In this document: in pieces, positions 1 to 32,436 of the stretch
How positions within the stretch are numbered: position 1 is the first letter of the stretch
Layout: every line of letters begins with the position of its first letter
DNA from: a virus
Virus record (IMG/VR): IMGVR_UViG_3300025120_000278
Location: 1-32,436 of that record
Direction: 5' to 3' (one strand)
Length of the DNA stretch: 32,436 nt
Translations under genes and position numbers: made by a program
Notes under the pieces: model-generated
Told to the model about the DNA's origin: nothing
Database searches by the model: none
Seen by the model: only the letters and a program-made list of their open reading frames with translations

Positions 1-70
1 CTTTTTTCTGTCTTTACACACATAAACAAGCCTAAAACCCAAACTAAAACCAGTTTAAGTTCAGTTTTTT

Positions 71-100
71 AGTCATTATTGAGTCATTACTCAGTCATTA
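71..100. repeat. Three AGTCATTA boxes with an 11-bp period
   Basis: AGTCATTA starts at 71, 82 and 93, each followed by a different 3-base spacer. The 11-bp spacing puts the boxes on one face of the helix, as expected for cooperative protein binding. They lie in the terminal repeat upstream of the terminase genes, so a terminase-binding site or an operator are both possible. The function is not shown by sequence alone. Confidence 0.75.
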
Positions 101-124
101 AGCTGTGCAAAAAGGATTAAAAAG

Positions 125-163
125 GGTTTATTTTTGGATTCCGTAAACCAAGTAGTATATACT
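125..163. promoter_or_regulatory. Stem-loop plus AGTATATACT palindrome
   Basis: GGTTTA (125-130) can pair with TAAACC (144-149) around a 13-base loop. Just after it AGTATATACT (154-163) is a perfect 10-bp palindrome, followed by CTTTG. TTTG at 133-136 and TACTCTTTG at 160-168 loosely resemble a Bacteroidota promoter, but the -7 spacer is one base too long. It could be an operator over a packaging-operon promoter. This is inference. Confidence 0.35.
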
Positions 164-232
164 CTTTGAACACACAAACGCACACACACAAAACCAAAGT
201 TCAATTTTATAAAAGGTGTATATTTAAACATC

Positions 233-579
233 TATTTTAGAAGTTGAATAATACTTTGCGATATGAGCAATGATGTTTACTAGAAGATTGAGTGGTGATT
301 ATGAGAACAGTCATATCTGCTAGTGTTTTATTTAGTTAGCACTCACAAGCAGACTTCTTTTATAATGTTATGCTGGTTCTTATAAGAGGCACGAAGATAG
401 TGTTTGAGAATTAAATACTTTCACAGTTTCTATACAAAACACTGGTATAGGGTAAAATGTTAAAAGATAAGTTAATTATGAGGGGTATATGGGACAAAAA
501 AACTAGAGAAGTTCAATTTTATATCTTTATTATGAATGAAGTTTAAAAGATTATTGTATATTGGCAAACTAAACGAATA
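233..579. other. Long non-coding leader upstream of the terminase genes
   Basis: No convincing gene is found here. TCTGCTAGTG (316-325) pairs with CACT and AGCAGA (340-353) with a 4-base bulge, and CTTTTATAA-like and TTATAAGAGG segments between about 355 and 396 form a second hairpin. The 15-mer AAGTTCAATTTTATA occurs at 197-211 and again at 509-523. TATATTGGC (about 558-566) resembles a degenerate -7 element before the first gene. Plausible roles are a packaging (cos or pac) site or a structured 5' leader. A 29-codon reading frame at 457-546 is too weak to call. Confidence 0.5.
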
Positions 580-993
580 ATGATGGAAGAAGAAAAGAAA
601 CAAGTAGGTGATGAAGCTATGAAGAAGCGACCTAACAATATAGATGAGAACTTTAATCAAACTGCAAAGTCTTTATTACCTAAGAATAATGAAACAAGAC
701 AACTAGCTAGAATGACTAGGAAGTCTTTAGCTTACGCATTAGAAGGACAGCCTGTAAAGATTAAGATGGCATTAGATATATTATTTGATGAAGACCCTCG
801 TGCATACATAGATGCAATAGCGAAACTAATGAACTATGCAATGCCTAAACTATCATCTACAGAAATAAAGAAAGATACTGATACTAAGATTGAAATTAAC
901 TTAACTGAAGGTGCGACACTTGATGATATTAAGAAACAGATTAGAGGGCTTGAAGAAGCAGAAGATATTGACTATACAGAATTAGATGACTAA
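580..993 (+). CDS. terS: Putative terminase small subunit
   Basis: This 137-residue protein is charged and helical. Its middle (about 40-95) has the pattern of small terminase-like proteins of Bacteroidota phages: a basic TRKSLAYAL helix, then a DPRAYIDAIAKLMNYAMPK segment. The C-terminus (about 105-137) is acidic. Small subunits bind the packaging site and stimulate the large subunit. The identity rests mostly on position: it overlaps the large terminase by 8 bp (986-993). Two ATGs stand in tandem (580 and 583) and either could be used. No clear helix-turn-helix is visible, so the call is moderate. Confidence 0.65.
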   Translation: MMEEEKKQVGDEAMKKRPNNIDENFNQTAKSLLPKNNETRQLARMTRKSLAYALEGQPVKIKMALDILFDEDPRAYIDAIAKLMNYAMPKLSSTEIKKDTDTKIEINLTEGATLDDIKKQIRGLEEAEDIDYTELDD

Positions 994-2428
994 AAAAGCA
1001 TTACTTAGGTTTGCACTAGAAAAGAAACTATGTGAGATGAGTTTCTATGAGTTCTTTAAAGCAGCTTGGATAGTAGTAGAACCAGCAGTACCACTTTCTA
1101 CTAATTGGCATCACAAGTATATCTGTGATTTATTACAAGAAGAGTGTGAAAGAGTAATAGCACAGAAACCAAAAAATAAAGATATTATTATTAATGTACC
1201 CTTTAGAAGTACAAAGTCATTGATAGTAACTGTTATGTTTCCAGTATGGGCTTGGATAAAATCACCTAAATTAAGATTCATTACCTCTTCATACTCTGCA
1301 ACTCTTTCTATTGAACTTGCAACTAAGAGTAGAGATATTATATTTAGTGATTGGTTTAAGAGAAGATGGGGAGATGTATTTCATATTAAGAAAGACCAAA
1401 ACTTAAAAGAGAGATACGAGAACAACTTTGTTGGAATGAGAAGAGCAACATCAGTAGGTGGAACTGTTACAGGGCAAGGAGCAGACTTTCTTATTGTAGA
1501 TGACCCTCTTTCACCACAAATGGCAAGTTCTGCAACAGAAAGAGATAATGCTAATGAATGGTATAGGACTACATTCTATTCTAGGCTTAATCAACCTGAT
1601 ATTGGAGTTAGGATTATAATTATGCAAAGAGTACACGAAGATGACTTAACAGGATTCTTATTAGGTAGGGAAACTAGATTAAAGTATAAACACATCTGTA
1701 TTCCTGCTAAAAGTGGAGATGGTAACATAAAACCTGCACACCTAGAGGAGTTTTATGATAAAGATACTGGATTGTTTTGGGAAGATAGGTTTAGTCAAAG
1801 TACATTAGATGATTATAGGAGTGCATTAGGTAGTTATGGGTATGCTGGACAACTACAACAAACACCAACACCACTAGATAGTGGAATGATACATAAGGAT
1901 TGGTTTAAGGTAGATAGATATAGAGTTGAAGATTCAGTAGTTAATTTTGTAATTGACCCTGCATATACTGCTGACCAAAAGAATGACCCCTCTGCACTAC
2001 TAGCATATACCTATAAAGAGAACAGATGGCAGGTAGTGGATTGCGTTAATGTCTATAAAGAGTTCCCAGACTTAGTAAAATTCATTCAGCAGTGGGTTCA
2101 GAAGAATGGATATACAAATAGGAGCAGGATATATGTAGAGCCTAAAGCATCAGGTAAGTCTATCGTGCAAACTCTAGTAAGGGAAACAGGACTTAATGTT
2201 AAAGAAGACAAACCACCAACTAAAGACAAGGTAGCAAGAGTGAGTGATGTAAGTGCATCTTTAGAGAGTGGTAGAGTTAGTCTGCTTAATGGAGATTGGA
2301 ATGATGAGTTCTTAGACCAACTAACTAAATTTCCATCAGCTAAACACGATGATATGGTAGATTGCTTAGTAATGGCAGTAAACAAGGAGATTTGGAGTGG
2401 TGGAGGCAAGGTATTATATTTTTCATAA
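986..2428 (+). CDS. terL: Terminase large subunit (ATPase and nuclease)
   Basis: This 480-residue protein is the packaging motor that pumps DNA into the prohead through the portal and cuts concatemers. Residues 71-79 (VPFRSTKSL) fit a variant Walker A loop, and LIVDDP at 169-174 is Walker B. The C-terminal RNase H-like nuclease shows D324 (FVIDPAY), E385 (YVEPKASGKS) and the D455/D456/D459 cluster (KHDDMVDC), the expected acidic triad. Length is normal for the family. It is translationally coupled to the small subunit by an overlapping start. The Walker A lacks the usual second glycine, as in many phage terminases. The family is certain; the packaging type (cos or headful) cannot be told. Confidence 0.95.
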   Translation: MTKKALLRFALEKKLCEMSFYEFFKAAWIVVEPAVPLSTNWHHKYICDLLQEECERVIAQKPKNKDIIINVPFRSTKSLIVTVMFPVWAWIKSPKLRFITSSYSATLSIELATKSRDIIFSDWFKRRWGDVFHIKKDQNLKERYENNFVGMRRATSVGGTVTGQGADFLIVDDPLSPQMASSATERDNANEWYRTTFYSRLNQPDIGVRIIIMQRVHEDDLTGFLLGRETRLKYKHICIPAKSGDGNIKPAHLEEFYDKDTGLFWEDRFSQSTLDDYRSALGSYGYAGQLQQTPTPLDSGMIHKDWFKVDRYRVEDSVVNFVIDPAYTADQKNDPSALLAYTYKENRWQVVDCVNVYKEFPDLVKFIQQWVQKNGYTNRSRIYVEPKASGKSIVQTLVRETGLNVKEDKPPTKDKVARVSDVSASLESGRVSLLNGDWNDEFLDQLTKFPSAKHDDMVDCLVMAVNKEIWSGGGKVLYFS

Positions 2429-2525
2429 TTATTTTCAGTTTGTTGGAAAACTGTGAAACTATTTCATAGTTAAATTACTATTTTTGCCTAGTTTTGAATA
2501 ATTACTAAAAAATTATCAAATAATT
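2429..2525 (+). promoter_or_regulatory. Promoter-like gap with small hairpin
   Basis: AACTAT (2457-2462) pairs with ATAGTT (2466-2471) around TTC. TATTTTTG at 2479-2486, followed by CC, matches the Bacteroidota -7 element TAnnTTTG and lies about 40 bases before the next start. No TTTG stands 19 bases upstream, so strength is uncertain. The hairpin could be an operator. Confidence 0.45.
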
Positions 2526-2963
2526 ATGAAAAAGAAAGATATAGTTTACCTAAACGAAGAGCATCAAGAGGTTGTTGAAGTTCTTATGGAAGATGTTAAG
2601 AAAATAATGTATTATGCTACAGAAGATGAGATTGCAGGTAAATATCAAGACTTCTTAAATATACTTGACTCTGTTTACTTGTATTCAAATAATTTCCACG
2701 AAACAACACTAAAGATTGAAGATGGTGATGGAGCAATGGCAGAATTTATCTTTCTAATACCAAATATGTTATTCTATACCACTATTGGATTTCTTACTGC
2801 ACTAAAAACAAAAGAGAATGAAGATGCTGTGGATGTCAATTTGAAGAAGATTGCTAATTTATGTGAGAACTCTACAGGTGAGTTAGCAGATGTTCTTATA
2901 GATGCTACTGATGAAAAGAGATTGCTAGAGGGTGTTCTAGAGAGAGAAACAACAAATAACTAA
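2526..2963 (+). CDS. Conserved-looking phage protein of unknown function
   Basis: This 145-residue acidic protein has no recognised domain. It looks mainly helical, with a moderately hydrophobic stretch around residues 75-95 (FIFLIPNMLFYTTIGFLTAL) that does not make a convincing membrane helix because of its acidic flanks. It follows the promoter-like TATTTTTG and ends 3 bp before the tail-assembly chaperone start. That tight spacing suggests co-expression and a role in tail assembly, but nothing in the sequence proves it. Confidence 0.7.
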   Translation: MKKKDIVYLNEEHQEVVEVLMEDVKKIMYYATEDEIAGKYQDFLNILDSVYLYSNNFHETTLKIEDGDGAMAEFIFLIPNMLFYTTIGFLTALKTKENEDAVDVNLKKIANLCENSTGELADVLIDATDEKRLLEGVLERETTNN

Positions 2964-2966
2964 GAT

Positions 2967-3647
2967 ATGGTAGAGATTAATATTGAAAACAACTCATACG
3001 AGATTCCAACAGAGTGGAAAGACATTACACTAAGATATTGGTGTGGATTATACTCAATTATAAGTCAATATAACAGAAAAGATAAAGAAGGTAATGTTAT
3101 TGATGCAGAACACTCAGAAGTAGAGTTGCTTAAGATGAATAGGGATATATTTATGTATTTAACAGGACTTAGTCAAAATGAGATGAACAGGCTTGATGTA
3201 GATAGCGTTAATGAGGCTGTAGCGACATTCTCTAGCCTTTTAGAAGAATATAAGCCTAAAGGTATAGAAAAGTTTGAATTAGATGGTGAAGAATACTTAT
3301 TTCCAAAAGAATTTCTAAGAAGAAACACATTTGGAGATTATATTGAGTCTACTCACTTAGAAAGTACAATAGAAATAATGAAACACGGAAGGTTTGATGT
3401 ATTACCTGAGCAAATGGCAATACTTTGCAGGAGAGCAGATGAGGAGTATGATGATGATGCGATACCAGCTAAGACCGAGAAGTTTAAAGAATTAAGTATG
3501 GATTTCGTTTGGGAGTTCAGTTTTTTTTTGACAATGCAAAGCGTAAAATTAACTCGGACTTTCCAAATGTTTTTGGGGAAAACAGAAGAGGAAGTGGAGT
3601 TGGCAAAGGTAGAGTTTCTACAGTTGGACTCTACAACAAGTTCATAA
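2967..3647 (+). CDS. Tail assembly chaperone, short form (G-like)
   Basis: This 226-residue acidic, helical protein reads through a T9 tract at 3521-3529 in frame 0 and ends 38 codons later. Position upstream of the tail genes, and a second frame joined at a slippery run, are the classic signature of the lambda G/GT type tail-assembly chaperone. The short form would bind the tape measure protein and help the tube assemble. The codons around the slip are AGT TTT TTT TTG. Sequence similarity alone is weak; the identity is inferred from the frameshift architecture. Confidence 0.7.
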   Translation: MVEINIENNSYEIPTEWKDITLRYWCGLYSIISQYNRKDKEGNVIDAEHSEVELLKMNRDIFMYLTGLSQNEMNRLDVDSVNEAVATFSSLLEEYKPKGIEKFELDGEEYLFPKEFLRRNTFGDYIESTHLESTIEIMKHGRFDVLPEQMAILCRRADEEYDDDAIPAKTEKFKELSMDFVWEFSFFLTMQSVKLTRTFQMFLGKTEEEVELAKVEFLQLDSTTSS

Positions 3648-3847
3648 AGCCTTATGGATGGCTTAACAGCCTTTATATGGTGGCAGAGAAGGGAATATTT
3701 AGAATAGATGGTAATAATGATATTGATAGTGTGAAAAAAACAAATTTATATAAAGTATTAACTTACTTGAGCTACAACACTGCTAAGAACGACTATGAAA
3801 ATGCTGTACAGGAAAAAATACATAATAAAAATAATATAACACCATAA
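2967..3847 (+). CDS. Tail assembly chaperone, -1 frameshifted long form (GT-like)
   Basis: A -1 slip on T TTT TTT (3521-3527) or T TTT TTG (3524-3530) joins the 2967 frame to an open frame ending at 3847, giving about 293 residues. The second frame has no ATG of its own upstream (only TTG at 3509). It encodes a protein-like extension with a region YGWLNSLYMVAEKG and, nearer the end, KVLTYLSYNTAKNDYENAV, typical of the T domain of such chaperones. The alternative is a miscount of T in the homopolymer: one extra T would make a single continuous gene. Unusually, the tape measure gene lies 7 kb downstream and not next door. Confidence 0.65.
3521..3530 (+). promoter_or_regulatory. Slippery site for -1 ribosomal frameshifting
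   Basis: Nine T followed by G, read in frame 0 as AGT TTT TTT TTG. Both the P- and A-site codons can re-pair after a one-base slip back. No obvious strong stem-loop is seen directly downstream, and no Shine-Dalgarno stimulator is expected in this host group. Confidence 0.65.
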
Positions 3848-3849
3848 CA

Positions 3850-4989
3850 ATGGCAATAACAAGACTAACAGATATAATAACTGTATTTGACAGCAAATGG
3901 ACTTATGGAGATGTAAAGTTTGGGTATGATGGTGAAGTTAATCAAGACCACGACACTCAGTACCCATTAATGCTAGTAAATCCACCTGAATCAATAATGC
4001 CAGTAGTGTATGATGGTAGAGAGGAATATTCATTTGAAATAAACTTCTACAATCTATATTCTCAAGCAGCACAATCAGTAGTAACACTACAAAAGAGATG
4101 GGATAACTTACAGGACTTATCTAACGAATGGTTTGATATGGTGCTTAAAAACTACCAAGATGTAACTGTAGAGGCTTATCTTAATGATGAAAGTATAGAG
4201 ATAGAGAGAATTAAAGACACAAAGAATGATAAGTTAGTTCAAATCAAGTTAGTATTCACAATGAGTGCGTTTACTAAGTGTTTTAGACCTGTTTCTAGCT
4301 ATCCATCAGACTTTTCTGATTTATCAGTATGGCTAAGAGCAGATAGTAAGGTAACATTTGACATACCAACAAAAAGAGTTAGTGAGTGGGGTGATGGTTC
4401 AGGTAATGGACATAATGTAGCTCAATCTACTGCATCTAAACAACCATTAAGATATGGTTATGATGGTCAGAACGATAAATCATATTTTAGCTTTGATGGA
4501 ACTAATGACCTGATGACTTCAAGTAATAACTCACCTATAACAACAGATTTTACAATATTTGAAGTAAGTAGGATAGATGCAGTTAGTGATAATGTTTTTG
4601 GATGGAATAATGGAGCTGCTTCTATATCAATAGGTACTGATGCTAATGGATATTTATCTGCAACAGTAAATGATGGTGTAACTTCACTAAGTACAAACAC
4701 TTCTGTTGTTAATACCTTAAGTAGTCATATTGGTATATTAAAGAAGCATAATAAAAGAATTGACTTAGAGTATTATGACTCATCTAACTCTATAACTACA
4801 ACAGATAATGATGGTTCTTTTGACAATTCATTTTCTTTTAATACTGCTAAATTTGATATTGGCTCTTTAAACGCATCTAACTTTTTAAAAGGACAATTAC
4901 AGGAAGTTATAATTTACAATAGAGCATTATCAACTACTGAGATAGCCAATATTAAAGGTTACTTAAATTTAAAATATAAAATATATTAA
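3850..4989 (+). CDS. Tail protein with C-terminal LamG/concanavalin-like domain
   Basis: This 379-residue protein looks like a fusion. Residues 1 to about 150 form a compact tail-type domain with no named family (QYPLMLVNPPESIMP, then EYSFEINFYNLYS and WDNLQDLSNEWFDMVL). Residues about 155-379 have the LamG / concanavalin A-like jelly-roll pattern: LSVWLRADS, a W-x-D-G-S-G-NGHN turn, a YFSFDGTND strand, and the ending LQEVIIYNRALSTTEI, which is the usual last strand and helix of such domains. These domains bind glycans, so a surface-exposed tail protein touching the host polysaccharide is likely. It starts 3 bp after the chaperone frame ends and is followed 4 bp later by the next gene. Confidence 0.75.
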   Translation: MAITRLTDIITVFDSKWTYGDVKFGYDGEVNQDHDTQYPLMLVNPPESIMPVVYDGREEYSFEINFYNLYSQAAQSVVTLQKRWDNLQDLSNEWFDMVLKNYQDVTVEAYLNDESIEIERIKDTKNDKLVQIKLVFTMSAFTKCFRPVSSYPSDFSDLSVWLRADSKVTFDIPTKRVSEWGDGSGNGHNVAQSTASKQPLRYGYDGQNDKSYFSFDGTNDLMTSSNNSPITTDFTIFEVSRIDAVSDNVFGWNNGAASISIGTDANGYLSATVNDGVTSLSTNTSVVNTLSSHIGILKKHNKRIDLEYYDSSNSITTTDNDGSFDNSFSFNTAKFDIGSLNASNFLKGQLQEVIIYNRALSTTEIANIKGYLNLKYKIY

Positions 4990-4992
4990 GCT

Positions 4993-6759
4993 ATGGCAAA
5001 TTATTTAGGAGTTGTAAGTTGGGGAATAGTACCTGTTAATATTGATAGCTCTAATCTAGCTTCAATGAGTTGGGATTACAGAGCTAATCAATTAAAAAGT
5101 GCTAATGACCATCTAAGGTATCAAGTTCAATGGATGAAGGCTGGTGTAAACGAGGGCGTAGAGCCTAGTGCTGGTAATTTTGATGCTTCAACTGGAAAAG
5201 GAGATATTGTAAATGCAATATTTAAAATTGAAACAAGTGTTGATGGTATTAATTGGACTACTATTGGAACTATTAAAAAGTCAAGAGATGTTTCAAATAA
5301 AAGGTATCAAACAGGTTCAGCTCCAGCAGGTCATAGATTTACTATAGATATTAGTCAGTTAGTTTCTGACCAACTATCGTATAGCTTGTGTCCTATAAAC
5401 AAAGGTACTTGGCAGAGTCCTTTTTATGGAGGTATGAATGGTGGTATTACAATGCAAGATAATGTTATTGGTGCTTCGGCAGCATTAGGGTTTCCTATAA
5501 GCAATTATAATGTTTCTGAAAATGGAACATTTAGGAAGATTAGAGTTTCTGCTTCTTTTGATATTATTAATGGTGATGGACAGATTGTAGATGCAGGATA
5601 TACACTTTCTTATCCACCTGTCATAACTGTAATAAACTCAGTAAATCAATATGAAAGAGATAGTGTTTACTATTACGACCAATTCTTTCATAACGAAATT
5701 TCACCATCTGCAAATTTCTCAAAAAGATTCCTTACTAAATGTCCAAATTGGTATTATAATGATTCAGAAAATAAAGTAGCTTACCACAAGTTAGTTAGAA
5801 TGGATGAACAGGCAGAGTTTTTACAATGGTATGCTCATACGATTTATGATGGAAATAGTCCTACTCAGTTTTTAAACTATTACGAATTATTTGGAGTTGC
5901 TTACGATTATGATGGAACTCAAACTGAATTTGTTTTAGCTGATTTCAACTCTTTATTAGAAGATAGAACTCCTGTAGAATTTCAACATAACCAAAAAAGA
6001 ATGTTGATTCAGAATGTTAGTCCTGACTTTATTAATAATAATGCATATGTACCTCAAACTGGTTCAGGCAGACCCTACACAACTAAAGTAGCGCCAATAA
6101 CAGCAAATGTAGAGAAGTATAGATTAAATACAAGAGGACGTTACTTTGACAGTACACTTACCCCTCCTGCTTATGTAAATAAAACATTATCATCTACTAA
6201 TTGGTTTCAGATTGATAGAGAAAGTGAGAATATTCCTTATGGTTTTGTTAGGTTTCATTGGCTAAACTCAATGGGAGGTATTGATAGTTATACTGCTAAA
6301 AGAGATGTAGTAGAAGGATTAACTATAAATAGAGGTGTTGTTGAAAGAAAGAGTGGGGATAGAACTTGGTATCAAGACGATAGAAATCAAGGAAATGATA
6401 TAGCGACTTCTTTATATGTTTCAGATACTATGAGAGGTGGCGACTTGTACAAGGGGGGTAGAGAGGTTTCTAATGTTAATGCAGATAGAGTGCAAAGCGT
6501 ATATACAGAGCCATTAAACAAGTCGGTGGCTAATTGGTTAGAAGAAATGATGTTATCACCTAATGTATGGATAGAAATGGAAACAGATGCTACAGAGAGG
6601 GGGAGTGAGGTTAATCCATATTTAAGACCATCAACAAAGGGATATATTCCAGTTATAATCAATAATAGTGATATTGAAACTGTTAATCAAGAAAATGGCT
6701 TAGTTAAATTTAATATTGAGTACATTTTAGCACATAAAGTTCAAACACAAAGAAACTAA
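4993..6759 (+). CDS. Putative minor tail / tail-tip protein
   Basis: This 588-residue protein is rich in beta-strand-like, Asn/Ser/Tyr-containing sequence. Residues about 65-115 resemble a fibronectin- or sandwich-type segment (FKIETSVDGINWTTIGTIKKS). It has no signal peptide, membrane helix or catalytic motif that I recognise. It sits between two large glycan-domain tail proteins with 3-base gaps on both sides, so it is presumably part of the same tail-tip assembly. A structural role is inferred from position. Confidence 0.65.
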   Translation: MANYLGVVSWGIVPVNIDSSNLASMSWDYRANQLKSANDHLRYQVQWMKAGVNEGVEPSAGNFDASTGKGDIVNAIFKIETSVDGINWTTIGTIKKSRDVSNKRYQTGSAPAGHRFTIDISQLVSDQLSYSLCPINKGTWQSPFYGGMNGGITMQDNVIGASAALGFPISNYNVSENGTFRKIRVSASFDIINGDGQIVDAGYTLSYPPVITVINSVNQYERDSVYYYDQFFHNEISPSANFSKRFLTKCPNWYYNDSENKVAYHKLVRMDEQAEFLQWYAHTIYDGNSPTQFLNYYELFGVAYDYDGTQTEFVLADFNSLLEDRTPVEFQHNQKRMLIQNVSPDFINNNAYVPQTGSGRPYTTKVAPITANVEKYRLNTRGRYFDSTLTPPAYVNKTLSSTNWFQIDRESENIPYGFVRFHWLNSMGGIDSYTAKRDVVEGLTINRGVVERKSGDRTWYQDDRNQGNDIATSLYVSDTMRGGDLYKGGREVSNVNADRVQSVYTEPLNKSVANWLEEMMLSPNVWIEMETDATERGSEVNPYLRPSTKGYIPVIINNSDIETVNQENGLVKFNIEYILAHKVQTQRN

Positions 6760-6762
6760 TAT

Positions 6763-9750
6763 ATGTCAGTAAAAATAGAGATACTAGATTATAAGTATAG
6801 TGAGATTCAAGGAACTCAGATGATTTCCAACGCTTCATTCACTTCTTCTGCTGATTGGGACTTAGGAACAGGATGGACTATATCTGGTAGTTCTGCTAAT
6901 CATTCTGGGTCTGCTGGATTCTTAAAACAATTAAATCTAAATTTTATTCAAGGTCAAACTTATAGGATAAAATATGAAATAAGTGGAAGAACTTCAGGGA
7001 GTTTTATATTAGCAAATCATTTAGCAGGTAGTGCTAATGGATTTAACCAAAATAATAATGGTGCATTTGTATATGATTGGGTACAGGGAAGCAGTAATAA
7101 TGATAAACTTAGTCTTTACGCAAGCAGTGGTTTTGATGGCTCTATATTGTATGTATCCGTTTACCCTATAACTGGTATTGATTGGGATAACAGTATAGTT
7201 GGAGAGTTAGATGTTACTGACCATTCTGACTTTCCTCTTGCATTGACTTTTCAGATTTCAGACTTTAAAGATTTAACATCAACAAGTGGTGATTACAGCA
7301 AGACATTTAAAGTGCCAGCAACTAAGAATAACAATAATATATTTAAACACTTATACTCACCTAATATAAAGGTAGATAATAAGGTAACAGACAAGAAATC
7401 TTGCAGAATAACATTTAACAATCTTTATTCTTTAGTTGGATTAATTCAAGTAGATGGAGTGGGTGGTTTTGGAGAAACTCCATCTTATTATAATTGTGTA
7501 TTTTTTGGCAGTAATTTAAGTTGGGCAAGTCAGATTCAAGATACATATATGAATATCATAGATTGGGGTGATGAAGGGGAAAACATTACATATAATAAAG
7601 ATAGTATTGTGGCTACTTGGCAACACGAAGATTGTAATAATGCATCTAAATCTCCTATAGTTTACCCAATAACATCTTATGGTGATTATAATGCATTAGG
7701 CGAAGGAAGAAAAATACAGCTTTTAGATACTCAGTATGCAGCTATACCTACAGTACCATCAAATAGATTAGGTTATTATGGATTTGAAAATTCTGGAAAT
7801 ACTTATGCAACACCACCACCTGTTGCAGATTGGCGACCATCAGTATTTGTTAAAACTACATTAGATAAGATATTTGCTCAGGTAGGAGGTAATTCAAGTT
7901 CTGGCTATAAGATAAAATCAGCATTTATGGAAACTGATATGTTTAAGAAGCTAGTATGGTTATTACCAAACTTTAAATATAATAATCCTGATGATAGAAC
8001 TATTTTATTGTCTTATGGCAATCACTTCACAGGAGAGGGGTTAATATCTTCATTTTTAATAAATCCTACTAATGATGAATTTGACCCTAATGATTTTTCT
8101 TATTTTACTTTTGCCATTGACCTGAATGATTCTACTGGTTTTGCTTTAAATACTGACACTGATAATGTAGGTTGGGATGCAACAACAGGTATATATACTG
8201 TACAAGAATATGGCTCTCATAATATTGCTTTAAATAACTTTGGATTATTTGCAGAGAGAGTTAATTATAGTGGAGGCTCTTTAGATGTAGATTGGACTAA
8301 GATAGTATTACAAGTAAAAACAGTAGGTCATACTTCTTTTAATAATATTGCTAGTATGATAACCAGTAGTTTTTATGATTCAAATAGTTCTCCTTTGTTA
8401 GACAATCCATCTCAGATATTTACAGGAGGTATAAATGAAACTAGATACCTTAATAAAGGAGACCAATTAAGATTGGTTCTTAATGTTAAAGCAAGAACTG
8501 CTGCTTATGATGACAATGAAATAAGATTATATTTATTTGGCTCATCTACACCTACCTCAACAACAGCATCTGACAATGCTAATGCTACTTATGCAATTAA
8601 TATTAATCCTAATAATGTTGAATACGGACAGACTTACAACTTAACTGATGTAATGAATACTGATTATATGCAAGTAGACTTTGTCAAGGGTGTTGCTCAC
8701 GCATTTAATCTTCAGATGACTACTGATGAGTTTACAAAGACAGTAAATATTGAGCCTTTTGATTCTTTCTACAAGCCTTATGGAGATGCAATAGATTGGA
8801 CTTATAAATTAGACAGAAGTAGCGAAATAAGTGATAAGTGGATAGAAAGCGACCTAAAAAGAACTTTAGTTTTTAAATACAAGAGTGATAATGCTGATGC
8901 TAAAGTTAAGGATAGAGGGTTAAGGTATTTTCACGAAATAGAAGATGAATATCCTTATCGAGAGATACTTCCTGATACATTTAAGAAGGGAGATAGCACA
9001 TTTGAAAATCCATTCTTTGCAGGCACTTATAACGCTAAAGATATGGACACTGTTGGTGGTAATTCAGCTCTTATTGATACTGCACATTCTGCTTGTTTAT
9101 GGACAGAGAATGTTTCTGCCAATGATTTACATAGACCAGATAAAGGATATAGTTTTTTACCAAGATTATTATATTGGAATAAATATTCTCCTGTAGTACC
9201 TGCATCTGGATTTACACCTAAATATGCTGTTGCACAGACTTGGAGTTCTGTTAATAAAGCTATATTAGCTAATCAAAACGCTGTAGGTGTTAATGTTCTT
9301 TCAAATATATACCCACAAGCAACAATGGTAAATAGAGATAGTATTTTAAGTCCTAACTTAGCCTATGGTAATGTTTGGGTAAGAGATTATGATGACGCTA
9401 CAGGTGTTTATGCTGCTCCTCAAGTAGGTAAAGGGTTGTATGACACTTACTATAGGAATATGGTAGAGATGTTAAAGAGAAGACCAAGATTAAGAACAGT
9501 ATCTATAGCTTTAAAAATTACTGATATTATTAATTTAGATTTTACAAAGTTAATTTACATAGATGGAGTTTATTGGAGAATTAATAAAATAGTAGATTAC
9601 ATACCTAATAAAAATGAATCTACTAAAGTGGAATTGATAGAGTGGTTTCAGATTGGTGTATTTGCAGCAACAGCACCTAGCTTTGGAAGTAGTGGAAGTA
9701 ATTCAGACTTGGATTGGGAGGAAGAGTCTAACTATAATATAGGACTTTAA
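6763..9750 (+). CDS. Large tail-tip/baseplate protein with inserted CBM-like domain
   Basis: This 995-residue protein is the longest in the genome. Residues 1-15 and from about 145 onward form the core; the stretch ALTFQISDFKDLTSTSGDYS with KTFKVPATKNNN is a pattern I associate with tail proteins of Bacteroidota phages. Between them, residues about 20-140 (SNASFTSSADWDLGTGWTIS, later GQTYRIKYEISG) look like a carbohydrate-binding, CBM4/9-like sandwich inserted near the N-terminus. The end (about 890-960) reads RRPRLRTVSIALKITDIINL with YWRINKIVDYIPN, a tail-hub-like finish. It probably sits at the tail tip and helps recognise the host. Confidence 0.7.
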   Translation: MSVKIEILDYKYSEIQGTQMISNASFTSSADWDLGTGWTISGSSANHSGSAGFLKQLNLNFIQGQTYRIKYEISGRTSGSFILANHLAGSANGFNQNNNGAFVYDWVQGSSNNDKLSLYASSGFDGSILYVSVYPITGIDWDNSIVGELDVTDHSDFPLALTFQISDFKDLTSTSGDYSKTFKVPATKNNNNIFKHLYSPNIKVDNKVTDKKSCRITFNNLYSLVGLIQVDGVGGFGETPSYYNCVFFGSNLSWASQIQDTYMNIIDWGDEGENITYNKDSIVATWQHEDCNNASKSPIVYPITSYGDYNALGEGRKIQLLDTQYAAIPTVPSNRLGYYGFENSGNTYATPPPVADWRPSVFVKTTLDKIFAQVGGNSSSGYKIKSAFMETDMFKKLVWLLPNFKYNNPDDRTILLSYGNHFTGEGLISSFLINPTNDEFDPNDFSYFTFAIDLNDSTGFALNTDTDNVGWDATTGIYTVQEYGSHNIALNNFGLFAERVNYSGGSLDVDWTKIVLQVKTVGHTSFNNIASMITSSFYDSNSSPLLDNPSQIFTGGINETRYLNKGDQLRLVLNVKARTAAYDDNEIRLYLFGSSTPTSTTASDNANATYAININPNNVEYGQTYNLTDVMNTDYMQVDFVKGVAHAFNLQMTTDEFTKTVNIEPFDSFYKPYGDAIDWTYKLDRSSEISDKWIESDLKRTLVFKYKSDNADAKVKDRGLRYFHEIEDEYPYREILPDTFKKGDSTFENPFFAGTYNAKDMDTVGGNSALIDTAHSACLWTENVSANDLHRPDKGYSFLPRLLYWNKYSPVVPASGFTPKYAVAQTWSSVNKAILANQNAVGVNVLSNIYPQATMVNRDSILSPNLAYGNVWVRDYDDATGVYAAPQVGKGLYDTYYRNMVEMLKRRPRLRTVSIALKITDIINLDFTKLIYIDGVYWRINKIVDYIPNKNESTKVELIEWFQIGVFAATAPSFGSSGSNSDLDWEEESNYNIGL

Positions 9751-9759
9751 AAAAATAAT

Positions 9760-10494
9760 ATGAAAATAAGTAGTCAGCAAATAACATCAAGAGGAATAGC
9801 ACAACAAAGTGGATTAGATACTTTGTCTAGTATAATAAACTATACTGGAGAGTATATTAATTATACAATAGGACTTGACCCTGCTTTATTAATAGCTAGT
9901 GCTTACTCTACAACTGCAAGTAATCCTTTTACAGACTCTTTATTAAACAATCCTCCATCTGTAATTAATGCTTGGTATAAATTCTTTACAGGAGGAAGTC
10001 CCTATGCAACAACAACTACTCCTTTGTCTACACTTGGATTGTTCCTTTTTTACGGAAACAATACAGCGATTTTACAATCTTCTTTTAGTGGTATATACCA
10101 AAAACTATCTTTAATTCAAGGAGATACTTACAATATATATATAGATAGGTATGGCACTTCACCCTCAGCAAGTGCAATTGGGGTCATTACAATTCAAGTT
10201 TACACTCCCCAAAGTGGGAGTTATGTTAAGATTTTTGAAAATCAAGTTAGTGTTCCTATGGGTGCTTCAGATAGTCAGACTTTTGATGCAGGTGAGTTTA
10301 CAGCAGCAAGTGCTAACGATATTATTCTTATATATTTCAATAGCGATTATATTGGTACTAGTAGTGCTGCAATTAGGAAAATATCAATAAAGAGAAAGGA
10401 AGAATATTTAACACCTGTTTATGCTACTGATATGTATGGTAATGCACATAAAGTATTAAGAGTGGCAGCAGACCAAACAATATCAGATGATTAA
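9760..10494 (+). CDS. Virion-type beta-rich protein, possible receptor-binding protein
   Basis: This 244-residue Ser/Thr/Tyr-rich protein has no named family. Residues about 110-210 again look like a beta-sandwich binding module (YQKLSLIQGDTYNIYIDRYG, ITIQVYTPQSGSYVKIFENQ, then DIILIYFNSDYIGTSSAAIR), similar in style to the insert of the preceding gene. The C-terminus ends in VYATDMYGNAHKVLRVAADQ. It overlaps the next gene by 8 bp. It is likely a small tail-fibre or fibre-associated protein, inferred from position and composition. Confidence 0.65.
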   Translation: MKISSQQITSRGIAQQSGLDTLSSIINYTGEYINYTIGLDPALLIASAYSTTASNPFTDSLLNNPPSVINAWYKFFTGGSPYATTTTPLSTLGLFLFYGNNTAILQSSFSGIYQKLSLIQGDTYNIYIDRYGTSPSASAIGVITIQVYTPQSGSYVKIFENQVSVPMGASDSQTFDAGEFTAASANDIILIYFNSDYIGTSSAAIRKISIKRKEEYLTPVYATDMYGNAHKVLRVAADQTISDD

Positions 10495-11014
10495 ATTAAA
10501 ACATACAAGTAAAAGTTTAAACAAAGCTACTAATTTAATTATTAAGGGACTTAAATCTCAATTAAGACTACAAGAGTATTATGCTACAGGTAAACTAAGT
10601 AGAAGTTTTGCAGGTACTATAAGCAAAGGGAAAGAACTTGTATTAGATGTAACTTCTAGCAAACATTATTGGAGAGTAGTAAATGACCCTAGAGTTGCTT
10701 TTTCTGTAAATAAACAGAACATAATCAGATGGATGAATACAAAGGGGTTGGATAAGAAATTTGCACAGGCTGTTTATAGAAGATTAGAAAGAGGAATTTA
10801 CGCAAATAGTAAAGCGAATGGTAAGGAGAATTATGTTTACTGGAAGAGGGGAAACACTTTGCAAAGGTCAAACTTTGCAGGTATTACAGCAAAAGAAAAT
10901 TCAGCAAAAGTAGCACAAGAGTTAGCACCCTCTATAGGGAAGGATGTAGCAGAAATGATAGCAGCACAAATTAAAAAAAATAATCCAAAAACAAATGTTC
11001 AACGAGCATTTTAA
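10487..11014 (+). CDS. HK97 gp10-like tail completion / neck protein
   Basis: This 175-residue basic protein starts with a helix and ATNLIIKGLKSQLRLQEYYA-TGKLSRSF, the arrangement seen in gp10-like (tail completion) proteins that cap the tail at the neck. The middle (YWRVVNDPRVAFSV) and Lys/Arg-rich C-terminus also fit. The gene immediately precedes the tape measure gene (12-bp gap) and overlaps the previous gene by 8 bp. The family assignment is by pattern only. Confidence 0.6.
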   Translation: MIKLKHTSKSLNKATNLIIKGLKSQLRLQEYYATGKLSRSFAGTISKGKELVLDVTSSKHYWRVVNDPRVAFSVNKQNIIRWMNTKGLDKKFAQAVYRRLERGIYANSKANGKENYVYWKRGNTLQRSNFAGITAKENSAKVAQELAPSIGKDVAEMIAAQIKKNNPKTNVQRAF

Positions 11015-11026
11015 TATATAATATAT

Positions 11027-13522
11027 ATGGCAACAAATACAGAGAAGATAGTAGTACAGGTAGTTGTACAGGGTGATAAAGATTTAAAAAAGTTAGAAGG
11101 AAGAACTAAAAGTACAACAAAGAGTTTTGGTAAGATGGCTGCTGGTATTGTTGCTGCTACTGTTGCATTTAGAACAATAAGTAGCGTTATAGGTAATGCT
11201 ATTAAGTCATTTAGAGATTTTGAGTTTCAAATGGCTAAGGTTAAGGCAATTACAGGTGCTAATAGAAGTGAGTTTTTACAGCTATCAAAATCTGCTCAAG
11301 ATTTAGGTCGTTCAACATTCTTTACTGCACAGCAAGTTGCAGAACTACAAACTAATTATGGTAAATTAGGTTTTACTACTCAAGAGATACTAAATGCTCA
11401 AGAAGCTACATTAATGTTAGCAACAGCAACAGATAGTGATTTGGCTAGAGCTGCTATTGTAGCAGGTTCTGCTGTTAGAGGTTTTGGATTAGATGCTAGT
11501 GAAACACAAAGAGTAGTAGATGTTATGGCAGTTGCATTTACTAGTTCTGCATTAGATATAGAGAAGTTCCAAACTTCTATGACTAAGGTTGCACCTATTG
11601 CAAAGTCAGCAGGATTCTCTATAGAAGATACTACTGCTATTATGTCCCAGTTAGCAGATTCAGGTATTGAGGCTTCTATTGCAGGTACATCTTTAAGAAA
11701 TATTTTGCTAAAAATGCAAGACCCTAACTCTGATTTAGTTAAATCTTTCGGTAAGACAATTCATTCTTTAGATGAACTCGTACCAGCTATGGCTAAATTT
11801 AGTGAAGAAGGGGGTAGTCTTGCTGAGATTATGGAGGTTGTTGATTTAAGACAGGCTGCTGCCTTTGAGCAAATGATTACAAGTAGAGAAAGGACTGTTC
11901 AATTAAGAGATGCTCTTAAAGATGCTAGTGGTGCAGCAGAAGAGATGGCTAGAATTGTTGGTGATACTTTAGAAGGTGCATTTAAAAGGTCTGAATCTGC
12001 TACACAAGGATTTAGAATTGCATTTATAGATAGAATGTCAGAAGGTTTAAAAAATGTAACTGATGGATTTGCTTCATTTGTAAGCAAACTTACTGATTTT
12101 ATAGAAATACCAATTTCTGAAAAATTACAAAAAGATAAATTTGAAATGGATGCTTTATTTGAAGTTTTAAAAGATACAAACGTATCTCAAGAAACTAGAA
12201 ACAGAGCAATGGTAAATTTAAACACAAGGTATGGCGAATATCTACCTAACTTAATAACTGAAAAAGATAATGTAAAAGAATTAAGCGAACACCAAAAAAA
12301 TGCTAATTTACAGATGGCTGAAAAAATTAGAATGATGGGTGCTGAAGAAAGGTTGTTAAAAATACAAAAAGAAGGACAGGAAGTTCAGGGTGAAATATTT
12401 GATTTAGAATTAAGAATTCAAGAGAATAAAGGTAAAATCTTGAGAGGAGAGGAAGAGATACAATTTAGTAAAAATAGAACTTTTAATGTAACTCAAAGGG
12501 AAATAGATTCTGATGAGGCAAGAATTATAACATTAAATAAAGAGGCAGATGCTTATACTAAAAAATATGAAGATGCTTTGGTTGTTGCAGAGAAATTTGG
12601 AGTACAATTAAAAGACAATGAAGAAGTAGAAACTTCCTCTACTCAAAAAACCAATACATCAACCAATGCAATAGTAAAAAACAATAAAGCAAAACAACAG
12701 AGTTTAGATTTAGAAAGAGAGATGGTTCAACTTTTAATGACTGATGGAGCAAAATCTACAGATGATGCAGCAAGGATTCAAGAACACCTTAATAAATTAA
12801 GAGAGAAAGAGATTGAATTACAACTAAGGTCATTGAATGAGTTTGTAATGGATGTTGATTTAAGGAAAAAGCTATTAATTGAACTTGAGGCATTAAAGGC
12901 AGGTGTTGATGTTGATGACCAAAAAAGAAAAGAAGAGTCTTTTCAAGCAGATGTAAAGAGAGCAATAATGTCTGGTCAAACTGCAGAAGAAGCAATGAAA
13001 ACTGTTGTTAGGGCTCAGATTATGGAAGCAGTAGCAGGATTTATAGCGTCTATATTTAAAAATGTTCCATTCCCTTTAAATTTAATACTAGCTGCAGGTG
13101 CTTCAGCAGCAGTAGGAGGGTTAATTGACAGACAATTAGATAAATTTGGAAGTGGTGGAGTTATAGAAACTTTTGCTAATGGTGGTATGGTACAAGGCAA
13201 ATCACACGCACAAGGAGGTGAGAAGTTTGCAGTAGGAGGTAGAGTGGTAGAATTAGAAGGTGGTGAGGCTGTTATAAATAAAAGAAGTACAGCAATGTTC
13301 TCTAAGCAATTATCTGCAATGAACTCAGCAGGGGGAGGTGTTAAGTTTGCTGATGGAGGATTACTTAATCAGCCTTCATTCTCACAACAACAATTCAATG
13401 CAATAGGACAGAATCAAATGATGGGCGCTATGGGTAGTTCTGGTAAGGTAGTCGTAGTTGAGGCAGATATTACAGACAGTCAAAATACTGTAAGTGTAAT
13501 ACAATCTCAAGCAACAATTTAA
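11027..13522 (+). CDS. Tail tape measure protein
   Basis: This 831-residue protein sets tail length. Residues about 65-235 match the TP901-type tape measure core (FQMAKVKAITGANRSEFLQL, SAQDLGRSTFFTAQQVAEL, then IEDTTAIMSQLADSGIEA). Residues about 360-640 are long charged helices with coiled-coil character. A hydrophobic, Ala/Gly-rich segment at about 665-705 may reach the host membrane, and the C-terminal part is Gly-rich (FANGGMVQGKSHAQGGEKFA). By the usual rule of about 0.15 nm per residue, the tail would be roughly 125 nm. The family is clear. Confidence 0.93.
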   Translation: MATNTEKIVVQVVVQGDKDLKKLEGRTKSTTKSFGKMAAGIVAATVAFRTISSVIGNAIKSFRDFEFQMAKVKAITGANRSEFLQLSKSAQDLGRSTFFTAQQVAELQTNYGKLGFTTQEILNAQEATLMLATATDSDLARAAIVAGSAVRGFGLDASETQRVVDVMAVAFTSSALDIEKFQTSMTKVAPIAKSAGFSIEDTTAIMSQLADSGIEASIAGTSLRNILLKMQDPNSDLVKSFGKTIHSLDELVPAMAKFSEEGGSLAEIMEVVDLRQAAAFEQMITSRERTVQLRDALKDASGAAEEMARIVGDTLEGAFKRSESATQGFRIAFIDRMSEGLKNVTDGFASFVSKLTDFIEIPISEKLQKDKFEMDALFEVLKDTNVSQETRNRAMVNLNTRYGEYLPNLITEKDNVKELSEHQKNANLQMAEKIRMMGAEERLLKIQKEGQEVQGEIFDLELRIQENKGKILRGEEEIQFSKNRTFNVTQREIDSDEARIITLNKEADAYTKKYEDALVVAEKFGVQLKDNEEVETSSTQKTNTSTNAIVKNNKAKQQSLDLEREMVQLLMTDGAKSTDDAARIQEHLNKLREKEIELQLRSLNEFVMDVDLRKKLLIELEALKAGVDVDDQKRKEESFQADVKRAIMSGQTAEEAMKTVVRAQIMEAVAGFIASIFKNVPFPLNLILAAGASAAVGGLIDRQLDKFGSGGVIETFANGGMVQGKSHAQGGEKFAVGGRVVELEGGEAVINKRSTAMFSKQLSAMNSAGGGVKFADGGLLNQPSFSQQQFNAIGQNQMMGAMGSSGKVVVVEADITDSQNTVSVIQSQATI

Positions 13523-13541
13523 TAACTAAAATAATAAACAA

Positions 13542-13736
13542 ATGTTTGTTGATAAGAAAACCAAATTAGAAAGATTAGATGTGTGTAAAAGTTGTAGTTT
13601 TTACAGAAACTTCTTACTGTTAAAGAAGCCTAAGATAAGTAGAGGCTCAAGATGTGCTAAATGCAAATGTTTCCTAGATGCAAAGACATCATTAACAAAA
13701 GAGTTTTTTGGTAAGTGTCCAGAAAATAAATGGTAA
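13542..13736 (+). CDS. Small zinc-ribbon-like Cys-rich protein
   Basis: This 64-residue basic protein carries CKSC (15-18), CAKCKC (38-43) and a last Cys in KCPENKW, the spacing of a small zinc ribbon. Such mini-proteins are common near tape measure or capsid genes in Bacteroidota phages, but their role is unknown to me. It starts 19 bp after the tape measure stop and ends 10 bp before the next start. Confidence 0.75.
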   Translation: MFVDKKTKLERLDVCKSCSFYRNFLLLKKPKISRGSRCAKCKCFLDAKTSLTKEFFGKCPENKW

Positions 13737-13746
13737 AACTTTACAT

Positions 13747-14040
13747 ATGAATTTAAAAGAAATAGCTGATAATTACAGTAAGAACAAAAGAAGTATGATT
13801 ACTGATGCAGTTTTTAAGAACAAAAAACATCAAAGAAACTTCCCAAGCCATCACGCTGAATCATTAAGTTTAATGTTTGCTGAGTGGCATTTATTATTCC
13901 CATCTAACAAGCAAGATATGAATTGCACTTCTTGTAGAGGAGCAGTTTGTAAGTTTTGGGAGATGATGGTAGATGAGTGGATTGAAATAGAGCAAACACC
14001 TAAAAAGAAAAATGTCCCTAAAAAAAATAAGACAAAATAA
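13747..14040 (+). CDS. Small Cys-containing phage protein
   Basis: This 97-residue protein contains CTSCRGAVCKFW near residues 62-73, a short Cys cluster, followed by an acidic segment and a Lys-rich tail. I chose ATG 13747 because the only in-frame start further up is TTG at 13708, inside the previous gene. The last 29 bp overlap the helix-turn-helix gene, so the two are coupled. No known function. Confidence 0.7.
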   Translation: MNLKEIADNYSKNKRSMITDAVFKNKKHQRNFPSHHAESLSLMFAEWHLLFPSNKQDMNCTSCRGAVCKFWEMMVDEWIEIEQTPKKKNVPKKNKTK

Positions 14041-14344
14041 AGCAGATGTAGTCTTTGACTTCATTGAAATTGCTGGTAGTGAGTTAGAAAAGAGGTTTGG
14101 AGAAAGTCCAACCAGTAAGGATATTATAAGGCATCTTGCAGAGAAAGGATTAATTGAACCTAAGAGAATTAGGAACTATATGATTATTGCTGACTTTGAC
14201 AGGATGCTAGTAGGTAATAAAGGGAGTAGAACTAACACTTGGATGGACTTATCCATTAAGTATGACATAAGTGAGAGTATGGCTCAGAACATAGTTTACA
14301 AGGAAAGAAAGAAGGCTACACCATCAAGTAACATCACATACTAA
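14012..14344 (+). CDS. Helix-turn-helix (Mor-like) DNA-binding protein
   Basis: The 110-residue protein has two helical parts. Residues about 14-52 form a helical N-terminal part, and residues about 70-100 (TWMDLSIKYDISESMAQNIVYKERKK) look like a helix-turn-helix of the type found in Mor/C transcription activators. It ends 57 bp before the protease start and a -7 element TATTTTTG lies in that gap. A late-gene activator is a reasonable hypothesis. It might instead be a small terminase-like DNA-binding protein. The fold is inferred from sequence pattern. Confidence 0.55.
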   Translation: MSLKKIRQNKADVVFDFIEIAGSELEKRFGESPTSKDIIRHLAEKGLIEPKRIRNYMIIADFDRMLVGNKGSRTNTWMDLSIKYDISESMAQNIVYKERKKATPSSNITY

Positions 14345-14360
14345 AAGTTTTGTAGGTAAA

Positions 14361-14400
14361 TTGGGTAAGATTAAAATGACTTACTTGTATTTTTGCTGCT
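14361..14400 (+). promoter_or_regulatory. Promoter of the head operon
   Basis: TATTTTTG at 14388-14395 fits the TAnnTTTG -7 element, and TTGG at 14361-14364 lies 23 bases upstream as a possible -33 element. The start codon at 14401 is only 5 bases after the motif, so transcription would begin at or next to the ATG, giving a leaderless or nearly leaderless mRNA. Confidence 0.6.
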
Positions 14401-15435
14401 ATGAACAAAAAATGGTATAACATTCAAAATAAGGCAGGTGAAACTGCTGATATATACATCTTTGATGAAATAGGCACTTATGGAGTAACTGCACAAGACT
14501 TCATATCAGAAATCAAAGGACTAAAAGATATGCCAATCAACTTACGCATCAATTCTCTTGGAGGAGATGTGTTTGATGGAATGGCTATGTATAATGTAAT
14601 CAAAAGAAGAGAATCTAAGACTACAGTCTATATAGAAGGTATAGCAGCAAGTATAGCTACTATCATTGCTTTAGGTGCAGATGAGGTGATAATGGCAGAG
14701 AACTCTTTATTTATGATTCATAACGCTTGGGGAGGAACTTCAGGAGAGGCTAAGGATATGCGTAAGACTGCTGAAACTCTTGATAAGATTACAAGTGAAC
14801 TAACAGACATTTATGTAAAGAAAACAGGATTATCTTATGATGCTCTTGCTGAGATGATGGATGAGGAGAGTTGGTTAAATGCTCAAGAGGCTTTTGACTT
14901 AGGATTCATTGATACTATCTCTGATTCTATTAAAGTGGCTGCTAAGTATGATGTTTCTAAGTTTAAAAACATCACGCAGGAAGAAATTAAGAATAAATTA
15001 AGTATTAATATAAATAACAAAAAAATGACTAACGAGTTAAAAGATTGGTTCAATAGCAAGGTTGAGGAAATTGTTACTGCTGTAAAAGGTGATGTAAAAG
15101 TTTCTGAAGATGTTGCTGAACAAACTGCGATAACTGTAAACTTAGGAGATAACGAAGAAATTACAAATAAGATTTCTGAATTTGAAGCTAAGAACATAGA
15201 ATTATCAAACAAAATATCTTTACTAGAGGGTGAATTAGTTTCTGAAAAAGGAAACAATGAAACTTTAACAGTAGAGGTTGAAGGTTTGAACGCAAAAATC
15301 AACAAAGCAGACGCTAAAGGTACAGAATTAGAAACTTCAAGCGACCCAGCAGTAGTTGAAAACAAAAAAGTAGATGCAAATGCAGAATTTTACAATGTAT
15401 TAGCATCAAAAATAAGAAGTAAATTTACTAACTAA
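14401..15435 (+). CDS. ClpP-like head maturation protease fused to scaffold-like domain
   Basis: The 344-residue protein combines an S14 (ClpP-type) serine protease (residues 18-175) with a coiled-coil, acidic tail (about 205-344). Motifs: RINSLGGDVFDGMAMYN, the nucleophile S84 in EGIAASIATI, the His of MIHNAWGG (H107) and an acidic residue in MMDEESW (about 153-158). It should cleave capsid/scaffold in the prohead. The tail region resembles a scaffolding domain and contains an in-frame AUG (see 15025). It lies directly before the capsid gene, as expected, with its own promoter. Confidence 0.88.
   Translation: MNKKWYNIQNKAGETADIYIFDEIGTYGVTAQDFISEIKGLKDMPINLRINSLGGDVFDGMAMYNVIKRRESKTTVYIEGIAASIATIIALGADEVIMAENSLFMIHNAWGGTSGEAKDMRKTAETLDKITSELTDIYVKKTGLSYDALAEMMDEESWLNAQEAFDLGFIDTISDSIKVAAKYDVSKFKNITQEEIKNKLSININNKKMTNELKDWFNSKVEEIVTAVKGDVKVSEDVAEQTAITVNLGDNEEITNKISEFEAKNIELSNKISLLEGELVSEKGNNETLTVEVEGLNAKINKADAKGTELETSSDPAVVENKKVDANAEFYNVLASKIRSKFTN
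15025..15435 (+). CDS. Possible nested scaffold protein from an internal start
   Basis: ATG 15025 is codon 209 of the protease frame and would make a 136-residue protein of the C-terminal acidic coiled-coil part alone. The bases before it (ataaataacaaaaaa) look just like those before the independent genes at 15450, 16533 and 20255. In lambda, C and Nu3 use the same nested protease/scaffold arrangement. Initiation is inferred, not shown. Confidence 0.5.
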   Translation: MTNELKDWFNSKVEEIVTAVKGDVKVSEDVAEQTAITVNLGDNEEITNKISEFEAKNIELSNKISLLEGELVSEKGNNETLTVEVEGLNAKINKADAKGTELETSSDPAVVENKKVDANAEFYNVLASKIRSKFTN

Positions 15436-15449
15436 AAAAATAGAAAAAA

Positions 15450-16451
15450 ATGGCAAATGTAGCAAATGATAGTATCGCAGCAGCTTATGGTGGCGCGAAC
15501 TTAAACGAAATATTTTACGAGCCTGTATTCAGAAGTGAAGATTTAATGCGTAACTACAGGGTAATACCTAATGTTAAGCATAAGATGAATGTTTACACTG
15601 CAGCAGCTTTAACTAAAATTGTTGAGTCTTACTCAGCTTGTAGCGCATCAAGTGGTGCTACTCAGTTCAATATTGATGATAAAGTAATTACAGCAGGAAG
15701 ATGTAGAGTTGCTTTAGAGCAATGTACTGATGAGTTTTTCGGAACTTTTATTGAGGAGTCTTACAGAAACGGAGCTGATGTAATGAATATTGAGGGAACT
15801 CAATTAGCAGATGCAATCGTAGATAGAGCAGTAAAAGGTATCGCACAAGATGTAGTAAGATTAGCTTGGGGTGGTGATGTAGCTGGAGCAGTAGCAGGAT
15901 ATACAGCATTTGATGGATGGATGGAATTAATGAAAGCAGAAACTGTAATAGAAAGTGCAGCAGTAGCAACTGGAGTTCCAACAGCGGCAGAAGCATTAAA
16001 TATGATTACAGCAATTTATGATGGCGCACCTGCAGCATTACAGCAAGTACCACCATCAGAGAAAAAAATGTTTGTAACACCTAAAGTATATAACGCTTAC
16101 TTACAAAGTCTTGAAGGTACTGGTTCTGACTTAGCATTGGTTAATAGAGTAGATGCTTCACCTAGAGTTTCTTTTAGAGGTGTTGAATTAGTAGCAATGT
16201 ATGAGTGGGTTACTATTGTAACAGACACTAATCCAGATGTATTCCAAAGTGCAGCAGGAGCTAACAATACTGAAGGAATGTGTTACTGTGCAATTGATAA
16301 CTTAATTATCGGTTCTGATGTAACTGACCCACAAGGTTCATTCAAAGTATTTTATGATGATTTAGAAGAAAAAATGTTCTTCAGAGGTTACTTCAAGTTA
16401 GGTGTACAATACTTGTACTCTTCTCTTGTTCAATGGGGACTTTTAGTATAA
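15450..16451 (+). CDS. Major capsid protein
   Basis: This 333-residue protein follows the protease-scaffold gene by 14 bp and is by context the capsid subunit. It opens MANVANDSIAAAYGGANLNE and has the mix of long helices and beta regions expected for the HK97 fold (for example YNAYLQSLEGTGSDLALVNR, DASPRVSFRGVELVAMYEW). The C-terminus ends in a hydrophobic strand (FFRGYFKLGVQYLYSSLVQW). It has several cysteines, near residues 56, 79, 87 and 275-280, somewhat unusual for a coat protein. A strong hairpin follows the gene. Family call is by position plus composition. Confidence 0.8.
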   Translation: MANVANDSIAAAYGGANLNEIFYEPVFRSEDLMRNYRVIPNVKHKMNVYTAAALTKIVESYSACSASSGATQFNIDDKVITAGRCRVALEQCTDEFFGTFIEESYRNGADVMNIEGTQLADAIVDRAVKGIAQDVVRLAWGGDVAGAVAGYTAFDGWMELMKAETVIESAAVATGVPTAAEALNMITAIYDGAPAALQQVPPSEKKMFVTPKVYNAYLQSLEGTGSDLALVNRVDASPRVSFRGVELVAMYEWVTIVTDTNPDVFQSAAGANNTEGMCYCAIDNLIIGSDVTDPQGSFKVFYDDLEEKMFFRGYFKLGVQYLYSSLVQWGLLV

Positions 16452-16466
16452 CAATAATGTAATAAT

Positions 16467-16500
16467 AGAGGAGAGGGTGTAAAAATCTTCTCCTCTTAAT
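16467..16500 (+). terminator. Hairpin after the capsid gene
   Basis: AGAGGAGA (16467-16474) pairs perfectly with TCTCCTCT (16489-16496). G·U and G-C pairs extend the stem to 11 with an 8-nt loop TGTAAAAA. A T-rich stretch follows (taattactttttaatt). It could end part of the transcription or protect the abundant capsid mRNA. Confidence 0.7.
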
Positions 16501-16532
16501 TACTTTTTAATTAATTATAAAATAATAAAAAA

Positions 16533-17111
16533 ATGGCAATAGATACAGGTATAGGGGTTGTTTGTGCAAACTTACAATCAACAGGTGGTATAAAGCAAAT
16601 ACTTTTAAGAAGTTGGGCAGATGCTGATGTTATTACTTATGGTAATGCTGCTGGTGAGTGGGATATTGATAATATTCAGTCAGGTGGTGATGCTGCTTGG
16701 TTTGTTTATGAGTTCAAAAACGAAACTCCTGCATTAACAATAAATGGAACGAAAGAAAATGGTTCAACTGCATTTGAATGTGGTTTATCATTTATGATTC
16801 CTCAATTAGAAAGCGCTACTTTTCACACAATGCAAGATACTCTTGACCAATGTATGATGGGTATAGCAATTGATACTAATGATAACGCTTGGGTTCTTGG
16901 TGTTAGTTCTAAGTATGCAAATGAGGATGTAGCTGCAAAAAGTCAGACTTTCTTAAATATGTCTACTATAGAAGGTGGTACAGGAGCAGCTTTTTCTGAT
17001 GAGAGTGGTATTACAGTTACTTTAATGGCTAGACAGTTTGAGTTACCTAGAAAATATGTTGGTACGATTACTGTTAATACTTCAGCATTAACTGCAACAA
17101 CAGGAGCATAA
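16533..17111 (+). CDS. Major tail tube protein
   Basis: The 192-residue protein has the beta-rich, Thr/Gly-containing make-up of tail tube subunits: WFVYEFKNETPALTINGTKE in the middle, SKYANEDVAAKSQTFLNMST later and a C-terminal ESGITVTLMARQFELPRKYV. Tube subunits stack into hexameric rings around the tape measure. It lies just after the capsid, separated by 81 bp containing a hairpin, and before a small gene and the portal. No alternative virion role fits better. Confidence 0.7.
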   Translation: MAIDTGIGVVCANLQSTGGIKQILLRSWADADVITYGNAAGEWDIDNIQSGGDAAWFVYEFKNETPALTINGTKENGSTAFECGLSFMIPQLESATFHTMQDTLDQCMMGIAIDTNDNAWVLGVSSKYANEDVAAKSQTFLNMSTIEGGTGAAFSDESGITVTLMARQFELPRKYVGTITVNTSALTATTGA

Positions 17112-17247
17112 TAATTAAAGATATATTTTTAGGTTGAACTTGTTTCGTAAAAAGTTTATAACATTTCCCTATTAATATCTTTCTAATAATATGTGTGATT
17201 GTAGCAAAAATGTTGTAGATTCACCACACTTAAAAATATATACAATT

Positions 17248-17466
17248 ATGGCAAAATATAAAGCAAAAAAAACATCTGGTAGAACTTATAAAGATGGTTT
17301 TGTTATTAAGTGGTCAACAGCAACTCAAGAAGAGTTAGCATACGCTTATGAAGATTTAGGATTAAAAAAATTAGTAGAAAAATTATCAACTATAAAAACT
17401 GAAGATGAGCCAAAAAAAGAAAGTAAGAGGAGCAGTAAAAACAAATCTTCAGACTCAAAAGAGTAA
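17248..17466 (+). CDS. Small basic protein upstream of portal
   Basis: This 72-residue protein begins MAKYKAKKTSGRTYKDGFVI and ends in a Lys/Ser/Glu-rich tail. I chose ATG 17248 because it has an A/T-rich leader; an earlier in-frame ATG at 17191 would add 19 residues including a CDC motif and cannot be excluded. Its last 62 bp overlap the portal gene. A minor head protein is possible, but no family is recognised. Confidence 0.6.
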   Translation: MAKYKAKKTSGRTYKDGFVIKWSTATQEELAYAYEDLGLKKLVEKLSTIKTEDEPKKESKRSSKNKSSDSKE

Positions 17467-18742
17467 TACTTTTGAATTTGGGGTTTTTAATTTAGCTGTA
17501 CCTCAAAACATTGAAGAACCTCAAGACATCTCTAAGATTAGGACTAAGTTTATACCATTTGGTACTAACAACTTATTTCCTCAATACTTAGCAGAGTTAA
17601 AGAGAAAGTCATCTACACATAGAAGTGTATTAGCTCAAAAGACAATCTTTACAAGTGGAGCTAAATTTGTTAGTAATAATGAAGATATATTAGACTACAT
17701 TAAAGATGTTAATGCTGATGGAGAGTCATTAAGAATGATTTTTAAGAAGTTAGCAGATGATTATTATACATTTGGAAATGCTTACCTAGAAGGCGTTTTG
17801 TATGATGGTGGGATGAATCTATATCATATAGATGCAACTACCGTTAGAATGTCTAAGAATAAGAAAGAAGCGTATGTACACCCTGATTGGGCTAAGTACA
17901 ATACAATGAAAGATGATTTGAATATAATTCCTATATATCCAGAAGTTAAGGGGAATAGATTTATACTTCAATTTAAAGATTATGAGCCTACTTTCTCATT
18001 TTACGGATTACCAGATTATGTTGCTGCACTAGAGCATATTGCTGTTGATTTTGAGATTGGTAAATGGAATCATACAAAATTTAAAAATGGCTTCCAACCA
18101 TCTGCTATCGTTGAGATTAGTGGAGATATGGGAGAAGAAGAAGCAAAGAAATTAGTACACGAAGCTCAGAAGAAGTTTGTTGGTGAGGGTAATAATGGTA
18201 AGATTATGTTTATCGTTAAGAATGGAGATACTTCTGCTGCTAATGTTTCTATTATAAAAGATGACCAAGAAGGTAGTTGGATAGATTTACAGAGAATAAC
18301 TGATCAGAACATTGTAACTGCTCACAGATGGCAACCATCACTAAGTGGATTAGTTTCAAGTGGTAAGATGAATAATACAGGTAGTGAAATTAGAATTGCT
18401 TATGACTTAGCAATGACTACTGTAATTAAAGACACTTCTGATTTACTTTTAAATGGTATTAAGACTGTACTTTATAAAGAATTAGGGTTTTTACCTCAAG
18501 ATTTAATCATTCACTATGAGCCACCAATTAGCTTTGCTACTCAGATTGACCCATCGAAAATTCTTACAATCAATGAGCAAAGAAGATTATTAGATGAGGA
18601 CTTACCAATGCTTGAAGAGGGAGATATGTTCTTGACTGATAGAGAGCAAATAATTGTAACTAGAGATGATGATGCAGATGGAGTTGGAGATGATAATGCT
18701 GGGGACTTGACAGTAACTGAGAAAACTAATACACAAGACTAA
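17405..18742 (+). CDS. Portal protein
   Basis: The 445-residue protein is a HK97-type portal: FIPFGTNNLFPQYLAELKRK early, then STHRSVLAQKTIFTSGAKFV, a DYYTFGNAYLEGVLYDGG core strand, and YGLPDYVAALEHIAVDFEIG leading into the stem and wing region. The portal is the dodecameric ring through which DNA enters. The start at 17405 overlaps the preceding gene by 62 bp; no later ATG occurs before about residue 149, so this start is favoured. The position after capsid and tail tube, instead of directly after the terminase, is unusual. Confidence 0.88.
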   Translation: MSQKKKVRGAVKTNLQTQKSNTFEFGVFNLAVPQNIEEPQDISKIRTKFIPFGTNNLFPQYLAELKRKSSTHRSVLAQKTIFTSGAKFVSNNEDILDYIKDVNADGESLRMIFKKLADDYYTFGNAYLEGVLYDGGMNLYHIDATTVRMSKNKKEAYVHPDWAKYNTMKDDLNIIPIYPEVKGNRFILQFKDYEPTFSFYGLPDYVAALEHIAVDFEIGKWNHTKFKNGFQPSAIVEISGDMGEEEAKKLVHEAQKKFVGEGNNGKIMFIVKNGDTSAANVSIIKDDQEGSWIDLQRITDQNIVTAHRWQPSLSGLVSSGKMNNTGSEIRIAYDLAMTTVIKDTSDLLLNGIKTVLYKELGFLPQDLIIHYEPPISFATQIDPSKILTINEQRRLLDEDLPMLEEGDMFLTDREQIIVTRDDDADGVGDDNAGDLTVTEKTNTQD

Positions 18743-18747
18743 TTACT

Positions 18748-19344
18748 ATGGCAAACACAAATCAATATAAAACACTAGCAACAGCAGCAGAAGTTATAAG
18801 CAATAGTTTTACTAATGCTAATACTGACCCTGCTTTAATTTCAACTAATACTATATTGCTTTCTGAATTAGCACATTTAAAGTCTGCTATTGGCAAGAAG
18901 TTTTATGAGGAGTTAAAGACTCAGAACAATGTAGGTGATTATCCTGCCGTAGGTGGTCTTACACAAGCTAATCAAACTTTAATGGATGATTTCTTAATTA
19001 GAACTCTATGTTGGTTTGCTAGATTTGAGGTTATTAATGAAATTCAGAGTAATAGTAGTAGTATGGGAATTGTCCATAATATTGATGAGTTTTCTACTAT
19101 CATTGACCCTGCTGAGTTAAATGCTTACAAGCAAGACACTTATAGAAAGTCTGAGATATACTTGAAGGATATGATAGAGTTTTTAAATGACCCTGATAAT
19201 AGTGATGACTACCCTACATATACTGCTAACACACCTTGTAACACCACTACATACAAGAATCACGGAATTATAATGTATGACAGTATATACGATAGACCAA
19301 GAAGGAATTATGATAGTTGGAAGAATTATTGTCCAGAATGTTAA
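18748..19344 (+). CDS. Head-tail connector (adaptor) protein
   Basis: This 198-residue protein is mainly helical: AHLKSAIGKKFYEELKTQ, TLMDDFLIRTLCWFARFEVI and DTYRKSEIYLKDMIEFLND. This resembles head-tail connectors that dock under the portal, a DUF6712-like pattern in Bacteroidota phages. It starts 5 bp after the portal stop. The C-terminal tail is rich in Asn/Tyr/Cys. The family name is given from memory. Confidence 0.65.
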   Translation: MANTNQYKTLATAAEVISNSFTNANTDPALISTNTILLSELAHLKSAIGKKFYEELKTQNNVGDYPAVGGLTQANQTLMDDFLIRTLCWFARFEVINEIQSNSSSMGIVHNIDEFSTIIDPAELNAYKQDTYRKSEIYLKDMIEFLNDPDNSDDYPTYTANTPCNTTTYKNHGIIMYDSIYDRPRRNYDSWKNYCPEC

Positions 19345-19355
19345 AAAATATATAA

Positions 19356-19997
19356 ATGGCTGCAAACGAACATAAGAATCTAAGCGATATAAATAGGCAT
19401 AATCCAAAAGGATTTGAAAATGCTACTAATGATACTGTATTAAGTAAAAGTGAAGGGACATCTGCTACTGGAACTGATGGTAACTTAGTTTGGCAGAGTA
19501 AATCTTTAATGGGTATTACTAATTATAAGTTTCAAGGATATACCAATGCAGGTACTAGTAATTATGCTTATGGCGAGGATATTCAAGATGATAAATCTCC
19601 ATTTGAAATGGATGTTGATTATGGGAGTGCTGCTGTTGCTCTTGGCAGTTTAAGTCCAACTAATTTCTTTAGAATAGGTCAAGGATACAGTATTCCTGAA
19701 AATTCTGTAGTTACTTCTATTTCTGGATGGATTACAAATAATGAAGCTACTGATGTTACTATAGCTTTATGTAAGATAACTCCTGCTGAGGGAGTTGACA
19801 CTGGTGTTACTCCAATAGTGGTTGATGAAATTACAGCAACAGGATTAACTAGCAACAATAAAGGGGTTAGGATAAATGAAACAACTATAACTACTCCACA
19901 ATTATCAGCAGGAGATATTTTATTTCCAATGATAAAACAGGTAGGTAGTGGTTCTATTATACACTTAACTTTAATTGTACAAGCAACTACATTCTAA
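19356..19997 (+). CDS. Conserved structural protein, possible fibre/attachment
   Basis: This 213-residue protein begins MAANEHKNLSDINRHNPKGF, an opening I associate with structural proteins of marine Flavobacteriia phages. The rest is beta-rich (GYSIPENSVVTSISGWITNN, GDILFPMIKQVGSGSIIHLT). It overlaps the next gene by one base. It stands at the start of a cluster of surface-type proteins after the head genes, so a decoration or fibre role is likely but unproven. Confidence 0.6.
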   Translation: MAANEHKNLSDINRHNPKGFENATNDTVLSKSEGTSATGTDGNLVWQSKSLMGITNYKFQGYTNAGTSNYAYGEDIQDDKSPFEMDVDYGSAAVALGSLSPTNFFRIGQGYSIPENSVVTSISGWITNNEATDVTIALCKITPAEGVDTGVTPIVVDEITATGLTSNNKGVRINETTITTPQLSAGDILFPMIKQVGSGSIIHLTLIVQATTF

Positions 19998-20230
19998 TGA
20001 CGACTAAAGAAGAATTGATTTCAATGAAAAAGGATATAACATCAATTAATGATAAGGTGGATAATATAGGGTCTAAATTAGACATGCTTACAGATAAGTT
20101 GCTTAATCCAGACACAGGGGTTACTGCTAGAGTAAATAGAAACACATCTATGAGGAAGATTTTAGTTAAAGCAATGTGGGTAATATATACAGTAACTATA
20201 GGAGCTATAATAACAATATTTACAAAATAA
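19997..20230 (+). CDS. Small coiled-coil membrane protein (XhlA-like)
   Basis: This 77-residue protein has a heptad-like N-terminal part (about 3-37) and one hydrophobic helix at 55-75 (ILVKAMWVIYTVTIGAIITI). This design, coiled coil plus a C-terminal membrane anchor, matches hemolysin XhlA-like holin-associated proteins. It could help lysis, though the endolysin is 2.5 kb downstream. The start codon overlaps the stop of the previous gene. Confidence 0.6.
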   Translation: MTTKEELISMKKDITSINDKVDNIGSKLDMLTDKLLNPDTGVTARVNRNTSMRKILVKAMWVIYTVTIGAIITIFTK

Positions 20231-20254
20231 TAATAACAATTAAAAAATAAAAAA

Positions 20255-20524
20255 ATGAGTACATTTGATACAGATAATACACTACTAATGATGCAATTAG
20301 GTAAAGGTGGAGGGACAGATGTTTTTACTACTGTGGCACAAACAGGTAAAAATTATTTTTGCGTACACTTTCCTGTAGAGTCAGTTATAGCTTCTATAGC
20401 TGCTGATGGGGTTACAGGAGAGGCTGCTCTTCAAACTACACTAAGTGCTGGAAGCACATTGTTTCTTAATATTACAGCAATAACACTTACTAGTGGTATA
20501 GGAATTGGTTACAGAGATTTATAA
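20255..20524 (+). CDS. Small virion-type protein of unknown function
   Basis: This 89-residue Thr/Gly/Ala-rich protein is probably all-beta (KNYFCVHFPVESVIASIAAD, GSTLFLNITAITLTSGIGIG). It has a clear A-rich leader before ATG and lies 7 bp upstream of the second LamG protein. It might be a decoration or fibre-cap protein; nothing specific is recognised. Confidence 0.6.
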   Translation: MSTFDTDNTLLMMQLGKGGGTDVFTTVAQTGKNYFCVHFPVESVIASIAADGVTGEAALQTTLSAGSTLFLNITAITLTSGIGIGYRDL

Positions 20525-20531
20525 ATAGAAT

Positions 20532-21311
20532 ATGTTAAACTTATCAAAAAAATTAGCGTTAAATAACATAAAAAATGCTCCAAGTGGTGCAGCAGGATAT
20601 TCTAATGTATATTCTTTAAATTTTGATGGAGTAGATGATTTTGTTAATTTAGGGAATGCAGCAAATTTAAGACCATTTATATCAGGAGGTATAACACTTT
20701 CTATATGGTGTAAGTGGGTAGACATTACAACAGCAACATCAAGAATATTCTCATCTGGAAGTAAAGCTACAGCTTATAATGGAATATCTGTTAGTAAGAA
20801 TTCTAGTGGATTTCTTTCTTTAAATACAGGAGATGGAGGTGGTTTAAGTAGTAGTAATAGAAAAACTCGAAAAACTGACTCAGTAGCTATTTCTAATAAT
20901 ACTTGGCATCATATAGTCTTTATATGGGGAAGTGAAAATAGTGCTACTTGGGGTATTGCTGTTGATGGTTCACCTGTAGCATCTTCTGCAAGTGGAACAG
21001 GTGGTAATACTGTTTATAATACAGATGACGCGTTTATAGGTAAACGTTTAAGTTCAACAAACGCTGCAAATGGATTTATGGATGAAGTAAGTTTTTGGAA
21101 TAAAGCATTAAGTCTATCAGAAGTAACTGCAATATATAATAGTGGTGTTCCAACAGACTTATCAGGTGAAAGTGGTTTAATAGGATATTGGAGAAATGGA
21201 GACACAAAAGGTCCTTTAGTATTCCCAACAATAGAAGATTTTAGTGCAAACAGTAATGATGGAACAATGACTAATATGGATTCAGGAGATATAGTAACAG
21301 ATGTACCTTAA
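20532..21311 (+). CDS. Stand-alone LamG/concanavalin A-like lectin protein
   Basis: The 259-residue protein has a short basic N-terminal anchor (1-25) and then a LamG domain (about 30-255): YSLNFDGVDDFVNLGNAANL, ISGGITLSIWCKWVDITTAT, SNNTWHHIVFIWG, GFMDEVSFWNKALSLSEVTA, and GLIGYWRNGD near the end. All are standard LamG strands. The domain binds polysaccharide, and in phages it usually sits on fibres or capsid. It is the second such domain in the genome after 3850-4989. Confidence 0.85.
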   Translation: MLNLSKKLALNNIKNAPSGAAGYSNVYSLNFDGVDDFVNLGNAANLRPFISGGITLSIWCKWVDITTATSRIFSSGSKATAYNGISVSKNSSGFLSLNTGDGGGLSSSNRKTRKTDSVAISNNTWHHIVFIWGSENSATWGIAVDGSPVASSASGTGGNTVYNTDDAFIGKRLSSTNAANGFMDEVSFWNKALSLSEVTAIYNSGVPTDLSGESGLIGYWRNGDTKGPLVFPTIEDFSANSNDGTMTNMDSGDIVTDVP

Positions 21312-21322
21312 AAATAATTAAT

Positions 21323-21556
21323 ATGATTTATGTAATATACGATATGGCTAATATTTCTCAAGTTGATTTTTCTCAAGTATTTCAAACTAGTAAAGCTACA
21401 TTAAGACTATCAATAAATAAAAAAGAAACTGTATTGAAATTTAATGGTGATACTCCTGCATTTTTAGTAGGTTTACAACAATATAATCATTCAGAGATTT
21501 TAGCAATAATGAGAACTTCTGAATGGACTAATAACGAAGAAGGTGAAGATGTATAA
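21323..21556 (+). CDS. Small hypothetical protein
   Basis: This 77-residue protein could start at 21323 (MIYVIYDMANISQV) or at the in-frame ATG 21344 (MANISQV). The first has the normal A/T-rich leader. It ends in an acidic NNEEGEDV tail. It sits between two virion-type genes, and no function is recognised. Confidence 0.55.
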   Translation: MIYVIYDMANISQVDFSQVFQTSKATLRLSINKKETVLKFNGDTPAFLVGLQQYNHSEILAIMRTSEWTNNEEGEDV

Positions 21557-21593
21557 CCTGATGAATTAATAACTGAATAATAAATAAAAAATT

Positions 21594-22058
21594 ATGGCAA
21601 CAACAATAGTACCAGCAGACTTAAATGTAACAATAACAGAGTCGTATACTCTTAATGGAGTAGACTATGGTAATACAATAAATAAGACTTATACTAGTAA
21701 TGGTAAGGTATCTCAGAGAGTTATGAGTATTGCTAGTAAAGGGGATGGAACAGTTTGGACAAATATATTAGCATTATCAACAGCAGATGGTCAAGGTCAG
21801 GTAGTTAAAACATCTTACAAGTATTTTAGAATTACAAATTTAGACACTACTAATACTCTTAATCTTAGAGTCTATAATGGTTCTGATTATGTAGCTATTG
21901 AGGTTTCTCCTTCAAGCACTCAATTATTTATGGATGCAGGTATTGACTCTCCAACAGGAGCAGGAGCTATAACTCTTGCAGATATTGAAGCGATAGCAGG
22001 TCAATCAAGCAGTGCAACTGAAGCTATTGATGTTGAGTTTATAATAGTTACTGTTTAA
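21594..22058 (+). CDS. Beta-rich virion-type protein
   Basis: This 154-residue protein has a Thr-rich, beta-strand pattern: NVTITESYTLNGVDYGNTIN, SYKYFRITNLDTTNTLNLRV and VEFIIVTV at the end. The FRITNLDTTNTLNLRVYNGS stretch recalls small phage decoration proteins. It ends one base before the next ATG. The function is only inferred from context. Confidence 0.6.
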   Translation: MATTIVPADLNVTITESYTLNGVDYGNTINKTYTSNGKVSQRVMSIASKGDGTVWTNILALSTADGQGQVVKTSYKYFRITNLDTTNTLNLRVYNGSDYVAIEVSPSSTQLFMDAGIDSPTGAGAITLADIEAIAGQSSSATEAIDVEFIIVTV

Positions 22059-22059
22059 T

Positions 22060-22725
22060 ATGCCTTGTTACGAGTGTGAAGAAGGAAAGTGGAGGTTTGG
22101 TCAAACTGGAAATTGTCAGTATGATTCTAAATCAGAATGTGAAACTGCTAATAAAGATTATTATGCAGAAGAAACTTATAATGACTATCCTCAAGAAGCA
22201 ACTAATAACGCAAAGAGAGCTATAAAATATAAGAAAGAGAATGGTAGCGATTGTGGTACTATTATAGGCTGGACTAGGGCAGGTCAATTAGCAAGAAGAG
22301 AAAAACTATCAAGAGATACTATTGCTCGTATGGCTTCCTTTAAAAGACATCAGCAGCATAAAGATGTGCCTTATGATGAAGGTTGTGGAGGTATTATGTG
22401 GGATGCTTGGGGAGGAACAAGTGGTGTGGAATGGGCGATAAGAAAATTAGAGCAAATAGATAAAAAAAATATGGATAAAAAAAAGAAGTATTACTCAGGA
22501 GAAGAACACGACCATCATTTTCATTTTACTAAAGAAATGATGCAAATTTTACATAGTGAAGGCGAGTTAGAGGTAAATGTAGAAGAGGACAATAAGGAAA
22601 TGTTAATATTATTTACCTATGATATTCAAGAGATGGAAGAAGATAATACAGGGGATGAAAATGTTAAAGATACTTTTCAAGATTATTTTGATGAAGTTAT
22701 CAAAAACATTAAACATTCAAAATAG
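22060..22725 (+). CDS. Conserved phage protein with Cys N-terminus and WGGTSG domain
   Basis: This 221-residue protein starts with CYEC and further cysteines near 19 and 27. Its middle (about 45-130) has a pattern shared by many phage proteins: ATNNAKRAIKYKKENG, GWTRAGQLARREKLSRDTIA, RMASFKRHQQHKDVPYDEGC and WDAWGGTSGVEWAIRKL. It also has HDHHFHF (about 150) and an acidic C-terminus. I do not know its biochemical role; in relatives this domain is found beside head or prohead protease proteins. It starts one base after the previous stop and lies just before the endolysin. Confidence 0.7.
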   Translation: MPCYECEEGKWRFGQTGNCQYDSKSECETANKDYYAEETYNDYPQEATNNAKRAIKYKKENGSDCGTIIGWTRAGQLARREKLSRDTIARMASFKRHQQHKDVPYDEGCGGIMWDAWGGTSGVEWAIRKLEQIDKKNMDKKKKYYSGEEHDHHFHFTKEMMQILHSEGELEVNVEEDNKEMLILFTYDIQEMEEDNTGDENVKDTFQDYFDEVIKNIKHSK

Positions 22726-22726
22726 T

Positions 22727-23086
22727 ATGAAGTTAAATTACTTTAAAAAAAGTGAGTTTAATTGCAAGTGTGGATGTAACACTAACTTTATAGAAGATGA
22801 CTTTATGAAGGCACTAGATAATGCTAGAAGAATATCAGGAGTACCTTATAGGGTGAATAGTGGTTATAGGTGTGAAAAACACCCTCTTTCAATAAAGAGT
22901 CCTACATCATCTCATATTAAAGGAATAGCAGTAGATATTAAATTTACAAACGGAAAGAATCTTGCTCTTATACTTAGTGGATTAGGTGGTGCAGGATTTG
23001 AAAGATATGGTATAGATTTTGACAATAAGTTTATACACGCTGATTTAGATAAAGACAAAGTATCTCCAACTATTTGGGGTTACTAA
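22727..23086 (+). CDS. M15-type peptidase endolysin
   Basis: The 119-residue protein has the M15 D-Ala-D-Ala carboxypeptidase pattern: NSGYRCEKHP (44-53), SSHIKGIAVDIK with zinc ligands H63 and D70, and FIHADLD with H104. The start at 22727 follows the previous stop by one base; an earlier in-frame ATG at 22619 lies inside the preceding gene and is unlikely. The enzyme would cut peptidoglycan cross-links at the end of infection. No signal peptide is present, so it depends on a holin. Confidence 0.9.
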   Translation: MKLNYFKKSEFNCKCGCNTNFIEDDFMKALDNARRISGVPYRVNSGYRCEKHPLSIKSPTSSHIKGIAVDIKFTNGKNLALILSGLGGAGFERYGIDFDNKFIHADLDKDKVSPTIWGY

Positions 23087-23111
23087 TTTAAAATTAACTT
23101 AAATATATATT

Positions 23112-23273
23112 ATGAATTTTATTACAGAAAATTGGCTAGAGTTGTTAGTAGGATTAATGGCATTAGCAAAGGTTGTTACAAACTTAACACCTTCAGATAA
23201 GGATAACAAAATATTTGGCTGGTTAGATACAGTTATTGATGCTCTTATTCCTAACTACAAAAAAAAGAAATAA
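23112..23273 (+). CDS. Small lysis-cassette protein
   Basis: This 53-residue protein reads MNFITENWLELLVGLMALAK, then VVTNLTPSDKDNKIFGWLDT and VIDALIPNYKKKK. A single weak hydrophobic helix is followed by a Lys-rich end. This small type is recurrent next to endolysin genes in Bacteroidota phages. Its stop overlaps the next start (TAATG). It may be part of the holin system. Confidence 0.7.
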   Translation: MNFITENWLELLVGLMALAKVVTNLTPSDKDNKIFGWLDTVIDALIPNYKKKK

Positions 23274-23551
23274 TGATTCCTAAATGGATAGGGTCTATGC
23301 TAGTTAAGGGTGGCATAAAACCAATAACAGATTTATTGAAAGCAGTAAAAGAGTTGTTTACAGACACAAAAGGTAAGTGGAGTAGCAAGAGAACTATAAG
23401 TGGTGTGATAGTTTTATCTGCAAGTTTGTATGCTGAGAAGAATGGTATTGATACTAATACTTTAATAATGACAGGATTAGGAATACTTCCTTTATGTTTC
23501 TCAGTATTTGAAAAAAATAATAATAATAATGACTGTAATTGTATTAAATAA
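23273..23551 (+). CDS. Putative holin
   Basis: The 92-residue protein has an amphipathic N-terminal part, two hydrophobic segments (about 41-54 TISGVIVLSASLYA and 63-79 TLIMTGLGILPLCFSVF), and a hydrophilic tail with an Asn run and CNC. Two membrane segments and the position after the endolysin are typical of holins. It overlaps the preceding gene by one base. The holin call is by topology and context. Confidence 0.6.
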   Translation: MIPKWIGSMLVKGGIKPITDLLKAVKELFTDTKGKWSSKRTISGVIVLSASLYAEKNGIDTNTLIMTGLGILPLCFSVFEKNNNNNDCNCIK

Positions 23552-23571
23552 GTATCTTTGCATTAAGATTT
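23552..23571 (+). promoter_or_regulatory. -7 promoter element TATCTTTG
   Basis: TATCTTTG (23553-23560) followed by CA fits TAnnTTTG. No good TTTG lies 19 bases upstream, so it would be a weaker or activator-dependent promoter. It lies right at the end of the holin gene and before two hairpins. Confidence 0.5.
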
Positions 23572-23650
23572 AGACAGGGTTGTGCCTGTCTTTGTTTCAT
23601 TGTTTATAGTTTTCAAGAGTGGGATGTTCAAAAACATCTCACTTTTGTAT
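23567..23650 (+). ncRNA. Candidate small RNA of about 80 nt
   Basis: A transcript from the 23553 promoter would contain a perfect 7-bp hairpin AGACAGG/CCTGTCT (23572-23578 and 23585-23591, loop 6) and end at a strong terminator hairpin (23614-23647). Apart from this there is no coding potential. It might equally be just a leader and terminator. Confidence 0.4.
23614..23650 (+). terminator. Intrinsic terminator after the lysis genes
   Basis: GTGGGATGTT (23619-23628) pairs with AACATCTCAC (23633-23642) around CAAA, with one G·U. Pairing continues outward (CAAGA with TTTTG) to about 15 pairs. TTTTG-TATT follows on the + strand. It separates the late genes from the replication genes. Confidence 0.75.
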
Positions 23651-23704
23651 TATATAACCTTTTTTTTTCGTATCATTGCTACTTAATAACTAATACTTTA
23701 AACA

Positions 23705-24796
23705 ATGAAACAATATGGTAAAAGACTAAGATTGTCAGAAGAAGAAGTTGAAATGGTTTATGAAAATAGAGCTGAATCAACTACTAATACTAATGGCAAT
23801 ACAGCACTAGACATTAACTTGGCAGAGAGAGGCATTGATAAAAAAGATGTAGTATCTGTAAAGCACTGGCAGTCTGCTAGTGGAGAGTTCAGGTTTAGTA
23901 TTGTAACTAAAGAAGATATAACTGCTAATGAAACTGACATACTAAAGACAGTTAGTAGTTTTATAGAGAATCACTCACCTCACTACCCATCAATCAAAAG
24001 AAATATAAAGCTCAACAATCACCTGTTAGTAATTAATCCTGCTGATATTCATATTGGTAAATATGCTAATAATCTTGAAACTGGTGATGGTTACAATGTA
24101 GAGATTGCGTGTGAGAGGGTCTTAGAAGGGCTACAAGGGCTTATTGACAAATCTAAAGGCTTTGAGGTGGATAGAGTGTTATTTTGCATAGGGAACGATA
24201 TTCTGCATATAGATAATGTTTACAATACAACTACAGCAGGTACTAATCAAGATGTAGATGGTAAGTGGTGGGAGCATTTTGAAATTGCTCTAGCACTATA
24301 TGTTAAGTGTGTTGAGATACTAAGAGAGATTGCACCTGTAGATGTAGTTCATTCAATGTCTAATCACGATTATCAGAGTGGATTTCATTTAGCACACGCA
24401 TTAAAGAGTTGGTTTAGATTAGATGGTGAAGTTAGCTTTGATATATCAGTTGCTCATAGAAAGTATTACCAGTATGGTAAGAACTTAATTGGATTAGAAC
24501 ACGGAGATGGTGCTAAGATGGCAAACTTACCTCTAACAATGGCACAAGAAAGACCTGATTTATGGTCAGAAACAACTCATAGGTATTGGTATCTACATCA
24601 TTTACATCACAAGGTTAAGCATAAGTGGTTAGATGCTAAGGATTTCATTGGTGTAACTGTTGAGTATATGAGAAGTCCATCAGGAACTGATAGTTGGCAC
24701 TCAAGAAAGGGATATGTTGGAGTTCCAAGAGCAGTTGAAGGTTTTATACACGAGAAATCAAGTGGTCAAGTGGCTCGTTTAGTTCATTACTTTTAA
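23705..24796 (+). CDS. Metallophosphoesterase-like protein
   Basis: The 363-residue protein carries the calcineurin-like phosphoesterase motifs: DIH at 114-116 (NPADIHIGK), GND at 163-165, NHD at 220-222, and H-GDG near 266-269 plus a His-rich HHLHH at 298-302. These ligate two metal ions. Such phage proteins are probably nucleases or phosphatases of DNA metabolism. It opens the replication region, preceded by a T9 run and TATCATTGC (23674-23682), a one-mismatch -7 element. Confidence 0.85.
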   Translation: MKQYGKRLRLSEEEVEMVYENRAESTTNTNGNTALDINLAERGIDKKDVVSVKHWQSASGEFRFSIVTKEDITANETDILKTVSSFIENHSPHYPSIKRNIKLNNHLLVINPADIHIGKYANNLETGDGYNVEIACERVLEGLQGLIDKSKGFEVDRVLFCIGNDILHIDNVYNTTTAGTNQDVDGKWWEHFEIALALYVKCVEILREIAPVDVVHSMSNHDYQSGFHLAHALKSWFRLDGEVSFDISVAHRKYYQYGKNLIGLEHGDGAKMANLPLTMAQERPDLWSETTHRYWYLHHLHHKVKHKWLDAKDFIGVTVEYMRSPSGTDSWHSRKGYVGVPRAVEGFIHEKSSGQVARLVHYF

Positions 24797-24812
24797 TCTT
24801 TACATAATAAAA

Positions 24813-24884
24813 ATGAAAGACTCAACTAAGCTATCTATATTATACATTTCACTAATTATAATAGTTTTACTTATTACTTTATAG
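24813..24884 (+). CDS. Possible 23-residue membrane peptide
   Basis: ATG 24813 has an A-rich leader and encodes MKDSTKLSILYISLIIIVLL plus ITL, a single hydrophobic helix. Such peptides occur in phage gaps, but chance is not excluded because AT-rich DNA often encodes Ile/Leu runs. Confidence 0.35.
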   Translation: MKDSTKLSILYISLIIIVLLITL

Positions 24885-24931
24885 TATCTAACTCTAGTAG
24901 AGAAACATTTTTCTAAAATTTGTTAAAAAAG

Positions 24932-24962
24932 TTTGGTAGATAATTCCAATTTTATATATTTG
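24932..24962 (+). promoter_or_regulatory. Strong Bacteroidota-type promoter of the replication operon
   Basis: TTTG (24932-24935), exactly 19 bases, then TATATTTG (24955-24962) followed by CC. This is the same architecture as at 30297-30327 and the best-fit -33/-7 pair of the group. Transcription would begin near 24968, about 24 bases before the start at 24992. Confidence 0.8.
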
Positions 24963-24991
24963 CCTCAATTAATAACTAAAACAATAAAACT

Positions 24992-25525
24992 ATGGGAAAG
25001 ATGAAAGAAATGCATATAGAAATGCGAGAAAAAGAACAAAATCAGAATACTAATCAATTAAATAATAAAATGGCAAAAAAAACAATGCAGGAAAAACTAA
25101 AAAAACAACCAGAAGTGGTTGTTGAAACAAGAACAGAGGCTTTAAGAAGGCTTTACAAAGAGAATGGCTTAACTGCTGAAGATGTATTTAAAGACCCTAG
25201 AGGCTTTGTTATAATCACAAGAACAGGTATTGATAAGATTTCTGCTAAGAATGGAATCACTATTGGATATGAAGTGATAACTATGGATATTGAAAAAAGC
25301 ACTTGTGTATTAAAAGCAGCAGGAACTATGAAAGTTGGTAGTGAAGTGAGAAATGTAATGAGTTTTGGTGAAGCATCTCCTGCTAATTTAAATGGTGGTG
25401 GTAAGAAGTTTCCAGTTTCTATGGCAGAAAAAAGAGCTATGTCAAGAGTTGTATTGAAACTGACAGGATTCTATGAACAAGGAGTGTTTGGTCAGGATGA
25501 AATTGTAGATGAGCCTAAGCAATAA
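24992..25525 (+). CDS. Possible single-strand annealing / recombination protein
   Basis: This 177-residue protein has a charged, low-complexity N-terminus (1-45), then a compact domain: LRRLYKENGLTAEDVFKDPR, FVIITRTGIDKISAKNGITI-GYEV and the C-terminal SMAEKRAMSRVVLKLTGFYE. The MAEKRAxSRxxLKL motif looks like the helix near the end of ERF/Rad52-type annealing proteins, but I cannot name the family with confidence. It is first in the replication operon and overlaps the next gene by 17 bp. Internal ATG at 25070 is a possible second start. Confidence 0.6.
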   Translation: MGKMKEMHIEMREKEQNQNTNQLNNKMAKKTMQEKLKKQPEVVVETRTEALRRLYKENGLTAEDVFKDPRGFVIITRTGIDKISAKNGITIGYEVITMDIEKSTCVLKAAGTMKVGSEVRNVMSFGEASPANLNGGGKKFPVSMAEKRAMSRVVLKLTGFYEQGVFGQDEIVDEPKQ

Positions 25526-25781
25526 TGATATAGATAAACTTTTTGATGGAAAGCCTAGTGAGCTAACAAACTCACAATGGCTGACCATTGAATGTAACAT
25601 TGACTTAACATCACTTACAACAACAATGAAATCTGACATTTTAAACAGACTAAATGATTTGTCAGAAGAAGAAGCAGAAAAAATAATAACTACACTATAC
25701 AACAATAGATATGAAAAAGACCCACAAAAGCAATGGCTCAAAATGCACAAAGACGGAGTATTTAGACATAGAGATTTTTAA
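25509..25781 (+). CDS. Small acidic phage protein of unknown function
   Basis: The 90-residue protein is helical, with SEEEAEKIITTLYNNRYEKD in its C-terminal half. It overlaps the previous gene by 17 bp and is followed in another frame by an overlapping small gene. The position suggests a partner in DNA metabolism; no domain is recognised. Confidence 0.6.
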   Translation: MSLSNNDIDKLFDGKPSELTNSQWLTIECNIDLTSLTTTMKSDILNRLNDLSEEEAEKIITTLYNNRYEKDPQKQWLKMHKDGVFRHRDF

Positions 25782-25965
25782 ACACTTCTTAAATGTTTAC
25801 ACATACCTTGTATGGAATAAAAAAAATATGTTAGGCTTTATTGTAGAGGATGATATTATGAAACTGCTGAATGAAAAGCAGATGATAGACTTTTATCACT
25901 TTGATAAGACAAACTTTAAAGTATTGGCTAGTAAAGTTGATAAATACCTAAACAGTAATGACTAA
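25711..25965 (+). CDS. Small hypothetical protein
   Basis: This 84-residue protein would overlap the previous gene by 71 bp from ATG 25711. ATG 25829 (MLGFIVEDDIMKLLN) is an alternative giving 45 residues. The first choice adds a plausible helical part (DIEIFKHFLNVYTYLVW). The 3' end overlaps the next gene by 8 bp. Confidence 0.5.
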   Translation: MKKTHKSNGSKCTKTEYLDIEIFKHFLNVYTYLVWNKKNMLGFIVEDDIMKLLNEKQMIDFYHFDKTNFKVLASKVDKYLNSND

Positions 25966-26206
25966 GAAATATTCACTACTAAAAATCAGACAATCTAGGA
26001 ATGAGTTTGAAGCACTACTAAGAATTTATGGTATATCTAATTCAACTTTATGTAAGGTAATAGGAGTTAACTATGCTACAAGTAGAGATTTTATAAAGAT
26101 ACCATCCAACCTTAGATTTATACACGCACACAGATTAGCAGACTTTATAGGCTTAACAGTTCAAGATGTAGTTGATACAATAGTGTACGACTTAAATAAA
26201 AAATAA
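25958..26206 (+). CDS. Helix-turn-helix protein (XRE-like)
   Basis: The 82-residue protein has a helix-turn-helix-like stretch at about 25-65 (YGISNSTLCKVIGVNYATSR, DFIKIPSNLRFIHAHRLADF) followed by IGLTVQDVVDTI, as in Cro/C1-like folds where the last part closes the domain. It may be a small operator-binding protein. It lies between a small gene and the DnaA-like gene, with 8 bp overlap and a 5-bp gap. Confidence 0.55.
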   Translation: MTKKYSLLKIRQSRNEFEALLRIYGISNSTLCKVIGVNYATSRDFIKIPSNLRFIHAHRLADFIGLTVQDVVDTIVYDLNKK

Positions 26207-26211
26207 AAACA

Positions 26212-26652
26212 ATGAAAAGAAGGAGATTAAAATTTAGCGATTACTATAACAATATAATTATGTCTGAATTGGCAGATATATATGAAATAGATAAAGAAAG
26301 AATGTTTTTAGGTAGCAGAAAGAAGAACATTATATTTGCTAAGAGAATGTACATATACATTTTAAGAGAAATGTTTGGATTAACTCTAATGGAGATATCA
26401 GGTGTAACTAACTTACACCACTCATCAATAATACATCATACTAGAAAGTTTGAATTCTTCTATAACAATTATACTGAAGAATCTGAATTATTTAAAAGAG
26501 TAGAAAGTAAGATAATTGAGGTAGAGATAGATGAGGAGATATTAGGATTAGAAGCTAGACATCAGACAATAAAGGATTCATTAACTAAATTATATAAAAT
26601 TAAAAAACAAAAAAATGACAGACAAGAAAGAGAAGGTTTACTTACCAAGTAG
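26212..26652 (+). CDS. Stand-alone DnaA domain IV-like protein
   Basis: The 146-residue protein shows, at about 30-80, RMFLGSRKKNIIFAKRMYIY-ILREMFGLTLMEISGV-TNLHHSSIIHHTRK. This is the pattern of DnaA domain IV, where the basic helix, then a helix-turn-helix with a (G/N)-x-H-(S/T)-(S/T)-x-x-x-H signature, binds the DnaA box. No AAA+ part is present, so it is a DNA-binding module only. The C-terminal part (about 100-146) is a charged helix. It overlaps the SSB gene by 38 bp. It may recognise origin or host DnaA-box sequences, or block host DnaA. Confidence 0.8.
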   Translation: MKRRRLKFSDYYNNIIMSELADIYEIDKERMFLGSRKKNIIFAKRMYIYILREMFGLTLMEISGVTNLHHSSIIHHTRKFEFFYNNYTEESELFKRVESKIIEVEIDEEILGLEARHQTIKDSLTKLYKIKKQKNDRQEREGLLTK

Positions 26653-26905
26653 TATTAAAAACATTCCAACTAAGTATGGAGAAATGATGGTTGCTAACTT
26701 CAAGTTAGATGAACTACAAAAGAACTCAAAGAATGGTTGGGTATCAATGGTGATTTCAGAACGCAGAGAGCCATCAGAAAAAGGTGCTACACATTATGCC
26801 TATGTAAATGATTTTGAGCCAAAACAAAAGCCATTAATGAGTGAAACATCAAGAAAAGACCCTATGGGTGGGATAAATTCACCTTCAGATGACTTACCAT
26901 TTTAA
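26615..26905 (+). CDS. ssb: Small single-stranded DNA-binding protein-like
   Basis: The 96-residue protein has a short OB-like body (IPTKYGEMMVANFKLDELQK, then GWVSMVISERREPSEKGATH-YAYVNDF) and a flexible tail that ends in SPSDDLPF. The acidic tip DDLPF is the hallmark of bacterial SSB C-termini (DDDIPF), which recruit replication partners. It is shorter than typical SSB. It sits between the DnaA-like and initiator genes. Confidence 0.7.
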   Translation: MTDKKEKVYLPSSIKNIPTKYGEMMVANFKLDELQKNSKNGWVSMVISERREPSEKGATHYAYVNDFEPKQKPLMSETSRKDPMGGINSPSDDLPF

Positions 26906-26916
26906 ATAAATAATAT

Positions 26917-26942
26917 GAGGGGAGGTGAAATATCCTCCTCTT
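26917..26942 (+). terminator. Hairpin before the initiator gene
   Basis: GAGGGGAGG (26917-26925) pairs with CCTCCTCTT (26934-26942) with two G·U pairs and an 8-nt loop TGAAATAT. No T run follows immediately (ATCTTAAAAA). An attenuator, processing site or leaky terminator are all possible. It is one of three related hairpins (16467, 26917, 28475). Confidence 0.65.
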
Positions 26943-26962
26943 ATCTTAAAAACTATAACACA

Positions 26963-27586
26963 ATGAAAGAACAACCAAACTTCTTCTCTGTCATACCTGC
27001 AGGTGTAAGATATGATAAAGATTTAACTCCAAACGCTAAACTTCTTTATGCTGAAATAACATCTCTACTTTCTATGAGTGGTGCTTGTTATGCTTCTAAT
27101 AAATACTTCTCAGATTTATATGGAAAGAACAAAGTAACTATTTCCAGATGGATTAAAGAATTAAAGGAAAGAGGCTATATATCAGTTAGTTATACATACA
27201 AGGAAGGTAGTAACGAAATTGCTAATAGGTATATACAAATTTGTTTAGACCCCCTTAGCAAAAATGACAAAGGGGTATTAACAAAAATGCTAAAGAGTAG
27301 TAATACTAGTATTAATAATAAGAGTATTAATAATAAGGTAAATTTTAAAAAACCAACAATAATTGAAGTTAAAGAATATTGTACTGAAAGAAAAAATAAT
27401 GTAGATGCAGAAACATTCTGTGATTTTTATGAAAGTAAAGATTGGCTAATAGGTAAAAACAAAATGAAGAGCTGGAAGGCTTGTGTTAGGACTTGGGAGA
27501 AAAGCAGCATAAACAATAATACTAATGATAGAACCACATCACATAGACACAGTAAGGGTAAAGACTATGGAGATGGTTCTTTTTAA
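26963..27586 (+). CDS. Replication initiator-like protein with winged helix
   Basis: The 207-residue protein begins MKEQPNFFSVIPAGVRYDKD-LTPNAKLLYAEI, the start of the winged-helix domain of phage replication/replisome-organiser proteins (HTH_36-like), and continues with a recognition helix around NKVTISRWIKELKERGYISV. The C-terminal part has YESKDWLIGKNKMKSWKACV-RTWEKS, as in DnaD/DnaB-like replication proteins. I chose ATG 26963: the upstream in-frame ATG at 26915 would place the start inside a hairpin. It probably binds the origin and hands over to the loader encoded next. Confidence 0.8.
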   Translation: MKEQPNFFSVIPAGVRYDKDLTPNAKLLYAEITSLLSMSGACYASNKYFSDLYGKNKVTISRWIKELKERGYISVSYTYKEGSNEIANRYIQICLDPLSKNDKGVLTKMLKSSNTSINNKSINNKVNFKKPTIIEVKEYCTERKNNVDAETFCDFYESKDWLIGKNKMKSWKACVRTWEKSSINNNTNDRTTSHRHSKGKDYGDGSF

Positions 27587-27597
27587 AAACTAAAACA

Positions 27598-28173
27598 ATG
27601 AGAACAATAGAAGATACTTTTAAAATTGAAAACTTTTTAAAACCTAAGATGTACAATAGGTATAAGTTAGGGACTAAAGAAGAGATTAGAGAAATGTTTA
27701 TAAAAGCATTTAAGCATTATGATAGAACAATTGATGCATACAAGCATCTTGAGTCTTATGATAAAATAATTGATTGGTTAGTTGATACTAAAGGTAGAGG
27801 CTTAATGCTGATGGGTGATTGTGGATTAGGAAAGTCAACTATTCTTAATTACGTTATACCTGCAATTTTTAGAACAAAAACAAATAAGATACTTACTAGT
27901 ACACCAGCCAAAGAACTTGGACTGATTGAAAGGAGTGATGCTTCTTTTATTATCATTGATGATTTAGGTACTGAGAGTATTAAGAATGACTATGGAACTA
28001 AGATAGATGCAGTATCAGATGCAATCTCTTATGCCGAAGATAGTTCAAAGACATTACTTATAACGACTAATTTAGATGCAAAAGATTTATCAAAAAGATA
28101 TGATGAAAGAACTTTAGATAGACTAAGGAAGTGTAAAGTGGTGGTAATCAAGGGTAAAAGTTTTAGAAACTAA
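27598..28173 (+). CDS. DnaC-like helicase loader ATPase
   Basis: This 191-residue AAA+ protein has Walker A GDCGLGKST (73-81), Walker B FIIIDD (117-122), a sensor-1-like LLITTN (153-158) and an arginine-finger-like YDERTLDRLR (168-177). It is shorter than most DnaC/IstB proteins but complete in motifs. It would load the host DnaB helicase onto the phage origin. It starts 11 bp after the initiator gene, in the classical initiator-loader pair. Confidence 0.9.
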   Translation: MRTIEDTFKIENFLKPKMYNRYKLGTKEEIREMFIKAFKHYDRTIDAYKHLESYDKIIDWLVDTKGRGLMLMGDCGLGKSTILNYVIPAIFRTKTNKILTSTPAKELGLIERSDASFIIIDDLGTESIKNDYGTKIDAVSDAISYAEDSSKTLLITTNLDAKDLSKRYDERTLDRLRKCKVVVIKGKSFRN

Positions 28174-28198
28174 TTACTATAAAATTCAATTATTTTTA

Positions 28199-28206
28199 TA
28201 TATTTG
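28199..28206 (+). promoter_or_regulatory. -7 element TATATTTG before a small gene
   Basis: TATATTTG, then TAAT and ATG 28211 only 4 bases on. The -33 region is not obvious. A transcript from here would be nearly leaderless, like the one before 14401. Confidence 0.5.
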
Positions 28207-28210
28207 TAAT

Positions 28211-28393
28211 ATGAAAAAAACAGATGAAGAGAAGAGAGAGAAGTTTACTCTGCCTAAAGTTATAAATACTGACTTAACATACTATATGCAGTTTGGATGG
28301 AAAAGAATTAGAGATTCTTCAAGTATGGCTAAATCAGCAAATAAATTTTTAGGCAATACTTATCAAGATAACTTTCCTCCAGAACAAGACTAA
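28211..28393 (+). CDS. Small hypothetical protein
   Basis: This 60-residue protein is charged at its N-terminus (KKTDEEKREKF) and has no recognised domain. It directly follows the -7 element. Its role is unknown. Confidence 0.6.
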   Translation: MKKTDEEKREKFTLPKVINTDLTYYMQFGWKRIRDSSSMAKSANKFLGNTYQDNFPPEQD

Positions 28394-28400
28394 TTATAAA

Positions 28401-28496
28401 TACTCAGGAAATAATTAATAATAAATAAAGGGTAAGACCTAAATGCTTTTAATTTTTGAGACCTGAGTAGTAGAGGGGGGGTGTGGTTACCTCCCC
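28401..28496 (+). other. Structured intergenic RNA region
   Basis: TACTCAGG (28401-28408) pairs with CCTGAGTA (28462-28469), enclosing 53 mostly A/T bases with a small AGG/CCT stem. Next comes a second hairpin G7 (28475-28481) with CCTCCCC (28490-28496) around an 8-nt loop TGTGGTTA. No T run follows. It is a candidate cis-regulatory RNA or attenuator of the downstream membrane genes. Confidence 0.5.
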
Positions 28497-28520
28497 AATA
28501 CAAACTAAAACAATAATAAA

Positions 28521-28691
28521 ATGGAAAGAACATACAAAACAATTAAATGGATATTGAAAGACAATATTAAAAATAATGTAAAAAGTTTATGGACTTGGAA
28601 AGATGATAACTTTACCTGCATATATGAGAATTATTCTGGAGAAGATAGAATATACACTTCAAGTCAATTACTAAAACTATTAAGCAAATGA
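28521..28691 (+). CDS. Small hypothetical protein
   Basis: ATG 28521 follows a normal A/T-rich leader and encodes 56 residues: MERTYKTIKWILKDNIKNNV, then KSLWTWKDDNFTCIYENYSG and EDRIYTSSQLLKLLSK. Its stop overlaps the next start (ATGA), which supports it as a real gene. Function unknown. Confidence 0.6.
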   Translation: MERTYKTIKWILKDNIKNNVKSLWTWKDDNFTCIYENYSGEDRIYTSSQLLKLLSK

Positions 28692-28900
28692 TTATATTTA
28701 CAATACTAGGCATCTTAACAGCAATATTTTTCTTTGTAGTTATTATTATGACTATAATAGAAACAAGAATTAAGAACAGAAAAACAGAAAAGTTATTTTG
28801 GAATATGGACAAAGTAGAAACACTAACAGGAGGACTAGCACACGATAGAAATAGAACTTACAGCGAAACACAAAAACAAAATGTCAGAAAAACACAATAA
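28688..28900 (+). CDS. Small membrane-anchored protein
   Basis: The 70-residue protein has one N-terminal membrane helix (about 2-25, IIFTILGILTAIFFFVVIIM-TII) and a hydrophilic, basic cytoplasmic-type tail. It overlaps neighbours by 4 bp and 20 bp. Possible inner-membrane accessory protein, perhaps involved in superinfection exclusion; no evidence beyond topology. Confidence 0.6.
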   Translation: MIIFTILGILTAIFFFVVIIMTIIETRIKNRKTEKLFWNMDKVETLTGGLAHDRNRTYSETQKQNVRKTQ

Positions 28901-29222
28901 ACTTTATTACGAGCAAGGTAGGAATGGATATACTATGAGTGATACAATAAACCAAAAGATGAAACTAACTAAAGAAGAGTTAGGATTAGATGTAGATTAT
29001 AGTAAAGATAAGATACCTAACTATTACATTGGCAATGTTTATGGATATGAAGCTAGGAAAGTAATTGAAGATTTTGATTTATCGTACAATGTCGGAACTG
29101 CCACTACATATTTGCTCAGAGCAAAAAGAAAACATTCTACAAGTGTTGAGTGCATACAGAAAGCAATCAATCATCTTGAGTTTGAACTAGATAAGATTAA
29201 AAATGAAGAAACCGATATTTAG
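28881..29222 (+). CDS. DUF3310-like protein
   Basis: The 113-residue protein matches the DUF3310 pattern at about 42-108: YYIGNVYGYEARKVIEDFDL, NVGTATTYLLRAKRKHSTSV, ECIQKAINHLEFELDKIKN. Such proteins occur widely in phages and are sometimes labelled nucleotide kinase-associated; the function is not firmly known to me. It overlaps the preceding gene by 20 bp and the next by 20 bp. Confidence 0.75.
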   Translation: MSEKHNKLYYEQGRNGYTMSDTINQKMKLTKEELGLDVDYSKDKIPNYYIGNVYGYEARKVIEDFDLSYNVGTATTYLLRAKRKHSTSVECIQKAINHLEFELDKIKNEETDI

Positions 29223-29463
29223 AGTATTTGTATCTTATGAGATAAAGAATAAGGCTGCTGTAACAAGGAAGGTTACCACTGGAACATTAGATACATTTGC
29301 TCTGACCTCTAACATAGAAGAAATAAAGAACGACCAAGAACTGATAGATAGAATATGTTACTTAAATAAAAAGAAGCTAAACAAAGTAGACATCACTATA
29401 ACAAGTGTTGATTTTGAATATCAGTATGGTGAAACTACTGATAGGTTTGATGATGAATATTAA
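29203..29463 (+). CDS. Small hypothetical protein
   Basis: The 86-residue protein is likely alpha/beta (FRVFVSYEIKNKAAVTRKVT, KVDITITSVDFEYQYGETTD). No domain is recognised. It overlaps the previous gene by 20 bp and is followed by a 9-bp gap. Confidence 0.55.
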   Translation: MKKPIFRVFVSYEIKNKAAVTRKVTTGTLDTFALTSNIEEIKNDQELIDRICYLNKKKLNKVDITITSVDFEYQYGETTDRFDDEY

Positions 29464-29472
29464 ATAGATATT

Positions 29473-29736
29473 ATGCCAAAGATTAGAAAGATAAAAGTAA
29501 GTGATAGGAAAGACTCAAGAGGTGGAGGTTACTCCAGAAGAAAGTTTACTGTTGCTGAAGCTGATGCTATAAGACTAGAGTTTAATACTTCTTCAGAGAA
29601 AATTACTATCTCTGCTATGGCAAGAAAGTATGAAGTATCACAACCACTAATGTATCAACTACTTAAAGGAACAACCTATACCGATAAGAGTAAGGGGATT
29701 AGGGGGATAGGGGGCATAGGGGGTAAGGGGGTATAG
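29473..29736 (+). CDS. Helix-turn-helix protein with G4-encoded tail
   Basis: The 87-residue protein has a helix-turn-helix at about 25-68 (FTVAEADAIRLEFNTSSEKI, TISAMARKYEVSQPLMYQLL-KGTTY), a type found in phage transposase- and endonuclease-like DNA-binding modules. The last 14 residues (KGIRGIGGIGGKGV) are encoded by the G-run repeat at 29694-29738. The function may be a regulator; family name unsure. Confidence 0.65.
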   Translation: MPKIRKIKVSDRKDSRGGGYSRRKFTVAEADAIRLEFNTSSEKITISAMARKYEVSQPLMYQLLKGTTYTDKSKGIRGIGGIGGKGV

Positions 29737-29738
29737 GG
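29694..29738 (+). promoter_or_regulatory. G-quadruplex motif at the VRR-NUC start
   Basis: Six G runs: GGGG at 29694-29697, GGGGG at 29702-29706, 29710-29714, 29719-29723 and 29727-29731, then GGG at 29736-29738, with loops of 3-4 bases (ATTA, ATA, CATA, TAA, TATA). It spans the stop codon of the HTH gene and ends one base before the next start. In such AT-rich DNA this is exceptional and could fold as DNA or mRNA. Confidence 0.75.
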
Positions 29739-29739
29739 T

Positions 29740-30093
29740 ATGGCAATGAAGAAAGAAGCTAGAGTACAATCATCATTATGCACCTACATACAACTTACCT
29801 ACCCATCAGTAAGATACTGTGCCTCTCTAGGTGGTATAAGAACATCAATGACTCAGGCTATTATGGCTAAGAAAACTGGCTATGTTAAAGGCTTTCCTGA
29901 TATGCAGATATGTAAGGTCAATAGCGAGTACGCAGGACTCTTCTTAGAGATTAAAGCTGATAAGACAGGCTATGCATCCAAAGAGCAGAAGCAATGGGTA
30001 GCTGACCTCAATGAAGCAGGTTACTTTGCCAAAGTAGTTAAAGGACTTGAAGAGTGTATGGATGTCCTTGATTGGTATATGAAAATAAAATAA
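29740..30093 (+). CDS. VRR-NUC domain nuclease
   Basis: This 117-residue protein matches the VRR-NUC (PD-(D/E)XK) fold: the N-terminal E6-x-x-x-Q10 helix, GFPDMQI with D54, LFLEIKADK with E70 and K72, then S-x-EQ at 80-83 (ASKEQKQW) and GYFAKVVKG. Phage members of this family are likely structure-specific or recombination nucleases. Start at 29740 is right behind the G4 motif; a second ATG at 29746 is possible. Confidence 0.9.
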   Translation: MAMKKEARVQSSLCTYIQLTYPSVRYCASLGGIRTSMTQAIMAKKTGYVKGFPDMQICKVNSEYAGLFLEIKADKTGYASKEQKQWVADLNEAGYFAKVVKGLEECMDVLDWYMKIK

Positions 30094-30135
30094 TTTTCTA
30101 AAAAACTTTTACAAAAAACTTTTCTTAAATTTCTG

Positions 30136-30175
30136 CCTGAAACTGCTGAAACTGCCCTGAAACTGCTGAAACTGC
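30136..30175. repeat. Iteron-like 20-bp tandem repeat
   Basis: CCTGAAACTGCTGAAACTGC occurs twice head to tail without mismatch. Each copy holds two 9-bp TGAAACTGC units directly abutting, so the units start at 30138, 30147, 30158 and 30167. The pattern suits several bound copies of an initiator. Confidence 0.85.
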
Positions 30176-30296
30176 CAGACATCTCCTATGTGCGTGTATG
30201 CGTGTATATGTGCGTTCTATATACTGCAATCTCTTGATTTCTAGTTATTTAGAATGATTATAAATTAGCATATTAATAAATATTTTTAACAATTTG

Positions 30297-30327
30297 TTTG
30301 CTATTGTGCAAAAGTGTTGTATATTTG
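30297..30327 (+). promoter_or_regulatory. Strong promoter of the small-gene operon
   Basis: TTTG (30297-30300), 19 bases, TATATTTG (30320-30327), followed by CA. The spacing and -7 sequence are identical to the promoter at 24932-24962. It drives the genes from 30376 on. Confidence 0.85.
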
Positions 30328-30375
30328 CAATGTAAATAATTACAAATAATTAAATAAATAAAACAATAAAAGAAA

Positions 30376-30612
30376 ATGAAAGCAACAGAATTAAATGGTG
30401 AAATGTATAAATTAAGAAACAACAAATTAAAAATTAAAGTTGGGGATAAAATTACCTTTAACTATTATGGAACTGTATACACAAGAAAAGTGCAAACAAT
30501 GCATATATCTTTTAATGGTTTAACTAACTATAATGTGAATAAAATAGGTTGTGGAACAGGTTGGACAGGTGTAGACGCAGAAGATGTAATAAAAATTAAT
30601 AAAAAGAAATAA
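30376..30612 (+). CDS. Small hypothetical protein
   Basis: The 78-residue basic protein looks like a small beta-barrel (KLKIKVGDKITFNYYGTVYT, LTNYNVNKIGCGTGWTGVDA). It is the first gene after the 30297 promoter, so probably early-expressed. No domain is recognised. Confidence 0.6.
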   Translation: MKATELNGEMYKLRNNKLKIKVGDKITFNYYGTVYTRKVQTMHISFNGLTNYNVNKIGCGTGWTGVDAEDVIKINKKK

Positions 30613-30620
30613 CTAAAACT

Positions 30621-30782
30621 ATGCAAAAACTAAACAGCAACCTATTAAAAAAAGCAAGTAGTGAACCAAAGCACACAACCAGCGAAAATATAATATTTTA
30701 TACTTTATCATTTTTAGCTTGTTTTGTACTGCTTTACGCGCTTTGCTACACTATAAACCTAATTGAAACAATAACCTTTTAA
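30621..30782 (+). CDS. Small membrane protein
   Basis: ATG 30621 encodes 53 residues: MQKLNSNLLKKASSEPKHTT and then one membrane helix at about 24-47 (IIFYTLSFLACFVLLYALCY). It lies 8 bp after the previous stop. Real by position and normal leader; function unknown. Confidence 0.55.
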   Translation: MQKLNSNLLKKASSEPKHTTSENIIFYTLSFLACFVLLYALCYTINLIETITF

Positions 30783-30805
30783 ACTAACTTAAAACACTTT
30801 AAACA

Positions 30806-31237
30806 ATGGACACACACACACAGAACAACCGAAAAAATCCAATCAATCACATTTTAAGTGATGAAGATTTACAGATTCAAAGAGATGAGAAAATAATTGA
30901 TTTACTTGATTCTTTAGCTGATAAATTTAGCCTTGGAGACACTCCAAGCGAGTATTTAAGCAGTAAAACAGATTTAACAGATGCTTATCATTTAATTGAT
31001 GAATTAAGACAAAACGGATATTTTGAAGAAGAGGTAATCTATTACAGCTCTGCAATTAAATACTTAAAAGACAATGACCCTAGCCTTCGTTTCTCTTTAG
31101 AGATTGCAACAGAATACGGTTACGAGGCTAAAAATATTAATTCTGAACTATTAGCAAGCCTTCACAAATCACAAAAGAAAGAAGAAATATTTTATGAACG
31201 TATAGCGCCAGAATTAGAAACCCTTTTTAATAATTAA
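30806..31237 (+). CDS. Acidic helical protein of unknown function
   Basis: The 143-residue acidic protein (LLDSLADKFSLGDTPSEYLS, FSLEIATEYGYEAKNINSEL) contains no known motif. It sits in the early-gene cluster. Codon use fits the neighbours. Small acidic phage proteins can act as host-takeover or DNA-mimic factors, but that is only a hypothesis here. Confidence 0.6.
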   Translation: MDTHTQNNRKNPINHILSDEDLQIQRDEKIIDLLDSLADKFSLGDTPSEYLSSKTDLTDAYHLIDELRQNGYFEEEVIYYSSAIKYLKDNDPSLRFSLEIATEYGYEAKNINSELLASLHKSQKKEEIFYERIAPELETLFNN

Positions 31238-31250
31238 TAAACATACTAAA

Positions 31251-31553
31251 ATGAGACAAATAACAGAAGAATCAGCAAAAGCCTTTTATAATAAAGGTAC
31301 TTTAAACAAACAAAATATGAGCGTATTTTTTGACTCATACGACTATAAAAGCAGGATGTTATTGCATAATAACTGTATAGCAACTTTTGACCATCAAGAA
31401 AACATCTTAACCATTAATAATTGCGGCTGGTTCACGCCTACAACAAAAGAAAGGTTAAACGCTTTAAAAGGTGTAAACATTCAGCAAAAGTCTTTTAAAT
31501 GGTATTTAAACGGAAAAGAGTGGGATGGTAATAATATTAATATAAAACAATAA
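31251..31553 (+). CDS. Conserved phage protein (DUF8033-like pattern)
   Basis: The 100-residue protein has RMLLHNNCIATFDHQENILT, then INNCGWFTPTTKERLNALKG and a final SFKWYLNGKEWDG. I recognise the LHxNxIA ... CGWxTxTTKERLN ... WYLNG pattern as a widespread small phage family of unknown function. The family number is from memory. Confidence 0.65.
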   Translation: MRQITEESAKAFYNKGTLNKQNMSVFFDSYDYKSRMLLHNNCIATFDHQENILTINNCGWFTPTTKERLNALKGVNIQQKSFKWYLNGKEWDGNNINIKQ

Positions 31554-31559
31554 AACAAA

Positions 31560-31838
31560 ATGAAAACAATTAACAGAGACAAAGCAAAAGAACTTATTAA
31601 ACAAAGTAAAGGTTTAATTTTTTCAGCTGCATTTATAAAGAAGGATGGCACGCATAGACTAATGAATGCTAGAATAGGCAAACAGTACGCCAGTAAAACA
31701 GGCAGAAAAGCACCATATAAGGCAGAAGAATTTAACTTAATACCTTTATATGATATGAGAAAAAAAGCGTTTAGAATGCTAAATTTTAATACTCTTATTA
31801 CCTTATCAATTAATAAAACTAAATACATAATAAAATAA
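31560..31838 (+). CDS. SH3-like beta-barrel small phage protein
   Basis: This 92-residue basic protein has FIKKDGTHRLMNARIGKQYA, then YKAEEFNLIPLYDMRKKAFR-MLNFNTLITLSIN. The KKDG-R-MNAR ... YDM ... R-MLN pattern is seen in SH3 beta-barrel fold proteins of Bacteroidota phages and plasmids. It lies 6 bp after the previous gene and overlaps the next by one base. Confidence 0.65.
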   Translation: MKTINRDKAKELIKQSKGLIFSAAFIKKDGTHRLMNARIGKQYASKTGRKAPYKAEEFNLIPLYDMRKKAFRMLNFNTLITLSINKTKYIIK

Positions 31839-32023
31839 TGAATACAAAAACTATTGAACTACTGCAGCAATTAAACACTATGCAAAGCGAACATATAAAA
31901 GTGTTAGAAGAAAGAATAGATGTATTAAAACATACTATTGAATTAAATGAAATAACTATTAAAACGCAACAAGAAACAATTAAAATATATATTGACAATA
32001 TAAATAAAAAATCAAATGTCTAA
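31838..32023 (+). CDS. Small coiled-coil protein
   Basis: The 61-residue protein is a continuous helix with leucine/isoleucine heptads (LLQQLNTMQSEHIKVLEERI, DVLKHTIELNEITIKTQQET). It overlaps both neighbours (1 and 8 bp). Perhaps an oligomerising accessory protein. Confidence 0.55.
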   Translation: MNTKTIELLQQLNTMQSEHIKVLEERIDVLKHTIELNEITIKTQQETIKIYIDNINKKSNV

Positions 32024-32099
32024 AGGAGAATTAAAGCCAACAGAATTTAGTAACACTTTTTATCTTATATTGTTCGTCTTAGCCTTAATATTTGGATAA
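32016..32099 (+). CDS. Possible 27-residue membrane peptide
   Basis: ATG 32016 overlaps the previous stop by 8 bp and encodes MSKGELKPTEFSNTFYLILF plus VLALIFG, one hydrophobic helix. It is the last gene before the terminator. Overlapping placement favours a real gene. Confidence 0.5.
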   Translation: MSKGELKPTEFSNTFYLILFVLALIFG

Positions 32100-32121
32100 A
32101 AACACACTAAAAACACCTATA

Positions 32122-32149
32122 AAAGCCTATTAATTTAGGCTTTTTTTTT
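32122..32149 (+). terminator. Intrinsic terminator closing the early cluster
   Basis: AAAGCCTA (32122-32129) pairs perfectly with TAGGCTTT (32136-32143) around a 6-base loop, directly followed by T to 32149 (nine T in all). This is the clearest intrinsic terminator in the window. Confidence 0.9.
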
Positions 32150-32204
32150 GATTAAATTTTAATAAAGTGTAATTATTTTGGGTAAAATTGTGTTGATATT
32201 GTTT

Positions 32205-32436
32205 CTTTTTTCTGTCTTTACACGCATAAACAAGCCTAAAACCCAAACTAAAACCAGTTTAAGTTCAGTTTTTTAGTCATTATTGAGTCATTACTCAGTC
32301 ATTAAGCTATGCAAAAAGGATTAAAAAGGGTTTATTTTTGGATTCCGTAAACCAAGTAGTATATACTCTTTGAACACACAAACGCACACACACAAAACCA
32401 AAGTTCAATTTTATAAAAGGTGTATATTTAAACATC
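32205..32436. repeat. Right copy of the 232-bp terminal direct repeat
   Basis: This copy repeats bases 1-232 with an offset of 32204. The two mismatches are both purine transitions (32224 and 32309), which suggests population variants or read errors at an overlap instead of two long-diverged loci. If the genome is circular, its unit length is 32204 bp. Confidence 0.95.

Follow-up and report, generated by a model that had tools for sequence, protein, structure and literature searches.

A conserved predicted G-quadruplex tract at two alternative gene ends in related virus genomes, a candidate landmark for replication or packaging

The G-run tract and the genes around it

The window, the whole virus contig of 32,436 nt that was analysed, carries a terminase gene near the start of the record (986-2428) and genes for replication initiation and helicase loading at 26.9-28.2 kb. 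Further downstream, a cluster of G-runs lies at the junction of two small ORFs. The features concerned are the following.

29473-29736, + strand: small helix-turn-helix (HTH) ORF of 87 aa, with a conserved core of ~71 aa and a non-conserved, G-rich tail derived from the tract; its TAG stop lies within the tract
29694-29738, + strand: tract of six G-runs (site A), for which a coding-strand G-quadruplex is predicted; a site A tract occurs in 91 of 121 distinct loci
29740-30093, + strand: VRR-NUC nuclease ORF of 117 aa, downstream neighbour of the site A tract (PF08774, PDB 4qbl)
31460-31559, + strand: place matching site B, upstream of the ORF at 31560; vacant in the window but with a tract in the L146 and L232 clades
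31560-31838, + strand: WYL_2 (Sm-like SH3 barrel) ORF, whose homologue lies directly downstream of site B tracts (PF10902, E = 3e-8)

The tract consists of six runs of 4, 5, 5, 5, 5 and 3 G, separated by loops of 3-4 nt (in order ATTA, ATA, CATA, TAA and TATA), and satisfies the definition of a canonical intramolecular G-quadruplex motif (at least four runs of at least three G, loops of 1-7 nt). The original prediction of a G-run cluster that is exceptional in its surroundings is borne out: in the window, with a GC content of 32%, the tract is the sole match to (G3+N1-7)x4 on both strands, and its G4Hunter score is 2.36 vs. 1.48 at the next-best position. Its description as a five-repeat motif ending at 29740 has to be amended to six runs ending at 29738. 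Among 300 dinucleotide-based Markov simulations of the window, 12 contained a four-run motif of any kind; a six-run tract did not occur in any of them. The final residues of the 87-aa ORF (...DKSKGIRGIGGIGGKGV*) are encoded within the tract. The tract spans the 3' end of this ORF together with the TAG stop (29734-29736), while the ATG of the VRR-NUC ORF (29740) lies 1 nt past the tract end, which agrees with the placement claimed at the outset.

The identification of the downstream gene as a VRR-NUC nuclease also holds, with a match to PF08774 (E = 2.6e-5; 24.7 bits, above the curated cut-off of 23.8) and to PDB 4qbl (E = 4e-10). For the upstream ORF, structure prediction gave a tri-helical core and a disordered tail, and it is on this predicted core, together with Pfam matches below threshold, that the label HTH is based. 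All genes of the region are on the + strand and, consequently, the orientation of the tract fits a role in DNA as well as one in RNA.

Occurrence in related genomes

A scan with the nuclease protein retrieved 80 viral contigs, in 76 of which the nuclease gene is closely preceded by a G-rich tract of differing length and loops; further scans and de-duplication resulted in 121 distinct (non-identical) loci, the window included. At 91 of these the tract is kept at the HTH/nuclease junction (site A), so that the absence in relatives for which the original prediction had allowed is not what was observed. With a search for the G-run pattern another clade came to light. Its HTH gene has no tail at the end, and the tract is found at a second place (site B), 1.5-2.6 kb downstream of the nuclease start. 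This holds for 24 of the 121 loci, all without a site A tract. Site B is the end of a small ORF (MSGKLP...LFGGC*); the tract is situated at the stop codon or directly past it, is mostly untranslated, and ends ~35-45 nt upstream of the homologue of the ORF at 31560-31838. The same small ORF in the site A genomes L018, L039, and L113 has a plain TAA end without a tract. Both sites are covered at 70 loci, with the tract at A only in 46, at B only in 21, at both in none and at neither in three. The total of 24 for site B comprises these 21 plus L194, L204, and L214, whose contigs end inside the site B tract. Altogether seven contigs end inside the tract, all at its 3' side, which may reflect assembly, and this property was used only for placing these three; L191, L209, and L273 were left without a site assignment. 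A tractless clade (L013, L153, and L084) has neither site occupied.

In the tree of the nuclease gene, the site B loci are nested within site A lineages and the tractless loci form one clade, a topology that would require one relocation from A to B and one loss. Since only these two events are resolved on the tree, the mutual exclusivity of the two sites carries little statistical weight. The tract ends 1-5 nt before the nuclease start in other site A genomes vs. about 28-40 nt in L053-, L062-, L228-, and L278-type genomes, and over sites A and B the distance between tract and start codon ranges from ~1 to 45 nt. In the gene map of the relatives the tract is consistently located between the replication genes and the small-terminase gene. 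Most members of the L146 clade also contain three long G-runs in frame inside the HTH gene, ~110-80 nt before the nuclease (L146:3551-3580).

When 28 long contigs were searched for GGGG-N1-10-GGGG-N1-10-GGGG, matches were obtained in 26, and none was found in L084 (21.9 kb) and L153. Among the matches listed there is one tract per contig, on one strand (the coding strand), except for the HTH-internal runs of the L146 group. The qualification "telomere-like" in the original prediction did not stand up to this comparison. Three contigs (34.0, 33.3, and 38.0 kb) have end overlaps of 127, 99, and 127 nt, respectively, as expected of circular or permuted genomes, and in these the tract is internal. 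The commonest tract unit is GGGGG followed by YATA, with irregular units overall, and not TTAGGG. A telomere-like repeat or genome end was rejected, as there is no TTAGGG-type terminal array: TTAGGGGG occurs once in the window tract, and the tract has an internal position in the assemblies with overlaps of 99-127 nt.

Between the nuclease and the ORF at 31560, few ORFs are shared with relatives (30376-31553), and this hypervariable region, flanked by sites A and B, is likely an accessory-gene zone. In contig L152 (positions 1-170; the same contig as L009) the tract and the nuclease stand behind another upstream gene, not the HTH gene, which may be due to a rearrangement or to chimerism of the contig. 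Both observations, and the fact that a G-rich, strand-specific tract adjoins a predicted junction-resolving nuclease, would be in line with a recombination signal comparable to Chi-like G-rich motifs or to a quadruplex that starts recombination as in pilE. Stand-alone phage VRR-Nuc enzymes (stNUC, psNUC, and saNUC) do cut four-way junctions (PMC4103454), and the neighbour of the tract likewise encodes a stand-alone VRR-NUC domain, but in the site B clade the tract is not tied to this gene. HTH-gene distances and nuclease-gene distances between loci correlate with each other across the tract with r = 0.75 vs. r = 0.73 for a tract-free neighbouring gene pair. There is thus no excess of exchange across the tract; a recombination hotspot was rejected on these grounds, and we regard a recombination signal as quite improbable.

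Searches beyond this group gave few leads. For cultured phages and prophages no DNA match was obtained in phage records and only VRR-NUC proteins with ~25-40% identity were recovered; the HTH protein had no match among cultured or prophage relatives. No relatives were found in GTDB genomes with the patterns used. The same DNA pattern does occur in 26 stretches of bacterial genomes, and homologues of the genes of the window phage were not found at any of these 26.

Predicted fold and selection on the nucleic acid

For the RNA of positions 29680-29760, ViennaRNA predicts a minimum energy of -50.2 kcal/mol when quadruplexes are allowed vs. -5.1 kcal/mol when they are not. A quadruplex is likewise part of the predicted minimum-energy RNA fold of 79 of the 91 site A tracts and all 21 site B tracts that were folded. 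A four-run motif with loops of at most 7 nt is present in 55 of 78 distinct A tracts and 18 of 19 B tracts; with loops of at most 12 nt these numbers become 72 of 78 and 18 of 19. We therefore describe the tract as a conserved predicted G-quadruplex, and the quadruplex-forming capacity put forward in the original prediction is upheld at the level of motif and modelled fold. In seven distinct tracts no more than three long runs are within reach, which does not make a canonical four-run quadruplex, and for this reason a protein that binds the array of G-runs could be involved instead. No known RNA family or tRNA was found.

The G-runs lengthen the HTH protein by a tail that consists of 45% glycine and 14% arginine, which raises the question whether this peptide is the selected product, for example as an RGG-like nucleic-acid-binding tail; a coding link between RNA quadruplexes and RGG motifs has been described (PMC11789052). 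The reading frame, however, is not kept. In 70 distinct A tracts the G-runs start in codon phases 0, 1, and 2 in 151, 110, and 102 cases, respectively, and 65 of the 70 tracts use more than one phase. Glycine codons are shifted to GGG, which accounts for 298 of 460 (65%) in the tails vs. 38 of 496 (8%) in the other genes of the window. The HTH core is conserved, whereas the tails are neither conserved nor alignable. Early stops in the ORFs of L061 and L079 leave the further G-runs untranslated, in L020 the stop is lost and HTH and nuclease are fused, and at site B the tract is for the most part not translated. Frame use and codon choice led us to reject a function of the protein tail, a reading to which we attach hardly any probability.

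At 25-45% third-position divergence, 88% of the runs of at least four G keep an aligned GGG vs. 45% expected from substitutions, a retention that the alignment can inflate. Because all codon phases are used, GGG is preferred and the runs outlast the divergence of the genes, comparison of the sequences points with good confidence to selection on the nucleic acid and not on the glycine-rich peptide.

The variability of the tract might also be taken to indicate an imperfect repeat that perpetuates itself, in which slippage and mutation bias restore the G-runs time and again at a gene end where this is tolerated, with no function for the phage. Tract length and loops do vary strongly among relatives, and substitution rates in close pairs do not differ between runs and loops (0.067 vs. 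0.051). In addition, the nearest described class, the quadruplex repeats of Xanthomonas and Nostoc (GGGNATC and GGGGAYT; Rehm et al., 2015; PMC4692102), is without a proven function. These share with the phage tract the G-runs capable of forming a quadruplex, the location near stop codons on the sense strand and a variable length among relatives. However, they are regular heptamers, dispersed over the bacterial genome and mostly non-coding, whereas the phage tract is irregular, essentially single per genome, partly coding, and conserved in position with one relocation. A regular unit in many dispersed copies was not encountered here, where, among the matches listed, each contig has one tract. 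Irregular units, an essentially single copy on one strand, persistence through deep divergence and a clade that has no tract at A but has one at B are difficult to reconcile with such a repeat, which we consider rather improbable.

Candidate roles of the tract and other elements of the region

It was originally proposed that the tract could control translation of the nuclease or serve as a nuclease or replication landmark. The first possibility is weakened as a conserved function by the large clade with its tract 1.5-2.6 kb downstream of the nuclease start; the relocation and the variable distance to the start codon argue against a switch dedicated to the nuclease. The second is a fair reading of a conserved predicted G-quadruplex. 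Since zone, strand and near-single copy number stay constant, we favour a cis-acting nucleic-acid element that acts as a landmark at the level of the genome, in replication or packaging, with a quadruplex on the coding strand. As a whole this explanation is put forward tentatively, as something short of probable. A specific role at the DNA level, taken by itself, is a possibility to be held with somewhat more reserve, and the precise form of a single, strand-fixed, relocatable quadruplex that serves as a quadruplex origin, fork barrier or pac-like signal must be called doubtful.

Such an element would comprise several runs of 4-6 G, ~9-10 nt apart, able to fold as a quadruplex of the coding strand, and would be present in nearly single copy per phage genome, with the replication genes on one side of it and the small-terminase gene on the other. 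Its placement at an ORF end may be due to insertion being tolerated there, with the glycine/arginine tail as a by-product. Transcription or replication would open the DNA, upon which the G strand could fold into a quadruplex, possibly with an R-loop on the opposite strand. The folded strand might then mark a point at which the machinery of replication or packaging is loaded, begins or pauses, regardless of the gene that hosts the element. The tractless clade of L013, L153, and L084 weakens this landmark explanation, because there the element would be dispensable or replaced.

Its main rival is an mRNA element at the ORF junction. An RNA quadruplex, to which a phage single-strand-binding protein (SSB) may bind, would reduce or couple translation, or would make the transcript more stable near the downstream gene, i.e., the nuclease at site A and the WYL_2 protein at site B. 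Both sites lie on the mRNA strand, where one ORF stops and the next start codon follows at a short distance, and the RNA quadruplex is predicted to be very stable. The downstream genes differ between the sites, though, the start codon lies ~1 to 45 nt away, and any tolerated insertion would also sit at a gene boundary. A binding partner could be sought in the SSB-like gene at 26615-26905, which encodes a DDLPF tail (its predicted structure is of low confidence, with a pLDDT of 61), as the gene V protein of filamentous phages is a single-strand-binding protein that binds G-quadruplexes (PMC9231167); phage and protein are unrelated to ours in that case. L084 encodes, in place of the SSB-like protein, an OB-type protein that is unrelated but has the same tail (L084:1367-1717), an apparent domain swap. 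L084 is the only tractless genome that covers this gene and the 80 other loci scored have the usual type, a hint that loss of the tract co-varies with the swapped gene. However, the tract is retained in L278-type genomes even though their SSB-like protein is divergent, and OB-type phages in general lack not only the tract but also the HTH and nuclease genes. The co-variation was, therefore, set aside as that of one genome only. On balance we regard the mRNA-level explanation as possible but unlikely.

Other quadruplex systems offer partial parallels to the proposed landmark. The single conserved quadruplex near the pilE gene of Neisseria gonorrhoeae, reported to have a role in recombination (PMC3547852; PMC10094033), resembles the tract in number and setting and acts there as a cis element, but the phage tract shows no recombination signal in the correlations of gene distances. 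A mitochondrial G-run cluster on the transcribed strand is reported to be linked to replication priming (PMC8780183; PMC11346463); the phage tract is also a G-run cluster on the transcribed strand, a similarity that is by analogy only. A phage cis element of the present kind was not found in the open-access literature, which does not cover most subscription journals. Claims on quadruplexes in bacteria and phages are in many cases founded on counting motifs. In the present case the motif is nearly unique in each genome, has been retained over deep divergence while reading frames change, and is present at a new site where the old one is empty, which is unusually clean comparative evidence for a quadruplex-forming tract selected as nucleic acid. 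The natural genotypes with the tract at site A, at site B or at neither are a matched set for testing quadruplex action in a phage.

Several other elements were observed in the region. Soon past the nuclease stop there is an array of four GAAACTG repeats (30139-30174), with about one to six copies in relatives; its presence in the relatives shown, tractless and site B genomes included, suggests a second conserved cis element that is independent of the G tract. It is followed by an alternating purine-pyrimidine stretch, GTGCGTGTATGCGTGTATATGTGCG (30188-30215), which is possibly Z-DNA-prone and has comparable counterparts in many relatives. An intergenic hairpin of G7 and CCTCCCC is located at 28475-28496, with similar ones in L007 and L084. 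The replication-initiation gene contains, at 27250-27310, a repeated motif with CCCCC/GGGG and TTARCAAAAATG, where relatives have iteron-like GGGGGTATTAAAGAAAAC repeats. A promoter-like site of the Bacteroidota type, TTG-N19-TATATTTG, occurs in the intergenic gap past the nuclease (30298-30327) and another at 24933. With five matches in the window vs. 2.5 expected their number is near chance, so that they give only a hint of the host; if real, the sites at 24933 and 30298 would put A and B on separate transcripts.
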